60,184 nucleotides of DNA from Cyanosarcina radialis HA8281-LM2 (lineage in GTDB: Bacteria > Cyanobacteriota > Cyanobacteriia > Cyanobacteriales > CCAP-1448). Under the pieces are notes generated by a model. That model was not told the origin of the DNA. It worked only from the letters and a program-made list of their open reading frames with translations, and did no database searches. A program made the translations under genes and the position numbers. The stretch's first letter is position 1; the number at the start of each line of letters is the position of its first letter. Positions 1 through 60,184 of the stretch are shown here, piece after piece. Location of the stretch: NCBI GenBank assembly GCA_019359615.1, contig JAHHHA010000038.1, positions 1 through 60,184 on the forward strand, given 5' to 3'.

Positions 1-1
1 C

Positions 2-85
2 GCGGCTAAAAATATCAAAATGGTTGGGGCTTCAACCATAAGGTTAGGGGATGTCAGACAGTCGCAGACTGCAATCCCTGCTTGA
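2..85 (+). CDS. C-terminal end of a TnpB-like IS605-family protein (partial)
   Basis: The frame is open from the window edge to a TGA at 83-85 and gives 27 residues starting AAKNIKMVGASTIRLGD. This resembles the tail that follows the RuvC-III motif (RDxNAAxNI) in TnpB/OrfB, the RNA-guided nucleases of IS200/IS605 and IS607 elements. A hairpin of right-end type follows the stop codon, as in these elements. The nuclease core lies outside the window, so nothing can be said about activity. The assignment rests on a short tail plus the adjacent end structure. Confidence 0.6.
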   Translation, partial: AAKNIKMVGASTIRLGDVRQSQTAIPA

Positions 86-90
86 GCCTT

Positions 91-126
91 GAATCCCACG
101 TCATTCATGCGTGGGAGTAGGTCAAA
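91..126 (+). mobile_element. Right end of an IS200/IS605-type element (probable omega-RNA 3' end)
   Basis: A hairpin with arms TCCCACG (94-100) and CGTGGGA (110-116) is followed by GTAGGTCAA. It lies 8 bases after the stop of the TnpB-like frame. IS605-type right ends have this form: an imperfect hairpin preceded by GAAT and ended by a short TCAA-type cleavage site. In known elements the same region is the guide-scaffold end of the omega RNA, so the guide would begin at about 126. The left end is not in the window. Confidence 0.5.
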
Positions 127-255
127 TTAAGTTAGCTTAGAGTTAAGGATCTAAAGCCTCGGTGCGATCGGTGCTGGCATCCAGATAGCCAATCGTAACG
201 GCAGAAAATTCTGGTACATTGTTGTAGCGGAGTGGGTGCATAGGAGAAGCTTGCA

Positions 256-666
256 ATGTTTAAGACGGTTCTGTTTCCTGTAGATCGAAGTCGAGAAGCT
301 CGCGAAGCGGCTGAAGTCGTAATCGAGATCGTCAACACCTATAGCAGTCGCCTAGTCTTGCTATCGGTAGTAGAAGAATCGGTAGAAGAAGGGGAGCTAT
401 TAGAAAGTCCGATGACATCGGAAGAGGCCATAGCCGAACTGCTCAAAAACGCCCAGAATATGTTTGCCGATCGCGGCATTCAGTCAGAAACCATGGAACG
501 CGAGGGCAAACCTGCTTTTACCATCTGCGATGTCGCCGACGAACTCGATGCCGATCTGATTATTATGGGCAGCCGAGGACTGGGCTTAACCGAAGAAGGT
601 GCAGCCAATAGCGTTACCAATCGCGTGATCGATCTGGCTCCTTGCCCGGTGTTGGTAGTTCCTTAG
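256..666 (+). CDS. Universal stress protein (UspA family)
   Basis: A single-domain protein of 136 residues, the usual Usp length. It opens with the beta-1 strand FKTVLFPVDRS. Near the end it has the ATP-binding signature G-x2-G-x9-S/T region (MGSRGLGLTEEGAANSVTNRV), followed by the closing strand CPVLVVP. The Asp in FPVD and the glycine loop are intact, so this is probably an ATP-binding Usp; such proteins act as cytosolic stress regulators, usually as dimers. AGGAG lies about 10 bases before the ATG. The gene stands alone: the TnpB remnant is upstream and a G-rich repeat follows the stop directly. The specific stress role is unknown. Confidence 0.9.
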   Translation: MFKTVLFPVDRSREAREAAEVVIEIVNTYSSRLVLLSVVEESVEEGELLESPMTSEEAIAELLKNAQNMFADRGIQSETMEREGKPAFTICDVADELDADLIIMGSRGLGLTEEGAANSVTNRVIDLAPCPVLVVP

Positions 667-670
667 AGGT

Positions 671-780
671 GAGGAGGAGATGGGGAAATGGGGAGATGGG
701 GAGATGGGGAGATGGGGAGAATTTTTAACTCAACACTCCACGCTCCACGCTCAACACTTAACACTCCACACTTCCAAAAC
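671..780. repeat. Composite repeat: (GGGGAGAT)n followed by ACTC/CAACACTC-type repeats
   Basis: GGGGAGAT is repeated about five times (680-720). It is followed by ATTTTTAACTC, a run of CAACACTC/CTCCACGCTC units, and AAAACTTCTGAACTTCT. The whole fills the gap between the stress protein and ylqF and ends about 7 bases before the ylqF ATG. Similar composites occur around 4390-4530, 19540-19740, 25340-25512, 43505-43690 and 46400-46620. The four-G runs on the plus strand could form a G-quadruplex in the ylqF leader. Confidence 0.85.
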
Positions 781-797
781 TTCTGAACTTCTAAAAA

Positions 798-1664
798 ATG
801 AGTATTCAATGGTATCCAGGGCATATTGCTAAGGCAGAAAAAGCCCTGAAAGAACAGCTAAAGCGAGTTGATGTGGTGCTGGAGGTGAGAGATGCTCGGA
901 TTCCTCTAGCGACGCATCATCCCCAAGTACCGGCCTGGGTGGGAAGTAAATCTAGGGTGTTGGTAATCAATCGCGTCGATGCGATCGCGCCTTCGGTGAG
1001 ACAGTTATGGACGGAGTGGTTTCAAGCTCAAGGAGAAATCCCATATTTTACTAACGCTCAGAATGGAGATGGAGTGACGGCTGTGGCCAAAGCCGCCCAG
1101 AAAGCCGGAGTTGAGATTAACCAAAAAAGACGCGATCGCGGGATGCTACCCCGTCCGGTGCGGGCTGTCGTCATCGGCTTCCCTAATGTGGGCAAATCTG
1201 CCCTGATCAATCGACTACTGAAACGACGAGTAGTTGAAAGTGCCGCCCGTCCTGGCGTTACCAAGCAGTTGCGGTGGGTGCGCATTGACGATCGACTAGA
1301 ATTATTAGATGCTCCTGGCGTGATTCCTGCCAAGCTAGATAACCAAGCAGCGGCTTTAAAGTTAGCGATCTGCGACGATATTGGCGAAGCATCTTACCAC
1401 CCCGAACTGGTAGCAGCGGGCTTAGTAGATTTGCTGGCAGATTTGACCGAGGAAGCAGCCGAGTTCTTACCCCAGCAACCTTTATCGTCGCGTTACGAAT
1501 TAGATCCGACTGACTTTACAGGAGAAGCATATGTGCAAGCTTTGGCAGATCGACGCGATCGAGGTGATGTCCAACGTACAGCCAGACAGCTATTAACTGA
1601 TTTTCGCAAAGGGTTGCTAGGTGCTATGCCTTTGGAATTACCGCCTTTTATGGGGGCTAGGTGA
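798..1664 (+). CDS. ylqF: Ribosome biogenesis GTPase YlqF/RbgA
   Basis: 288 residues, the family length. It opens with MSIQWYPGHIAKAEKAL, the typical YlqF start (MxIQWFPGHMxKA). The GTPase motifs are in circularly permuted order: G4 first as NRVD (residues about 54-57; the common form is NKxD), then G1 GFPNVGKS (about 127-134), then G3 DAPG (about 172-175). The C-terminal helical domain is present. The family acts late in 50S subunit assembly, and its GTPase is stimulated by the ribosome. No Shine-Dalgarno is visible; the sequence before the ATG is the tail of the composite repeat. NRVD instead of NKxD is a mild variation and may be normal in cyanobacteria. Confidence 0.93.
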   Translation: MSIQWYPGHIAKAEKALKEQLKRVDVVLEVRDARIPLATHHPQVPAWVGSKSRVLVINRVDAIAPSVRQLWTEWFQAQGEIPYFTNAQNGDGVTAVAKAAQKAGVEINQKRRDRGMLPRPVRAVVIGFPNVGKSALINRLLKRRVVESAARPGVTKQLRWVRIDDRLELLDAPGVIPAKLDNQAAALKLAICDDIGEASYHPELVAAGLVDLLADLTEEAAEFLPQQPLSSRYELDPTDFTGEAYVQALADRRDRGDVQRTARQLLTDFRKGLLGAMPLELPPFMGAR

Positions 1665-1675
1665 ATAAAATTAGC

Positions 1676-1925
1676 TCAGATACGAAATCCGGTTCTCATA
1701 CCATCCATTGCTGCCCTCACCCCCAACCCCTCTCCCAAGGGAGAGGGGAGCCAGAGTCGGGGCGAGGTCGATACGGTTTTGTCAACCGGATTTGGTATGA
1801 TACGAAATCTGCTTAGCAAAACTTGGTTTGCCCTCGCTCCTTCCCCTCTCCCAAGGGAGAGGGGTGCCCGTTAGGGCGGGGTGAGGGCTGGATTCGGGGC
1901 TTTTAAAAACTGGATTTGGGATAAT
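1676..1925. repeat. Dispersed repeat block (CCCTCACCCC...CTCTCCC type)
   Basis: Two related units are joined by TTTGGTATGATACGAAATC. The first carries CTCTCCCAAGGGAGAGG palindromic cores and is bounded by inverted copies of AATCCGGTT. The second carries GTGCCCGTTAGGGCGGGG. Closely related sequence is found at 12737-12770, 28190-28560, 37740-37795 and 51215-51400. The block separates the ends of two convergent genes. The perfect GGGAG/CTCCC stems may work as bidirectional terminators, but T-runs are lacking. Confidence 0.75.
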
Positions 1926-1936
1926 TTCAGGTTTGC

Positions 1937-4387
1937 TCAAAAAGCTCTTCTCCTCAAACGCCTTAATGCCTCTGGTTGTCGAATGCGCGACCGTCTGAGT
2001 CGCCTTGGCTGTTGTTGTCGTTCTGGTTGTGCTTGCTGTTGTTGCTGCTGTTGCTGCTGTTGCTCCTGCTGCGGTTGCTCGTCTCTTGAAGACTCCGATC
2101 GCGATGTCTGTCTGAAAACTCGACGGCGGTTGTTAACAACTGCACCCATATAATCGCCCCACAGCCTGACGGCTTCGCCACTAGTGCTTTGGGTGGGGCT
2201 GTTGTTGTCGTTTCCCAGCCAGATGCCCGTAACTAGTTTGCGGTTGGGAATAAAACCGACATACCACAGATCTACGCCTCGATCGGTCGTTCCGGTTTTT
2301 CCCCCTTCATCTCCTTGTCCCACGTCAGCCCGGCCAGCCGTACCCCGCTGCACCACGCCTTGTAAGAGGTTAATCATCGTATCGGCTACGCCCGAATCTA
2401 GAACTTTTTTACTAGCCCCCCTTTCATCCTCAGCCGAATAAATCAAGCGGCAAGTTTGCGGCTTAGTGCGATCGCGACATTGGCTGCTGTCGTAAATGCG
2501 CCGAATGGCATGGGGACGGTGCCACGTACCGCGATCGGCTATGGCTCCATAAGCACTCGTCATTTCTAAAACATTGACCGAGCTTTGACCGATTACCAGC
2601 CCAGGAACCGCCTCTAGAGGAGATTTGACCCCCAATCGCTCCGCCATCTCGACGACTCGCCTCAAACCGACATCTTGAGCGATCCGCAAAGCGATGACAT
2701 TTTCTGATTGAGCTAAACCAGTAGCTAAATCCGTGCTGCCTGCACCCACCCGTTCGCAAGGTTTATAGGTTTTACCCCGCCAAGTTAAAGGGGCGCAGGA
2801 ATACTGCTTTCCCGGCGATATCCCCCGTTCGATCGCCGAAGTATAGCTAAAAAGTTTAAACGTCGAACCGGGTTGCCTTTGGGCTTGAATAGCGCGATTG
2901 AATTGACCGATTTTGGTGTCAGTCCCGCCGATCATCGCTCGAATTTCCCCGCTGCTAGAGTCGAGGGTAACTAAGGCCCCTTGAGAAAATCTCACTTCTT
3001 TACCTCTAGTTCTCAGGGTATTGCGAAAGGAGGCTTCGGCTTTTTGTTGGATACCCATATCGATCGTGGTTTCGACAAACAAATTGCCTTCATTGATGAA
3101 TTCGTCTCCCAGGATTTGCCTGAGTTCCTCCCTAGCATAAGTAAAGAAATAGGGCGCTTTGGCGTTACTCACCTCCTGACAAGCTTCCGGACGAACGGCA
3201 ATGCGCGATCGCCTAGCATCTCGTTCTTCATCTTGAGTGATAAAACCTAGTTCCAAACCCCGTCTGAGAACCAGATTGCGTCTTTCTAAGGCTTTGTCAG
3301 CATTAGCACAGGGATTAAAAGCATTAGGCGCGGGCAAAATCCCGACTAACGCCGCCGATTCCGAGAGATTGATATCTTTAGCCGATTTACCGAAGTAAAA
3401 CTGGGCTGCATCCTCAAAACCATAAGCGTTTTCTCCTAAAAACACCCGGTTTAAATACAGCAGCAGCAATTGGTCTTTGCTATAAAAAGTTTCTAGCTTC
3501 AAAGCCACTACTGCTTCTTTTAATTTTCTGACGACGCTTTTATCTCTGCCGACATAATCGGGAAACAGACTTCTAGCCATCTGTTGGGTGAGCGTGCTAG
3601 CCCCTTGTTGGCTCTCGCCCTCGCGAGTATTAACTCGTAATGCCCTGAGAATGCCAACCGGATCGATACCGAAATGCCAGTAGAAACGAGCATCTTCCGA
3701 TGCCAGTAACATTTTGGGCAGAGAAGGAGAGAAATCATTTAATCTCTCCATTTCTCGGTGGGCTTGAGTGCGGGGTTGGCGCAAGGGAGTTTCAAATTCG
3801 CGCGAAAAGATGACTACCGGGCCGCTTTGATCTCTAATCGGCCCGATTTGCACTTTGGATGCTTCCAAAGCGATCGCCGATACTAATAATGCCGCGCCCG
3901 TGCCAACTCCGTAGCAGGTGTAGCGAAATAATTTGACGTACCAAGGTGGCGGATCGTGATACTTAACTTTGACGATCGAGGCTAATTCTGGCGGTCCTAA
4001 AGTAAAAGTATCGCCGTGACGCAACGGGAAAGACTTGATGCGCCGCCGCCCTAAAAAGATGCCGTTAGTCGAATTTTCGTCTTGGATCGAAAACGATCTG
4101 CCCTTCTTGCCCTCGCGGTTTAGAGAAAAATGAACCTGGCTGACCACCGGGTTGCGAACGACGATATCGCAAGACTTCGAGCTACGTCCGACCAAGTAGC
4201 GATCGCCCAAAAGCGGATAGACTTCTGGTTGCGAGGGATTGGCATCGACAATTTTAATTTCTGGCACTCTGGCATTAGGATTCAGCCGCAGTTGCGAAAA
4301 ATTGGCCTTGGCTTGAATGGTATGTACTGCCTGAGTGATTTGGCCGAGGATGGTTGGTGATTGGCGTGGCGGAGGGGAAGAGGACAT
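1937..4387 (-). CDS. FHA-domain class A penicillin-binding protein (transglycosylase/transpeptidase)
   Basis: A bifunctional peptidoglycan synthase of about 816 residues. From the N-terminus: an FHA domain (about 45-130, with VGRSSKSCDIVV, SQVHF and ENSTNGIFL), one membrane helix, a GT51 glycosyltransferase (EDARFYWHFG, GASTLTQQMARSLF), and a transpeptidase with STFK, SEN and KTGTT. All catalytic motifs are intact. FHA domains bind phosphothreonine, so control by Ser/Thr kinases is likely. The C-terminus is a glutamine tract followed by an Arg-rich tail. The frame stays open upstream to 4510, but that part only translates the GGGGAGAT repeat as SPSPHLPI units; I therefore take the ATG at 4387, just before SSSPPPRQSPTILGQ. 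Confidence 0.9.
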   Translation of the reverse strand: MSSSPPPRQSPTILGQITQAVHTIQAKANFSQLRLNPNARVPEIKIVDANPSQPEVYPLLGDRYLVGRSSKSCDIVVRNPVVSQVHFSLNREGKKGRSFSIQDENSTNGIFLGRRRIKSFPLRHGDTFTLGPPELASIVKVKYHDPPPWYVKLFRYTCYGVGTGAALLVSAIALEASKVQIGPIRDQSGPVVIFSREFETPLRQPRTQAHREMERLNDFSPSLPKMLLASEDARFYWHFGIDPVGILRALRVNTREGESQQGASTLTQQMARSLFPDYVGRDKSVVRKLKEAVVALKLETFYSKDQLLLLYLNRVFLGENAYGFEDAAQFYFGKSAKDINLSESAALVGILPAPNAFNPCANADKALERRNLVLRRGLELGFITQDEERDARRSRIAVRPEACQEVSNAKAPYFFTYAREELRQILGDEFINEGNLFVETTIDMGIQQKAEASFRNTLRTRGKEVRFSQGALVTLDSSSGEIRAMIGGTDTKIGQFNRAIQAQRQPGSTFKLFSYTSAIERGISPGKQYSCAPLTWRGKTYKPCERVGAGSTDLATGLAQSENVIALRIAQDVGLRRVVEMAERLGVKSPLEAVPGLVIGQSSVNVLEMTSAYGAIADRGTWHRPHAIRRIYDSSQCRDRTKPQTCRLIYSAEDERGASKKVLDSGVADTMINLLQGVVQRGTAGRADVGQGDEGGKTGTTDRGVDLWYVGFIPNRKLVTGIWLGNDNNSPTQSTSGEAVRLWGDYMGAVVNNRRRVFRQTSRSESSRDEQPQQEQQQQQQQQQQAQPERQQQPRRLRRSRIRQPEALRRLRRRAF

Positions 4388-4764
4388 AGGGGGAGATGGG
4401 GAGATGGGGAGAGGGGGAGATGGGGAGATGGGGAGATGGGGAGAGGGGGAGATGGGGAGATGGGGAGCATTTTTCACTCCACACTTCACACTCCACACTT
4501 CACACTCCACACTTCACACTTCCAAAACTCCTGAACTCCTTCTTTAAGTTAACTATTTGGATTGGGTTTTTGGACGATTTGAGTATAATCTACAAGTGCG
4601 ATCGCCAAGCTTCCGCGTTCGAGCGATAAAAAATCGTGAAACAAATCTCTGGCACAGTCGTCTGATATCTTATAGCGGTTTTCCATCTCCTGAAAGGCAC
4701 TTCTCTGGCTCGAATTCATAGTTATTGGTAACTGCTAACTATTTTGTTATGGAGGATATCCTCA
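4388..4764. repeat. Intergenic region with GGGGAGAT tandem array and heptamer repeats
   Basis: From 4388 to 4467 there are about ten GGGGAGAT/GGGGAGAG units. They are followed by CACTCCACACTTCACACTC heptamers to 4525 and AAACTCCTGAACTCCTTC. The rest (4545-4764) is unique and must hold the promoter of the secreted protein at 4765 and probably that of the penicillin-binding protein. The array abuts the chosen start of the PBP gene, so in that mRNA it would be C-rich. Confidence 0.8.
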
Positions 4765-5442
4765 ATGTCTCGCTTCAATCCTTACAAATCGTTCACATCT
4801 CTAGTTGTGGCTAGCGGCATTATGGTGGGTGCGACTGCGCCCATATTTACACCTAATGCGGCCCAGGCTCAATTATTTCCCCAACAAAGACCGCGAAACA
4901 GCACTAACTACAATTATGGTAGGGTGACTATCCCTTATGGCACTAGGATTCCGGTGAGGTATGACGAAGCGGAAAAAATTGTAGTCAGTCCAGACGAAAC
5001 CGTACCTCTAACTCTCAAAGTGTCTGCTAATGTCAGATCTCGTGACGGCAGGGTATTGATTCCGGCTAACTCAGAGGTTATCGGCAAATTACAGCCAAGC
5101 GAAGGCGGTTCTCAGTTCGTGGCGAGAGAAATCGTGGTTTACGGCGATCGCTTGCCTCTAGATGCGACTTCTCAAGTGATTACTGAAAGGGAAGAAATTC
5201 GAGAAGGCACTAACGTCGGTTCCATTTTAAAGGGAGCCGCGATCGGGGCTGGTGCAGCGTCGATAATTTCTTTGATCACGGGCGATCGCAAGATTGGATT
5301 GGGAGAAGTTTTACTTGGTGGCGGCGCTGGCGCTCTCGGCGGTTGGCTGTTGGGCAGGCGCAGGCGGGATGCTGAAGTCGTGATTATTCGCCCCGATGAA
5401 GATCTCGATTTAACTTTGCAGTCGGATCTAGCCTTACGTTAA
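4765..5442 (+). CDS. Secreted protein with C-terminal glycine-rich and positively charged segment
   Basis: 225 residues from the ATG at 4765, which has GGAGG nine bases upstream. An N-terminal signal peptide is clear: a positive start, a hydrophobic stretch SLVVASGIMVGATAPIF and AQAQ as the probable cleavage site. The middle part (VTIPYGTRIPVRYD ... VPLTLKVSANVRSRDGRVLIPANSEVIGKL) resembles the beta-rich region of conjugation-type TrbI/VirB10 proteins, where a similar stretch sets an extracytoplasmic beta-barrel. It is followed by a glycine-rich hydrophobic stretch (GAAIGAGAASI, GGGAGALGGWLLGRRRR), which could insert in a membrane. Function unknown. It probably acts in the periplasm or cell envelope. 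Confidence 0.8.
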   Translation: MSRFNPYKSFTSLVVASGIMVGATAPIFTPNAAQAQLFPQQRPRNSTNYNYGRVTIPYGTRIPVRYDEAEKIVVSPDETVPLTLKVSANVRSRDGRVLIPANSEVIGKLQPSEGGSQFVAREIVVYGDRLPLDATSQVITEREEIREGTNVGSILKGAAIGAGAASIISLITGDRKIGLGEVLLGGGAGALGGWLLGRRRRDAEVVIIRPDEDLDLTLQSDLALR

Positions 5443-5783
5443 ACCAGAAGTTTAGGAGTTTAGCAATAGGGGCGCAAAGCATTCATGCGCGTCAACTTAA
5501 CGGTCAAAAGATCGCCCCGACAGGGGTTCAAAACCCCTGTCTCAAAGTTAAAGTCCTCTAAAGAGGACTCAATTGCCTTGGGAAAAATTAGTTCTTTAGT
5601 CCATTTTAATGGACTTTCGCTATTAGCCAGGGGTTTTGAACCCCTGGCGGTTGGCGCTGAAGATCGAGGCCCACCAATGGCTATAGCTCTAAGTTGACAC
5701 CAATGAAAACATTGCGCCCTTACAAGAGCGTGGAGTGTGGAGTTAAGAATTTTCTCCGCGTCGGGAGCGTCTTCCCTCTCTTC
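5443..5783. repeat. Four-palindrome repeat element and flanking repeats
   Basis: Four perfect palindromes lie in series. Outer ones: ACAGGGGTT-CAA-AACCCCTGT (5520-5540) and CCAGGGGTT-TTG-AACCCCTGG (5627-5647). Inner ones: AGTCCTCT-AA-AGAGGACT (5552-5569) and AGTCCATT-TT-AATGGACT (5598-5615). The outer two are close copies of each other, so the unit also folds as a large inverted repeat. It is followed by AACATTGCGCCCTTACAAG (5708-5726), related to 41425-41452. A reading frame across it (5485-5697) only translates the palindromes and is not a gene. Confidence 0.8.
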
Positions 5784-8039
5784 TCACTCTCCGCCCTCTC
5801 CGCTCGCTCCCAGATCGATCGCTATAGTGAAGTAAAAAGTAGCACCCGCACCGGGCTGCGATTCTACCCAGATGCGGCCTTGGTGGCGCTCGATCGCCTT
5901 TTTGCTCATCGCCAAGCCGATGCCGTTGCCGGGATATTCTCCTGGTGGGTGAAGCCGCTGGAAGGGGATAAAGAGGCGATCGAACCATTGGGGATCGATG
6001 CCAATGCCATTATCTTTGACTGAGAATTGCCAGAAGCGATCGATCTGCTTTACTCCTATATGAATGGCTGGTGCTTGGTTGCTGCGGAACTTTATTGAGT
6101 TACTGATTAAGTTCTGGAATATTTGTCTTAATTGAGCGGCATCAGCCATGATGGTGGGTAAGGGATCGCGGGTAATGACAGCACTAGTTTCAGCGATCGG
6201 CTGTTGTAAGTTGGCTAAAGCAGCATTTAAAACCTTTTCTACCGCCGTCAGTTGAAATTTATGTTCCCTAGTGTTGACTTGCGAGTAAGTCAGCAAGTCA
6301 TCAATTAACGATTGCGTCTGCTTCACTCCAGCGATCGCTAAATAAATATATTCCTTGGCATTTTCATCTAGTCGATCTCCCTCGTACATCTCTAAAAGCC
6401 GCACGTAGCTAGATAAGAGATTTAATGGTTGCTGCAAATCGCTAGAACTAACAGCAGCTAGCTTCTCTAGCTCTGGCTTGGAAAGTTGTAAATCTCTAAC
6501 TAATTGGGCTAATTCTTCGGCTCGACGCAGAACCATCTTGACTAAAGTATTTCTCAAGTTCTCTGCGGCTCCAATTTCATAATCTTGCCAAGGTAAAGAT
6601 TGACCTTTGACAATTTCTTGCCATTTGGCAAACGAACCGCGAGGCGAAAGTCTGAGGCTACCTTCTGACTCGATTTTAGTGATAGCTTGATGGCGATCGC
6701 CAGCCCAACTTATAGTTTGAATTAGTTCTTGACGAAACCAAATAATATAGTTTTTCCAGTGTTCTGAGATCGAAATTAATAGCAAACCACTAGCAACATC
6801 TTTAATTTGTTCTGCTCCTGGATAAATACTAGAAAGCAAGTGAGTTTCAAATACTTCTGATTCCACATTATCTTCTAGCCAAGCAAGTAACCCTCCTAAT
6901 TCTGTTTCTGAGGGAGTCTCTCCTAGCAAAATACAATTTTCTTCTATGCAAATGACTGCTCCTGTAGCGTCAACTAAATCGAGCAATTTTGTTTGATTTT
7001 CAACTAATCCCTGCAATAAATTATTAGCCTTTGACAGAGATTCTAGTAATTCAAATTGAATGGTTTTAATTTCTACTCGCTTTTGAAACTCTTCATTAAC
7101 TTCTTTATTAGCTAATTCTGCTGACATCAAGCGTCCTAAAAAGCTAACAGCTTCTCTGGCTTCATAAGGAAGATATTTAGGTGAATAATGATGGCAAGAA
7201 ACTAGTCCCCAAAGTTGTTGTCGGTCGAGCAATGGCATCACTAAAGTAGCGATCGAACCCATGTTTTTCAGGTACTCCACATGACAGGGAGATACACCTC
7301 TAAGCACGGATGCACTTAAATTAATTGAATTTCCATCGTCCGACTGGCCGAGAATCTCAACTGGTAACAAATTTATATCGGGAATTAATCTGACATAACC
7401 TGACGAAAATATCGGTCGGCATTGCCTAGTATCTTCTTCTGGGTAGTGCAAGTCTAAAAATGATTCTAAATCTTTTCGTTTCTCTTCAGACATTACCCAG
7501 CCATGCCAATCGCGATCGAATTTATAAATCATTACTCGATCGAATCCAGTAAATTTTCGCACTTCTCGAACTGCCAGATCGCAAAGCGATTGAAGATTAG
7601 GTGCTGTTTGGAGCTTATGAGTTGAAGCTTTGACTAAATGATAATAACTTAAATAATCATTTTGCTGGCTTAGAGTTGAATATGGTTCTAGCTCTAGAAT
7701 TAATAAATTATCGACGTTGCGATGGATAATTCCATCCATTAAAACTTCTTCTCGTTCTTTTAATAATCTCAACTTAATAAAATTTTGATAGTTGAAATCA
7801 TCGTTCTTTATTAATTTTTCGATCGTCTTTATTTGAGAGCCACCTAACAATTTAATTAAATTTTCGCCTAGAAGCTCTTCAGGATTAATTCCCAAAATCG
7901 AAGTCGTGTTATTACTAATTCGTAAAATCTTGAAGTCAGGTTCTTCTAAAACCAAAAAAACGCCATGTGGTTGAATGTTACCGCACAAGTGAATAGGCTT
8001 GTCAAACAGATATTGCCAATCCAACTCTCGTAATTCCAT
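5784..8039 (-). CDS. Phytochrome-like sensor with kinase domain lacking the phospho-acceptor His
   Basis: 751 residues. Order: PAS (PIHLCGNIQPHG, about 15-120), GAF (about 130-310), PHY (about 320-500, with WFRQELIQTISW and the tongue motif SPRGSF), a dimerisation helix pair, and an HATPase domain with N box (QNLISNSIKF), DNGIGID and GNGIGLAM. The bilin-binding Cys is kept in SPCHVEYLKNMG (C252), the position used by cyanobacterial phytochromes. The usual DIP motif reads PEEDTRQ. In the H box, where relatives have ASHDLQEPL, this protein has SSSDLQQPL: Ser533 (6441-6443) stands in for His. Autophosphorylation by the normal route should be impossible. The ATG at 8039 has GTGGAG before it; another at 8066 has no ribosome site. 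Confidence 0.88.
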   Translation of the reverse strand: MELRELDWQYLFDKPIHLCGNIQPHGVFLVLEEPDFKILRISNNTTSILGINPEELLGENLIKLLGGSQIKTIEKLIKNDDFNYQNFIKLRLLKEREEVLMDGIIHRNVDNLLILELEPYSTLSQQNDYLSYYHLVKASTHKLQTAPNLQSLCDLAVREVRKFTGFDRVMIYKFDRDWHGWVMSEEKRKDLESFLDLHYPEEDTRQCRPIFSSGYVRLIPDINLLPVEILGQSDDGNSINLSASVLRGVSPCHVEYLKNMGSIATLVMPLLDRQQLWGLVSCHHYSPKYLPYEAREAVSFLGRLMSAELANKEVNEEFQKRVEIKTIQFELLESLSKANNLLQGLVENQTKLLDLVDATGAVICIEENCILLGETPSETELGGLLAWLEDNVESEVFETHLLSSIYPGAEQIKDVASGLLLISISEHWKNYIIWFRQELIQTISWAGDRHQAITKIESEGSLRLSPRGSFAKWQEIVKGQSLPWQDYEIGAAENLRNTLVKMVLRRAEELAQLVRDLQLSKPELEKLAAVSSSDLQQPLNLLSSYVRLLEMYEGDRLDENAKEYIYLAIAGVKQTQSLIDDLLTYSQVNTREHKFQLTAVEKVLNAALANLQQPIAETSAVITRDPLPTIMADAAQLRQIFQNLISNSIKFRSNQAPAIHIGVKQIDRFWQFSVKDNGIGIDPQWFDRLFIPFQRLHPPGEYPGNGIGLAMSKKAIERHQGRIWVESQPGAGATFYFTIAIDLGASGEGGE

Positions 8040-8084
8040 GGGTTTTCTCCACTTGCCAAACTGCATCTATATAAAGCTTTAAGA

Positions 8085-8906
8085 TTATTTTAGAGAAAGA
8101 TCTAATATTTTCCTTTCTCGCTCTGTCAGGCATTGCTTTTGTAACATCACTGGCAAGTAGGGAAAAATTTGAGAACATTTTTTTGAGAAAGCAGCAACCC
8201 ATTCTCTTAACCAGATGAGTTGAGTGCTGGTGACTTCTTCGTTAATTGCTCCCACAAATTTAATTTCGTCAGAGTCAGCAATTACAAACTTTTGCAACCA
8301 TTCAAATTGAGGACGAGTTGCTTGTAAATAATTGACGGCAAATTTTTTACCAATATATTGACTGCTGAACTTAATCAATCGGGCTAAGATATCAACTATT
8401 TCTTTGATTTGTACAATTTCTGGAATTTTGCGATCGATAAAAAGAGTGGCAGATTTATCGTTAAGAGAATTCGTTCTCGCCAAAGTAACTGTGGATTTAT
8501 CCGCCGTTCTTTTTTTAAGAAAAGTCGGTATTCGTACGTTATTTTGACTGAAGTAAATCAATAAATTAATTGCTTCATCTAAGCGATCGAGGATCGGCTT
8601 TAATTCCTCAATAGGTGGTAAATTATTAGTGTTTATTTCCGCCAGAACTGAAATTATTACATCGTCGTCTAACTTTAGAATATTGACCGTATATCCCATT
8701 ATTTCAAGCTGACAAGACTTCATATGGGGGTAAAATTCGACAAAATTTTGGATATCATTTTGCAAGTCTAACTGGAGAAGGGTTTTCTTTTGCCAGTCAA
8801 TAGATTCTGGATTTAAATATAAGTAAGTTTCTCCTCTGACCTGCGTTACGCCAATGCCTATGAATCCTGGGGAATTCCAAAAAATTTGAATAACTTCGAG
8901 TAACAT
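8085..8906 (-). CDS. Hypothetical protein co-oriented with the phytochrome
   Basis: 273 residues. I do not recognise the family. No signal peptide or membrane segment is seen; the composition is mixed alpha/beta, with amphipathic stretches (LEVIQIFWNSPG, KEIVDILARLIKF). The last quarter is Trp- and Lys-rich (QLIWLREWVAAFSKKCSQIF). The stop lies 45 bases upstream of the phytochrome start in the same direction, so the two are probably one transcript with this gene first. It may therefore be a partner or output of the photoreceptor, which matters because that receptor seems unable to phosphorylate itself. This is inference from position alone. Confidence 0.75.
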   Translation of the reverse strand: MLLEVIQIFWNSPGFIGIGVTQVRGETYLYLNPESIDWQKKTLLQLDLQNDIQNFVEFYPHMKSCQLEIMGYTVNILKLDDDVIISVLAEINTNNLPPIEELKPILDRLDEAINLLIYFSQNNVRIPTFLKKRTADKSTVTLARTNSLNDKSATLFIDRKIPEIVQIKEIVDILARLIKFSSQYIGKKFAVNYLQATRPQFEWLQKFVIADSDEIKFVGAINEEVTSTQLIWLREWVAAFSKKCSQIFPYLPVMLQKQCLTERERKILDLSLK

Positions 8907-9470
8907 AAAACTATTTTAATGTTTATAGTGTCATAAATAATTCGATCGAACAAATTGCTAAAGTAGCATATTAATTTGTTATAAATAGTAAAAAACGCGA
9001 GTTAACCTTTAATTATAAAATGGATAAAGGCTTTTTTGTTGATTTTTAAAGTTATATAAACCAGACTAATTTATCAATTCATGAGGGGCAAGATCGGTAT
9101 TATCATAATTAAAAATCTATGGATCGAACATCAACGCTCTTTCCCAGCAAGAACGCCAGCAACAACCACAGGTATGGCTCAGGCTCTTGAAATTTGGGCT
9201 GATGTCATAAGTTCACACTTGTGGCATCTTGCTTGTCCCACAAGTTCTCAAATAGATGAGCTACAGTATTTTTCTTGTCAGTTGTTGCTCTCCAGCCCGA
9301 CTCCTGGGACAGGCTAGAAGCCTATCTCACAAGAATGTAATTTACTCAATCGAGAGATGCTATGTGTGCTTTCCTTGACTCAGAATATTTAAAGATGTTG
9401 ACTCAATGAATCTCTATTTGCTTTGATTTGGGATGCGAGCTAAATTTCTTCTAAAGAGTACGAGCTTCTC
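8907..9470. other. Intergenic region, AT-rich with one dispersed repeat
   Basis: About 560 bases with no convincing gene. The first 150 are AT-rich and probably hold the promoter of the minus-strand hypothetical/phytochrome pair. At 9308-9352 lies a copy of the AGGCTAGAAGCCTATC...CACAAGAATGTAATTTAC repeat also seen at 10616-10665 and 47672-47725. A small frame at 9081-9317 runs into that repeat and looks spurious. Confidence 0.6.
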
Positions 9471-9851
9471 ATGGCTACTCCCTGTCACATTCTGATAGAA
9501 GGCAATCCGGTCATTATTTATGCCAGCCGTAATGGCAGTCCGAAGAAGGTGCTGGCACTTCTGCAACCATTTATCGAAAAGTTTTGGCAAGAAAGAGAAA
9601 TTGCGGGCGAAGATCGAGATACGCCAGAATGTTTGGCGGCTCAAATTTTAGTGCGATTCGGTTACGAAATTTGCGAGGATGATTATTCTAACTTGCGAAT
9701 CGGGATAAATTACTATCCAGACGTAGAATATCTATATGTAGTAGCCTTAGATCGCAGCATCAGTATTTGGCTGCCAGAGGCTGAGTATCATAGCAATCCC
9801 AGCTTGGGACTAAAAGCCTGTAGCCAGGTAGCGGCAGAAGAGATTTGTTAG
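9471..9851 (+). CDS. Conserved-type hypothetical protein
   Basis: 126 residues, soluble, acidic, starting MATPCHILIEGNPVIIYASRNG. The family is not recognised. The sequence reads as a compact alpha/beta domain: strands ILIEGNPVIIYAS and YLYVVALDRSISIWLP, and helices KKVLALLQPFIEKFWQERE and ECLAAQILVRFGYEIC. The codon use and the lack of low complexity suggest a real gene. A minus-strand frame over the same bases is judged to be its shadow. It is convergent with the outer-membrane protein gene, the two being separated by a hairpin. No role can be given. Confidence 0.75.
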   Translation: MATPCHILIEGNPVIIYASRNGSPKKVLALLQPFIEKFWQEREIAGEDRDTPECLAAQILVRFGYEICEDDYSNLRIGINYYPDVEYLYVVALDRSISIWLPEAEYHSNPSLGLKACSQVAAEEIC

Positions 9852-9874
9852 CCCTGCCCTCTATAATTAGGCGC

Positions 9875-9908
9875 AAAAAAAGTCAGGTGTGCTACGCTCA
9901 CACCTGAC
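9875..9908 (-). terminator. Rho-independent terminator for the outer-membrane barrel gene
   Basis: A perfect 10-bp stem, GTCAGGTGTG (9882-9891) and CACACCTGAC (9899-9908), has a 7-base loop. On the minus strand it is followed by seven Ts (9875-9881 read as A on plus). It lies about 20 bases after the stop of the gene ending at 9929. Confidence 0.85.
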
Positions 9909-9928
9909 TAACTGAGGATTATTGCGTG

Positions 9929-10456
9929 CTAGAAGCTAAAGCCTGCCCCAGCCGAGAAAGCGACAGCAGGAGTCGAACTATTTTCGTAAGCATCGATCGC
10001 CACTTTGGTATCGCCGTAGAGCACGATATTATTGAGGACTTTCGATTCTACTCCTAAAGTAATTACAGGCGCGTTGCGATCGCCTAAAGCAGTAGTCGTG
10101 CCTCGATCTTGAACGAAAGAAGCGCCTCCACCAACAAAAAGGTTGGTGTTTGGAGCAATTCCCATGTCGTAGGTGACAGTGGGAACGATGGCACTAGTGC
10201 TATCGTTAAATAACACGCTACCTCTGGCAGAAATTGGCACGTTAGGAATAGGAACTCTGCCGGAAATATTACCGCCAAATTGCGATTCTTGTCCTGGATT
10301 GCCGCCATTAGTTACGCTTTGAGTAATTCCAGCCCCAACGTAGACATCGTTCATCGCTGGACTGGCAAAAGCGGTGCTGCCAAATAGAAAAATGGGAGCC
10401 ATACTTAAGGCTGAAAATACAGAGATTTTCAAACCAGATTTGCAAGAGAGTTTCAT
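9929..10456 (-). CDS. Small secreted beta-barrel-like outer-membrane protein
   Basis: 175 residues from the ATG at 10456, which has AGGT five bases upstream; the longer frame would need a TTG. The signal peptide is clear (KISVFSALSMAPIFLFGSTAFA, cleavage after AFA or FAS). The mature part is made of alternating short amphipathic strands (DVYVGAGITQSV, ITLGVESKVLNNIVLYGDTKVAI) and ends in AVAFSAGAGFSF. A C-terminal Phe in an aromatic-alternating strand is the usual recognition signal for outer-membrane barrel insertion. The size suits an 8-strand OmpA/OmpW-like barrel. The substrate is unknown. A strong terminator follows. Confidence 0.8.
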   Translation of the reverse strand: MKLSCKSGLKISVFSALSMAPIFLFGSTAFASPAMNDVYVGAGITQSVTNGGNPGQESQFGGNISGRVPIPNVPISARGSVLFNDSTSAIVPTVTYDMGIAPNTNLFVGGGASFVQDRGTTTALGDRNAPVITLGVESKVLNNIVLYGDTKVAIDAYENSSTPAVAFSAGAGFSF

Positions 10457-10934
10457 AGTTACCTGGTGCAATGAATCAGAGATTTTGGTTTCCTTTACAT
10501 TTATTAAGTCGTTGACAAGCAGCCAAATGTTCCCATGATTTTTGCCAATTTTTTATATCGATAAAACCTCCCAAAAAACTAATATTAACCGTTACATTTT
10601 TGGTAACAAGATAGTGGGGCAGGCAGGATGCCTACCCCACAAGAATGTGCTTTACCCAATTGAATTGCTAATTGTATGTGGCTGTGATGATGCCTCATGT
10701 CTCCTGTTATTCTTTCTCAGAGCGAGGTACAATTATTAAGTATTCGTTACAGATCTAAGACTCTGGCAGAAACTCTCTTTAGCGAGCCACTCCTGCAAGC
10801 AAGACTGAGGGCGGGTTTTGCTCGATCGCTTATAGCAAGGTTGCTTTGGCATAGACTTGAGGGATAGCCCTTCTGTAGCTGTTCCCGTGGGGACGATCGC
10901 CCCCACACCTTTAACACTCCATACTTCGGTACTT
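10457..10934. other. Intergenic region with one dispersed repeat
   Basis: 480 bases between divergent genes (outer-membrane protein and typA). At 10616-10665 lies GGGCAGGCAGGATGCCTACC...CACAAGAATGTGC, a member of the repeat family also at 9308-9352, 38010-38040 and 47672-47725. The last 20 bases before the typA start contain ACACTCCATACTTC, a fragment of the composite repeat. A short frame at 10542-10739 is not supported. Confidence 0.6.
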
Positions 10935-12725
10935 ATGACGCTTCCCATTCGCAACGTAGCCATCATCGCCCACGTCGATCACGGCAAAACCACCCTGGTT
11001 GATGCCCTCCTGAAACAATCTGGCATCTTTCGCGAAGGAGAAGAAGTGCCCGATTGCGTCATGGATTCCAATGCGATCGAACGGGAACGGGGGATTACCA
11101 TCCTGGCGAAAAACACCGCTGTTAAATATCAAGACACCTTAATTAATATTGTCGATACTCCCGGACACGCCGATTTTGGCGGCGAAGTCGAACGGGTATT
11201 GGGCATGGTAGATGGCTGCATCTTAATCGTGGATGCCAATGAAGGGCCGATGCCTCAAACTCGATTCGTGCTGAAAAAAGCCTTAGAAAAAGGGTTGCGC
11301 CCCATCGTAGTGGTCAACAAGATCGATCGCCCTCAAGCCGATCCTTATGGGGCCATAGATAAAGTCTTAGATCTGTTCTTGGAATTAGGGGCAGATGACG
11401 ATCAGTGCGAGTTTCCCTATCTGTTTGCTTCGGGGTTAGCTGGTTATGCCAAAAACGAACTCGAAGAGGAAAATGCAGATATGCAGCCTTTGTTTGAGGC
11501 CATCTTGCATCACGTGCCACCTCCAGTCGGCGATCCGGCAAAATCTTTGCAATTGCAAGTGACTACCCTAGATTATTCGGAATATTTGGGGCGGATCGTC
11601 ATCGGCAAAATCCACAATGGGGTAATTCGCGTCGGTCAGCAAGCGGCTTTAGTCAACGAAGCGGGCCAAATTATCAAAGCCAAAGTGACTAAGCTAATGG
11701 GATTTGAAGGCTTAAAGCGGATCGATTGGGAATCGGCTTCGGCAGGCAATATCGTTGCCGTCTCTGGGTTTGCCGATGCCAATATCGGGGAGACGATTAC
11801 TTGCCCGGACGAACCCCAAGCCCTGCCTCTGATCAAAGTAGACGAACCGACATTGCAAATGACCTTTTCGGTCAACGATTCGCCCTTTGCCGGACAGGAA
11901 GGCACTTACGTCACCTCGCGGCAATTGCGCGATCGCTTGTTCCGCGAGTTAGAAACTAACGTGGCCTTGCGGGTAGAAGAAACCGATTCTCCCGATAAAT
12001 TCTTGGTTTCCGGTCGCGGCGAATTGCACTTGGGCATTTTAATTGAAACCATGCGGCGGGAAGGTTATGAATTTCAAGTTTCCCAACCGCAAGTAATTTT
12101 CCGCGAAGTCAGCGGTCAACCTTGCGAACCTTACGAATGCTTGGTACTAGACGTGCCGGAAGAAAGTACGGGCAGTTGTATCGAACGGTTGGGTCAGCGC
12201 CAAGCCGAAATGCAAGATATGCAGGTGGGCGGTAACGGTCGCACGCAGCTAGAGTTTGTCATTCCTGCACGGGGTTTGATCGGCTTCCGGGGTGAATTCA
12301 TGCGCTTGACTCGCGGTGAAGGGATTATGAATCACAGTTTCCTGGACTATAGGCCGATCGCTAGAGATATCGAAACTCGTCGCAACGGGGTGCTGATTGC
12401 CTTTGAAGAAGGGGTAGCGACTTTCTACGCCCTGAAAAATGCTGAAGATCGCGGTGTTTTCTTTATCAATCCTGGGGTTAAAGTCTATAAAGGCATGATT
12501 GTCGGAGAAAACAACCGTCCTCAAGATCTAGATCTCAACGTTTGCAAAACCAAGCAGTTGACTAACTTCCGTGCTTCTACGGCTGAAGAAAACGTGCAAT
12601 TGCAAACCCCGGTAGAAATGAGTCTAGAACGCGCTTTAGAGTACATCAGTGCCGATGAGTTGGTGGAAGTTACACCCAAGTCGATTCGATTGCGGAAGTT
12701 GATGAAGAAGCTAGCGAAACGATAA
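10935..12725 (+). CDS. typA: Translational GTPase TypA/BipA
   Basis: 596 residues from the ATG at 10935 ([21 protein letters not shown]), the family length. The frame is open 26 codons further up, but that part translates repeat sequence. G motifs in order: HVDHGKTT (G1), RERGITI (G2), [12 protein letters not shown] (G3), NKID (G4). EF-G-like domains II, III and V and the TypA-specific C-terminal domain follow ([11 protein letters not shown], ending [14 protein letters not shown]). TypA/BipA binds the ribosome and is needed for growth under stress and for late 50S assembly in some bacteria. It is monocistronic here. Confidence 0.96.
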
Positions 12726-13031
12726 GCGATCGATCTGCCCTCACCCCCAACCCCTCTCCCAAGGGAGCTACCGTGTATACACATCTGTGGGAAAACTTGG
12801 AGTCCCTGCATTAGATCCCCCCTAGCCCCCCTTAAAAAGGGGGGGAGTTGCGGCGAGGTTCCCTCGTCATGTAGCTGGCACCAAGGAGGGGGAAGCTCTC
12901 AAAGTCCCCCTTTTTAAGGGGGATTTAGGGGGATCGAAATGTGAAACCGCATAACCGATAACTTATCTATACACCATTGGGCGATCGCATTAGGATTGGG
13001 TGAGTTGGGTTTTGCTGACGCTCTATCCAAC
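12726..13031. repeat. MITE-like inverted-repeat element in intergenic region
   Basis: The element spans 12814-12935 (122 bp). It begins GATCCCCCCTAGCCCCCC and ends with the near-inverted GGGGGATTTAGGGGGATC. Each end has an internal CCCCC-TTAAAAA-GGGGG hairpin (about 12825-12846 and 12906-12922). It has no coding capacity, so it is a non-autonomous element or a structured repeat of a type common in cyanobacteria. Upstream, at 12737-12782, are the CCCTCACCCCCAACCCCTC repeat and a GTGTATACACAT motif. Confidence 0.75.
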
Positions 13032-14060
13032 CTACTGTTTCACATAAACTACTTCTATGCCAGGACAAGCAATTTCAATCTCTTCTTTTTGGTAGCGTCG
13101 GTGCAATTTTTTGATAAATTCGTGTTTGGCTGCCCGTTGATCTAAAAATTCGCTAACTCTCAAAAAAACATCCAAGTTGATCCCAGCTTCACCAAACTCT
13201 TGATAGAACAGAAAAGGTTCAAAGTTTGTAGTCTTTGGTGATATTTCTGCCATCACTTCCTTGGCAACTTCTAAAGTGACTTTTTCGACTCGATCGAGAT
13301 CGCTATCGTAACCAACTGACACTTGAATCGGCAGATTTATTTCTTTAATCGGCAAATGGTAATTAGTATAAATTGCCGAAGCCAGCTTAGTATTCGGGAC
13401 GACAACAACATTGTTAGATATTTCTCGAATCACCGTATTGCGCCAAGTGATATCGACGACATATCCTTCTTGACCGCTCTCTAATTTGATGTAATCTCCA
13501 TCTCTTACTTGTTTAGAAATTACTAGGTACAACCCAGAAAACAAGTTTGCTAGAGTTTCTTGAAATGCCAAAGCTACTGCTAAACCGCCAATCCCCAAAG
13601 TTGCCAGCACGGGAGTAATTGGAATGCCCAGGCGATCGAGGATTATTAATATACCTAAAACTAAGACGACAATCTTACCTAGATTAGACAGTAAGGATAC
13701 AGAAACACCTTCAACCCGACGAGTTATCGAACTAATAAATTCCGCCGCTAGTCGAGCTAAGATCAGAGTAACTAAGTAAAGGGCAATAGCGGTGAGGATT
13801 CTTTGAATGATGTCAGAAGTCTCTGGCGGCAATAACTCAGAAACATCAAGACTAATTATTGCCCAATACAAGCCAGCGATGAGACACAGAAGTCTCGGCT
13901 CGCCCCGAATCGATCTAAAGATGCGTTTATTGCCCGGTACTTTAGCCTTAGTAGCCCAGTTTTCTAGTCGTTTAATAACGATCTTTTCAAAGACCAATCC
14001 CGCTATCAAACCCAGCGAAATAGCAACTACTGGGATAATTAATTGTAAATGTTTTTCCAT
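13032..14060 (-). CDS. Mechanosensitive channel of the MscS family
   Basis: 342 residues. Four hydrophobic segments lie in the first half: about 6-26, 58-75, 88-110 and 128-145. They are followed by the pore-lining helix TPVLATLGIGGLAVALAFQETLANLFSGLYLVISKQ, which is typical of MscS TM3. The beta domain carries the signature RDGDYIKLESGQEGYVVDITWRNTVIRE and VVVPNTKLAS. The C-terminal alpha/beta domain follows. The family opens on membrane tension and releases solutes in osmotic downshock. It is slightly larger than E. coli MscS (286), with one or two extra helices. It is preceded by a small AT-rich region. Confidence 0.93.
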   Translation of the reverse strand: MEKHLQLIIPVVAISLGLIAGLVFEKIVIKRLENWATKAKVPGNKRIFRSIRGEPRLLCLIAGLYWAIISLDVSELLPPETSDIIQRILTAIALYLVTLILARLAAEFISSITRRVEGVSVSLLSNLGKIVVLVLGILIILDRLGIPITPVLATLGIGGLAVALAFQETLANLFSGLYLVISKQVRDGDYIKLESGQEGYVVDITWRNTVIREISNNVVVVPNTKLASAIYTNYHLPIKEINLPIQVSVGYDSDLDRVEKVTLEVAKEVMAEISPKTTNFEPFLFYQEFGEAGINLDVFLRVSEFLDQRAAKHEFIKKLHRRYQKEEIEIACPGIEVVYVKQ

Positions 14061-14179
14061 CTTTAATACTTCTCCTCATATGAATTATGAATTGCGAATT
14101 ATGAAGGGTGAAGTAATCTCAAAAGCTAAAAGATAATAGATTATAGAACTAGGCTCGTCATCTATATATCTGGACGATC

Positions 14180-14695
14180 TTAAGATAGCTGTTGCTTTAT
14201 TTTGTCGATATTTTCTGGGTTTAAAGTAGTTTTTATTTCAATTTTTTGCAAGTTATCCCGTAAGGTAAGCAGGTAGTTTTCTCCTACAGCCACAAGTTCT
14301 AATTGCGGATTTTTGATTTCCAGCGTTTGATAGACAACTTCAGGGATGCCAACCCGATAGACAACTTCTTTTTGCGATTGTGGATAAATATATAGCTGTT
14401 GGTGCAAAGTGTCTAGCTCCAGTTTGCTAGGCGTGGTGTTGCGCTCTTGAGGGGAGTCTGGTTTATACCAATAAAGAGTAATACCGCGAATTTGCGGGCG
14501 AGAGATCGCAAAAACTTCATCAAATCGTTGAGATTCCCAGTTGAGTTCGCTAACATCGCCAGATGATGGCACTAGCCGCTGTCGCCAAGCGATTTGCTGA
14601 CGATCGAGACTGGCCCACCACTGGCTAATGGTGGCAAAGTTGTCAGCACTTTCGGGGTTAGTATCGCTTTGCTGCCAAGTAACTTTGATTTGCAT
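14180..14695 (-). CDS. Hypothetical protein
   Basis: 171 residues, soluble, no signal peptide. It begins MQIKVTWQQSDTNPESADNFATISQWWASLDRQQIAWRQRLVPSSG and ends in a charged helix (NPENIDKIKQQLS). The middle has alternating strands (GITLYWYKPD, LELDTLHQQLYIYPQ, KEVVYRVGIPEVVYQTLEI). I do not recognise a family. The good coding texture and the lack of repeats suggest a real gene. It lies behind the MscS gene's upstream region in the same direction, but 119 bases apart, so co-transcription is uncertain. Confidence 0.7.
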   Translation of the reverse strand: MQIKVTWQQSDTNPESADNFATISQWWASLDRQQIAWRQRLVPSSGDVSELNWESQRFDEVFAISRPQIRGITLYWYKPDSPQERNTTPSKLELDTLHQQLYIYPQSQKEVVYRVGIPEVVYQTLEIKNPQLELVAVGENYLLTLRDNLQKIEIKTTLNPENIDKIKQQLS

Positions 14696-14960
14696 AAGAA
14701 GTAGGTAAAGAGGCTCGATCGGGGCGATTTCATAATACTCGATTTGCTTGTCGATCGGGTTTACCCAGGTTCGGCCTGCCCACCAGCAGGCTATAGTTTA
14801 CCGTTGCGCTGCTCCGATTCATTCTTTGTCGTCCAAAATCGAGTAATCCATTTAGATGACCCAGAACGTGTGACTGTAGTTTCGAGCGATCGAGCGGTTA
14901 TATCTGTGTTTAGAGATTATCTCTAGAAAAAAACAGGATATTGAAGCTCGTGAGGTAAAA

Positions 14961-15527
14961 ATGAGATCTAAAGCCCTTTTTTCCGTTCCAGTGATTGCTT
15001 CGATGACATTGGCAACAGTCATTGGTTTGACCAACAATCCGGCGTTTGCTGGAGCCGCAGATGGTTCCGGCGGAGGTGTCGGTTCCCAGTCTCTTAAAGT
15101 TGCTCCAGCCATTGCCCCCGTGCTGCCCAACATCTTATACGACGTGATTTATGCTAACAGCACCGCTGGCACGGAAACAGTGGTTTCTATTAAGAATACC
15201 AACGCTGTAGCTTGCCAAGTTCAGGTGGAATGGTTGTTTGGTTTCGGTGCTGGTCAAGCAGGTGTTTCTGGACCGTTTAACATTCCTCCCCAAACCACTG
15301 CTGAATTTACTACTGCTAATGCCGGAGAGAGCGTACCACCTTTCGTTCTAAACGTCTTCCGCGATACTACGGGCGTTCTCGAAGGCTCTGCCCGGATCAG
15401 ATCGAACTGTGCGGCATCAGCTAGACTCGGCGTTAACGCCGTACTAGTTACAGGCATCGGCTCAGCGTCTGGTCCAAAATATACATCCATTAGCGTCAGC
15501 AGACCGACTGGCAGAGTCGGCGACTGA
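14961..15527 (+). CDS. Secreted protein of unknown function
   Basis: 188 residues. The signal peptide is clear (RSKALFSVPVIASMTLATVIGLTNNPAFA, cut after AFA). GTGAGG lies six bases before the ATG. The mature part is glycine- and valine-rich with beta-strand texture (ILYDVIYANSTAGTETVVSIKNTNAVACQVQVEWLFGF) and looks like an Ig-like or invasin-like beta sandwich. It has two Cys residues (in VACQV and SNCAAS) that could form one disulfide. It is followed by a strong terminator, so it is monocistronic. Confidence 0.78.
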   Translation: MRSKALFSVPVIASMTLATVIGLTNNPAFAGAADGSGGGVGSQSLKVAPAIAPVLPNILYDVIYANSTAGTETVVSIKNTNAVACQVQVEWLFGFGAGQAGVSGPFNIPPQTTAEFTTANAGESVPPFVLNVFRDTTGVLEGSARIRSNCAASARLGVNAVLVTGIGSASGPKYTSISVSRPTGRVGD

Positions 15528-15570
15528 TCTTGGCAGCTTAGTTATACTGGCACGTCAAGTTTAAAGTAGC

Positions 15571-15616
15571 GATCGCCAAGAGGAGCAAGGTTAGAGCTTT
15601 GCTCCTTTTGGCGATC
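15571..15616 (+). terminator. Strong intrinsic hairpin after the secreted protein gene
   Basis: An 18-bp stem begins GATCGCCAAGAGGAGCAA (15571-15588), pairs with bases 15599-15615/16 with one G-U pair, and has a loop of about ten bases. It lies 44 bases after the stop. A T4 run lies inside the 3' arm and no long T-run follows, so it may stabilise the mRNA end as well as terminate. Confidence 0.7.
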
Positions 15617-15801
15617 GATTGGTATCAGAGCATAAATTTCCACCATCGTACATATTAAGTTTGAAAGCATCTATCGGAAGTTCTGCCCGTTACGGAAAAT
15701 GGCTCTACTGTAATGGAGTAATACATATAGGCAAACGCCTATCCGAACGGCTTCAGTTAATTCTTCCGAAGCTGCGATAACTTAATGCTGGCGAGGTGAT
15801 G

Positions 15802-16254
15802 ATGGCAACCCAGGATACTACCTGTTTATACGATCTGGTTGGTGAGTTTCATCTGCAAGATCGACTCTACTTCATTTTGATGGTGAAAGATGCTGTCAAA
15901 AGCAAACAGGATAAACCCTTGCCTGCTGTCGATTTATTTTCTTCATCCAGTTTAGAACTTCAGGAAGTCATTCGCTTTCCAGTAGGCGATCGCATTTGCT
16001 TAATCGTAGAGTCTGAATCGACTTCTCAAGCAGCAAAGCTCGATATTGACATACTTTTGAGCGAACGCGAACAACAAATTGCCACTCTGGTGGCGTTAGG
16101 GCAGGCGAACAAACAAATTGCCAGTCAGCTTAGAATTAGCGAGTGTACTGTCGCCACTTATTTGCGTCGGATGTTTGCCAAACTCGGCGTAGAAAGCCGG
16201 GCCGCGATGGTTTATCGTTGTGCCCCCTCGATCCAACAGTTGCTCGATCGCTAA
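15802..16254 (+). CDS. LuxR-type transcription regulator without a receiver domain
   Basis: 150 residues. The C-terminal 65 are a complete LuxR/FixJ helix-turn-helix (LSEREQQIATLVALGQANKQIASQLRISECTVATYLRRMFAKLGVESRAAMVYRC). The N-terminal 80 have no Asp phosphorylation site and match no sensor domain I know. The C-terminal form, with RAAMVYRC, recalls the small cyanobacterial regulator PedR, in which a Cys near this end has been linked to thioredoxin control; the relationship is tentative. GAGG lies five bases before this ATG; another ATG at 15799 is possible. Confidence 0.82.
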   Translation: MATQDTTCLYDLVGEFHLQDRLYFILMVKDAVKSKQDKPLPAVDLFSSSSLELQEVIRFPVGDRICLIVESESTSQAAKLDIDILLSEREQQIATLVALGQANKQIASQLRISECTVATYLRRMFAKLGVESRAAMVYRCAPSIQQLLDR

Positions 16255-16400
16255 ACTAATGTAGGTGGATAAATGCGATCGAGATCTCATCTGGCCGATG
16301 CTCGGAGTCAACGATACCTTTCGGTGAGAGCCTTCTTGCTACAATAATTAAGCAGCGTCGATCTTGGAGTCTAATTGACTCTCTCGGCCTGTACGAAAAA

Positions 16401-16434
16401 TGGTAGGACGAAACCACCTACCGCGTTGTTTTTT
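16401..16434 (+). terminator. Hairpin with T-run in the bolA leader
   Basis: GGTAGG (16402-16407) pairs with CCTACC (16417-16422). GCGTTG and then six Ts follow. It lies 147 bases after the LuxR-type gene and 40 bases before bolA. It could terminate the upstream transcript or attenuate bolA. The stem is only 6 bp. Confidence 0.35.
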
Positions 16435-16474
16435 CCAGCGGCTAAAACCGCAGTGCTTGCAAGTGAGGTTATTT

Positions 16475-16729
16475 ATGATTACCCCAGATCTGGTTGAGGC
16501 CACGATTAAAGCTAAATTGCCAGATGCCCAAGTACAGGTGCAAGACTTAACAGGCGGAGGCGATCATTACCAAGCAGTAGTGGTTTCTTCGCAGTTTGAA
16601 GGCCAGTCGCTGGTTCGGCAGCACCAACTAGTTTACGAGGCGCTGAAGCAAGAAATGGCTTCAGAGGCCATTCATGCTTTGGCGCTGAAAACTTATACTC
16701 CCGCAGCTTGGCAAGCAATTAACGATTAG
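16475..16729 (+). CDS. bolA: BolA family protein
   Basis: 84 residues from the ATG at 16475, with AAGTGAGG upstream; the frame is open further up but has no ribosome site. It shows the BolA fold: an N-terminal helix ([21 protein letters not shown]), the [12 protein letters not shown] strand with the conserved His of the Fe-S-ligating loop, and the C-terminal helix-strand [11 protein letters not shown]. BolA proteins bind monothiol glutaredoxins and share a [2Fe-2S] cluster in iron sensing or transfer. The next gene is exactly such a glutaredoxin, 19 bases away, which strengthens the call. Confidence 0.95.
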
Positions 16730-16748
16730 AAATTAGCAATCTAGGATT

Positions 16749-17072
16749 ATGACCCCAGAACTTCAAGAAAAAATTGGCAATCTAGTTAAAAACCACAAAA
16801 TCCTGGTATTTATGAAGGGCAACAAGTTGATGCCCCAGTGCGGTTTTTCTAACAACGTGGTGCAGATTTTAAATACGTTGGGCGTGCCTTATGAAACGAT
16901 CGACGTATTAGCAGACTCAGAAATCCGTCAAGGAATTAAGGAATATTCCAACTGGCCGACTATTCCCCAACTATATATCGACGGTCAGTTAATCGGCGGT
17001 TCCGACATCGCGATCGAACTCTATCAAAAGGGCGAGTTACAGCAAATGGTAGAGGTAGCCTTAGCTTCCTAA
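16749..17072 (+). CDS. grxD: Monothiol glutaredoxin (Grx4/GrxD type)
   Basis: 107 residues, the family length. It has the monothiol active site CGFS in MPQCGFSNNVVQILN, the glutathione-binding WPTIPQLYIDGQLIGGSDI and the preceding Lys in FMKGNK. CGFS glutaredoxins bind a glutathione-ligated [2Fe-2S] cluster as homodimers or with BolA, and deliver or sense iron-sulfur clusters. It lies 19 bases downstream of bolA in the same operon. The stop is followed by AATTCGC tandem repeats. Confidence 0.96.
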   Translation: MTPELQEKIGNLVKNHKILVFMKGNKLMPQCGFSNNVVQILNTLGVPYETIDVLADSEIRQGIKEYSNWPTIPQLYIDGQLIGGSDIAIELYQKGELQQMVEVALAS

Positions 17073-17074
17073 AT

Positions 17075-17192
17075 AATTCGCAATTCGCAATTCGCAATTC
17101 GCAGTTGTTAACTCCAGCCTATACCTGCGGTATCCTTAGAGAACCAGTATGGACTTAATTGTGAATTGCGAACTGTCAATTGTAAATTGGTT
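17075..17192. repeat. AATTCGC heptamer tandem repeats
   Basis: CGCAATT units are repeated four times at 17079-17104. Diverged, inverted copies (AATTGTGAATTGCGAACTG and TCAATTGTAAATTG) lie at 17157-17188, so the region folds back. The same heptamer is found at 17703-17785, 30553-30583, 49138-49170 and 49288-49320. This is the classical short tandemly repeated type of filamentous cyanobacteria. Confidence 0.85.
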
Positions 17193-17198
17193 TGACAG

Positions 17199-17447
17199 CT
17201 AGCGGTAGTCAGATTGGGGTTCTGTTTGAGTAGCTTCAAAACTCGAAGGATCGTAAATAAAGCGAATAGCTTCTTCCTCTAGTCGATGAACGAGATGGGG
17301 TTCGATCGCATTACTGTGGCGCAGCGCCGCCAGATAGCCATCGAGATAGAGACGCAGATCGTCAAAACGATAACCCCGATGCCACATTTCGACCAGCGCG
17401 TCGGTGAGCTTTTGGTAAAAACGGATGGTTTGGGCGTGTTGCAGCAT
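17199..17447 (-). CDS. Small conserved cyanobacterial protein (DUF6761-like)
   Basis: 82 residues beginning MLQHAQTIRFYQKLTDALVEMWHRGYRFDDLRLYLDGYLAALRHSNAIEPHLVHRLEEEAIRFIYDP. All-helical, no membrane segment. From memory it matches a cyanobacteria-restricted family annotated DUF6761; the core YRFDDLRLYLDGYLAALRHSNAIEP is characteristic. The function is not known. It is convergent with bolA-grxD. Confidence 0.82.
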   Translation of the reverse strand: MLQHAQTIRFYQKLTDALVEMWHRGYRFDDLRLYLDGYLAALRHSNAIEPHLVHRLEEEAIRFIYDPSSFEATQTEPQSDYR

Positions 17448-17817
17448 AGGTGAAATCCAGGAAATATAATATTTTAAAAGATGTTTCGATCGACCCCGGC
17501 GATCGCTAGTCTATCATTCTCTCGATCGTCGCGATGCCTCGATTTAAATCTATTTTATCTCCTATGCCGCCGAACCTGCTTACTTCTTAAGTATGGAAAT
17601 AGGAACAAGAAAACTAAAGAGTTTTAAAGTTTTAAAGGTTGTATGCCTCAATCTAGATCTAAAACTTCAAAATTCTTGGCTTCTGCGTTCAGAGAGAAGA
17701 AAGCCAAAGCAATTCGCAATTATCCCCATGCCTAAAGGCAATAGCTCTGAAACCGGAATTAACAATTGCGAATTGACAATTGTTTTGGTCACTCCTCTGT
17801 TGAATCGTCCTCCAAAA
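17448..17817. other. Intergenic region, no supported gene
   Basis: About 370 bases. It holds an AATTGCGAATTGACAATTG repeat at 17762-17782 followed by TTTTGGTCACTCCTC; the same TTGTTTTGGTCA end occurs at 49318. A plus-strand frame (17593-18030) overlaps the small minus-strand gene and has no family-like texture. Confidence 0.5.
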
Positions 17818-18051
17818 CTAACTCAATATTTTCTCGTCGCTCGATTTGAACTTTGGGGCGCGGTATTCTCCAGGAGGAAATGCTCTCTCGCCTGTAAAAC
17901 AGTAACTCTTGAGATAAACTTGCCAATCGGGAGCGCAATCAGCGCGGTGGAGAATGGGGTGAATTTGCTGTGGCACCAAAAACGCCTCTGGGAAAACCAT
18001 CGGTTCTTCATAAGTACCACTTACACCTAGATCGAAATCGCCTTCGTGCAT
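17818..18051 (-). CDS. Small hypothetical protein
   Basis: 77 residues from an ATG with a strong ribosome site (GAGGAG four bases upstream). It begins MHEGDFDLGVSGTYEEPMVFPEAFLV and ends APKFKSSDEKILS. Two Cys (DCAPDW, SYCFTG) and many aromatic residues suggest a compact fold. The family is not recognised. The good ribosome site, protein-like composition and lack of repeats favour a real gene over the overlapping plus-strand frame. It is divergent from the sensor kinase at 18124, sharing about 70 bases of upstream region. Confidence 0.62.
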   Translation of the reverse strand: MHEGDFDLGVSGTYEEPMVFPEAFLVPQQIHPILHRADCAPDWQVYLKSYCFTGERAFPPGEYRAPKFKSSDEKILS

Positions 18052-18123
18052 AAATCTCCTCATACTTGGCGGTAGTCTAGAAGTAAAGATCCAGAGATTC
18101 GAGCCGCCATTTCGGAAAACACT

Positions 18124-19479
18124 ATGTTTCAAGCAACTCGTTACCGTTTGGCTCTTTGGTATGCAATTGTGACGGCTGTATTGCTATTGCTGTTTGCGAC
18201 TGGCGTGTATATGTACGTTCGCAACACCTTAATCGAGCGAGTTGATGATACCTTGAATCATGTCGTCGAGGTGGTAACGCGATCGCTCGTCATCGAACCA
18301 GCCTACACTCAGAACAAAGAGTGGCGCTTAAATGTCGAAGCCAGTTTTCAAGATAATACTGATACAGTAGAAGATGACCATATCGATTTAGAGTGGTTCA
18401 GTCCTACAGGTGAGTTACTGCGATCGACCTTTTCTATGCCGCTCGATATTCCGTTGCATCCCAATCGCACGGGAGAAACAGTGCGGGAAGCCAACTCATC
18501 GGTACTGTTGAGACAAATAACCGAGCGAGTAGAAATCGGCCAGCAAGTCTTGGGATATCTGCGCGTCAGCCATCCCTGGTTTGAAGTTACCAAACCAAGT
18601 CGGCAGTTAATCGTCGATTTAAGTTTGGGAACGAGCGCTATGGCGATCTCAGTAGCCGCGATCGGTTGGTGGTTGTCAGGGTTAGCCATGAAGCCAGTAA
18701 AGGAGTCTTATCAACGCTTGAAACAGTTTACTGCCGACGCTTCTCACGAACTGAGGAATCCAGTAGCCACGATTCAAACTAACGTTCAAGTGGCACTAGC
18801 AGATCCAAATCCTTTACCCGCATTGCAACGCCAGCAATTGCAAGTGGTAGAAAGGTTGACCCGCCGTTTGGGAAATTTAGTAGACGACCTGCTGTTTTTA
18901 GCCAGACAAGATAGCGCTCTGGCCCGCTCAAAAATGGCATCAGTGCCGCTAGATGCTTTGGCGATCGAAGTTATCGAAGAACAACGCCTAGTAGCCGCCG
19001 CCAAGGGCATCGATATTTTAGTAGAAATCGTCAATCCTCCCGATCGCATCGACCCTGTAGAAGAAATCTTTACCATTGAAGGAGATTGGGAACAATTAGC
19101 TCGTTTGTTTACCAACCTGATCGGCAACGCCGTCAAATATACCCCCATGCCTCAAACCGAAACCGACAAAGCCGAAGTTCGAGTGCAATTGCAGCGGTTG
19201 GGACGACCGCGCCACGATTACTTACAAGTAAAAATTAGCGATCGCGGGATCGGCATTCCTGAAGATGCTTTGCCTCATCTATTCGATCGATTTTATCGGG
19301 TAGATCCGTCTCGTGCTAAGAAAGAGAGAGAAAAAGAGAAAAATACAGGATCGGGTTTAGGATTGGCGATCGCTGCTGCTATTGTGGAAAATCATCAGGG
19401 TCAGATCCACATCGAAAGTCAGATCGATCGAGGTACTACAGTGACCGTCACTCTACCCGATCGTAGCAAAGTAGCTTGA
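18124..19479 (+). CDS. Membrane sensor histidine kinase
   Basis: 451 residues. Two membrane helices (about 9-30 and 160-182) enclose a periplasmic sensor region of about 130 residues. HisKA follows, with the intact phospho-acceptor H208 in DASHELRNPVATIQTNV, then HATPase with NLIGNAVKY, DRGIGIP, FDRFYRVD and GSGLGLAIAAAI. The DASHELRNP form with a short extracytoplasmic domain recalls cyanobacterial RppB/NrsS-type kinases. No response regulator is adjacent, so it is an orphan here. The next gene downstream is the photoreceptor MCP, 262 bases away across repeats. Confidence 0.9.
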   Translation: MFQATRYRLALWYAIVTAVLLLLFATGVYMYVRNTLIERVDDTLNHVVEVVTRSLVIEPAYTQNKEWRLNVEASFQDNTDTVEDDHIDLEWFSPTGELLRSTFSMPLDIPLHPNRTGETVREANSSVLLRQITERVEIGQQVLGYLRVSHPWFEVTKPSRQLIVDLSLGTSAMAISVAAIGWWLSGLAMKPVKESYQRLKQFTADASHELRNPVATIQTNVQVALADPNPLPALQRQQLQVVERLTRRLGNLVDDLLFLARQDSALARSKMASVPLDALAIEVIEEQRLVAAAKGIDILVEIVNPPDRIDPVEEIFTIEGDWEQLARLFTNLIGNAVKYTPMPQTETDKAEVRVQLQRLGRPRHDYLQVKISDRGIGIPEDALPHLFDRFYRVDPSRAKKEREKEKNTGSGLGLAIAAAIVENHQGQIHIESQIDRGTTVTVTLPDRSKVA

Positions 19480-19509
19480 GAGAATAATCGAACTTCGCTA
19501 TTCTTCTAT

Positions 19510-19741
19510 CATTATGCAGAATGTGAGGAGTTCAGAAGTTCAGAAGTTCAGAAGTTCAGGAGCTTTGGAAGTGGAGTTCAGAAGTTCAGAAGTTCAGAAG
19601 TTCAGGAGCTTTGGAAGTGTGGAGTGTTAAGTGTTGAGTGTTGAGTTAAGAAACTTCTCCCCCTCTTCGCCCTCTCCGCCCTCTCTCCCCATCTCCCCAT
19701 CTCCCCATCTCCCCATCTCCCCTATTACCAATCCCCCGCAG
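19510..19741. repeat. Tandem repeats: TTCAGAAG array, heptamers and C-rich octamers
   Basis: Two copies of (AGTTCAGA)n with AGCTTTGGAAGTG ends are followed by GTGTTGAGT heptamers, then CTCCCCAT octamers (about 19685-19722). The C-rich strand is the coding strand here. The array reaches to within 20 bases of the MCP start at 19742. The frame is open through it (from 19631), but translates as SPSPHLPI units. Confidence 0.85.
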
Positions 19742-22700
19742 ATGACTAAAGCTTCCTCTCTCCAACCGCCTGACGATCGAAACGATCCTCACTTTCAGAG
19801 TGAAACTGGTGAGGGAATTAACCCGCTTCAGCCCTCTGATTCGAGTTTGCCTAGCTGGCAAAAGTTAACGATCGATCGCCCCCCAGACCCAGCAGATAGC
19901 GATTGGGAAATCGACTCGCCGTCTAACAGCGAAAATTCGACCGCAGATAGTTTAGAAGTTGAAAGGGGACTACCCAAGCATCTAACTCGCCAACAGCCAA
20001 AGCAGAAATGGGGCTTAAAGGCTAAAGTAGCAGCTTTATGTCTGGCGATCGGGATATTTCCCGGACTGGCGGTAGGAGCGATCCACTTCGTTAGCTCAGA
20101 GGCGATTAAACAGCAAATACTCGCAGCCAAGAAAGCCGGACAAATAGATACAGCCGAGATCGAGAAGTTATTAGCCATGCAGCAGTCTGATGGGCTAATG
20201 GCAGCGGGATTAACTACCTTAATTGCTGGCGGGATCGCCGCTTTGCTCGGAACCATCGCCATCCGTCCGGTACTGCAAGCATCTGCGCTCTCTACTAGGC
20301 TGGTCAATCGACTGGGGCGCGAAGATGCCTCAACTCGACGGCGACTGAAGGGAAAAGATGAGTTAGTAATCTTAGAACACAACATCAACGCCCTGGCGGA
20401 GCGATTTCCCGACCTGTTATGGAAACAAGAAGCCGCCGCCGAACGGATAGATGTTTTGCTCAACATCACTCACAGCATTCAAAAGTCTCTTTCGGCTGAA
20501 GACGCTTTAAGAACTGCTACCAGAGAAATTCGCAAAGCCTTGAGAACCGATCGAGTAGCGATTTTTCGCTTTGACTCTAGCGAAGATGGGACGATCGTGG
20601 AAGAATCTGTCGCTCCTGGGCTGCCTAAAATGCTGTGGGCTAAGCTTTCAGACCCCTGTTTGTCCGATTATATCGAACCATACCGTCAAGGTCGCGTCCG
20701 AGCGATTAACGATATCTACAATGCCGATCTGAACGATTGCCACATTGGATTGTTAGAGAGATTTGCCGTCAAAGCCAATCTAGTAGCACCAATTATCAAA
20801 GATAACCAGCTATTTGGTTTGCTAATTGCCAATCACTGCTCTAGTCCCAGACTTTGGCAAGATCGCGAGATCGATTTGTTCGCTCAGCTAGCTACCCAGG
20901 TGGGATTTGCCCTTGACTATGCTAGGTTGTTGGAGAGGGCAGAAACTAAAGCCGATCGAGTTGAGTCCTTTGTAGAAATTGCTCGCCGCCTGTGGCGATC
21001 GCTCAACCAAGAAGATATCCTGCAAACTACGGTTGAAGAAGTTCGCAAAACGATCGCTGCCGATCGAACGATAGTTTATGCTTTCGATGAGAACTGGTAT
21101 GGCACCGTAATTGCCGAATCGGTAGTTACAGGTTTTCCCAAAACTCTGCGGGCCAATATTAAAGATCCTTGCTTTGCCCAAGGATATTTAGAACAGTATC
21201 AAGCGGGTCGGATTCAAGCTGTTGATGATGTCCATCGAGCCAACTTGAGCCAATGCCACCTCGAACAACTGGCAGATTTCGGGGTCAAAGCCAATTTAGT
21301 AGCCCCAATTTTAAGCGAAGGTAATTTATTCGGTTTATTAATTGCCCATCAGTGCGCTCGGCCGCGTCAGTGGCAGCAATCGGAAATCGATTTATTCGCT
21401 CAGTTAGCCACCCAAGTAGGCTTTGCCCTCGATTGCGCCAGAACTTTAGAACGCCTTGATGCCCAAAGCGATCGAACTCATTTAGTCGAGTATGTCACTC
21501 GCCGAATTCGGGAATCGGCCGACGAAGAGCGCCTCCTCGAAACTGCTGTCGAAGAAGTGCGCAAGGCGATGAGAGCCGATCGAGCGGTCGTTTACAGTTT
21601 CAATCGCGACTGGAGCGGTCAAATAGTGGCCGAATCCGTGCTGCCGAACTGGCCCCATGCTTTGGATTACAAAATCGAAGATGCTTGCATTCCCACACAA
21701 TTGCGTCAAGCGTATAGAAAAGGTCGGGTAGTCGCGACTAATAATGTCTTCGCCGCCGATTTTCATCCCGAACACCTAGAGTTAATGGAACGTTTGGCGA
21801 TTCAAGCCAATTTGGTAACGCCAATTCTGCTGCAAAATGGAGATCTGCTAGGGTTGCTGATCGTCCATCAATGTTCCAGCACCCGCTATTGGCAACCCCA
21901 CGAAATCGATTTTTGCACTTCGATCGCGGCCCAAGTAGGATTTGCCCTCGATCGGGCTAGAGCATTATCTCAGGCAGAGCAGGCCTATCGCACCCAAGCT
22001 GACAGCCAGCGGCAGCAACAAAACACCGCCAACGTCAAGCGCCAACTGTCAGCCCTCTTAGCAGATCGCCAAGGCACGATCGATCGCCTATCGGTAGAAG
22101 TCGTCAGCCAGATGGAATCGGTAAAGGTGGCTTACCATCAAATTCAAGCTTTAGTCGATTTGACCGAAAGAGGATTAGCTTCAGTGCGCGAAGTCGAACG
22201 GCAAAAACAGCGGATTGCTGAAATCGTGCAGTTAAGTAAGGAAACGATCGACCAAATGAGCCATGGCATGGCGGCCATCCAAGACACGGTAGACTCGGTG
22301 AGCAGCAACGTGAAATTGCTGGGAGAACCTGCCCAACAACTCATAGAAATGCTAGATCCGATCGCCAAAGTAGCAATGCAACTCAAGCTGCAAGCCATGA
22401 ATATTGCCTTAGAAGCCGCTCGCAACGGCGAAGGTCGGACGGAATTGGCTGCTATTGCCCAGAAGGTTTTGGCTGCTTCCAAGCAGTTAGAAGCCGATGT
22501 CACTCAAGTTAAACCCTTAGTAGCCCAAATTCAGGCTCAAACTCAAGAAGCATTGACAGTCATTGAGTCAGAAACCGAACTCGCGACCGCCAACGCTCAA
22601 CTGCTAGGAATGGCGCGAGAGGAACTCGATCGAATTAGTAGCGTCAGCACCCAGATCGCGACGATAGTAGCAGATATCGGCCAAACAACTGCCAATCAAA

Positions 22701-22843
22701 CAGAAACCTTAAACTCTGCCAGCCAAGCCGTGATGCAACTGGCCGACATCGCCAACCAAAATTCCGAAAAGTCTTTCCAAGTGTCTGAGTTTATTCAACA
22801 GCTATTAACGCTGGTCCGGGATCTCGAAGCGATCGAACAATAA
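19742..22843 (+). CDS. PixJ-like methyl-accepting photoreceptor with three GAF domains
   Basis: 1033 residues. Two membrane helices (about 90-112 and 155-180) lead through a HAMP-like linker to three GAF domains. The MCP signalling domain is at the C-terminus (hairpin region QAMNIALEAARNGEGR). GAF1 has the bilin Cys in NDCHIGL (C333) and DPCL (C306). GAF2 has SQCHLEQ (C505) and the exact DXCF motif DPCF (C477), as in blue/green cyanobacteriochromes such as TePixJ. GAF3 has PEHLEL: Glu677 in place of the Cys, but keeps DACI (C649). The canonical positions are exactly 172 residues apart, so the modules arose by tandem duplication. It probably steers pilus-based phototaxis. The ATG at 19742 is the first after the repeat-coded stretch. 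Confidence 0.92.
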   Translation: MTKASSLQPPDDRNDPHFQSETGEGINPLQPSDSSLPSWQKLTIDRPPDPADSDWEIDSPSNSENSTADSLEVERGLPKHLTRQQPKQKWGLKAKVAALCLAIGIFPGLAVGAIHFVSSEAIKQQILAAKKAGQIDTAEIEKLLAMQQSDGLMAAGLTTLIAGGIAALLGTIAIRPVLQASALSTRLVNRLGREDASTRRRLKGKDELVILEHNINALAERFPDLLWKQEAAAERIDVLLNITHSIQKSLSAEDALRTATREIRKALRTDRVAIFRFDSSEDGTIVEESVAPGLPKMLWAKLSDPCLSDYIEPYRQGRVRAINDIYNADLNDCHIGLLERFAVKANLVAPIIKDNQLFGLLIANHCSSPRLWQDREIDLFAQLATQVGFALDYARLLERAETKADRVESFVEIARRLWRSLNQEDILQTTVEEVRKTIAADRTIVYAFDENWYGTVIAESVVTGFPKTLRANIKDPCFAQGYLEQYQAGRIQAVDDVHRANLSQCHLEQLADFGVKANLVAPILSEGNLFGLLIAHQCARPRQWQQSEIDLFAQLATQVGFALDCARTLERLDAQSDRTHLVEYVTRRIRESADEERLLETAVEEVRKAMRADRAVVYSFNRDWSGQIVAESVLPNWPHALDYKIEDACIPTQLRQAYRKGRVVATNNVFAADFHPEHLELMERLAIQANLVTPILLQNGDLLGLLIVHQCSSTRYWQPHEIDFCTSIAAQVGFALDRARALSQAEQAYRTQADSQRQQQNTANVKRQLSALLADRQGTIDRLSVEVVSQMESVKVAYHQIQALVDLTERGLASVREVERQKQRIAEIVQLSKETIDQMSHGMAAIQDTVDSVSSNVKLLGEPAQQLIEMLDPIAKVAMQLKLQAMNIALEAARNGEGRTELAAIAQKVLAASKQLEADVTQVKPLVAQIQAQTQEALTVIESETELATANAQLLGMAREELDRISSVSTQIATIVADIGQTTANQTETLNSASQAVMQLADIANQNSEKSFQVSEFIQQLLTLVRDLEAIEQ

Positions 22844-23377
22844 CCCAATTTGAGTTCGGAGTATGTCCTGCGGACAGGCTGCGCCAACGGAGTTCGGAGT
22901 TCGGAGTTCGGGCAGATTTTTTGACCTTAATCTGCCCAAATTTAGCAATTACGTTAGTGCTAGATTCCCACTAGCTACGAGAACATCAGGGTACAAGCTC
23001 TATCCCCAACTGACGTTAACCTAACTTGAAAGAATAAAGGCTAACATCTGGGAAATTTAGAGAGTTGGAGAAAATCTGGGAATACTACTTAAATAAGTTT
23101 TAAGTTAAAGTATTTTTTTTACTGAGAACGTAAAGTAGTAATATTCTTCTGAGAATAACACTCTAGTTATATTATGGGCTTCTCGCTTCGCCCCGGTAAT
23201 TTCTGGCATCGATCGCCTCCAGCGGTCAACGCTGTCAGGCAAGAAAACGGCGCGTATAGGCTAGTAGCCCCTACGAGCAAATTGAAAACTCATCACCCTG
23301 CCGTTATTCTCGATCGTTCGCCGACTCGATCCGCAGGTAAATCTCGTACTTTAGCCAAATTTTTAGGAACTTAAGCT
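22844..23377. other. Intergenic region with short repeat and AT-rich stretch
   Basis: About 530 bases. GTATGTCCTGCGGACAGG (22861-22878) is palindromic. It is followed by GCTGCGCCAACGGAGTTC and GGAGTTC heptamers, related to 36945-36975. From 23080 to 23170 the sequence is AT-rich and likely holds the promoter of the CheA-like gene. A frame at 23174-23374 looks like chance. Confidence 0.6.
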
Positions 23378-25339
23378 ATGGCTAACCCCACCGAACCCCC
23401 CAACCAGGTTTACCAACAGTTTATTCCAGAAGCTTTAAAACTCTTACAGCAAATTGAAGACAGCTTGCTGACTTTGCCGCAGGATCTCAGTACGGCGAGA
23501 ATTTACACTTTAGTACAAGCAGCTAATACGATCAAAAGCGGGGCAGCTTACGTGGGCTTAACTGGCATTCAAACTCTGGCGCAGCAGTTGGAGTCGATAT
23601 TTCTGTCGTTGCGCCAAGAAGGGCTGTCGATGGATGCCGAATTAGAAGCTTTGCTACTACAAGCCTATCAATGTTTGCGCCTGCCCTTGCTAGCCGATAA
23701 ACCATCCAGCCAGGTTCATATCGCTGATGTCCTCGATCGAGCGCAGCCGATATTTGCCAAATTAGAAGCTAGACTGGGCAAATCGTCACAGGCTGCGACT
23801 ACCCTGCCAACAGCAGCCGATCTCGGCATCGATTTAGCCAAGTTGATGCTGCATATAGACGTTCCCGAAGCCTTAGAACGCTGGCAGGAGATTTTGAGTC
23901 AACCCCATAACCCCAAATTAATCGCCGAACTGCGGCATCAGGCAGAGGTCTTACTAGGGGTAGGAGAAGTCTTAGATTTACCCCAGTTTGTCGAGATCGC
24001 TCAAGTGGTGTTTTTGACGATCGCTGCTAGCCCTCAATTAGCCCCCGCTGTCGGTCAAATGGCCTTAGTTGGTTGGCAAGCAGCTTCTCAGGCAGCCCTA
24101 GATAATTACGCCGAGGGCAAAAAGAACGTATCGCCAGCAGCGGCCGCGCCTATTAACCAGCAGCACCGTCGCCCAGAAATTAACTCGTTCGCCAACAGTT
24201 TTCCAGCTTTCCCGTCTCTCGAAGAAATATTCAGCAGCTATCCCAGAACTACAGGGCCGTCGGTTACTGGCAGAACGGGAGGTAAAAACGTCAGAGGGCA
24301 AACAGGTCCGGTACTGATGCCGCGATTGCCTTCTCCCATCCCCGACGAGAAAAGCAGGCGCAGAGCGGGTTGGGAGGCACTTACAGTCAATCAATCGCTA
24401 GGATCTACCTCAAACGTCGAGCGGGTACTCAAAACTGAGGATTTACTGGTGTGGTCGTCGGGGTCTGCGGTCTTGCTTTTGCCCTCTAATCGGGTAGTCG
24501 AAGTTTTAGCCGCTCAAAGCGATCGGATCGAGGTCTATGGAGAGCAAAGATTTTTAGATTGGGAGCAACAAAAGCTGCCCATCTATCAAATATCCGAACT
24601 GATGGAATATAAGAGCCTGTCCCCGGTTACGGCTAACCGTCAGAATCTCGCTAGTGCAGAGCCGAAGCCTGTCATGATGCTGGTACTCAAATTAGGTCCA
24701 GAATTGATGGCTTTAGAAGTAGAAATCGACCAATTAGTATCGGAGTCAGAATTGACCGTCAAGCCTTTTAGCGCCGCCATTGCCGCTCCGAATTACATAT
24801 ATGGCTGTACCAATATCAGAGGCGATCGCCCCTTGCCAGTGATCGACGTGGTGACGTTGGTTCAACAAACAGTAATTTCAGCGCAATCGGCTCTAAACAA
24901 TACTTCTACTGTTTTGGTAATAGACGACTCTAGAACCGTCAGGGAAATCTTAACCATGACCCTGGAAGAAGCAGGCTATCAAGTGGTATCGGCCAAAGAT
25001 GGCAGAGAGGCGATCGATCGACTCCAACAACATCCAGAAGTTCAGCTAGTCATTTGCGATATCGAAATGCCAGTGATGAACGGCTTTGATTTTCTGCGCT
25101 ATCGCCGTCAACGCCCGCAATTGGCTAGAGTACCAGTAGTAATGCTCACTTTTGTCAAAACCGAACGCGATCGCGATTTAGCCAGACAATTAGGAGCCAG
25201 TGCCTATATCACCAAGCCCTACCTGAAAGATGAATTTTTGGCTCTGCTCGATAAAATATTGAGTCGCAACACCGAAGTTCAGAAAACAGAAGCCAGGAAG
25301 CGCGATACAGGAGGTAGAAAGCAGGAGGCAGGAGTTTAA
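23378..25339 (+). CDS. CheA-like protein with Hpt-like, CheW and receiver domains but no ATPase domain
   Basis: 653 residues. The Hpt-like domain (1-125) has Asn50 in ANTIKSGAAYVGL, where working Hpt domains have His (AHTIKGGA). A helical middle region of the type in cyanobacterial CheA/PilL proteins (LMLHIDVPEALERWQEIL...) follows. Then come a proline- and glycine-rich linker, a CheW domain (about 345-500) and a receiver (about 508-630) with DD, phospho-acceptor D561 in ICDIEMP, and the KPY Lys. No HATPase domain is seen between Hpt and CheW. The protein could dock to the MCP array through CheW and be phosphorylated on its receiver by another kinase, but not phosphorylate. The last 15 residues are repeat-coded. 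Confidence 0.85.
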   Translation: MANPTEPPNQVYQQFIPEALKLLQQIEDSLLTLPQDLSTARIYTLVQAANTIKSGAAYVGLTGIQTLAQQLESIFLSLRQEGLSMDAELEALLLQAYQCLRLPLLADKPSSQVHIADVLDRAQPIFAKLEARLGKSSQAATTLPTAADLGIDLAKLMLHIDVPEALERWQEILSQPHNPKLIAELRHQAEVLLGVGEVLDLPQFVEIAQVVFLTIAASPQLAPAVGQMALVGWQAASQAALDNYAEGKKNVSPAAAAPINQQHRRPEINSFANSFPAFPSLEEIFSSYPRTTGPSVTGRTGGKNVRGQTGPVLMPRLPSPIPDEKSRRRAGWEALTVNQSLGSTSNVERVLKTEDLLVWSSGSAVLLLPSNRVVEVLAAQSDRIEVYGEQRFLDWEQQKLPIYQISELMEYKSLSPVTANRQNLASAEPKPVMMLVLKLGPELMALEVEIDQLVSESELTVKPFSAAIAAPNYIYGCTNIRGDRPLPVIDVVTLVQQTVISAQSALNNTSTVLVIDDSRTVREILTMTLEEAGYQVVSAKDGREAIDRLQQHPEVQLVICDIEMPVMNGFDFLRYRRQRPQLARVPVVMLTFVKTERDRDLARQLGASAYITKPYLKDEFLALLDKILSRNTEVQKTEARKRDTGGRKQEAGV

Positions 25340-25514
25340 GAAGTGTGGAGTGTTGAGTGTTGAGTGTTGTAGAAAGTGTGGAGTGTTGAGTGTTAAGTGT
25401 TAAGTGTGGAGTTAAAAATTCTCCCCATCTCCCCATCTCCCCATCTCCCCATCCCCCCATCTCCCCATCTCCCCATCTCCCCATCTCCCCATCTCCCCAT
25501 CTCCCCCTCTCGCA
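25340..25514. repeat. Composite repeat: GTGTTGAGT heptamers and (CTCCCCAT)n
   Basis: AAGTGTGGAGTGTTGAGTG units (25340-25412) are followed by AAAAATTCTCCCC and about ten CTCCCCAT units (25420-25507), ending seven bases before the fdhD ATG. It is the inverted orientation of the block at 671-780. It takes the place where the fdhD ribosome site would be. Confidence 0.9.
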
Positions 25515-26372
25515 ATGAAGGAGCCACTTAAAAGTAAAACCAACAGCCAAGTCTGGATAGTTGAGAACGGTCGAGTTCGTTCGCATTTAGATCGACTAGC
25601 AACAGAAGAACCGCTGGAAATCCGCCTAATCGCAGGCGAGAGCCAGCAAACTGTAGCAGTGACGATGCGAACGCCTGGAAACGATTTTGAACTAGCCGCC
25701 GGATTTCTTTATGGTGAGGGAGTTATTCGCCGTCGATCGGATATTCGCCGGATGACTCATTGCCTCGATCGAGGCGTAGCCGTGGAAAATCGAGATAACA
25801 TTGTCAACGTCGAACTTTCTCCCGAATTACTCCCCGATTGGCGATCGCTAGAACGTCATTTCTACACTACCAGTGCTTGCGGTGTCTGCGGCAAAGCGAG
25901 TTTAGAAGCTCTGTCCTTACGGGATTGCTCGCCCATTGCTTTAGGGCAATCGGTAACAGATCGAGTTCTCTATAGTCTGCCAGAACAGTTGCGATCGGCT
26001 CAACGAGTTTTTGCAGCTACAGGTGGCTTGCACGCTGCGGCTTTGTTTGACACAACGGGGCAATTGTTAGCCGTGCGAGAAGATGTCGGTCGGCACAATG
26101 CTGTCGATAAACTTATCGGTTGGGCGCTGCTTGGAGAGCGATTGCCTTTGAGCGATCGCGTCGTCCTCGTCAGTGGGCGTTCTAGCTTTGAAATCTTGCA
26201 AAAATGCTTAGTCGCTGGCGCACCTATTATCTGCGGGGTTTCTGCGCCTAGCAGCTTAGCCGTAGCCTTAGCCAAAGAATTTCAGATTACTTTAGTCGGG
26301 TTTCTGCGCGATCGGCGTTTCAACGTCTATGCTGGAATGGAGCGCATCAACGTAGTTTCTGAACTCCTGTAA
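25515..26372 (+). CDS. fdhD: Sulfur carrier protein FdhD
   Basis: 285 residues. It has the family's catalytic CxxC in TSACGVCGKASLEAL (about 119-122) and the other FdhD blocks: TEEPLEIRL, VTMRTPGNDFELAAGFLYGEGVI, TGGLHAAALFD, REDVGRHNAVDK and SGRSSFEI. FdhD passes sulfur from a cysteine desulfurase to the molybdenum bis-PGD cofactor of formate dehydrogenase or related oxidoreductases. No such enzyme is in the window. No Shine-Dalgarno is visible, because the repeat ends just before the ATG. It is followed at once by an AGACGTTGC-GCAACGTCT palindrome and rsmD. Confidence 0.95.
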   Translation: MKEPLKSKTNSQVWIVENGRVRSHLDRLATEEPLEIRLIAGESQQTVAVTMRTPGNDFELAAGFLYGEGVIRRRSDIRRMTHCLDRGVAVENRDNIVNVELSPELLPDWRSLERHFYTTSACGVCGKASLEALSLRDCSPIALGQSVTDRVLYSLPEQLRSAQRVFAATGGLHAAALFDTTGQLLAVREDVGRHNAVDKLIGWALLGERLPLSDRVVLVSGRSSFEILQKCLVAGAPIICGVSAPSSLAVALAKEFQITLVGFLRDRRFNVYAGMERINVVSELL

Positions 26373-26412
26373 AGACGTTGCATGCAACGTCTCTACAACT
26401 CCTGAACTCCTA
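26373..26412. repeat. Palindromic repeat AGACGTTGCA/TGCAACGTCT
   Basis: A perfect 20-bp palindrome (26373-26392) starts at the base after the fdhD stop codon. It is followed by CTACAACTCCTGAACTCC, the fragment that also precedes other start codons. A related palindrome of GAGACGCGAGA type is at 58913-58934. It may act as a processing or termination hairpin between fdhD and rsmD. Confidence 0.7.
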
Positions 26413-26414
26413 AA

Positions 26415-27044
26415 ATGAGAATTTACGGCAATCGGGCGCTCAAAACTTTATCGGGTCAAGACACCAGACCGACTTCCGCACGGGTGCGACAGGCAGTATT
26501 TAATATTTGGCAAGGGACGATCGCCTCGTGTCGCTGGTTAGATCTGTGTGCGGGTAGCGGTTCTATGGGGGCAGAAGCTTTGTGTCGAGGCGCTAGTTTG
26601 GTCGTCGGGATCGAGCGATCGAGCCGTGCTAGCGCTATAGTTCGACAAAACTGGCAACAAGTAGCTCGCGAAAATCAAGAATTTCAAGTCATACAAGGGG
26701 ATGTAGTCCAGCGGTTGAAAACTCTCTGCGATCGGCAATTCGATCGCATCTACTTCGATCCTCCTTATGCCAGCGATTTATATCAGCCAGTGTTAGAAGC
26801 GATCGCTCAATATCACCTCCTCGCTTCTACTGGCGAACTAGCCGTAGAACACAGTTCGACTATCTGGCAGGTGACACCAATTCCCGCTCTAGAAATTTGT
26901 CGTCAGAAGGTTTACGGCAGTACCGCTGTGACGTTCTATCGTCCTGTTTTATTAGAAGAGATGCCAGAGAGCGCAGAGAGAGAAGAAGGAGAGGGAGAGC
27001 ATTCTTTACTCAATACTCCACACTCAAAACTTCTCACTACTTAA
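26415..27044 (+). CDS. rsmD: 16S rRNA (guanine-N2)-methyltransferase RsmD
   Basis: 209 residues, a little longer than the usual 185-200. It begins MRIYGNRALKTLSGQDTRPTSARVRQAVFNIW, the RsmD RNA-binding start. The SAM-binding motif is DLCAGSGSMGAEAL and the catalytic motif DPPY (YFDPPYAS). RsmD methylates G966 of 16S rRNA in the small-subunit head. The last 25 residues (ESAEREEGEGEHSLLNTPHSKLLTT) come from the composite repeat and are not part of the fold. Start spacing from fdhD is 42 bases; the upstream sequence CTCCTGAACTCCTAAA is repeat. Confidence 0.93.
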   Translation: MRIYGNRALKTLSGQDTRPTSARVRQAVFNIWQGTIASCRWLDLCAGSGSMGAEALCRGASLVVGIERSSRASAIVRQNWQQVARENQEFQVIQGDVVQRLKTLCDRQFDRIYFDPPYASDLYQPVLEAIAQYHLLASTGELAVEHSSTIWQVTPIPALEICRQKVYGSTAVTFYRPVLLEEMPESAEREEGEGEHSLLNTPHSKLLTT

Positions 27045-27181
27045 ACTCCTGGACGGGCGAAGCATTTGGCAAGAAACTTTTAAATCTCACCAATATGTTA
27101 TCGCCTAAATGCTTTGCCCCTACGAATTCTGAACTTCCGTAGGTGAAGCCTTCTTGTATGCTACTTCTGAACTCCTCAATC

Positions 27182-27295
27182 TCAAGCGTTGAGTTTATTA
27201 CCGCGCTTGTATTGCATATAGGCAGCCACAAACAGTCCAGAGAGCGTAACTAATATCAGCCCGATCACAATTCCATCTAGCAGGGGTTCAACCAC
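27182..27295 (-). CDS. petG: Cytochrome b6f complex subunit PetG
   Basis: 37 residues, exactly the PetG length: it starts [18 protein letters not shown] (first V is the GTG start) and ends [10 protein letters not shown]. One membrane helix, then a positive AAYMQYKR end, as in all PetG proteins. PetG is a single-helix subunit needed for stability of the cytochrome b6f complex in thylakoids. The GTG start has GGGAG seven bases upstream. It is convergent with rsmD and divergent from the cytM-like gene. Confidence 0.95.
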
Positions 27296-27672
27296 TTTAT
27301 TACTCCCATGTTTTAAGTTCGATCTACGTTCTCATCCTACCATTGACATCTTCCCCAGCCCTATTGGACTTGGGGATTCTCCCTCTCTTCGCCGATCGAA
27401 TCCGTCTAATTTCCCCCAAGATTGACTCTCCCCGCCTCCTCTCTCTCGAACATGGGTATTCAAGCAGAGAGCGGATCGAGGTGAAGCCGATCGCAAATCG
27501 ATTGATTTTCTAAAGACTTTTTGGTTCTTCTCATAAAACTTGATAATATTTAAACTATGTACAATAATCTCAATCTGTCTAGATACAGCGGTACACATAC
27601 CTTACCCTATTTACCAAGCCTGTAGGTTTTGGGTGTGCCAGCGTCAGTCATCGACACTAATTTTTCGATCGC
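27296..27672. other. Divergent promoter region between petG and the cytM-like gene
   Basis: About 380 bases without a gene. A CCCCA/TGGGG hairpin lies at about 27353-27376. An AT-rich stretch at 27515-27570 is the most likely place for promoters. A minus-strand frame at 27332-27598 has no family-like features. Confidence 0.5.
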
Positions 27673-28062
27673 GTGGCTCAAACAGCTTTGGATAACCAAC
27701 TCCTCAAACCAGAAATCTTGATGCAGCGTCTCATTTTGATGGCGCTAGCGGTTTTGTTGGTTGTCTTCGCTACTATTTTAGGACTTCACTGGATACGCGG
27801 CTCCGATCCATACGTCAAAACGGTTCTATCCTTGCCGGGCGATCCAATTCAAGGGCACGCTATCTTTCAGATGAATTGTGCTGGTTGTCACGGCAATCGA
27901 GCAGAAGGTCGAGTCGGTCCCAGTTTAGATGCCATATCGAAGCGCAAATCGAAGATTAGTTTGATCGAACAGGTGATCGGTGGCAAAACTCCTCCGATGC
28001 CACAATTCCAACCAAGCACGCAAGCCATGGCAGACTTACTGAGCTATTTGGAAAAACTTTGA
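27673..28062 (+). CDS. cytM: Membrane-anchored c-type cytochrome, probably cytochrome cM
   Basis: 129 residues from a GTG. One N-terminal membrane anchor (RLILMALAVLLVVFATILGLHWI) is followed by a single class I cytochrome c domain. The haem site is CAGCH; the distal Met is probably in PPMPQFQP. The stretch PYVKTVLSLPGDPIQGHAIFQMNCAGCHG ... GPSLDAISKRKSKI ... GGKTPPMPQFQPS matches what I recall of cyanobacterial CytM, which accepts or dampens electron flow under stress and in the dark. The haem faces the lumen or periplasm. Nearness to petG fits an electron-transport role. Confidence 0.85.
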   Translation: MAQTALDNQLLKPEILMQRLILMALAVLLVVFATILGLHWIRGSDPYVKTVLSLPGDPIQGHAIFQMNCAGCHGNRAEGRVGPSLDAISKRKSKISLIEQVIGGKTPPMPQFQPSTQAMADLLSYLEKL

Positions 28063-28629
28063 TCTGCTAAGCGTCTAAGAGGCTAGTTTCCGAGCTACTT
28101 GTAAACATCTCCAGAAATTAAACTCAAAGGTAGGCTTTCCAGCAACGTCGTCTGATGAAGAAGAGAAAAGGGTAATTCTTTCCCCCTTACCCCAAATCCG
28201 GTTTCCAAAACCGTCTTGACCTCAAAAAGCCTCCGGCTCCCCTCTCCCTTGGGCTATGGTGTACACACATCTTGCCCTCACCCTAAATCCCTCTCCCACG
28301 GGAGAGGGACTTTAACCACCGGAATTAGCTGGGGAGAATTTCTAGCGGTTGAATCCGAGGTTCGACTCCGGTTCCCCTTCTCCCTGGTAGTGGGGAGAAG
28401 GGGCTGGGGGATGTAGACGCTTTCTTCGGCTTCCCGTAGGGTGGGCAAACCACGTCTAGCGAGCTTTGTAGGACTTATGTATACACGGTACCTCTCTTGG
28501 GAGAGGGGTTGAGGGTGAGGGCAGCAATGGATGGTATGAGAACCGGATTTGGTATTACTCCCTTCCCCATCAGTACGATCGAACCCTGACAAGGTGAGGT
28601 TGCAGTCTTGTAATTTTTTGTTATATTTG
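28063..28629. repeat. Intergenic repeat block
   Basis: The first 120 bases are unique. From about 28190 to 28560 there are repeats: CAAATCCGGTTTCCAAAACC, CTCTCCCTTGGGCTATGGTGTACACA, CTCTCCCACGGGAGAG, and a final inverted copy of the 1680-1745 unit, reading AGGGCAGCAATGGATGGTATGAG and ending GGATTTGGTATT. GTATACACGG (28479-28488) matches the inverse motif at 12771-12781. The unique last 70 bases hold the hli promoter. Confidence 0.75.
28600..28627 (+). promoter_or_regulatory. Candidate promoter of the hli gene
   Basis: TTGCAG (28600-28605) and TATATT (28622-28627) are separated by 16 bases, a plausible sigma-70-type pair. The HLR1 site begins three bases after the -10, so RpaB bound there would cover the start site. 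Confidence 0.4.
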
Positions 28630-28647
28630 TTTACATAAAGTTACAAA
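28630..28647 (+). promoter_or_regulatory. HLR1 element, RpaB binding site
   Basis: TTTACATAAAGTTACAAA matches the HLR1 consensus (G/T)TTACA(T/A)2-N2-(G/T)TTACA(T/A)2 at every position. It lies 23 bases before the hli ATG. RpaB is a response regulator that binds HLR1 and represses hli genes in low light when the site overlaps or follows the promoter. The position here fits repression relieved by high light. Confidence 0.8.
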
Positions 28648-28670
28648 CCCACTTTCACCAGGTAAGAACT

Positions 28671-28823
28671 ATGCAAGCTGAAAACCGTAACGACATCAAA
28701 GCTGGCTTTACCCCTCAAGCTGAAAACTGGAACGGCCGCTTAGCAATGATTGGCTTTGCCGCCGCCGTGATGACAGAACTAGCTACGGGTCAAGGCGTGC
28801 TGCATTTTCTGGGATTGCTGTAA
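28671..28823 (+). CDS. hli: High-light-inducible chlorophyll-binding protein
   Basis: 50 residues: [20 protein letters not shown], then [20 protein letters not shown] and [22 protein letters not shown] is the chlorophyll-binding helix motif of the one-helix Hlip/Scp family (ExxNGRxAMxGF). Hlips bind chlorophyll and carotenoid and protect photosystem II assembly and chlorophyll recycling in strong light. The short form without a long N-terminal part resembles HliC/ScpB. AGGT lies before the start. Preceded by a perfect HLR1 site and followed by an intrinsic terminator, so it is a monocistronic light-controlled gene. Confidence 0.95.
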
Positions 28824-28868
28824 TTAACTGAAAATCCCCAATTCCGTCTGAGATTTGAGATTGTCTCG

Positions 28869-28900
28869 ATCCTCCAGTGTCTTCCCTGGAGGATTTTTTA
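28869..28900 (+). terminator. Intrinsic terminator of hli
   Basis: ATCCTCCAG (28869-28877) pairs with CTGGAGGAT (28886-28894) around an 8-base loop and is followed by six Ts. It lies 46 bases after the hli stop and 60 bases before dxr. Confidence 0.92.
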
Positions 28901-28959
28901 TGCGTATTGACCTACTTCTGTATTAATCTCTATTACAGATGGTCATAATTCTTTAACTT

Positions 28960-30132
28960 GTGAAAGCGATCGCTATTCTCGGTTCTACAGGCTCGATCGG
29001 TACTCAAACCCTAGATATCGTCGCCCAGTATCCAGATCTATTTAGAGTGGTGGGGCTAGCAGCAGGGCGCAACGTCGCCATGCTAGCAGAGCAAATCCGG
29101 CAGTTTCGCCCGGAAATTGTTGCCCTTTGCGAGGCAGAGAAATTACCCGAACTGCAAGCAGCCATAGCCGAAGTCAACCCGCAACCAATTTTGCTGGCCG
29201 GAAACGAAGGGGTGGTTGAAGTCGCCCGCTACGGCGATGCCGAAATCGTCGTGACTGGAATTGTCGGCTGTGCTGGTTTGTTACCTACAGTAGCAGCGAT
29301 CGAAGCTGGTAAGAATATTGCCTTAGCCAACAAAGAAACTTTGATTGCCGGGGGCCCGGTGGTTTTGCCCCTCATAGAAAAGCATGGGGTGAAATTATTC
29401 CCGGCCGACTCAGAACATTCGGCAATTTTTCAATGCCTCCAAGGCGTACCGAAATCGGGACTGAAGCGAATTCTGTTAACTGCTTCTGGCGGGGCTTTCC
29501 GCGATTGGCCGGTGGAAAAGTTAGAATTAGTTACGGTGGCAGATGCTTTGAAGCATCCTAACTGGTCGATGGGACGCAAAATCACTGTAGACTCAGCTAC
29601 TTTGATGAATAAGGGGCTAGAAGTAATTGAGGCTCACTTTTTATTTGGGATGGCATACGAAAACATTGAAATTGTCATCCACCCCCAAAGCATCATTCAC
29701 TCGTTAATTGAGTTGCAAGATACTTCAGTTTTAGCCCAGTTGGGCTGGCCGGATATGCGTTTGCCCTTGCTGTACGCTCTTTCTTATCCCGAACGGATTC
29801 ATACCGACTGGGAACGGCTAGATTTAGTCAAAGCAGGAGATCTGACTTTTAAGGAACCAGACCACCAGAAGTATCCCTGTATGCAGCTAGCTTATGCCGC
29901 TGGTCGGGCTGGCGGTTCGATGCCAGCGGTGCTGAATGCAGCTAACGAACAAGCAGTGGCCCTATTTTTAGCTGAGAAAATCCGATTTTTAGATATTGCC
30001 CGTTGTATTGAAACTGTATGCGATCGCTTTACGCCCCAAAATCGTCCTACTCCTTCATTAGATGATATTGTGGCGGCAGATTTATGGGCTAGAGAGGAAG
30101 CGATGGCAGTCAGCCAACAGCTATCGAACTAA
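28960..30132 (+). CDS. dxr: 1-deoxy-D-xylulose 5-phosphate reductoisomerase
   Basis: 390 residues, the family length, from a GTG (reads [20 protein letters not shown]). NADPH loop [16 protein letters not shown]; metal and substrate residues in [13 protein letters not shown]; loop [28 protein letters not shown]; and the C-terminal helical domain. It catalyses the committed step of the MEP isoprenoid pathway, DXP to MEP, which feeds carotenoids, phytol and quinone chains. A small membrane protein gene follows 3 bases after the stop. Confidence 0.97.
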
Positions 30133-30135
30133 TAT

Positions 30136-30354
30136 ATGCCAGTAGAATTGATCGTGACGATCGCCGCCTTAGTAGTTTCTTGGTTGGTATTTACGGCTTT
30201 GCTGAAGTTAGCAAAGACCACCTTTACCACAGCTATAGCAATAGCCGCGATCGTGTTAGTCTTGCAACTGCTGTTTGGCATCGGGCCGCAGCAACTTTTG
30301 AACCATATAGTCCAGCTTCCTCAGACGCTTTGGCATCTGGTTTCAGGTCAATAA
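30136..30354 (+). CDS. Small two-helix membrane protein
   Basis: 72 residues, almost all hydrophobic: helix 1 ELIVTIAALVVSWLVFTALL, helix 2 TTAIAIAAIVLVLQLLFGI, then an amphipathic tail (QQLLNHIVQLPQTLWHLVSG). The family is not recognised. It starts three bases after dxr, so it is translated from the same message. A role in isoprenoid metabolism is not implied. The overlapping frame 30180-30413 is its shadow. Confidence 0.78.
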   Translation: MPVELIVTIAALVVSWLVFTALLKLAKTTFTTAIAIAAIVLVLQLLFGIGPQQLLNHIVQLPQTLWHLVSGQ

Positions 30355-30448
30355 TTGCAGAACAATACAGGAGTTTAGAAGCGTTTCTGAAGGAAATACT
30401 TTTGAACTCTTAGTGGCGTGTTTGAGCTAATTTGATGCATAAGAGTAG

Positions 30449-30583
30449 GGTGCGTTAGACGGCGATAACTTTTGCTGTGACTTTAATTCATCAATCCGTC
30501 GTAACGCACCGCTTTAGATGAAATACGCCACTACTCTAATACAACTGACCGTAATTGCGAATTGTCAATTGTGAATTGCGAAT
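30449..30583. repeat. Inverted repeat and AATTGCG heptamers
   Basis: GGTGCGTTAGACGG (30449-30462) and CCGTCGTAACGCACC (30496-30510) form a near-perfect inverted repeat around about 33 bases. At 30553-30583 are AATTGCG/AATTGTCAATTG heptamers. The block lies between convergent genes and may terminate both. Confidence 0.75.
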
Positions 30584-30604
30584 TGCCTTGATGCCCCACT
30601 AGAC

Positions 30605-30985
30605 TCAAAACATATACTTTAGACGACGGAGACGATCGGAATAACTTTTCATCACTTGCAGGGCAAACATGGGGGTTTGTTGGACGGCAAACAGAAAGCG
30701 TTCTCGATCGATGGAAGCTAGTTTGCAGTCAGTTTTAGCAATTGCCGTCGAAGCCCTCGATCGATCGGGTTGAACTAACGCCCCTTCGCCAAAGACATCG
30801 CCTGCCTTAACAATCTCTACTACCTTGCCATCGACTTGCATCTCGATTTCGCCTTCAATGATGCCGTACATCACATCGCCTGTTTCTCCTTGCGAGAAGA
30901 CGATCTGACCGGCCAAATAAGTATGTGGTGATGGCTGTTTTTGAAACAGTTCTACGGTTTTTGCTGGACCTAAGCTGTTATACAT
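30605..30985 (-). CDS. Cyclic nucleotide-binding domain protein
   Basis: 126 residues, a single CNB domain and nothing else. Core: YLAGQIVFSQGETGDVMYGIIEGEIEMQVDGKVVEIVKAGDVFGEGALVQPDRSRASTAIAKTDCKLASIDRERFLFAV. The phosphate-binding cassette FGEGAL...RSRASTA keeps the Glu and Arg that contact the cyclic phosphate and ribose, so cAMP or cGMP binding is likely. There is no DNA-binding helix-turn-helix, so it is not a CRP-type regulator; it may act by protein contact. A similar stand-alone protein in Synechocystis 6803 affects motility, but orthology is not shown here. Confidence 0.9.
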   Translation of the reverse strand: MYNSLGPAKTVELFQKQPSPHTYLAGQIVFSQGETGDVMYGIIEGEIEMQVDGKVVEIVKAGDVFGEGALVQPDRSRASTAIAKTDCKLASIDRERFLFAVQQTPMFALQVMKSYSDRLRRLKYMF

Positions 30986-31095
30986 TAGCTCTATATGTGG
31001 GGAAAAGCAGGATGAAAGTAAATATACTCGGTTAAATGCAAAATGAGGTTAGAGGAAAATGCTAACACGCTTTGCCAAAATCTGTGGGCCAGCCT

Positions 31096-31977
31096 CTAAG
31101 CTCGATGACAATCGAGAATGGTACGGATTTGATGGGCGACGGCTTCTGGCTGTTCTACCATAGCCAAGTGTCCGCAGTCGGGAATTTCTCTGACATTTTC
31201 GCCACAGGCTTGAAACAGGGGGTGAAAGCTAGCGAGGTAGTGGACGTACTTCGGCTCCATGACTGTATCTTTGGCACCAGCAATAAAATAAACTGGTTGC
31301 TGCAAGCGAGCGACGAGTTGAGGCAAGCTGTTGACTTCAGTTTCGGTGGTAGAGTCTAACAAAGTGCGCACGGCTGCTTCTTGATGGGCAATAGCCAGAT
31401 CGATTAGCCGCTGGCGGCCCCAGTAGCCAGAAAGAGGACGCGCGACATTGGCGTAACGAAAAAAAACATCGATCGCGGGTAGATGGCACAGCCAGCGGGG
31501 ACGGAGTTTCAACATTTGCTGTCCGGCAGCCCGAAACCGCTCGAAAACTTCTTTGATATAGATGCCCCCACCAGCATTCACGCAGATTGCGCCCTTAACC
31601 CGGTGCGGTAGGCGATCGGCTGTCCGCAAGGCGATACTACCTCCTAAAGAGTGGCCGATCAGCCAAGCACTAGAAATATTTAACTCTTCTAGCAATAACT
31701 CTAAATCTCTAGCGTAAGCGGCTGGAGTGTAGTCAGCATTCCATTTTGGTACTTCAGACTCCAAAGAGCGATCGTTCTGACTCCCTAGTTGAGAATCGCC
31801 AAATCCTCGCAAATCGTAAGCTAGGCATTGATAATCTGATGCCAACAAATCGATCGATGGTTGCCAGTATCTGCGGCTGAGGAGCCAACCGTGAATGAAA
31901 ACCAGGGTATGAGGATAGTCCCTGGGAGCAGTTAAGTCGTAGGCGTGGGGAACTCCCATAATCTCCATAATGGCCAT
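31096..31977 (-). CDS. Alpha/beta-fold hydrolase
   Basis: 293 residues. Order: HGWLLSRRYW oxyanion loop, the nucleophile elbow GHSLGGS, a cap region rich in Arg and aromatic residues, an acid residue in IAGAKDTVMEPKYV, and the catalytic His in DCGHLAMVEQPEAVA. This is the classical Ser-Asp-His esterase/haloperoxidase-like set. No signal peptide; cytoplasmic. The substrate cannot be told from sequence. The start ATG at 31977 has GGA six bases upstream; two further Met codons follow closely. Confidence 0.9.
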   Translation of the reverse strand: MAIMEIMGVPHAYDLTAPRDYPHTLVFIHGWLLSRRYWQPSIDLLASDYQCLAYDLRGFGDSQLGSQNDRSLESEVPKWNADYTPAAYARDLELLLEELNISSAWLIGHSLGGSIALRTADRLPHRVKGAICVNAGGGIYIKEVFERFRAAGQQMLKLRPRWLCHLPAIDVFFRYANVARPLSGYWGRQRLIDLAIAHQEAAVRTLLDSTTETEVNSLPQLVARLQQPVYFIAGAKDTVMEPKYVHYLASFHPLFQACGENVREIPDCGHLAMVEQPEAVAHQIRTILDCHRA

Positions 31978-32044
31978 ATTTCCATTGTAGGAATTATTCG
32001 CCTAACTTCAAAATACTTGTAGCGATCGATTCGCGCCGGATACT

Positions 32045-32184
32045 GTGACTCCAGCAATAGATCGGGGAGCCACCACCCTAGTGGTTTCGGCTGCTGGTAG
32101 CTTGCAAGAGGCGATCGCTTGTGGCTTAACTGGCAAAAATCACCAAGTGCGATCGCTAAGAATTTGGAGCGATAGAGCGTCTTG
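32045..32184 (+). pseudogene. Possible remnant of modA (molybdate-binding protein)
   Basis: Plus-strand frame from 32045 gives VTPAIDRGATTLVVSAAGSL and then QEAI. TTLVVSAAGSLQEAI closely recalls the mature start of ModA proteins (TLxVSAAASLxxAL), but after about ten further residues the frame loses likeness, meets repeat-like HIP1 sequence and ends. No upstream signal peptide is present. It may be a decayed modA fragment between the hydrolase and methyltransferase genes, or chance. fdhD, a molybdenum-enzyme gene, is nearby. Confidence 0.25.
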
Positions 32185-32961
32185 TTAGACTTTTCGCCCT
32201 ACCAGATAAATATCCGAACAAAGTGATGGCTTCAGCCTTAATGGATAGTCAACAATTTTCGTAGCCAGCCGAACGAGTTGCTTTGAAGAGTAATAACCCA
32301 ACCAGTTTCTTCCGTATATCTTAGTATTGGTTAGTCCCATATCGGCAGCAATGTAAATAAGATCGCCTACGTCAGGTTCGCGAACGTGTCCGCGAAATTT
32401 ATCCGGTTCATACCAATCTTGCATCAAACTCCACTGGCCGATGCCAAAGGGAACCGTAATCCGCTTTCTTATATTTACGCAATTTGGCACGCCCAACACG
32501 AATACTCCGCCGGGTTTGAGTTTTTTAACAACTTCGTGGAAAAGCCTTTTTGGTGAGTGATGCCAATGTTCCATACTGTCAAATGTAGTGATGACATCGA
32601 AAGTCCCTGGAATATCATCAATACCATTTTCGATAACGTTGCGCCTAATCACCTCAACCCCAAGACTTTTATGCAGATCGAGTATGGAGTTCCCGAATTG
32701 GTGATTAACAGAATCATCAAAATCGTCGATCAATACAGTTCTCTTCATTCCGTAGGCGGCACAGCCAACTGAAAACAGCCCTATGCCGCCCCCTAAATCG
32801 CATATTTCCAATTCTTTATGAAGCTTGGGTTTGACTGCTTCTAAGGCAATACCAATGTTGAATGAAATTCGAGGAATATCCCGTATCTGTCGGTTTGCTA
32901 AGTCTTTTGGATACTGGTTGGCGACATTGCTCAATACCTCAAGTAAATCTGAATTACGCAT
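32185..32961 (-). CDS. SAM-dependent methyltransferase
   Basis: 258 residues from the ATG at 32961 with GGGA upstream; a TTG four codons earlier is less likely. Rossmann motif I is ICDLGGGIGLFSVGCAAYG, motif II acid VLIDDFDD, and motif IV-V TFDVITTFDSMEHWHHSPKRLFHEVVKKLKPGGVFVLGVPN. This is the class I, UbiG/Methyltransf_11-like arrangement. The C-terminal part (RGHVREPDVGDLIYIAADMGL) resembles methyltransferases of cell-surface glycan or lipid clusters. The substrate is unknown. Upstream lies a 260-base gap. Confidence 0.88.
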   Translation of the reverse strand: MRNSDLLEVLSNVANQYPKDLANRQIRDIPRISFNIGIALEAVKPKLHKELEICDLGGGIGLFSVGCAAYGMKRTVLIDDFDDSVNHQFGNSILDLHKSLGVEVIRRNVIENGIDDIPGTFDVITTFDSMEHWHHSPKRLFHEVVKKLKPGGVFVLGVPNCVNIRKRITVPFGIGQWSLMQDWYEPDKFRGHVREPDVGDLIYIAADMGLTNTKIYGRNWLGYYSSKQLVRLATKIVDYPLRLKPSLCSDIYLVGRKV

Positions 32962-33222
32962 ATTGATTCCCAATGATAAAGCCTAACTAACGTCAGTTTG
33001 GCTTAAGGCTATCTTACCACTCACTCTAGAAATGAATAGCAGTTACAGCCAACGATTGAGATCGAGGTTTAAGCTCGCTCAAAACTCAAGTAATTTAATA
33101 CTACAATGGCGATCGATCTTGGTGACGAATCGAACTTTCGATCGCGCTTGGCAGATAATCGTTTTGGCAATGCGATCGAAAAAAACTAGAAACATAACCT
33201 CAGACGATCGCGTATCGATCGG

Positions 33223-33909
33223 TTACTTCGTTAGCCCGTGTTCCAAGGCATAACGAACTAATTCAGTGCGGCCGTTAGTCCCAGTTTTACTAAACAAGCG
33301 ACTGACGTATTTTTCAATGTTACGCACGCTGGTATTCAAGCGCCTGGCAATTTCTTTATTCATCAATCCTTGAGCTACCAAATCTAAAACGCTTTGTTCT
33401 CTGGGAGTCAAATCGATCCGAATTGGTGGGGGTGTAGTGACAATACCACCGCCATGCTCGATCGTATTTCTCAACTCGGCAATCTGACGAGCAATATCTT
33501 CTAGATTTGTGGCCGTACTTGGCGGCGCAGAGGTTTCGGCCTGACGCTTGAGGATGCGCCCCACTATTGCTACTAATTCGTCGGGATCGAACGGTTTGGG
33601 CAAGTAAGCATCGACTCCAGCATCGTAGCCTTGAATGCGATCGCTTTTCATCCCCCTAGCCGTTAAAAATAATACTGGCAAAGTCTTGAATCGAGGATCT
33701 TCGCGCATTTGTTTGAGAAACTGATAGCCATCGACTTGAGGCATCATGATGTCAGAAATCACTAATTCTGGAGTGTGTTTCTGCAATTTTTCCCAAGCTT
33801 CGCGGGCGTGACTGGCAACGTCAACGGTAATCCCACTATCTTCTAAATAAGCTTGGACGGATTCGCGAACTCCTGGTTCGTCATCTACCAGTAACACTTG
33901 TGTTGACAT
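33223..33909 (-). CDS. NarL/LuxR-type response regulator
   Basis: 228 residues. The receiver (1-120) has DDE, the phospho-acceptor Asp in VISDIMMPQVDGYQFL, Thr in FLTARG and Lys in LPKPFDP. An acidic and proline-rich linker is followed by the LuxR helix-turn-helix LTPREQSVLDLVAQGLMNKEIARRLNTSVRNIEKYVSRLFSKTGTNGRTELVRYALEHGL. The receiver (VLLVDDEPGVRESVQAYLEDSGITV) recalls the Ycf29 type found in cyanobacteria and red-algal plastids; orthology is not proved. No sensor kinase is adjacent, so it is an orphan. Confidence 0.92.
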   Translation of the reverse strand: MSTQVLLVDDEPGVRESVQAYLEDSGITVDVASHAREAWEKLQKHTPELVISDIMMPQVDGYQFLKQMREDPRFKTLPVLFLTARGMKSDRIQGYDAGVDAYLPKPFDPDELVAIVGRILKRQAETSAPPSTATNLEDIARQIAELRNTIEHGGGIVTTPPPIRIDLTPREQSVLDLVAQGLMNKEIARRLNTSVRNIEKYVSRLFSKTGTNGRTELVRYALEHGLTK

Positions 33910-33979
33910 ATCTGGTTTTTATTGGCTACTTAATTCCAATTTAGCGAAAAATTCTCGCTAGTTAACACGATGTTTCCTT

Positions 33980-34603
33980 TTAATCCTTTTGACTTTTGAC
34001 TGGACGCTGAGCTTGTCGAAGCGTTGACTTTTGACTTTCGCGCAGCGGCCGCTTTTTTTGCCATCTCATAGCAATGGCGATAATTCCCAACCCGCTAAGT
34101 GCGATCGCCCCAATTAAACCATAGTCGATCGATCCAGGTAAATTTTGCCCTTGAGGCTGAGCCGAACTATCGCTAGCCGCTTTAGCCGTCACAGTCACCG
34201 GATATTTTAACTGAAAGGGTTTGAAACTCTTTCCTGGCTTGGGAATGCCGCTCAACACTAACTCGTAGTTGCCAGATTGGGGAAAGGTAATTTCGGCTCC
34301 AGGAACTCCTCGATATCCCTCTGAAGTTCTCGGTTGCAAGGGCGGTTCTAGCAGGGGGGGAGAATTTGGGGTTCGAGGTTCGAGTTCGACGGTTAATTGA
34401 CACTGGCAATCTTCTAAGGGAATCAGTTTTCCCCCTTGACGAGTGAGGATAAACCAGATTTGAGTCGGTTCGTTGGCTTTGGGGAGATCGTCCGGTTCGA
34501 TGTGGAGAGTTGCAGCCACATCGTCAGCGATCTCTACTTGATGAGCCACAATGACTGGCGTAAGTTTTGGTTGGCGTTGGCTTAAATTGATGGGGTTCGG
34601 CAT
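33980..34603 (-). CDS. Membrane-anchored periplasmic-type protein, partner of the TauE/SafE-like gene
   Basis: 207 residues. A beta-rich domain (about 10-140) resembles the FixH/YtkA-like or copper-resistance Ig domains: PTQIWFILTRQGGKLIPLEDCQCQLTVELEP ... ITFPQSGNYELVLSGIP ... FKLKY-type strands. The CQC motif could bind metal. One membrane helix (YGLIGAIALSGLGIIAIAM) is followed by a positive tail, so it is C-terminally anchored, although no N-terminal signal peptide is seen. The start overlaps the preceding gene by 80 bases in another frame, so translation is probably coupled. The last 20 residues are repeat-coded (GACTTTTGACT heptamers). Confidence 0.75.
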   Translation of the reverse strand: MPNPINLSQRQPKLTPVIVAHQVEIADDVAATLHIEPDDLPKANEPTQIWFILTRQGGKLIPLEDCQCQLTVELEPRTPNSPPLLEPPLQPRTSEGYRGVPGAEITFPQSGNYELVLSGIPKPGKSFKPFQLKYPVTVTAKAASDSSAQPQGQNLPGSIDYGLIGAIALSGLGIIAIAMRWQKKRPLRESQKSTLRQAQRPVKSQKD

Positions 34604-35813
34604 AGAATTTTTCGCAAGAGAATAGCACCCAGAACCAACGACAGCGCAAGAACAGGACGAGTAGAGCGATCGCTACTAATACTACTGACCAAAATTTGTG
34701 TGCTGCCGTCCATTCTAAGCCACCAAGATAGTGCGAACCGATCGCGATCGTATGCAGCACGGCCAAGACAAATGCTGGCATCGTCAGCAAATGAATTTGT
34801 CGCCAGCGTTTGCCCAATCTTTGTAGCATCGAGTCAAAGCTGGTACAAGCAGCCGGAACCATCAATCCTAGCGCTAATATCCCCGTCCAAATAGCGATTT
34901 GATGGACGGGCAACATAAACGATAGGGCATGGAGATGCCAATCGAAGGTATGCTCTAGCATATGGAGGGTATGGGCGATCGATAACACAAAAGCTCCTAC
35001 ACCCAACCCCCGACGATAGCGTAAAGGGTAAGACCACAAACGACTCACGGGACGAGCGATTAAAGCTAGCATCAAACAAAATAGGGCAGCATGACCTGTA
35101 TAGTCGGTCATTTCCCCAGTACGGAGGAGGGTGAGTAACCCGATTGTCAGAGTTATCCAACCGCCCAGCCGAAATAGTTGACTTCGCCTGTCTGCACTCA
35201 GCGCTGAGGCAAATATCCCCACCCCCAGCATCGCCGGGATCGTTCCTAACCCAAAAGCCAGCATGGTAGCTGCTCCCTGCCAGATATTGCCCGTTTCGGC
35301 AGCTTTGATTTGAGCGGCATATAAGAAGCCGCAGGGCATCAATCCCCAAGTCATACCCAGCAAAGCAGGAGTTAGCTTGTGAGGTTGCCAGGAGAGATTT
35401 GTCATGGCAGCACTGAGACGTTGATGCCAGTTGCCGGAAATTAATGGATGTAAAAAAGGTAGTTGGGGTAGCAATCTGGGATTAATTTGCCGCACTCCCA
35501 TCCAGACGAGGAGCAAACCAGTAAAAATCGTCAATAACCGCCGCAAACTGCTATCTATGCCCGCTAATTGCCCGCTAGCAATTAAAACCGAGCCTAACGC
35601 CCCAATTAGACCGCCAACTAAGGTATAGCTGGCGATCCTACCAAGGTTGAGCGATCCGTGAAAATAGAGTTGGCCTCGCCAATTAGATGCACTCGCAGGC
35701 TGAGGAGACAAAGAAAAGGCGACTGCCAAAGGACCGCACATCCCCACGCAATGACCGAAACTCCCCAAGAAACCGAGAGTCATAATTAGGAATAAGTCCA
35801 GCATGGTTGGCAT
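34524..35813 (-). CDS. Fusion of a TauE/SafE-like (DsbD-type) membrane domain and a ferric-reductase-like domain
   Basis: 429 residues with about 11 membrane helices. The N-terminal part (1-225) begins MPTMLDLFLIMTLGFLGSFGHCVGMCGPLAVAFSL; the GHCxGMCGP motif is typical of the 'sulfite exporter TauE/SafE' group next to copper and cytochrome-oxidase genes. It has six helices with a second conserved Cys region (GLMPCGFLYAA). The C-terminal part (about 250-405) has three or four helices with spaced His (HTLHMLEHTFDWHLH, HQIAIWTG, HLLTMPAFVLAVLHTIAIGSHY), as in ferric reductase or YedZ-like haem b domains. A role in metal or thiol transfer across the plasma membrane is suggested. Confidence 0.85.
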   Translation of the reverse strand: MPTMLDLFLIMTLGFLGSFGHCVGMCGPLAVAFSLSPQPASASNWRGQLYFHGSLNLGRIASYTLVGGLIGALGSVLIASGQLAGIDSSLRRLLTIFTGLLLVWMGVRQINPRLLPQLPFLHPLISGNWHQRLSAAMTNLSWQPHKLTPALLGMTWGLMPCGFLYAAQIKAAETGNIWQGAATMLAFGLGTIPAMLGVGIFASALSADRRSQLFRLGGWITLTIGLLTLLRTGEMTDYTGHAALFCLMLALIARPVSRLWSYPLRYRRGLGVGAFVLSIAHTLHMLEHTFDWHLHALSFMLPVHQIAIWTGILALGLMVPAACTSFDSMLQRLGKRWRQIHLLTMPAFVLAVLHTIAIGSHYLGGLEWTAAHKFWSVVLVAIALLVLFLRCRWFWVLFSCEKFYAEPHQFKPTPTKTYASHCGSSSRDR

Positions 35814-35934
35814 TCTAGCAGTCGATCGCGGTTAGAGACGATCTCTACAGGATTTATCTAAATCGATGGATAATATGCCATGGGTAAGAACTCATGGCGT
35901 TGCGCCCCTACTGCTGAATTCTGTATGCTGTATT

Positions 35935-36010
35935 CTCAGGGCTTACGCAGGGGAGGCATTCGGGTTGGGTTCGTTGGGTTTCCTGCCGTCAACCCAACCT
36001 ACAGCTATTG
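35935..36010. repeat. Dispersed repeat GGGTTGGGTT...CCCAACC
   Basis: CGGGTTGGGTTCGTTGGGTTTCCTG... and CGTCAACCCAACCTACAGC form an inverted repeat. A copy in the opposite orientation is at 58963-59010. It fills the region before the LD-carboxypeptidase start; the frame is open through it but is not coding sequence of the family. Confidence 0.75.
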
Positions 36011-36018
36011 CACTAAAG

Positions 36019-36909
36019 ATGAATCCTTGCCAACTACCACCACCATTGCAACCGGGCGATTTGCTGCGAGTCGTTGCCCCTTGCGGATTGATGCGAGAAT
36101 TTGAGAATTTTTGGAAGGGGGTAGAGATTTGGCGATCGCGCGGCTATAAAGTAGAAGTCAGTTCGGGAGTACGAGAACGATGCGGTTATCTGGCGGGTAC
36201 AGATATCCAGCGGCGGTACGATCTGGCCGATGCTTGGAAAGCTCCTCAATGCAAAGGAATTCTTTGCGCCAGAGGTGGCTATGGCAGCGCCCGCTTGTTA
36301 GAAGATTGGGATTGGCCGGTTGACTTACCGCCTAAATGGTTAATTGGGTTTTCCGATGTCACTGGGTTGCTCTGGAGTCTGAGTAAAATCGGCATTTCTG
36401 GCGTACACGCCCCGTTACTAACTACCTTGGCTGACGAACCAGAGTGGTCTGTAGAACGGCTATTTCGTTGGGTGGAAGGGCATACTTTAGACCCGCTGAC
36501 TGGCAATGGTTGGGGTGGCGGTGAAGCCAGGGGACTGTTGCTCCCAGCTAATCTAACCGTGGGAAGTCATCTGTTAGGGACTCAGTGGCAACCAGATCTC
36601 AATGGGGTCATTTTAGCGATCGAAGATGTCGGCGAAGCACCTTATCGCCTCGATCGAATGTTAACTCAATGGCGTTTAGCTGGCTATTTTCAGCAGGTCA
36701 AAGGGATTGCTGTCGGTCGATTTAGTCGCTGCGACGCGCCAGAAGGGATTCCCAGTTTTACTGTAGAAGAAGTGCTGCGCGATCGCCTGTCCGATTTGAG
36801 CATTCCTATCGTCTCCGATCTCCCCTTCGGTCACGATGGCGTTAACGCTGCCCTACCAGTAGGAATTATGGCTCATTTAGACGGCGATCGAGGAACTTTG
36901 GAAGTGTGA
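36019..36909 (+). CDS. LD-carboxypeptidase (peptidase S66, MccF/LdcA-like)
   Basis: 296 residues from the ATG at 36019 (MNPCQLPPPLQPGDLLRVVAPCG). The nucleophile Ser lies in ARGGYGSARLL; the Glu and His of the S66 triad are in the C-terminal half (ILAIEDVGEAPYRLDRMLTQWRLAG and LPFGHDGVNAALPVG). The family removes the terminal D-Ala from cytoplasmic murein tetrapeptides in recycling (LdcA), or cleaves peptide nucleotides (MccF). LdcA is more likely for a chromosomal housekeeping context. The upstream 50 codons translate a repeat. Confidence 0.92.
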   Translation: MNPCQLPPPLQPGDLLRVVAPCGLMREFENFWKGVEIWRSRGYKVEVSSGVRERCGYLAGTDIQRRYDLADAWKAPQCKGILCARGGYGSARLLEDWDWPVDLPPKWLIGFSDVTGLLWSLSKIGISGVHAPLLTTLADEPEWSVERLFRWVEGHTLDPLTGNGWGGGEARGLLLPANLTVGSHLLGTQWQPDLNGVILAIEDVGEAPYRLDRMLTQWRLAGYFQQVKGIAVGRFSRCDAPEGIPSFTVEEVLRDRLSDLSIPIVSDLPFGHDGVNAALPVGIMAHLDGDRGTLEV

Positions 36910-37100
36910 AGTGTTGAGTGTTGAGTGTGGAGTTTAGAAGTATGCGCCGAGCGCAGGCTGCGCCAACAGAAGTTCAGAATCTTAGGAGTCAGAAAGCATG
37001 GGTTTGGGATTCGGAATTAATTTTTGACTTTTGACTTTTGACTTTTGACTTTTCTCTCCCCCCTCTCCCTCTACTCGAACTCACGCTAACATTGAGGGAA
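36910..37100. repeat. Mixed short tandem repeats
   Basis: GTGAAGTGTTGAGTGTTGAG (36905-36930), GCCGAGCGCAGGCTGCGCCAAC (about 36945-36966) and four TTGACTTT units (37022-37050). The GCTGCGCCAAC part is shared with 22877-22890. The unique sequence after 37060 carries the ribosome site AAGAGGAG for the next gene. Confidence 0.8.
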
Positions 37101-37125
37101 AGCGTACCCAAGAGGAGTAGCGGCC

Positions 37126-37707
37126 GTGGGCTTATTTGACGATTTAAATCGGTTTTTGGAAAGCCGATTAGAAGAATTTCTCCGCAACAATCCTCATCTA
37201 GAGTTGCAGGCACTAGAGGAACAGTTGCGACAGCAAGAAAAAGATACTTTGCGGCTGATTATCGACCTCCAAGCTCAAGAAAAGCGATCGCAAGACGAAA
37301 TTCTCTCTACGGCCCAAGAAATTCAACTTTGGCACAGTCGGGTTGCTAAAGCTAAAGCTTCTGGTAGAGACGATTTAGCCCAAGCTGCCCAAGAGCGAGA
37401 AGCTGCCCTGCTGAGGGAAGGAAACCAAGTTTGGGGCAAAATGCAAGGCATTAAGCAGCAAATTGATAAATCTAAAGAGTTACAGCGACAAATTCAAGTG
37501 CGCCATCAAGAAATCCAAACCAAATTGAGAGAGGCGCAAGCCACTCGTTCTACTAAATCTCAGGCTCAACCAAATTGGGAAACTACTGGCTGGAATCAGA
37601 GTTCTAGTCATACCCCCCGTGGAGGAGCAGATCCATTAGATGAAAAATTCCGCCGCTGGGAAATGGATGAAGAACTAGAACAGATGAAGCGCAATATCGG
37701 ACGTTAG
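37126..37707 (+). CDS. Coiled-coil protein of the cyanobacterial TIGR04376 family
   Basis: 193 residues from a GTG with AAGAGGAG upstream. It begins MGLFDDLNRFLESRLEEFLRNNPHLELQALEEQLRQQE, which I recall as the start of TIGR04376, a cyanobacteria-only family. Residues 20-140 are continuous coiled coil; the C-terminal third is disordered and ends DEKFRRWEMDEELEQMKRNIG. The function is not known. Soluble. The texture is like that of PspA/ESCRT-type helical proteins, but the family motif is absent. Confidence 0.85.
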   Translation: MGLFDDLNRFLESRLEEFLRNNPHLELQALEEQLRQQEKDTLRLIIDLQAQEKRSQDEILSTAQEIQLWHSRVAKAKASGRDDLAQAAQEREAALLREGNQVWGKMQGIKQQIDKSKELQRQIQVRHQEIQTKLREAQATRSTKSQAQPNWETTGWNQSSSHTPRGGADPLDEKFRRWEMDEELEQMKRNIGR

Positions 37708-37726
37708 TATTCAAGCCAACATTATA

Positions 37727-38029
37727 TTAGACTTCTTTCCCCTCTTCCAAGCTTGGGAGAGGGGTGCCCGTTAGGGCGGGGTGAGGGCTGGATTCAGCAT
37801 CGGATCGATCGAAAGAAAAGCTGTCGCCTCGATCGTAATTAGAAGCGATCGCTAACAATGCTCCTCCCAAAATGTAAGCTGGCATGGGCAAAGTAAAACC
37901 CTTTAACCACTGAAACAATTCGGCGATCGCAAACAACACTACAAAAGTGCTAATCCAAACTTTCATAAACTTCAATCCATTCAAAAAAAGATTAATAGAC
38001 ATCTCCAACAGTTCTTGTGAGGTAGGCAT
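37727..38029 (-). CDS. Small membrane protein with repeat-coded tail
   Basis: Up to 100 residues. One or two membrane helices (FMKVWISTFVVLFAIAELFQWL and PMPAYILGGALLAIAS), then a short Asp-rich loop. The last 23 residues (ESSPHPALTGTPLPSLEEGKEV) come from the GTGCCCGTTAGGGCGGGG repeat, also present at 1865-1890. A start at the internal Met of MSINLFLNG is possible. The family is not recognised. A copy of the CACAAGAATGT-type repeat lies at its 5' end, overlapping the first codons. Confidence 0.65.
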   Translation of the reverse strand: MPTSQELLEMSINLFLNGLKFMKVWISTFVVLFAIAELFQWLKGFTLPMPAYILGGALLAIASNYDRGDSFSFDRSDAESSPHPALTGTPLPSLEEGKEV

Positions 38030-38104
38030 CCTGCCTGCCTTTGAGTTTAATTTCTAAAGAGGTCTAATTGAATGGCAGCATTTTAGAGGTTTAGCACGGG
38101 AATT

Positions 38105-41100
38105 TCAACCAGTATTTCTCATCCCGGCGGCAATACCGTTAATAGTTAACAGCGCCCCTCGCAGCAGTTCGCCTTTGCTGTAGCGAGAACGGATTACCCC
38201 AGATTCTGCCATGTTGTTATACTCCCGCAGGCGTTTGAGCAAAGAAACCTGCAAGAAACCTAGAGGGACAATACTACCATTGCGTAACTGCACCGATCGC
38301 TGTAAGGGCAGATCTCCATCTAACAGCCGCTTGTGTCCGGTAATTTCTAGAACTAAATTGCGCACGAGGTAGTATTCTTGAGCGATTTGCTCGAACAGGC
38401 GCTCTAAGCGATCGCGATCTTCAGGTTTCGATAGTTCCCGCACGTAATGATGGGCCATTTGAATGTCCACCTTAGCCACAGTCATTTCTACCTTAGAAAT
38501 CGCCATCTTGAAGAAAGGCCATTTGAAATAGAAATAGCGCAATAACTTTAAGTGTTCTTCTGGCTTCTCGTTCAAAAACTCCTGCAAAGCCGTACCCATG
38601 CCATACCAGGCAGGTAGCAAAAAGCGAGTTTGCGTCCAGCTAAATACCCAAGGAATGGCTCGCAAACTGGATAAATCTCTTTTACCAGCGCGACGGGCGG
38701 GACGAGAGCTAATTTGCAATTGGCTGATTTCTTCGATCGGTGTAACTTGATGGAAAAAGTCGATGAAGTCTGGCTGTTCGTAAATCAACGCCCGATAATG
38801 AGCGCGCGATCGATCTGCCAACTCTTCTAAGATCTCGTTCCACGGTTCGATATCGTCAAAACTAGTCCCCAGCAGGCTCGATTTAATCACCGCTGTCGCT
38901 ACTGTCTCTAAGTTATAAATCGCTAATTCCGGCAGCGAGTATTTAGAAGCCAGCACTTCTCCTTGTTCGGTAATTTTGATCCGGCCGTTGACGCTGCTGC
39001 GGGGTTGGGCCAAGATCGCCTCATAAGCCGGACCTCCACCTCTGCCAACGGAACCTCCGCGTCCGTGGAAGATCCGCATCACGACCCCGTACCGCTCGGC
39101 TACTTTCTGTAAAGCTTTTTGGGCTTTGTGAATTTCCCAATTACTACTCAAGAATCCCGAATCCTTATTACTATCCGAGTAGCCCAGCATTACTTCTTGC
39201 AGAGAGTTGGGAGTATTTCCCGCGTCAACGCTGCACGAACGGAGTACCTCCGGTGGAGATGCCGAGCGCAAGGAGTTGGGATTTCTGCCCTTTGTTTCCT
39301 CTGCTCCTGATGCCTTCTGCCCCTCTGCTCCTCTAGCTAGCAGTGCCCGATAAAAAGGCAGTTCAAATAGATATGCCATCACCTCTGGAGCGTGCTTGAG
39401 GTCTTCCACGGTTTCAAATAGCGGCACTACTTGAAGAGTGCTAATTCCGGTTGCCGGATCGTACAAACCAGCTTCTTTTGCCAGCAGCAGCACTTCTAAA
39501 ATATCGCTCACTTCGTGGCTCATGCTGATGATGTACGTGTGGCAGATTTGCGGCCCGAACTCTTGCTGCAATTGCAGCAACATTCTAAAAGTGGCAATTG
39601 TCTCGCAGGTTTTAGCTGAAAAGGGCAGTTCGCTAGGAACCATCGGTCTTCGGGTTTGCAGTTCGGTTGCCAACCAGAGCGATCGCTCGGCTTCGGTCAT
39701 GTCGTTATAAGATTTGGGCAGAATCTGCAAGTATTCGGCAATCTCGCTTATGGCCTCGCAATGGCGGGGACTTTCTTGCCGCATATCTAAATGAGCCACG
39801 ATAAAACCGTAGATTTCCACCTGAGCGATCAAATTGTCTAGATCGCTGCAATTTAAATTGGTTTCGCTCAAATTACGTTGAATTAAGCGCAATTCTGCTA
39901 AAAACTCCGGTCCGGAGCGGTAAAAGTTCCGGTTGTGAGTTTCAGGCACTTGCAACAGGTGCAAGTTTTCGCCATCAGCAATTTTAGAATTGCGATCGCT
40001 AGTATTTTCCAACCTGGCCAGAATATACGAGAGTTTCAATCGATAAGGCTCTTGGCGGTAGCGCACCGATACTCGATCGTATACTTCCGGCATTTGCGAG
40101 CTATCTAGTTCTAAAGATTCCAGTAACTCTGGTAACACCTCGCAGCAGTAGGACGACAAGCTCAACTTATTGCGCAGTTGCCGCACTGACTCCATATATT
40201 TCTTCAATACCAAACCCCGTTGGTAGCAAGCTGTTTGCCAAGTAACTTTCGGCGTTACCGACGGGTTGCCATCTCGATCTGCTCCTACCCAAGAACCAAA
40301 CTTGCAAAAATTTTTGCTCGGTAATTCTAATCTGGGGAAAGAACCCTCGATCGATCGTTGCAAGCGTTTATAAAGTTGCGGGATAGCGTCGAACAGCACT
40401 TCCTCAAAGTAACGGAGGGTAAAATCGACCTCATCCAGCACTGTCGGCTTAAATTGATGAAGTTCGTCAGTGCGCCACCAGAGGCGAATTTCTTGGGTCA
40501 ATTCTGCCTTCAGGGTTTCTGTTTCACCCCATCTCGACTCTGCTTGTTCTAGCTGTTGCAAAATCTGAGAAATCCGCCGCTGTTTGTCTCGAATGGTGTG
40601 GCGAACGATTTCTGTGGGGTGAGCGGTAAAAACCAGTCGAATGTCGAGATCGTGGAGCAATCGCTGAATTTGCTGGGGCGGCACGTTCATCTCCCGCAAG
40701 TGGGGAAACAGCCAGTGAAAAGTGCCCCGCTCTCGTCGCTCGATATTGGCTTCCTGCCAGCTTTTTTCTAGCAAATCTGCTCCCGGACTCCCTCCTGATT
40801 CTGGCTCAGATAGGGCTTCTAATTGCTGTCTGGCGATCGCCGAAGCTACAGACGAGCGTTCGTCTGGAGGCAAATTAGTTCCAGCAGCCGAAGAAATGGT
40901 GTTGACAGCCATCTCCGCTTGCTCTCTGGCAACGGCTCGCTCGTTATTGTGGAGCCACGATAGCCTTTGTTCTCGCTGTTCGTAGTGTTGCTCGACAATG
41001 TTGATCAGTTGGAAATAGAGCGCAAAAGCACGGGCGGCTCGAATCGCCTCGTTGAGATCGAGCTTTTCGATCAAACGAGGCACTGATGTCTCTAAAGCTT

Positions 41101-41290
41101 CAGTTGTCAGCCCTTCTGGAGAGCAAAGAGAGCGCAATTGCTGGAGCAGATCGACCAGTTCTTGACCGCACTCTGTCAACAAGACCGACTCCCACAAGTC
41201 TTCAACTAGTTTGAGGAGATAGTTCAGAAATAGATCTGAGGCAGGTGTAACCATCAATTCTCGATCGGAGGAGTGGAGTAGCGAACCCAT
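38105..41290 (-). CDS. ppc: Phosphoenolpyruvate carboxylase with an in-frame repeat insertion
   Basis: 1061 residues from the ATG at 41290. Catalytic motifs are intact: [21 protein letters not shown] (about 230), [15 protein letters not shown] (about 320), [15 protein letters not shown] (about 700), [14 protein letters not shown] (about 740) and the C-terminal AGMRNTG. It carboxylates PEP to oxaloacetate to refill the TCA cycle. Between YRALLARG and [16 protein letters not shown] lies about 40 residues not expected in the family. The core is 23 residues ([19 protein letters not shown] and PNSL) from a 69-bp segment (39213-39281) bounded by copies of GAGTTGGGA. The insertion is in a surface loop before the catalytic GYSDSNKD block, so activity may be kept. 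Confidence 0.96.
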
Positions 41291-41608
41291 AGAACCCAAT
41301 TCTCTCTCAATTCAAGACTGTTTAGATCATTGTAATGATACAACGACTTTAGAAGTTGAAAAGTTTACTAGTTACTGCTCAGTTGTTATACCATTTTGCT
41401 TTTTAGATTCAACACACCTTGGGTAAGGGCGCAATGCATTGCACCCTTACAGGGAATTGGTATGTAACAGGTATTTCGCAAAATGGTACCAGAAAAATGC
41501 AGAAGGTTAAGAAGTGTGAAGTGTTGTAGGAAGTGTTGAGTGTTGAGTGTTGAGTGTTGAGTGTTGAGTTAAAAATTCTCCCCTGCCTCCCCTGCCTCAT
41601 CCTTGCCC
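41291..41608. other. ppc upstream region and composite repeat
   Basis: The first 110 bases are AT-rich and hold the ppc promoter. At 41418-41452 the palindromic GGGCGCAATGCATTGCACCC, with GTAAGGG/CCCTTAC ends, matches 5708-5726 in part. From 41510 to 41600 there are GTGTTGAGT heptamers and CCCCTGCCT units. Confidence 0.6.
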
Positions 41609-41836
41609 TCACGCCCTCTCCTCATCTCTAGTGTCGGGAAAGTGCAAAACTGGGAGGCGATCGCCGCGAAATATTTCCTCGCTGGCAGATCCGATGGCTG
41701 AAATGCCTTCAGAGAGTTTTTTGATGCCCACTACGGCCAACAAAACAGGAACGGCGGCCAAACTGACGATAATTTCTGGATCGAGCGGGAAGCGATCGCG
41801 ATCGGTAGTTTTTGTTACTTTTTGATGCTCAGACAT
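41609..41836 (-). CDS. Small single-helix membrane protein
   Basis: 75 residues: a charged start (MSEHQKVTKTTDRDRFPLDPEIIVS), one membrane helix (LAAVPVLLAVVGI), then SEGISAIGSASEEIFRGDRLPVLHFPDT. I have a memory of similar short proteins in other cyanobacteria, but cannot name a family. An antisense frame at 41631-41825 is its shadow. No clear ribosome site. The function is unknown. Confidence 0.7.
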   Translation of the reverse strand: MSEHQKVTKTTDRDRFPLDPEIIVSLAAVPVLLAVVGIKKLSEGISAIGSASEEIFRGDRLPVLHFPDTRDEERA

Positions 41837-41899
41837 AGGAATGATGAATTAAGGTATTGGGCATGGGGGAATTCCGAACTCCGAACTCTCCCCTTCTCT

Positions 41900-43216
41900 C
41901 TAATTTGGTGAGGGTGTGAGACTTTTAACAACTCGATTTCGACCGGATTTTTTAGCAGAATAAAGGGATCGATCGGCTAAAGAAAGTAATGCTTCCTCCG
42001 AAGTGGCATCGGTGGGAAAAGTGGCTACGCCCATACTAACAGTAACCTTGATTATCATTCCTTCAGAGATAGGTATGGAAGCGATCGCGATCGTTTCCCT
42101 CAACCGTTGGGCCACACCTAGAGCTTGCTCGCCAGTTGTCTCTGGCAAAATTACGGCAAATTCCTCCCCGCCGTAGCGCGCTACCCGATCTGTGGGGCGA
42201 ACTTCCTGTTTGAGTAAAGTAGCCACTACCCGCAGGGCTTCATCTCCTGCTTGATGTCCGTGAGTGTCGTTTAACTTTTTAAAATAGTCGATATCCATCA
42301 TAATCAGCGAGCAAGGATGCTGATATCGCTCCGATCTCTCTAGTTCTGCTCTTAACTGCAAGTTAAACTCCCGGCGGTTGTAAACCCCTGTCAGTCCGTC
42401 AAGAATTGCTAGGTTTCTCAGATCTGTCTGGCTCTGTTCTAGCTTTTGAGCCATGGAATTAAACGCGATCGCTAGCTGTTCGATTTCATCAGCGGTTGTC
42501 AGTTCGATCCGGTGAGAAAGATCGCCCTCGCCCCAATGTTCTACGCCGTCTTCTAACAGGCGCAGGGGTCTGAGAATCGAACGACTCAACATTACCGCCG
42601 CCAGCGCCGCCACTCCTACGCCCAAGCCAAAGGCGACAATAATTGCCAGCCTCAAGCTTTCTCTTAGCTGTCGAGCCTGAGAGAGTCTATCAGCAGTTTC
42701 TAGATGCGATAGCAGTTTATAAAGTCGATCGAGGCTGATAATGGCACTTTGAACTCGATCGTCTACAATTTTCTTCGATTCGATCGCTTTAGAATCGTTG
42801 CTGGGATCGGGAGAAGTAAAGATATCTAGGCTGCTTTTTTCCGCTTCTTGCCAAGCCTTTTGAGAGGTTTCAATCAATCCTTGTTTTTCTGGTAAATCTG
42901 AAGAATCGGCCAGCAAGGTAGCGTAAGCTCGATCCACTTCTCGACTCAACTGCAAAAAGCGCTCGCGCTCGGCTGTTTTCCCTTGATTGAAGTAGTTATC
43001 TACTGGTGCTGCTGCCCTCTGAATCAAAGATTCTAAGTCAGTTAGGGGAAATAACTCTTCTAGGGTTTCATCTTCAGTTTTTTCAAAAGTCCCGATGACG
43101 TTCTCCAACGAAACCACAGCCCCCACCCCAAGGGCTACCAGTGGCAGCATCATTGCTCCCAAACCCACAATGAAGCGGTAGCGCAAAGAGTTTTTTCGTG
43201 AACGCAAGGGGTTCAT
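41900..43216 (-). CDS. Membrane diguanylate cyclase (HAMP-GGDEF)
   Basis: 438 residues. Membrane helix at about 15-33, a periplasmic four-helix sensor (about 34-185, 4HB_MCP-like), a second helix at about 190-210, HAMP (about 212-265), a short coiled coil, and GGDEF (about 270-435). The active site is RYGGEEF; a complete inhibitory I-site RPTD lies five residues before it. It should make c-di-GMP from two GTP and be limited by product. In cyanobacteria c-di-GMP controls pili, sedimentation and cell aggregation. The pseudopilin operon lies just upstream in the same direction. Confidence 0.94.
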   Translation of the reverse strand: MNPLRSRKNSLRYRFIVGLGAMMLPLVALGVGAVVSLENVIGTFEKTEDETLEELFPLTDLESLIQRAAAPVDNYFNQGKTAERERFLQLSREVDRAYATLLADSSDLPEKQGLIETSQKAWQEAEKSSLDIFTSPDPSNDSKAIESKKIVDDRVQSAIISLDRLYKLLSHLETADRLSQARQLRESLRLAIIVAFGLGVGVAALAAVMLSRSILRPLRLLEDGVEHWGEGDLSHRIELTTADEIEQLAIAFNSMAQKLEQSQTDLRNLAILDGLTGVYNRREFNLQLRAELERSERYQHPCSLIMMDIDYFKKLNDTHGHQAGDEALRVVATLLKQEVRPTDRVARYGGEEFAVILPETTGEQALGVAQRLRETIAIASIPISEGMIIKVTVSMGVATFPTDATSEEALLSLADRSLYSAKKSGRNRVVKSLTPSPN

Positions 43217-43700
43217 TGTTCGCGGTTGATGGTTACAGGAATCCCGTCTGGCGCTTGCTTTTGCTATTTTTGACCCAAAGTGTTGGCGGTAGCCTGTGCG
43301 GTAGCACGTTTCGCCTCCTAAAGCAGAGAGCGTCAGTCAAGTGGTTCGATTCCTCAAACAGATCTTAAATCTTTATTAGCGAGTCGTTTGGATAATCGAG
43401 CGCCGGACAAATTCTCTAAGTTTGGGCCCATCCGTGCAACTACCATTAAAGCCCATCTAGAGGCTTAACGGCTTGTAGTTATGGCGATCGCCTGCCGATT
43501 TTGCATTTTTCCGATACCAGAGAGGAGGAGAGGGGGAGAGGGGGAGAGGGGGAGATGGGGAGATGGGGAGCAGAGGGGAAAATTGACAACTGACAACTGA
43601 CATTCTGACATTCTGAACTTCTGACTCCTGACTTCTGACTCCTGACTCCTGACTTCTGACTTCTGACTCCTGACTTCTGACTCCTGACTCCGTTACCTCT
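43217..43700. repeat. Intergenic region with G-rich array and TGACTCC heptamers
   Basis: 43217-43490 is unique and carries the GGDEF gene's promoter region, plus an isolated tRNA T-arm-like GGTTCGATTCC at 43343-43353. From 43505 to 43572 there are GGGGGAGA/GGGGAGAT units; from 43575 to 43695 about ten CTGACTTCTGACTCC heptamers end at the stop codon of the pseudopilin gene. A frame at 43457-43858 only translates these repeats. Confidence 0.75.
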
Positions 43701-44744
43701 TTATCTAGGTTCGCAAATTTCATTGCTGTAAGGACTGGTATAAGAGCCGACGGTTGCTGTGGCCACATAGCAATTAGTTTCGCCCGTGCTGCCCGATAGC
43801 AGGCTGGTATTGCTTGAGTTAGAGCCGCTGTAAATTTCCGTGCCTTGTCCGCCAGCAACAGAGCGGTACAGCTTGAAAGTGGGACTGCCAGAACCGTTCC
43901 ACGTCCAGGATAGCGTCATATTATCGCCTCCTGTCTGTCTGGCTCCAGATAAAGCTGGGGCAGAAATGGTATTGCTGTTGCCCAACCGCGAAAAAGCTTT
44001 ACTAGATAAACTGTGGGTCTTGAGATCGCCAACTTTACTGCGCATATAGAGATCGACTAAACCGCCGTTAACGCAAGCATAAAACCCACCATTACCCACC
44101 AGCACCGCTGGAGAATTGCAAGTAGGAGCGGGGTTCATATCAGTATCGGCGATCGCATCGACTAAAATGTCGCTAGATACGGGGTTGCTGCAAGGATCGA
44201 TCGACCCGTCTTCGCTAGGAATACGCCCGTAGCGGCTGACGATCCGGGGGCCTAGCCAAGAAGTAGGGCTGGTACGAATATCGTATACCACTGGATCGAA
44301 ATCGGTTGGTGAGGGAGGTGCCGCACCCGCATTCGGACCGCCAGCGGGACAAGTGGCTGGCACGCTGCTGGTAATGGGAACTTCTAAATATAAGACGATC
44401 GTGCCATAGTTGCCCAAACTGGTGAGATTAATTCCAGCATTAGCCACTACATTTGCCACCGAAATGCTATTGCCATCAGCCACGGTAGTTTCCGTACTAT
44501 TTATGCGCCGCGCCGTCCTAATTTCCTGCGACATAAAATCAAAAGCCCGACTCAGATCGATTAACCGTTCGATCTTCTGCTGGGCTTCTTGGTTGACGCT
44601 CGTTACCATCGCGATCGCTGAGCCAGCCAAAATCACTACAAGGGTGCTGATTACTAGTGCTACCAGCAACTCCACCAAAGTCAAGCCAGCCGATTTTCTT
44701 CTACCTCTAAATATTCGGGAAATCTTAGTAAGAAATTTTTTCAT
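43701..44744 (-). CDS. PulJ/PilW-type pseudopilin with a C-terminal fibronectin III-like domain
   Basis: 347 residues. Class III prepilin signal: RGRRKSAG|LTLVELLVALVISTLVVILAGSA, with Leu in place of the usual Phe at +1 and Glu at +5 kept. The pilin helix is followed by a Cys-containing globular part (about 60-245). The last 90 residues (about 255-345: GGDNMTLSWTWNGSGSPTFKLYRSVAG ... CYVATATVGSYTSPYSNEIC) look like a fibronectin III domain. Third gene of a three-pseudopilin operon. Such minor pilins prime type IV pili or a secretion pseudopilus; in Nostoc hpsB-D encode a similar trio for hormogonium polysaccharide export. Confidence 0.88.
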   Translation of the reverse strand: MKKFLTKISRIFRGRRKSAGLTLVELLVALVISTLVVILAGSAIAMVTSVNQEAQQKIERLIDLSRAFDFMSQEIRTARRINSTETTVADGNSISVANVVANAGINLTSLGNYGTIVLYLEVPITSSVPATCPAGGPNAGAAPPSPTDFDPVVYDIRTSPTSWLGPRIVSRYGRIPSEDGSIDPCSNPVSSDILVDAIADTDMNPAPTCNSPAVLVGNGGFYACVNGGLVDLYMRSKVGDLKTHSLSSKAFSRLGNSNTISAPALSGARQTGGDNMTLSWTWNGSGSPTFKLYRSVAGGQGTEIYSGSNSSNTSLLSGSTGETNCYVATATVGSYTSPYSNEICEPR

Positions 44745-44771
44745 ATTACTTATTACTTATTACTTATTGTC

Positions 44772-45572
44772 TTACGAGGCAGTACAAACCCCGCTCCCCG
44801 TAATCTCACCTGGATTTAGAGAGCCATTGTAAACTCCGGCTCTGGTTAGTCCTAACGTATTAGATATAGCAATACATTTCTTGGAAGAGCTAGATTTGCC
44901 AGATATAAAAAACACTATTTTGCCACTCGGATCGGTAGGAGTCGCAGTGTTTGTAGGATTAGCAACCGTGAATTGAGCAGTTCCCAGAACGCCAAATTTA
45001 ACTGGGATTTTTCGGAAACACTCTGGCTTATCGTTTTTAGTATTATTCCCATCACAAGTACCGCTATTTTTGCCACTGCCACTATTTTTGCCACTACCGC
45101 TGTTATTAGAAGCCAACAGATTGCCACGATCTGAAGAAGATAATCCCAAATTACTCAAGCTAGGAATTTCTGTAGAAGCTACTAGATATGAGTCAGCTTC
45201 GAGCCGCTCGGCATTCAAACTTTCTGAGTCAATATTTTGAGCAATTGTAGCCGTAACATCGACAATGTTAGTAACAACTTCTATCCCATCGGCTAAAGCG
45301 CGATCGCCAATACCCAAGCAAGGAGCCGACATTTTATAAGCTTCTGTATCTAACGTTACCATGCAAGATTCGCCTTTACGAATCGCTTGTCTTTGGGCTT
45401 CCCGTAATGCTCCCCTAACTTCAACTACTGCTTGGTCTAACTTAAATTTTTCATAAGAACTAAGAAAATTAGGAACGGCGATCGCTGAAGCAATCCCAAT
45501 TATCATTACTACAATTAGCGTTTCAATTAGAGTAAAACCTTTAATATATTTACGGACATTTAATGGCAGCAT
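44772..45572 (-). CDS. GspH/FimT-type pseudopilin
   Basis: 266 residues. Signal KYIKG|FTLIETLIVVMIIGIASAIAVPNFLSSYEKFKLDQAVVEVRGALREAQRQAIRKG is typical of GspH/FimT minor pilins. The globular part has a tandem low-complexity stretch NNSGSGKNSGSGKNSGTC, from an 18-bp DNA repeat at about 45062-45108. The Cys residues (MVTLDTE-flanking SCM, APCLG, TCDG, ECF, KKC, VCT) are numerous and suggest disulfides. The start overlaps the previous gene by 23 bases, showing translational coupling. Confidence 0.9.
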   Translation of the reverse strand: MLPLNVRKYIKGFTLIETLIVVMIIGIASAIAVPNFLSSYEKFKLDQAVVEVRGALREAQRQAIRKGESCMVTLDTEAYKMSAPCLGIGDRALADGIEVVTNIVDVTATIAQNIDSESLNAERLEADSYLVASTEIPSLSNLGLSSSDRGNLLASNNSGSGKNSGSGKNSGTCDGNNTKNDKPECFRKIPVKFGVLGTAQFTVANPTNTATPTDPSGKIVFFISGKSSSSKKCIAISNTLGLTRAGVYNGSLNPGEITGSGVCTAS

Positions 45573-46125
45573 CAGCTATAACCTCAGTAGACAAAGTAAC
45601 GATAGGTGGAGGATTAACCCCAGAACCGAGTTGAGCGGTAACTGTATAATCGAGTTTGAGTAATTTAAACGGGTCGCTGGAATTAGCATAATTAGCAATA
45701 CGATTGAGAATAAAAGGGGTGCCACCCAAATATCTGGGGCCGTCAGTTTTAGGAGTGCCGCCAATATCAGTTAGCAAACCAGCCGCTAATCCATCAGCAG
45801 CAGAAGTAGCATTACATTGGGAAGAATAAGGATAAGCATTTCTTTCGTAGTTACTAGCTCGGCCTTTAACTAACTCTAGATCTTCCTGAATCCAGGTGGT
45901 AGCAGCATCGTATTGTTCGGCACGAGCTTTAAGAAGAACTGCTATCATAATGGCTTGCATTGTTACTCCGACAAATAGAGAAACAATTAATAGAGAAACC
46001 ATGACTTCGACTAAAGCAAATCCTGATTCTAGATGTAGCGATCGAGAAGGAGGTAGTAGCCAAGACTTCTTTCTCCCTCGGCTTTGGCATCTACTCTCTA
46101 TTTTTGATTTTCCCCATCTCGTCAT
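45550..46125 (-). CDS. PilV/GspI-type pseudopilin
   Basis: 191 residues with a long leader (MTRWGKSKIESRCQSRGRKK...) and the cleavage site ESG|FALVEVMVSLLIVSLFVGVTMQAIMIAVLLKARAEQYDAATTWIQEDLELVK. First gene of the operon; AGAGGTGG lies just before the ATG. The globular part contains a Cys pair (SSQCNA and AIKCP, the latter at the end), as in many minor pilins. Partner of the next two genes. The 33-residue leader is longer than usual but basic as required. Confidence 0.9.
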   Translation of the reverse strand: MTRWGKSKIESRCQSRGRKKSWLLPPSRSLHLESGFALVEVMVSLLIVSLFVGVTMQAIMIAVLLKARAEQYDAATTWIQEDLELVKGRASNYERNAYPYSSQCNATSAADGLAAGLLTDIGGTPKTDGPRYLGGTPFILNRIANYANSSDPFKLLKLDYTVTAQLGSGVNPPPIVTLSTEVIADAAIKCP

Positions 46126-46632
46126 ACCACCTCTTTCATGCCATCGTTTTCCTCCTCAATAGGGTGTTTTTAACTTTTGACAGATTTAGTTTTGTCTCTA
46201 CCAGACAAGCTGAAGCTGTTTAAAATATCCAATAATTTTAAATAATCAGAAAAAAATAATGTCTAATATTTACTCCTTAATGCTCTAGTGTTTTTCTTCT
46301 CTCTTGACTATCGATGCCCTACGATTTTACTGCCTATTAACAGATTACCCATTAGCAGGCAAAAACTTAAAACACTCTTCCTAAGTATGATGCCAAAGTG
46401 TGAAAGAGGGAGAGGGGAGGGGGAGATGGGGAGATGGGGAGATGGGGAGATGGGGAGATGGGGAGCAGGGGAGATGGGGAGATGGGGAGATGGGGAGATG
46501 GGGAGCAGGGGAAGCAGGGGAGCAGGGGAAGCAGGGGAGGCAGGGGAGGCAGGGGAAGCAGGGGAGAATTTTTAACTCAACACTCAACACTCAACACTTA
46601 ACACTTCCATAGCTCCTGAACTCCTGAACTTC
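46126..46632. repeat. Pseudopilin upstream region and long G-rich array
   Basis: 46126-46395 is AT-rich and unique: promoter of the pseudopilin operon. 46400-46565 is the longest G-rich array of the window: about 14 GGGGAGAT units, some changed to GGGGAGCA, then AGGCAGGGGA units. 46566-46625 has CAACACTCAACACT heptamers and CTCCTGAACTCC, ending at the esterase stop. The G-rich strand is plus. Confidence 0.85.
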
Positions 46633-47652
46633 TTACTTGCTAGCAGCAGGCTGAGATACCTTAGATTTATTGGCCTCGGCTTCTCGGAACTGCTTGCCCA
46701 CATAGGTTAAAGAATCGGCTAAGTGCTTGTGCCAGTAATTCCACAGAGAATCGGGGCCGACGAGGTTGTGTCCGCCAGGAAACTCGTTAGCAACATGAGA
46801 GATTTTGAGTTGTTTCAGCACTCCAGCAAATTCCTGAGTCTGCTGGAGATATTTACCATCGTCGCTGCCAGCATCTAGATAAATCCGCAACCGCGATCGC
46901 ACTTCTTGTGGCACTCTATTGATATAGATTATCGGACTGTTTTGGGGCCCGAAGCGATCGCGAAAATAGCCGCTATGGCTGAACAAAATCGAAAAACGAT
47001 CCGGATGATGCAATCCCACATTTAACGCCCCCCAACCCCCAGAGGATAGCCCTCCCATCGCCCAAAATTTGGGTGCTGGTAAAGTGCGGTAGCGACTTTG
47101 AATTACTTTGACTAATTCTTCTCCAATTGCAGTGCTGACGTTGCCATTTTCGCCATTAATATACTGAGGATCGTAAAAAGGACTAGGTCCTCTTTTATCG
47201 TTACCATCCGGCGTAATAATAATGCTGTGGGGTAATTTGCCGCTTTTGTAAAGTTTCTCGATTACAGGGAGGGCTGCACCTTTTTTAAACCAGTCTGTGG
47301 GTTTGCCGTTACCGCCGTGGAGTAGAAAAATTACCGGATAGCGTTTCTGGGGGTTTTGGGCGTAATCGGGAGGAAGCGTCACCCCGTAAGTACGCTTCCC
47401 GCCCATCACTTGGCTGGTATAAGTTTGAATCTGATAGCTTAATCGCGGATCTTTTACCTGCTCTCTAGTTTGAGGTCCGTCTAATTGCGGGGTATCTGGA
47501 TTGAGTAAATACCACGCACCACCAGCAGCTAGCAAACATAGCATACCTACGATCGAAGACGCTATAATAACCTGCTTTTTTCGCTTATCGATCGCTACTG
47601 AGTTACTCATAATACCAAAATCTTTTCGATCGTTTTTGTTTCTGTTCTCCAT
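46633..47652 (-). CDS. Putative secreted or membrane-anchored esterase (Fes/esterase D-like)
   Basis: 339 residues. One N-terminal membrane helix (QVIIASSIVGMLCLLAAGGAWYLL) anchors the protein, with the catalytic part outside. Esterase-D fold: YPVIFLLHGGNGKPTDW, nucleophile in GGLSSGGWGALNVGL, Asp in DAGSDDGKY, His in FPGGHNLVG. Such enzymes cleave siderophore esters, acetyl or feruloyl groups on polysaccharides, or mycolyl-type esters. The substrate is unknown. An internal Met 14 codons later is another possible start. It is not obviously in one operon with its neighbours. Confidence 0.88.
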   Translation of the reverse strand: MENRNKNDRKDFGIMSNSVAIDKRKKQVIIASSIVGMLCLLAAGGAWYLLNPDTPQLDGPQTREQVKDPRLSYQIQTYTSQVMGGKRTYGVTLPPDYAQNPQKRYPVIFLLHGGNGKPTDWFKKGAALPVIEKLYKSGKLPHSIIITPDGNDKRGPSPFYDPQYINGENGNVSTAIGEELVKVIQSRYRTLPAPKFWAMGGLSSGGWGALNVGLHHPDRFSILFSHSGYFRDRFGPQNSPIIYINRVPQEVRSRLRIYLDAGSDDGKYLQQTQEFAGVLKQLKISHVANEFPGGHNLVGPDSLWNYWHKHLADSLTYVGKQFREAEANKSKVSQPAASK

Positions 47653-47671
47653 GCTGCTCTATAGCATTTCT

Positions 47672-47730
47672 CAATTGAGTGAAGCACATTCTTGTGGGAT
47701 AGACTTCTAGCCTGTCCGAATGGATGTCAT
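47672..47730. repeat. Dispersed repeat TCAATTGAGTGAAGCACATTC...
   Basis: TCAATTGAGTGAAGCACATT followed by CTTGTGGGATAGACTTCTAG and CCTGTCC. It is the inverse of the copies at 9308-9352 and 10616-10665; a shorter relative is at 38010-38040. Confidence 0.8.
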
Positions 47731-47735
47731 ACCCT

Positions 47736-48791
47736 TTAAAAAATCGGCTGATTCAAAAACTGCCATACTAAACTACCAATACTCTGGCGCAATAAAGCTT
47801 GTAAGATTGCATCTAATTCTTGCCAGCCTAAATTACGGTATGCCAAATACTTCGATTCCCAAAAGTGGGGATGAAATTTACTTTTAAAATCGTGCATTTG
47901 TTGGTAGCGATATAACTCCTTACCGCGAATTGAGAACTGATTTAACAACCAGGCCAGACGCTTTGACTGCTCGACTGAGGAATTTTGCACGTTAGCTAAA
48001 GGAGACATTCCCATAGTGACTAACTCGATCCCAGATGCTTGCAATAGCCGAAAAGATTCGCTCAGCAATAGATCCATCGTGCCAGTGGGTGTTGAGTCGA
48101 GACGGCGCATCAAGTCGAGATAAACGCCATGGCGACTATAGATTGGAGTGTAAGTCAAAAAAGCGATCGCTTCTCCTTCACATTCCGCAATAAAATAGCG
48201 CCGTTCTCCAGGCTGTTCTAGAGATAGCGTTCCTAGAGTAAACGAGAGTTCCTGCATTCCCCGCGTAGTCAACCATTGATGAGAAATGGCTTCTAATTGG
48301 CGATTAATCGAAACCGATTCTGGGGCTGTAGGGTAATACTCTCTTACCGTTACCCCTCGCTTGCGGGCGGTGATGCCAGAAGAACGCACGTTAGCCATTT
48401 TGTTACCCTTAAGGGTGAACTTGTCTAACTCAAAAAACGGTTCTTCTCCCAGTTTGAGGAAGCGAAAGCCTCTAGGTTTTAATAAAGGTACGACTGGTTC
48501 TGTGACTTCAAAAAATAGAGGTTCTAAGCCGTTGCTTTCAGCCGAGGCAATGAATTCAGCAATGGCTGCATCTAAACACTGCCTGGGACAAATCGGTTCT
48601 CCAGCCGCGATCGCAACCCGGTTAAACTGAGCGTAGGCAGTAACGGCGGGAACCCATCGATGAAAGAAGTGTCTCTTATCCGATTCCAAGGCCAAATAGC
48701 TGGTCGAATTAAAACCGTAACCTCTCAGCAGAGTATGAATGGTTTCATAAGCCACTGAGTCTAATATTTGAGGAGATTGACTTAGCACCAT
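47736..48791 (-). CDS. DUF2156 protein (phosphatidylglycerol lysyltransferase-like)
   Basis: 351 residues from the ATG at 48791; the frame is open further up only from a TTG. It has the two GNAT-like halves of DUF2156, the catalytic part of MprF-type aminoacyl-phosphatidylglycerol synthases: STSYLALESDKRHFFHRWVPAVTAYAQFNRVAIAAGEPICP ... GITARKRGVTVREYYP ... FIAECEGEAIAFLTYTPIYSRHGVYLDLMRR ... GTMDLLLSESFRLLQASGIELVTMGMSPLA. No flippase helices, so it is a soluble or peripheral version, as in many cyanobacteria. The real substrate is not known. Confidence 0.88.
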   Translation of the reverse strand: MVLSQSPQILDSVAYETIHTLLRGYGFNSTSYLALESDKRHFFHRWVPAVTAYAQFNRVAIAAGEPICPRQCLDAAIAEFIASAESNGLEPLFFEVTEPVVPLLKPRGFRFLKLGEEPFFELDKFTLKGNKMANVRSSGITARKRGVTVREYYPTAPESVSINRQLEAISHQWLTTRGMQELSFTLGTLSLEQPGERRYFIAECEGEAIAFLTYTPIYSRHGVYLDLMRRLDSTPTGTMDLLLSESFRLLQASGIELVTMGMSPLANVQNSSVEQSKRLAWLLNQFSIRGKELYRYQQMHDFKSKFHPHFWESKYLAYRNLGWQELDAILQALLRQSIGSLVWQFLNQPIF

Positions 48792-49361
48792 AGGTAGGTA
48801 CAAATATCTAAGTGTGATTCGACAGAGCAAACGCAATTGACACCAAAGCGGCAACAAAGCCAAAAAAAACTACGTTCTTACGCCCTTTAACAGGATGGTA
48901 AGAATCTTGGCTGAGAATGTTAGTAATTTTGACTTAGAAGCGATTGAGAACGGCAAATCCGCTCTCGCCATCTTTGGTTCGTCTGAAGAGAATTATAGAA
49001 ACCGATCGCAGCATTCACGCTTTCACAGTAAGCCTTGGGAATTTTGGCTTTTGATTTTTGACTCTCGTGTTGCTCTGTCAGGCTCTATTTCTGCTCGTGA
49101 GTTTACTATTCAATCGCAAAAGTTCGCAAGATGTCAATCCAATTCGCAATTATCAGTTCACAATTCGCAATTACCATCGGTACTTGCTCTGAACCCACCA
49201 CTGATGGTAAACCACCGATTTTAAGAATCAGTATTGGGTCTGAACCCACTAATTGCCAATTATCCAATGGGATGGTGGCATGAATAACATTGCGAATTGC
49301 GAATTGCGAATTGGCAATTGTTTTGGTCAACGATCGAGCAATTTGATAGATTATTGGCAAT
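48792..49361. other. Intergenic region with AATTCGC heptamers
   Basis: 570 bases between divergent genes. AATTCGC-type heptamers occur at 49138-49170 and 49288-49320; CGGTACTTGCTCTGAACCCACC and TTGGGTCTGAACCCAC are imperfect direct repeats (49178-49245). The TTGTTTTGGTCA end (49318-49329) recurs at 17782-17793. A frame at 48895-49224 translates partly repeat sequence and is not supported. The promoter of the response regulator should lie in 49330-49361 or within the repeats. Confidence 0.55.
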
Positions 49362-50069
49362 ATGGAAATTTTAATTGTTGAAGACGAAGCGGAAATTGCG
49401 AAGCTGATCCAACTAACTTTAGAAGCCGAAGGCTTTTCCTGCCGCATCGGTCGAGATGGTTTGACAGCTTTACAAATCGTCCGGGAACAACAACCAGATT
49501 TAATAATTCTTGACTTGATGCTTCCTGGCTTGGACGGGCTAGAAGTGTGCGCCCGGATTCGCCAACAGCCAGGACCTAAAGATCCTTACATCTTAATGCT
49601 GACAGCTAAAGGTGAAGAAATCGATCGCGTCATTGGTTTATCGACGGGGGCTGACGATTATCTGGTCAAGCCTTTCAGCCCTAGAGAGTTGGCGGCCAGA
49701 GTGCGGGCGCTATTGCGGCGCAGCCTGCGACAAGCAGGTGCGACCCACACCTATCAAACCCAGCATTTTATCGTCGATCTCGATCGCCGCACCGCCAGTC
49801 GGCAAATAAATGGCCATCTCGCCGAAAACCTCGACCTCACCACCTTAGAATTCAATCTCCTCAGCACTTTCATCAGCTATCCCGGAAGAGTCTGGAACCG
49901 CACTCAGCTAATTGACAAACTCTGGGGCGACGACTTTTTTGGCGACGAACGGGTGGTAGACACTCATGTAGCCAGATTGCGGAAAAAAATCGAACCCGAT
50001 CCGACCAATCCGACTTTTATCAAAACGGTAGTGGGAGTGGGTTACAAATTTGAAGATCCAGGGGGTTAG
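49362..50069 (+). CDS. OmpR/PhoB-type response regulator
   Basis: 235 residues. Receiver 1-118 with the DE pair (VEDEAEI), phospho-acceptor Asp in IILDLMLPGLDGLEVC, Thr in MLTAKG and Lys in LVKPFSPRELAARVRALLRR. C-terminal winged helix: LTTLEFNLLSTFISYPGRVWNRTQLIDKLWGDDFFGDERVVDTHVARLRKKIEPDPTNPTFIKTVVGVGYKFE. All phosphorylation residues are present. The cognate kinase starts two bases after the stop. The signal sensed is unknown; upstream heptamer repeats replace a clear promoter. Confidence 0.96.
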   Translation: MEILIVEDEAEIAKLIQLTLEAEGFSCRIGRDGLTALQIVREQQPDLIILDLMLPGLDGLEVCARIRQQPGPKDPYILMLTAKGEEIDRVIGLSTGADDYLVKPFSPRELAARVRALLRRSLRQAGATHTYQTQHFIVDLDRRTASRQINGHLAENLDLTTLEFNLLSTFISYPGRVWNRTQLIDKLWGDDFFGDERVVDTHVARLRKKIEPDPTNPTFIKTVVGVGYKFEDPGG

Positions 50070-50071
50070 AA

Positions 50072-51193
50072 ATGAGTGCAACTAAACTGGGGCTGAAACG
50101 GACGAAGTTATGGTCTTTAGGATCGCGCTTATTCTTTTCTCATCTTCTAGTAACGCTCGTCGGTGCGGGGACGTTGATAATTATCGGTAAGCTGTTTTCT
50201 CCCCCCATATTTGTCCAACACCTAGACCAACTTGAAATTAACGGCTTGAGGTTAAATTTTGCCCGCTTTCAACTAGTCAGAGGGTTTGAAATTGCTTGGG
50301 GCCGCACCACTTTGTGGTCGGGAATAGCTGGCGCTATAGCGGCTGGAGGTTTGAGCTATTGGGTATCGAAGCGGATCGTTCAACCTCTATCTCAGATCGA
50401 AAAAGTGACGCAAAAATTCGCCGCTGGCAAGTTAGACCAACGGCTACCAGCGAATGACATCCCAGAATTGAATCGGCTAGCTATGAGTTTTAACCGCATG
50501 GCGGCTAGTTTGGAAGGCGTGGAACAGCGGCGGCGAGAACTCGTTACTGACTTAACTCACGAACTGCGTACCCCCCTAACCGTGGTGCGCGGCTACTTAG
50601 AGGAATTAGCCGATGGCAGGATGACATCCTCGCCAGAGATCTACGAGCTTTTGATTAGAGAGACATCCAGGCTGCAACGCTTAGTCAACGACCTCCAAGA
50701 CTTGTCAAAAGCTGAGGCGGGTTATTTGCCTATAGATCTGCGGCCGATAAATTTGCACCCGCTGCTAGAGTCTTTGGTGCAAAAGTTTGCCGACCAAGTA
50801 TGGGAAGAAGGCCCCGCGTTGCGGTTGGAATCTCCCCCCCAACTGCCCCCAGTCTTAGCCGATAGCGATCGCGTCGAGCAAGTATTGGTAAATTTGTTAG
50901 GTAACGCCCTCACTCATACCGAAAGCGGTTCGATCGTCGTCCGAGTTCGATTAGAGTCCCGTCGGCTATGGGTAGCAATTACCGACACGGGGACGGGCAT
51001 CGCCCCAGAAGATTTGCCTCACATTTTCGATCGCTTCTGGCAAGCAGGTAGTCCTCATCGGCGTAATTTTCGCAGTACCGGGGTGGGGCTAGCGATTTCT
51101 CGGCGTTTGGTCGAACTTCAAGGCGGTGCGATCGAAGTAGAAAGCAAATTAGGAGTCGGTAGCACTTTTAGTTTTTGCCTCCCCCTCGCTTAA
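50072..51193 (+). CDS. Sensor histidine kinase, partner of the preceding regulator
   Basis: 373 residues. Two membrane helices (about 22-42 and 78-98) with a short periplasmic loop of about 35 residues, HAMP (SKRIVQPLSQIEKVTQKFAAGKLDQRLP), HisKA with H163 in DLTHELRTPLTVVRGYLEEL, and HATPase with NLLGNALTH, DTGTGIAPEDLPHIFDRFWQAG and GVGLAISRRLV. This is a BaeS-type kinase. The short loop suggests it senses a membrane or envelope state rather than a large ligand. It starts two bases after the regulator's stop. Confidence 0.96.
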   Translation: MSATKLGLKRTKLWSLGSRLFFSHLLVTLVGAGTLIIIGKLFSPPIFVQHLDQLEINGLRLNFARFQLVRGFEIAWGRTTLWSGIAGAIAAGGLSYWVSKRIVQPLSQIEKVTQKFAAGKLDQRLPANDIPELNRLAMSFNRMAASLEGVEQRRRELVTDLTHELRTPLTVVRGYLEELADGRMTSSPEIYELLIRETSRLQRLVNDLQDLSKAEAGYLPIDLRPINLHPLLESLVQKFADQVWEEGPALRLESPPQLPPVLADSDRVEQVLVNLLGNALTHTESGSIVVRVRLESRRLWVAITDTGTGIAPEDLPHIFDRFWQAGSPHRRNFRSTGVGLAISRRLVELQGGAIEVESKLGVGSTFSFCLPLA

Positions 51194-51510
51194 ATCTCAA
51201 GCAGAACTTCTACAAATCCGCTTAGTAAAACTTGTTTGCCCTCATCCCCAACCCCTTCTCCCCAGGGAGAAGGGGAGCCGGAGTCAAACCAGTTCCCAGT
51301 TCAGCCGCCAGCAATTCTCCATGACCAATTCAGGCGGTTAGAGTCTTTCGTCCCTCTCCTGTGGGAGAGGGATTTAGGGTGAGGGCTGAATTGCTGAGTT
51401 TTTATCGCCCGATTTGATATGATTTTTCGATCTTTGTATTCCCGACTACAATTAACTGTCTAGGTAAGAGTTTATCAATAGAAATAACTCAAATATATTG
51501 GGCCATAGCC
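51194..51510. repeat. Dispersed repeat block between the two-component pair and the ATP-grasp gene
   Basis: AATCCGCTTAGTAAAACTTG, CCCTCATCCCCAACCCCTTC, CTCCCCAGGGAGAAGGGGAG and CTCCTGTGGGAGAGG with AGGGTGAGGGCTG (51216-51390) are related to the block at 1800-1900. The last 90 bases are AT-rich and likely hold the promoter of the ATP-grasp gene. Confidence 0.75.
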
Positions 51511-53019
51511 GTGCGATTTTACAACTACGATCCAGGCGAATTCTACGACGAACTCTTCGTCGCTCCGGGTCAGCCGCGTCCCGAAGCAATTCCTTTGATT
51601 GAAAGAATAAATTCCCTTTCTGACGGAGAGTTAGAACGGCGGCAGCAGGCATCTCAGATTGCCTTACTCAAGCTAGGAGTAACGTTTAACGTTTACAGCG
51701 ACAACGAAGGCACAGAGCGGATCTTTCCTTTTGACATCATTCCTCGGATTGTTTCCGCCTCAGAATGGACGCACTTAGAAGAGGGACTCAAACAGCGAAT
51801 ATACGCCTTGAATTTATTTATCAACGATATTTACAACGACCAGAAAATTATCAAAGATAGCGTTATTCCTATAGAATTAATCGATTCGGCTACAGGCTTT
51901 TTAAAACCCTGTATGGGGTTAAAACCTCCAGGGGGAATTTGGTGTCATATTACTGGCACCGATTTAGTGCGCGATCGCGACGGTCGATGGTACGTTCTAG
52001 AAGATAACTTGCGCTGTCCTTCTGGGGTGTCTTACGTCCTAGAAAATCGCCGGGTGATGAAAAGCACTTTTCCCCAAGTCTTCGACACCATGCCGATTCA
52101 GCCAGTTGAAGAATATCCCAGCCACCTTTTAGAAACCTTACTCAATCTAGCGCCTCCCCATCTTTCCGATCCGACGGTGGTAGTTTTGACTCCAGGAATA
52201 TATAACTCTGCCTACTTCGAGCATTCCTTCTTAGCGCAGCAAATGGGAGTGCAATTAGTCGAAGGTCGAGATTTGGTTGTTTCAGATGGCTACCTGCAAA
52301 TGCGAACCACCAAGGGTTTGCAACGAGTAGATGTGATCTATCGCCGAATCGACGATGACTTCATCGATCCATTAGCATTTCGTCCCGATTCTAGCTTAGG
52401 CATTCCAGGATTGATGGAAGTCTACCGTAACAATCGCGTGGCGATCGCTAATGCTTTAGGTACTGGTGTAGCCGATGATAAGGTGATCTATGCCTACGTG
52501 CCGCAAATGATCCGCTATTACTTGAAAGAAGAGCCGATTTTGGCCAACGTCCCCACCTTTTTGTGCTGGGAACCACAGCAGCAAAGTCACGTCCTGGCCA
52601 ATCTCGATAAACTGGTAGTCAAAGCTGCCAACGAATCTGGCGGTTATGGAATGCTAGTCGGGCCTTTTGCTTCCCCCGCAGAACGAGAAGTATTTGCTGA
52701 AAAAATCAAAGCAAATCCTCGTAACTATATCGCTCAACCGACACTCTCTTTATCTCGCGTTCCTACTCTATTAGAAGATTCCTTTGAGGGTTGTCACGTC
52801 GATTTGCGACCTTATATCCTTTATGGCAAACAGATTTACGTTAATCCTGGTGGCTTAACCCGCGTCGCTCTCAAAAGAGGTTCTTTAGTAGTAAATTCTT
52901 CCCAAGGAGGCGGTAGTAAAGATACTTGGGTGGTGTCCAATCAAGGTTCAAATGGTAGTACCCAGGAGCAAATGAGTGTCTCATCAACAGGGTTCATGAC
53001 TCAGAAACAGTCAAATTAA
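51511..53019 (+). CDS. Circularly permuted ATP-grasp protein (DUF404/DUF407)
   Basis: 502 residues from a GTG. It has the family blocks [11 protein letters not shown] (start), [143 protein letters not shown] and [11 protein letters not shown]. Published sequence analysis placed this family among circularly permuted ATP-grasp COOH-NH2 ligases linked to alpha-E and transglutaminase-like proteins, predicted to make or attach a small peptide. The alpha-E gene follows in the same direction 122 bases on. The product is unknown. Confidence 0.93.
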
Positions 53020-53141
53020 GTCAACGCTTCGACAAGTCTTACCTTGAGCTTGTCGAAAGGCTCAGCGTCCAGTCAAAAGTCAAAAATTAGTTTTTGGTCA
53101 ACGACTAATAACTAACAATTAACCATTAACAATTAACGATC
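53020..53141. repeat. TCGACAAG inverted repeat and CAAAAGT heptamers
   Basis: GTCAACGCTTCGACAAG and CTTGTCGAAAGGCTCAGCG (53019-53070) form an inverted repeat. It is followed by TCCAGTCAAAAGTC; the same unit is at 33985-34035. CTAATAACTAACAATTAACC heptamers (53105-53137) reach the alpha-E start codon. Confidence 0.8.
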
Positions 53142-54089
53142 GTGCTAAGTCGTGTTGCTGATTCGATTTATTGGCTAAATCGCTACGTAGAACGAGCCGA
53201 AAACGTAGCTCGCTTTATTGATGTCAATTTAAATTTACTGTTAGATTCTCCTACTGGAGTCATCCAACAGTGGGAGCCTTTGGTGTTAACTACAGGGGAT
53301 CTACCGCTGTTCAAAGAACGCTATAGCGAAGTCACAGCTGAAAACGCGATCCAATTTTTGACATTCGATCGCCAATATCCCAACTCGATTATTTCTTGCT
53401 TGTTCGCTGCCCGCGAAAATGCCCGTTCCATCCGCGAAGTTATCTCTTCTGAGATGTGGGAGCAGGTTAATTCTTTTTACTTCATGGTGCAAGAAGCCGC
53501 CAAATCTAATTTTTTGTCTAATCTATCCGAATTTTTTGCCGAAGTGAAGATGGCAAGTCACCTATTTTCTGGTGTAATGGATGGGACGATGACTCACAAT
53601 GAGGGTTGGCACTTTGGCGAAATTGGCAGATTGTTAGAACGGGCCGATAAAACGGCGCGAATTTTAGATGTCAAATACTTTATTCTGTTGCCTTCGGTCA
53701 AAGATGTAGGTACTACCTTAGACGAATTGCAATGGATGGCTCTGCTCAAATCTGCTAGTGCTTACGAAATGTATCGCAAGCAAGGAGTCCATCGGATCGA
53801 TCCCACCGCTGTCGCCGAGTTTTTGATCCTCAATCGCGAATTTCCCCGTTCGATCCAATTTTGCATTTTACAGACAGAGCGATCGCTGCACGAAATTACT
53901 GGTACTCCTCTAGGCAGTTGGCGCAACCCAGTCGAACGCACTTTAGGGCGACTGCGATCGGAACTAGAATATTTAACAATTGAAGAAATCGTCCAAATAG
54001 GACTGCACGAATTTCTTGACAAGATTCAAAGTCAGATCAACGATGTGGGCGACAAGATCTTCAACACTTTTTTTGCTGTCAGTCATTAG
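53142..54089 (+). CDS. Alpha-E domain protein (DUF403)
   Basis: 315 residues from a GTG, all-helical. It begins MLSRVADSIYWLNRYVERAENVARFIDVNLNLLLD, the DUF403 (alpha-E) start, with RYxERAExxAR conserved. Also SIISCLFAARENARSIREVISSEMWEQVN and EGWHFGEIGRLLERADKTARILDVKY. The family always travels with the circularly permuted ATP-grasp protein and often a transglutaminase-like protease, so it is thought to be part of one complex or pathway. The clustered Glu/Arg pairs point to a metal or nucleotide site, but this is not established. Confidence 0.94.
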   Translation: MLSRVADSIYWLNRYVERAENVARFIDVNLNLLLDSPTGVIQQWEPLVLTTGDLPLFKERYSEVTAENAIQFLTFDRQYPNSIISCLFAARENARSIREVISSEMWEQVNSFYFMVQEAAKSNFLSNLSEFFAEVKMASHLFSGVMDGTMTHNEGWHFGEIGRLLERADKTARILDVKYFILLPSVKDVGTTLDELQWMALLKSASAYEMYRKQGVHRIDPTAVAEFLILNREFPRSIQFCILQTERSLHEITGTPLGSWRNPVERTLGRLRSELEYLTIEEIVQIGLHEFLDKIQSQINDVGDKIFNTFFAVSH

Positions 54090-54121
54090 TGGGGAAGGAC
54101 ATAAAAACAACCGTTTATCGT

Positions 54122-54769
54122 TTATTTGGTTGGTATAACTTCAAAATTAGAAATGTGGCTTTTTAAAGATACATATCTACCTTTCTCTAATAATTCCCAA
54201 AGTTCGCAGCCGATGGCAGCTTCTAGATAATTACCTTCGATATACAGCTTCACCAACTGAGCGTGAGATAACGGTTTCTTTAAATTCTCGACATCGGCAT
54301 TAGTTTCATAATCTAACAAGACCACAGTTTCAGTTTGAGCAAGCTGTTTTAATTGAGCGACTAATTCCCTCAAGCGATTTTCTAATACCCACCGATAAGT
54401 AGGTAGATAAATTAAAATTCTGGCGGCTAGATAACTCAAAAGTTGTTCCCCTTGAATTCCGGCTCTATGTCCCCAACATTTGCCATATTTGCGAACTGTA
54501 CGCTTGAGATTTTTCATGTTAGTTATTTGCATGGTCCCGAAGTTGATGTCCTCGCTTTCAAAAACCTTTAAGCCTTGCCAAATCCCTTCAACCGTCTGGC
54601 TGGTATAGCCAGGGGAAAAAGGAACGGGGATGCCACCATGAGGATAAAACGGGCTGAATTTCACCCAAGGTTCTTCTCCACAGGAGGTGACATCAATAAC
54701 AGTTGCACTAGGAAACTCTTGGTGAAGCTTCTCGATACTGCGGCGGCGACTTTGAACGATAATTGTCAT
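54122..54769 (-). CDS. Hypothetical protein (possibly DUF6939) inserted in the cluster
   Basis: 215 residues. It begins MTIIVQSRRRSIEKLHQEFPSATVIDVTSCGEEPWVKFSPFYPHGGIPVPFSPG. The second half is helical with a conserved-looking RKYGKCWGHRAGIQGEQLLSYLAARILIYLPTYRWVLE. I recall similar proteins under the label DUF6939, without a known function. It is on the opposite strand to the ATP-grasp cluster and divergent from the antitoxin gene, with 27 bases between the starts. Either part of an inserted cassette or an independent gene. Confidence 0.78.
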   Translation of the reverse strand: MTIIVQSRRRSIEKLHQEFPSATVIDVTSCGEEPWVKFSPFYPHGGIPVPFSPGYTSQTVEGIWQGLKVFESEDINFGTMQITNMKNLKRTVRKYGKCWGHRAGIQGEQLLSYLAARILIYLPTYRWVLENRLRELVAQLKQLAQTETVVLLDYETNADVENLKKPLSHAQLVKLYIEGNYLEAAIGCELWELLEKGRYVSLKSHISNFEVIPTK

Positions 54770-54796
54770 ATATAGTGTCTCAGAGTGGTTAATGAA

Positions 54797-55030
54797 ATGA
54801 AAGATATAAATGTGGAGGAGATCGATGTTCCACTAGCAGCGATCGTCGATGAGGCGATCGCTACTCAATCTGAAATTGTCATTACTCGGAATGGTGTAGC
54901 AGTGGCTCGGATCGTTCCTTGTCAAGTTTCTCACCTCAATCGACATTATCCATTGAGGGGAATGCCTATTACTATTGCTGCTGATTTTGACGAACCAATG
55001 CCCGAACTGTGGGAAGCATTGGGAGCATGA
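54797..55030 (+). CDS. Phd/YefM-type antitoxin
   Basis: 77 residues from the ATG at 54797 (a GTG at 54785 adds four). It begins MKDINVEEIDVPLAAIVDEAIATQSEIVITRNGVAVARIVP, the Phd/VapB-like N-terminal DNA-binding fold; the tail (GMPITIAADFDEPMPELWEAL) is the toxin-neutralising segment. Its last codon overlaps the toxin start as ATGA. Promoter autoregulation by such antitoxins is usual; the 27-base gap to the divergent gene would hold the operator. Confidence 0.9.
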   Translation: MKDINVEEIDVPLAAIVDEAIATQSEIVITRNGVAVARIVPCQVSHLNRHYPLRGMPITIAADFDEPMPELWEALGA

Positions 55031-55422
55031 TTTTACTCGACACCCATGTTTGGCTGTGGTTGCTTCACGAGCCAAGTCAACTATCTTCACCTGCACGAGT
55101 AGCTATCGATACAGAAGAACCCCAGAATGGCTTGTTGGTTTCAGCAATATCGGTTTGGGAAATTGCAGTTAAATCTAGTATGGGAAAATTAACCTTACCT
55201 TTGCCAATTTACGAGTGGTATCAATTAGCAAAAACTCATTCAGGGATTGAGATCGAACCACTATCTGCCTTAGATGCTATTGCTAGTACGCAGTTACCAG
55301 GTAATTTTCATAAAGATCCAGCAGATAGAATTTTAGTAGCGATCGCACGACGATATGGAGTTTGCTTGGTAACTTGTGATACCAAAATTTTGAACTATGC
55401 CCACGTCCAAACAATTTGGTAG
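55027..55422 (+). CDS. VapC-type PIN domain toxin (Sll0205-like)
   Basis: 131 residues from the ATG overlapping the antitoxin stop. PIN acidic residues are present: Asp5 in MILLDTHVWLWLL, Glu in VSAISVWEIAVKSSMGKL, Asp in DPADRILVAIARRYG, and the last acid in LVTCDTKILNY. This is the Sll0205-like subgroup, ribonucleases that cut specific RNAs when the antitoxin is lost. The pair (antitoxin first, 4-base overlap) is a type II toxin-antitoxin module. Confidence 0.94.
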   Translation: MILLDTHVWLWLLHEPSQLSSPARVAIDTEEPQNGLLVSAISVWEIAVKSSMGKLTLPLPIYEWYQLAKTHSGIEIEPLSALDAIASTQLPGNFHKDPADRILVAIARRYGVCLVTCDTKILNYAHVQTIW

Positions 55423-55526
55423 CGATCGTGGCGAAACTGTAATCAAAAGATCGAGTTATATAATAACTGAGAGCAACAATAAATAAAAACTTAACAAATT
55501 GCTGTCGCGCAATTGAATAATTTCTA

Positions 55527-56387
55527 ATGCAGTATCAAATCCTCCACACTACTAAATACAACTACAGCCAACCCGTGGCTCTCGAACCTCACATTATTAG
55601 GTTGCGACCTCGATCGGACAGTTGGCAAACTTTGCAGCATTTTGAATTGGATGTTTCTCCAGAACCCGTGAGTAAATCTCTAGTGATGGATTTAGACGGA
55701 AATGCGATCGCCAAAGTTTGGTTCGATCCAGAATTAACCGAGCATTTGCAGATCGAAGTGCGATCGCAGGTAGAAACTCACTGTCCTAATCCCTTTAACT
55801 ACCTGCTAGAACCTTGGGCATCAAAACTACCAATTGACTACCCTGCTTCCAAACGATTTCAACTCCAACCCTACTTAAGCGGACATCAAGGCGAATCGAT
55901 CGTTGCCCCCATAGCTGTTGAGTTGGCCGAAGAAATATCCCACGCAGTTGAAGGAAATACGGTAGCTTTCTTGACCAAACTCAACCAACACATCTATGAA
56001 ACCTGCGAGCAAGTAGTGCGAGAAACTGGCGATCCACAGCCACCGAGTATTACTTGGAAGCAAAAATCTGGTTCTTGTCGAGATGTCGCCGTGCTGTTTA
56101 TGGAAGTTTGTCGCGCCATGGGACTGGCCGCTAGATTTGTCAGCGGCTATCAAGAAGGCGATTTAGACAATCCCGAACGCCACCTTCATGCCTGGGCAGA
56201 AGTATATTTACCAGGTGGAGGCTGGCGCGGCTACGATCCCACCCACGGTTTGGCAGTTGCCGATCGCCATATTGCGGTTGCTGCTAGCCCCATCCCTAAA
56301 GGCGCTGCACCAGTTACAGGCGGGCTAAAAGGAAAAGCGCGATCGGAACTTACCTACGAGCTATCCATCAAAAGCGTGGAAGCTTAA
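55527..56387 (+). CDS. Transglutaminase-like protein with bacterial transglutaminase N-terminal domain
   Basis: 286 residues. It begins MQYQILHTTKYNYSQPVALEPHIIRLRPRSD, the transglutaminase N-terminal beta domain, and holds the papain-like core: Cys in QKSGSCRDVAVLFMEVCRAMGLAARFVSGY, His in HLHAWAEVYLPGGGWRGYDPTHG, and Asp in DPTHG. All three catalytic residues are present. This family accompanies the circularly permuted ATP-grasp and alpha-E genes, and may cleave or link the peptide they make. The antitoxin-toxin cassette separates it from them here; direction is the same. Confidence 0.95.
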   Translation: MQYQILHTTKYNYSQPVALEPHIIRLRPRSDSWQTLQHFELDVSPEPVSKSLVMDLDGNAIAKVWFDPELTEHLQIEVRSQVETHCPNPFNYLLEPWASKLPIDYPASKRFQLQPYLSGHQGESIVAPIAVELAEEISHAVEGNTVAFLTKLNQHIYETCEQVVRETGDPQPPSITWKQKSGSCRDVAVLFMEVCRAMGLAARFVSGYQEGDLDNPERHLHAWAEVYLPGGGWRGYDPTHGLAVADRHIAVAASPIPKGAAPVTGGLKGKARSELTYELSIKSVEA

Positions 56388-56415
56388 AGATCGCCCAATA
56401 ACTTTATTTAGCAAC

Positions 56416-56501
56416 GGAGAGGGTGGGATTTGAACCCACGTTAGGTTTGACCCTAAAACAGATTTCGAGTCTGCCGCATTCAACCACTCTGCCACCTCTC
56501 C
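56416..56501 (-). tRNA. trnS(cga): tRNA-Ser(CGA)
   Basis: The 86-base cloverleaf on the minus strand begins GGAGAGGTGGCAGAGTGG and ends ACCCTCTCC with a 7-bp acceptor. The anticodon arm is CAGA-CTCGAAA-TCTG, so the anticodon is CGA. A long variable arm (class II) and T-arm with GGTTCAAATCC are present. CCA is not encoded. It reads UCG serine codons. Confidence 0.97.
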
Positions 56502-56560
56502 TTGAGGTTTTGGTCTAACTGAATATTGTACCTGAGATTGCGAAACGACCGATCGCCCTT

Positions 56561-58873
56561 TTAAAGCAAACCAGCCCGATCGTCTGTCGATTCTAGCGTA
56601 GTTTCAAATCGATCGCCAGGAGTCCATTGAATCGCGCCATCGCGACCCGTCCAGTAGATCTTGGTATGCTTTTGCAAGTTTTGCCACGTCTCTGGATCGA
56701 CATTATTAGCAGCCGCGATCGCCACTTTAGGTCTGAGAACGTTTAGCAATTCTGGGACTAAAGCCTCTCCCGACCAACACAAAACATCAACTCGCGACAT
56801 TTCCTTAGCTATTTGCTTTTGCTCCTCTGGTTTAAAATTGCCCAATAGCAGCCAAGTTTGTTCCTCTATCCCCAGTTGCAGCAAAGATGGTTGAACTTTA
56901 ATTAACTCGATCGCTATCGAACCCAGAGCGACATTGGTTTTTGGCAACAAAGCTTGGTAATTCCCCTGCTTGGCTTTCACCGAAACAGCGATCGCCTGAT
57001 TGTCTGCTTTGAGTGCTGGGTCGGAACCAGGCAGATAAAGATTCCGAATCGGCAAACGCTTCAATAACTGCAACCAGCCGTTTTTTGCTTCCGGCCGAGA
57101 ATCGAGAGCTACTGCCCAATCAATTTGATTTGCTCCTTGCTGTTGCAAAAAAGGTAAAACTGTAAAACTAGCTGTATCGGCATCTCCACTATTAATTAAT
57201 AAAAATTTTCCTCGATCTTGGATCGCTACTACTGGGGCTTGGGGTGTAGCTAGCACCGTAGTTTGAAACAGCGTCGCCTGAGTTTGCCAAATCGGGACGG
57301 CGATCGAAGCTAATGCCAACAAAACAGCCAGCCACCACTTCTTCTGCCACCACTTGCTAATAGCAACTAAACCGATTAATCCATACAAAAACACCAGTTG
57401 CAGCAACGAAATCGTGCCCACAGCAACAGAGTTTCCTGGCAACCAAGAGAAAACCCGAACGATCGCGACCAGACAATGAGCGGGATAATACAGCAACCAA
57501 GCTAAAGCACTGCCCGCCACAGGCCAAATTAAAGCTGCCAAAGCACTAGCAAACCCCCCCAAACTAATAACCGCCAGAAAAGGATTAGCAATAATGTTGG
57601 CCGCTAGGCTATATGGCGCTACCAACCCAAAAACATAAAGTTGTAAAGGCAGCGTCCACAAAGAGGCCGCTAAAGGAACTGCAATTAAAGCCGCAATAAC
57701 CGGAGGCAGCCAGTCCAGACGCTTCATCAAAGGTGGAACCGTCACCAGCAATCCCAAAGTCGATAAAAAACTCAGTTGAAACCCCAAATCCCATATCCAT
57801 AAAGGATTTAACACCAGTAAAATCGTGGCTGCTAGCAGCAGCAATCCCAGCGGTTTTTGTTTGCGACTAGCTGCCAAAGCCACTAATGCCCCAAACCCCA
57901 TAAATGAGGCTCGCATCACCGAAGGTTGAACCCCGGTTAAACCCACAAACATTACTAACGCCAAAGTTCCCAACAACAACTTTCCTTTAGTTGAAAACCG
58001 CTCAGTTAGTACCAGCAGAACCGACAAAATCAAAGAAACTTGTAAGCCAGAAGCCGCCAAAGCGTGAGCCAAACCAACTTGAATAAACTGTCCTTGAAGA
58101 TCTCCAGGCAAATCTACTGCCTTACTTCCCATGACGATCGAACTGACAAGCTGCCCTTCGGGACTCCCCAACCAATCTATCTGAGAACGAACAATGCGCG
58201 ATCGCCACTGCCACCAACCCCAACCAGGCGCTTTTTGTTCCTCCACAGCGATCTGATGCCCGCTCAAACCAGCGAATACCCCTTCCCGCGCTAGATAAGC
58301 AGAAAAATCAAATCCCCCAGGATTGAGAGCGGGTTTTGGTTTGTACAATTTACCAGTAACGGCGATCGCTTCTCCAGGATATAAACCCGTAGTTTGCAAT
58401 AACGGCGCGGTGACGTACAACTTCCCCGTCACTATTTGAGAGTTAGCATCCGTCGGCTGGTTATTACTGCCGTGAACTTGATTCAATCGATCGGCTTGCA
58501 ACCAGAACTGCGCTCTCGGAGTATCTCTAGAAGACAATCGCTGCGATCGCGTCAACCTCGGCACGCTAGCGACTTTCCCCTCAACGGTCATTATTTGTTC
58601 TTGGAGTTGAGCCTCAGCCGCTGGCACAAACTTACTAATGTCATTAATTGCTGGTTGCGGTATGCGCAATTGCAGATACAAAGGTGCCAAAAATCCCACT
58701 AAAATCGCTGCCAACCACAATCTCAGCTTCGGGCCCGTGCGCCAAAATCGCAGCAAGACGATCGCTGCCACAACCCCCAATCCCAACAGCACCAGCCTGC
58801 CCCAATCGGTCGCGCCAAACAGCAAACCAAGAATATACGCCAAACTTAAAATTGCGCCACCAGCCGGTGTCAT
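56561..58873 (-). CDS. comEC: ComEC/Rec2-type DNA uptake channel with degenerate beta-lactamase domain
   Basis: 770 residues from the ATG at 58873, with GGGAGG six bases upstream. N-terminal DUF4131 domain (membrane helices plus an OB-like soluble part, about 1-210), then the Competence domain with about eight helices (about 230-500: VGLAHALAASGLQVSLILSVLL, GLTGVQPSVMRASFMGFGALV). The C-terminal soluble part (from about 560) aligns with the metallo-beta-lactamase domain (VAIQDRGKFLLINSGDADTASFTVLPFLQQQGANQIDWAVALDS). Where ComEC normally has THPHADH, it reads LDSRPEAKNGW, so metal binding is lost. It should still be the inner-membrane channel for transforming single-stranded DNA. Confidence 0.93.
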   Translation of the reverse strand: MTPAGGAILSLAYILGLLFGATDWGRLVLLGLGVVAAIVLLRFWRTGPKLRLWLAAILVGFLAPLYLQLRIPQPAINDISKFVPAAEAQLQEQIMTVEGKVASVPRLTRSQRLSSRDTPRAQFWLQADRLNQVHGSNNQPTDANSQIVTGKLYVTAPLLQTTGLYPGEAIAVTGKLYKPKPALNPGGFDFSAYLAREGVFAGLSGHQIAVEEQKAPGWGWWQWRSRIVRSQIDWLGSPEGQLVSSIVMGSKAVDLPGDLQGQFIQVGLAHALAASGLQVSLILSVLLVLTERFSTKGKLLLGTLALVMFVGLTGVQPSVMRASFMGFGALVALAASRKQKPLGLLLLAATILLVLNPLWIWDLGFQLSFLSTLGLLVTVPPLMKRLDWLPPVIAALIAVPLAASLWTLPLQLYVFGLVAPYSLAANIIANPFLAVISLGGFASALAALIWPVAGSALAWLLYYPAHCLVAIVRVFSWLPGNSVAVGTISLLQLVFLYGLIGLVAISKWWQKKWWLAVLLALASIAVPIWQTQATLFQTTVLATPQAPVVAIQDRGKFLLINSGDADTASFTVLPFLQQQGANQIDWAVALDSRPEAKNGWLQLLKRLPIRNLYLPGSDPALKADNQAIAVSVKAKQGNYQALLPKTNVALGSIAIELIKVQPSLLQLGIEEQTWLLLGNFKPEEQKQIAKEMSRVDVLCWSGEALVPELLNVLRPKVAIAAANNVDPETWQNLQKHTKIYWTGRDGAIQWTPGDRFETTLESTDDRAGLL

Positions 58874-58904
58874 GAAATCCTCCCACCCACTGTTAACCAG
58901 AATA

Positions 58905-59035
58905 CAGTTGTAGAGACGCGAGATCTCGCGTCTCCAGTAGTGCAACACACCTCAAAGATTGCAATAGCTGTAGGTTGGGTTGACGGCAGGAAACCCAACA
59001 AACCCTAGAATTTAACCTCATAAATCCCGAAACAT
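58905..59035. repeat. Palindrome and dispersed repeat
   Basis: GAGACGCGAGA-TCTCGCGTCTC is a perfect 22-bp palindrome (58913-58934). GCAATAGCTGTAGGTTGGGTTG and CGGCAGGAAACCCAAC (58961-58998) is the inverse of the 35935-36010 repeat. Located between glyQ and comEC. Confidence 0.85.
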
Positions 59036-59938
59036 TTAGGCAGCACGATGCAACAGCGGAAATCCTAACGCCTCTCTTTGTTCTAAATAAAGCTGGGCAA
59101 CCTTACGCGCCAAATGGCGAATTCTAGCAATATAGCGGGTTCGTTCCGTAACCGAAATTACTCCTCTAGCATCTAACAAATTAAACGTGTGAGAACACTT
59201 CAACACGTAATCCAGGGCAGGCAAAACCAAAGCGCGATCGCACAATTGCTGTGCCTCTTGCTCGTACAAACCAAACAACGTCAACAACATCTCTGGATTC
59301 GATGCCTGAAAGTTATAAGTACACTCCTCAATCTCTCCTTGCAGGTGAACGTCACCATAGGTAATGTCATCTGTCCACTGAATCTTAGTAATTGCCTCTA
59401 CCTCTTGGAGGTACATCGTCAGTCGTTCCAATCCATAAGTCATCTCGATCGACACCGGACGGCAATCAATCCCTCCGCACTGTTGGAAGTAAGTAAACTG
59501 GGTAATTTCCATCCCATCCAACCACACCTCCCAACCAGTACCCCAAGCCCCCACCGTCGCATCTTCCCAGTTGTCCTCCACAAACCGAATATCGTGGTCT
59601 TCGGGGTGAATGCCTAGCGCTCTCAAAGAATCCAAATAAATCTCTTGGATGTTATCCGGCGAAGGTTTAATCAAAACTTGGTACTGATAGTAATATTGGA
59701 ACCGATTGGGGTTTTCACCATAGCGCCCATCTGTCGGGCGACGGCAAGGTTCGACATAAGCAACAGCCCAAGGTTCCGGACCGAGCGCTCTTAAAAACGT
59801 ATGGGGATTCTTGGTTCCTGCCCCTTTCTCAATGTCATAAGGCTGGGCAATTAAACAACCCCGTTGACCACCAGATCTCTTAGCCAGAGACTCGCCCCAA
59901 AATTGATGCAAGGTAGCAATGACCGACTGAAAATTCAC
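59036..59938 (-). CDS. glyQ: Glycyl-tRNA synthetase alpha subunit
   Basis: 300 residues from a GTG, with GGAAATGGGG upstream, close to the 290-300 of the family. Class II core: [81 protein letters not shown] (motifs 1-2) and [17 protein letters not shown] (motif 3). The alpha subunit makes the aminoacyl-adenylate and works with the beta subunit (glyS), which is not in the window, as is usual for cyanobacteria. Confidence 0.97.
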
Positions 59939-60039
59939 AACCCCATTTCCTTTAGCGCACGATCGTCATCAACCATTGTGACGCAAATGCAGCCTCCATC
60001 AGCGATCGCGACCACCAAGAAAATTTTTCCAACTTAGGG

Positions 60040-60068
60040 TTGACACTTAGGGGCAGAGTTGATACATT
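60040..60068 (+). promoter_or_regulatory. Strong sigma-70 promoter, probably of an rRNA operon beyond the window
   Basis: TTGACA (60040-60045), a 17-base spacer and TACATT (60063-60068) form a near-consensus promoter. The leader that follows (about 60075-60184) has no coding frame and includes CCTCGACAACTAAACAAG and TTTGAAAGCC, a texture I recall from leaders before cyanobacterial 16S rRNA. The assignment to an rRNA operon is inference; the gene itself is outside the window. Confidence 0.5.
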
Positions 60069-60184
60069 GGTAAATGCGCTGCAAAACGAGCAGAGCACCG
60101 CACCTCGACAACTAAACAAGTTTGAAAGCCAAAGATATCAATCTTTAACCTCGTCAAAACAATAACACAAAGCAAGTAAACAGA

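Follow-up and report, generated by a model that had tools for sequence, protein, structure and literature searches.

Can a phytochrome that has lost the phospho-acceptor of its histidine kinase still signal, and by what kind of output? The question is raised by a gene at 5784..8039 on the minus strand of the window, i.e., the whole stretch of 60,184 nucleotides from Cyanosarcina radialis HA8281-LM2 analyzed here. The open reading frame, Pfam and a structure match identify its product, P0001 (751 aa), as a Cph1-type phytochrome with the domain order PAS-GAF-PHY-HisKA-HATPase_c. The frame is open over all 751 codons; a Shine-Dalgarno sequence (GGAG) lies close 5' of the ATG at 8039, and a second in-frame ATG is found at 8066. 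Matches to the Pfam families PAS_2, GAF, PHY, HisKA, and HATPase_c each exceed the cut-off (E-values of 5.5e-8 for HisKA and 7.9e-25 for HATPase_c), and comparison with PDB sequences yields a match to 2vea (E 6.8e-124). The solved structures nearest to the sensor by sequence are FiDCB, followed by Cph1.

The sensor half is that of a bilin-binding photoreceptor. Both hallmarks named in an earlier note on this DNA, the bilin cysteine and the tongue motif, are confirmed: Cys252 (7284..7286, minus strand), within SPCHVEYL of the GAF domain, aligns with the bilin attachment cysteine of Cph1, and residues 465-470 read SPRGSF. P0001 hence combines the PAS-GAF-PHY arrangement, the GAF Cys-His pair and the PRxSF tongue by which Cph1-type sensors are recognized. 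It retains the known bilin and tongue residues except for the Ile and Pro of the DIP motif and one tongue Gly, and these exceptions are changes common to its clade-mates. While Cph1 and other cyanobacterial Cph1-type phytochromes share domain order, bilin cysteine, and tongue with P0001, the latter differs in three respects, namely a serine in the H box, the lack of a downstream Rcp1 and a GAF motif in which DT plus a deletion takes the place of DIP.

The H box of P0001 reads SSSDLQQPL, with Ser533 (codon AGC, 6441..6443, minus strand) at the position of the phospho-acceptor histidine of a functional HisKA domain. This replacement, proposed in the earlier note, is borne out by the codon and by an alignment that runs without gaps against relatives with an HDLQEP-type H box, which rules out a frameshift at this site. 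A sequencing slip is ruled out as well, as the note had argued, because at least two base changes separate AGC from a His codon and ten further conserved columns of the DHp domain are broken. A shifted H box, in which a nearby histidine would fit better, is precluded by the complete lack of histidines in residues 481-592; the next one, H593, is located just past the DHp hairpin. To place the substitution among relatives, P0001 was aligned with 174 phytochromes, which are the better-scoring, non-redundant matches fetched from cyanobacterial genomes (lower-scoring ones were left out) and remained of 230 matches after removal of ORFs outside 550-1160 aa and of near-duplicates. Relatives do not share the serine: a histidine occupies the H-box position in 172 of these 175 sequences, and a serine occurs in P0001 alone. 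The histidine is likewise present in all 18 other members of the DT clade, the group to which P0001 belongs (17 aligned rows and L033 from Hormoscilla, which stands outside the 175-row alignment as its gene is in three pieces).

The two remaining sequences without histidine are L028 (Tyr) and L029 (E). We take the E of L029 as an alignment artefact, as there is no comparable kinase stretch at this position. The phytochrome of L028 (genome G033) represents a second phytochrome H-box loss, with AAVAYEVTNPINF as compared to AGVAHEI-type sequences in four kin, and resembles DivL in its tyrosine. The ~4 kb that follow L028 and the ~5 kb that precede it (L263) contain no Rcp1-type regulator, and the kinase of L028 is presumably NtrB-like.

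Next to Ser533, the Asp at H+1 (Asp534) is kept, H+4 is Gln537 where relatives carry Glu, and three serines directly precede Asp534 (SSSD). The earlier note had listed serine phosphorylation and action in trans among the possible outputs. Accordingly, Ser533 or a neighboring serine could be phosphorylated, with P0001 acting as Ser kinase or as substrate, or P0001 could work in trans in a heterodimer with another histidine kinase. The SSSD stretch and the Ser/Thr kinase activity reported for plant phytochromes (PMC4525182, excerpt) fit the former version, for which nothing speaks in P0001 beyond the substitution itself, and no Ser kinase active site was found in its sequence. As for the latter version, the only other PHY-domain protein matched in the Cyanosarcina genome (6.5 Mb, 65 contigs), encoded on contig C5 and devoid of the GAF cysteine, has an intact H box (HDLKEP) and its own adjoining regulator. 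We thus regard either version as improbable.

Substitution of the histidine is accompanied by divergence of the entire DHp domain (residues 518-592; 6264..6488, minus strand). With 59 canonical relatives and the remaining clade members as reference, 39 DHp columns reach a conservation of at least 95%, and P0001 breaks 11 of them (N521K, F527L, Y529A, A531S, H533S, E537Q, R552Y, Y553E, F564Y, V569I, and M575T), as compared to 0-2 in 15 clade-mates. The corresponding counts are 0/8 for PAS (clade-mates 0-3), 4/41 for GAF (0-6), 7/40 for PHY (0-3), and 7/48 for CA (0-4). The excess of P0001 over its clade-mates therefore extends beyond DHp into PHY and CA, where it is smaller. Tip lengths of P0001 fitted per domain on a fixed tree are 1.40 for DHp and 0.62, 0.65, and 0.64 for PAS-GAF, PHY, and CA, respectively. 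At 2.21, the ratio of DHp to sensor length is the highest among the 26 of 43 tips with a sensor length >0.1 (next highest 1.46, median 0.63), an effect size that is rough because DHp comprises 75 columns and P0001 is one long tip of unsure placement in its clade.

The DHp substitutions are distributed unevenly over the types of column. P0001 keeps 26 of 29 hydrophobic DHp columns (27-29 in 17 clade-mates), but only 15 of 21 conserved polar ones, as compared to 19-21 in clade-mates and losses of at most three in 137 canonical sequences (rows picked by the letters SDIP). In CA, P0001 keeps 39/42 hydrophobic (vs. 40-41 of 41-43) and 29/34 conserved polar columns (vs. 29-32 of 33-34), and in the sensor its retention is similar to that of the others. 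From these patterns, the DHp domain looks like a retained helical bundle with an altered catalytic and docking face. A replaced phospho-acceptor together with a retained DHp-CA fold marks pseudokinases of the DivL-like or plant type, and P0001 shows both as far as its sequence can tell.

The HATPase_c domain (residues 633-739; 5823..6143, minus strand), as delimited by Pfam and the alignment, had been described as complete in the earlier note. This holds for the presence of the domain and for its N and G1 boxes, but not for the lid and the G2 box. The lid reads PPGEY where relatives have TRDEY or a near-identical sequence, and the G2 box PGNGIGL, with a T to N change, is found once among the 175 sequences. 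ATP binding by P0001 is plausible given the boxes that are kept, yet the lid and G2 changes may have abolished it.

The partner to which the phosphate would normally pass is missing too. In 71 of 74 HDLQEP-type relatives, the phytochrome gene is directly followed by a co-directional gene for an Rcp1-type response regulator (matches at E <1e-40 for 70 of them and at 2.8e-29 for L099); none directly follows at L059, L113, and L136. Beside the P0001 gene no Rcp1-type regulator was found, and the best match in the genome to the Rcp1 of Hormoscilla is 45% identical and adjoins a PAS-GAF histidine kinase, although an Rcp1 could lie on unassembled sequence as the genome is in 65 contigs. The cognate regulator of a functional HisKA protein is thus lacking both next to the gene and, in close form, among the assembled contigs. 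Further Rcp1-like regulators are encoded at C24:44238, C1:49881, and C5:18997. The C24 regulator was considered as an orphaned Rcp1 and rejected, because it belongs to the PAS-GAF kinase. Of the 18 DT-clade members besides P0001, 16 have the regulator directly behind the phytochrome. Both members without it belong to genus g42 and have no regulator for 8.1 kb (L241, genome G187) and 5.6 kb (L261, genome G051) downstream. As they keep the H-box histidine, absence of regulator linkage alone predicts little. These two phytochromes, with histidine but without an Rcp1-type regulator, are possible intermediates.

The Rcp1-like regulators encoded elsewhere in the genome leave room for a phytochrome that acts as a phosphatase only, i.e., one that does not autophosphorylate but dephosphorylates an unlinked phosphorylated regulator in a light-dependent manner, as does DrBphP. 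DrBphP is a phytochrome without detectable kinase activity; its E536 at H+4 matters for phosphatase activity, which requires ATP, and E536Q keeps this activity while T, N, and D at this position abolish it (PMC8292422, excerpt). Asp534, the glutamine at H+4, and the retained CA domain of P0001 all agree with this precedent, except that DrBphP has kept its H-box His532 where P0001 has serine. However, many conserved DHp columns outside the H box are altered as well, no close Rcp1 is left in the genome, and the lid and G2 changes may harm the ATP binding on which the activity depends. A phosphatase-only function is the main rival of the explanation preferred below, though clearly less likely than it.

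Somewhat less likely still, the locus could be in early decay, with the kinase half no longer under selection after loss of Rcp1 and the gene either vanishing or kept for its sensor half only. The missing partner regulator, the fast DHp domain, the altered lid and G2 box, and the additional broken columns of CA and PHY relative to clade-mates are all expected from decay. An intact frame of 751 codons is not, nor is a CA tip length no greater than that of the sensor or the retention of the named bilin and tongue residues to the same extent as in clade-mates. The variant is known from one genome only and a search for near relatives yielded none, which leaves decay at an early stage indistinguishable from relaxed constraint or positive selection.

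Our preferred explanation, which we hold with about even confidence, is that P0001 is a light-gated pseudokinase, a bilin-binding Cph1-type phytochrome with conformational output. Since both the H-box histidine and the receiving regulator are lost, P0001 probably signals by a change in shape, as is thought for plant phytochromes. Among the outputs suggested in the earlier note, conformational output is likewise the likeliest in view of the DHp-wide divergence and the lack of Rcp1. By analogy with known phytochromes, light switching in PAS-GAF-PHY would move the signaling helix and the DHp four-helix bundle. As its sequence shows, P0001 has no histidine at the H box on which a phosphate could be held, and our searches found no close cognate Rcp1-type regulator, adjoining or elsewhere in the genome. 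The DHp-CA body, perhaps with bound nucleotide, would then most likely serve as a light-dependent surface for dimerization and for docking of another protein.

Loss of the histidine is itself already known from plants and from bacterial pseudokinases such as DivL. In plant phytochromes it seems coupled to dissociation from the response regulator, while prokaryotic and fungal phytochromes are described as having a conserved histidine (PMC4525182, excerpt). The kinase-related domain of plant PHYB lacks the histidine, keeps the N, G1, F, and G2 boxes, and acts as a dimerization domain (PMC5712524, excerpt). P0001 resembles it in the lost histidine, the largely kept ATP-binding boxes, and the dissociated response regulator, but is of separate origin and has no PAS-PAS repeat. 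DivL of Caulobacter, with Tyr for His, shows neither kinase nor phosphatase activity (PMC4211667, excerpt). It is, like P0001, a bacterial DHp-CA protein with a replaced phospho-acceptor; unlike P0001, it reads DivK~P and is no phytochrome. No bacterial phytochrome without the H-box histidine was described in the titles and abstract beginnings of open-licence PubMed Central articles among the matches listed. A bacterial phytochrome that lacks histidine and regulator, yet retains its sensor and the greater part of the ATP-binding domain, would make the shift of plant phytochromes from histidine kinase output to protein binding accessible to ordinary biochemistry in a simple organism.

The sensor, too, sets P0001 and its clade-mates apart. 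In the GAF domain, the DIP motif of Cph1-type phytochromes is rewritten to DTRQC (residues 203-207; 7419..7433, minus strand), with a one-residue deletion in the aligned stretch HYPEEDT-RQCR and an additional cysteine, C207, a change that had escaped the earlier note. This D-T with deletion is common to 19 sequences, namely P0001, 17 aligned rows, and the Hormoscilla copy (loci other than that of P0001: L059, L155, L120-L125, L015, L016, L018, L115-L119, L260, and L033). The other 157 of the 175 rows have D[IVL][PG]; the 141 HDLQEP-type rows among them comprise 138 with DIP and three with DVP. With the DIP and H-box columns removed, the 17 of the 19 DT members that were included in a full-length tree (43 rows) cluster together (SH-aLRT 98; quick method, with a long-branch warning for P0001 and L059). 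So do the 14 members in a tree of the sensor alone (34 rows), calculated without the DIP columns (support 94/86, with a warning on L260). P0001 is a long branch, and its place within the clade is unsure. Changes absent from all 141 other HDLQEP-type rows further mark the clade, each shared by P0001: G248 (16 of 17 rows), V267 (17/17), S281 (15/17), and S306 (17/17). A tongue with WAG for WGG occurs in P0001 and 12 of the 17 DT rows and in none of the 141 others. The cysteine at D+4, C207 in P0001, is found in 16 of the 19 members and is replaced by Thr in three species of genus g34, so that it is not essential to the clade. Dual-Cys phytochromes and CBCRs are characterized by a second cysteine that makes a second thioether.

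In the Hormoscilla MAG, the DT phytochrome copy (L033:4986-7254) is spread over three reading frames and followed by Rcp1 at 7259; the split reflects either assembly errors or a pseudogene. An AlphaFold2 model of P0001 and the Hormoscilla pieces was discarded (mean pLDDT 38.7, pTM 0.25).

In a solved bacterial phytochrome, the DIP Asp and its motif are in contact with both the bilin water and the tongue (PMC11316798, excerpt), through which an altered photocycle in the DT clade is possible. On the other hand, Cph1 I208L still yields substantial Pfr (PMC12420706, excerpt), which speaks against a drastic effect of changes in the motif. A changed photocycle is thus a possibility by analogy, and the DT clade offers a natural test of the role of the DIP motif in phytochrome photoswitching. 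The DT variant was not described in titles and abstract beginnings of open-licence PubMed Central articles among the matches listed. It is tempting, though we put this forward only tentatively and with less confidence than the pseudokinase assignment, to view P0001 as a case in which a cyanobacterium independently repeated the exit of plant phytochromes from two-component signaling. Histidine and response regulator would have been lost and a kinase turned into a light-gated docking module, inside the DT clade, where the rewritten motif and pocket may also respond to different light.

The earlier note considered the product of the upstream gene the obvious partner. This gene encodes P0002 (273 aa; 8085..8906, minus strand), a member of a cyanobacterial family without match in Pfam and NCBIfam. 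It lies on the same strand as the phytochrome gene, 18 bases from the ATG at 8066 and 45 from the ATG at 8039, and the two are likely transcribed together. Orientation and proximity leave P0002 no more than a possible partner, as homologues adjoin a phytochrome only here among the loci fetched with flanks, many of which have a flank of only 1.5 kb. Among 388 genomes of the order, 80 encode homologues of P0002; they include its own genome, where we found two clear homologues and a weak one. Both clear homologues (contig C2, L133:6951-8568) are located beside genes for a ferredoxin, a TPR protein, and a Ser/Thr kinase. Within ~1.5 kb of 19 homologue loci of other genomes, a ferredoxin was found at seven, a TPR protein at seven, and a kinase at four; homologues at L066-L072 and L077 lie in clusters with ferredoxin, TPR protein, and Ser/Thr kinase. 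We take this neighborhood to resemble the slr0144-slr0152 photosystem II assembly operon of Synechocystis. At one further P0002 match, L080, pentapeptide repeats are N-terminal to the common C-terminal part.
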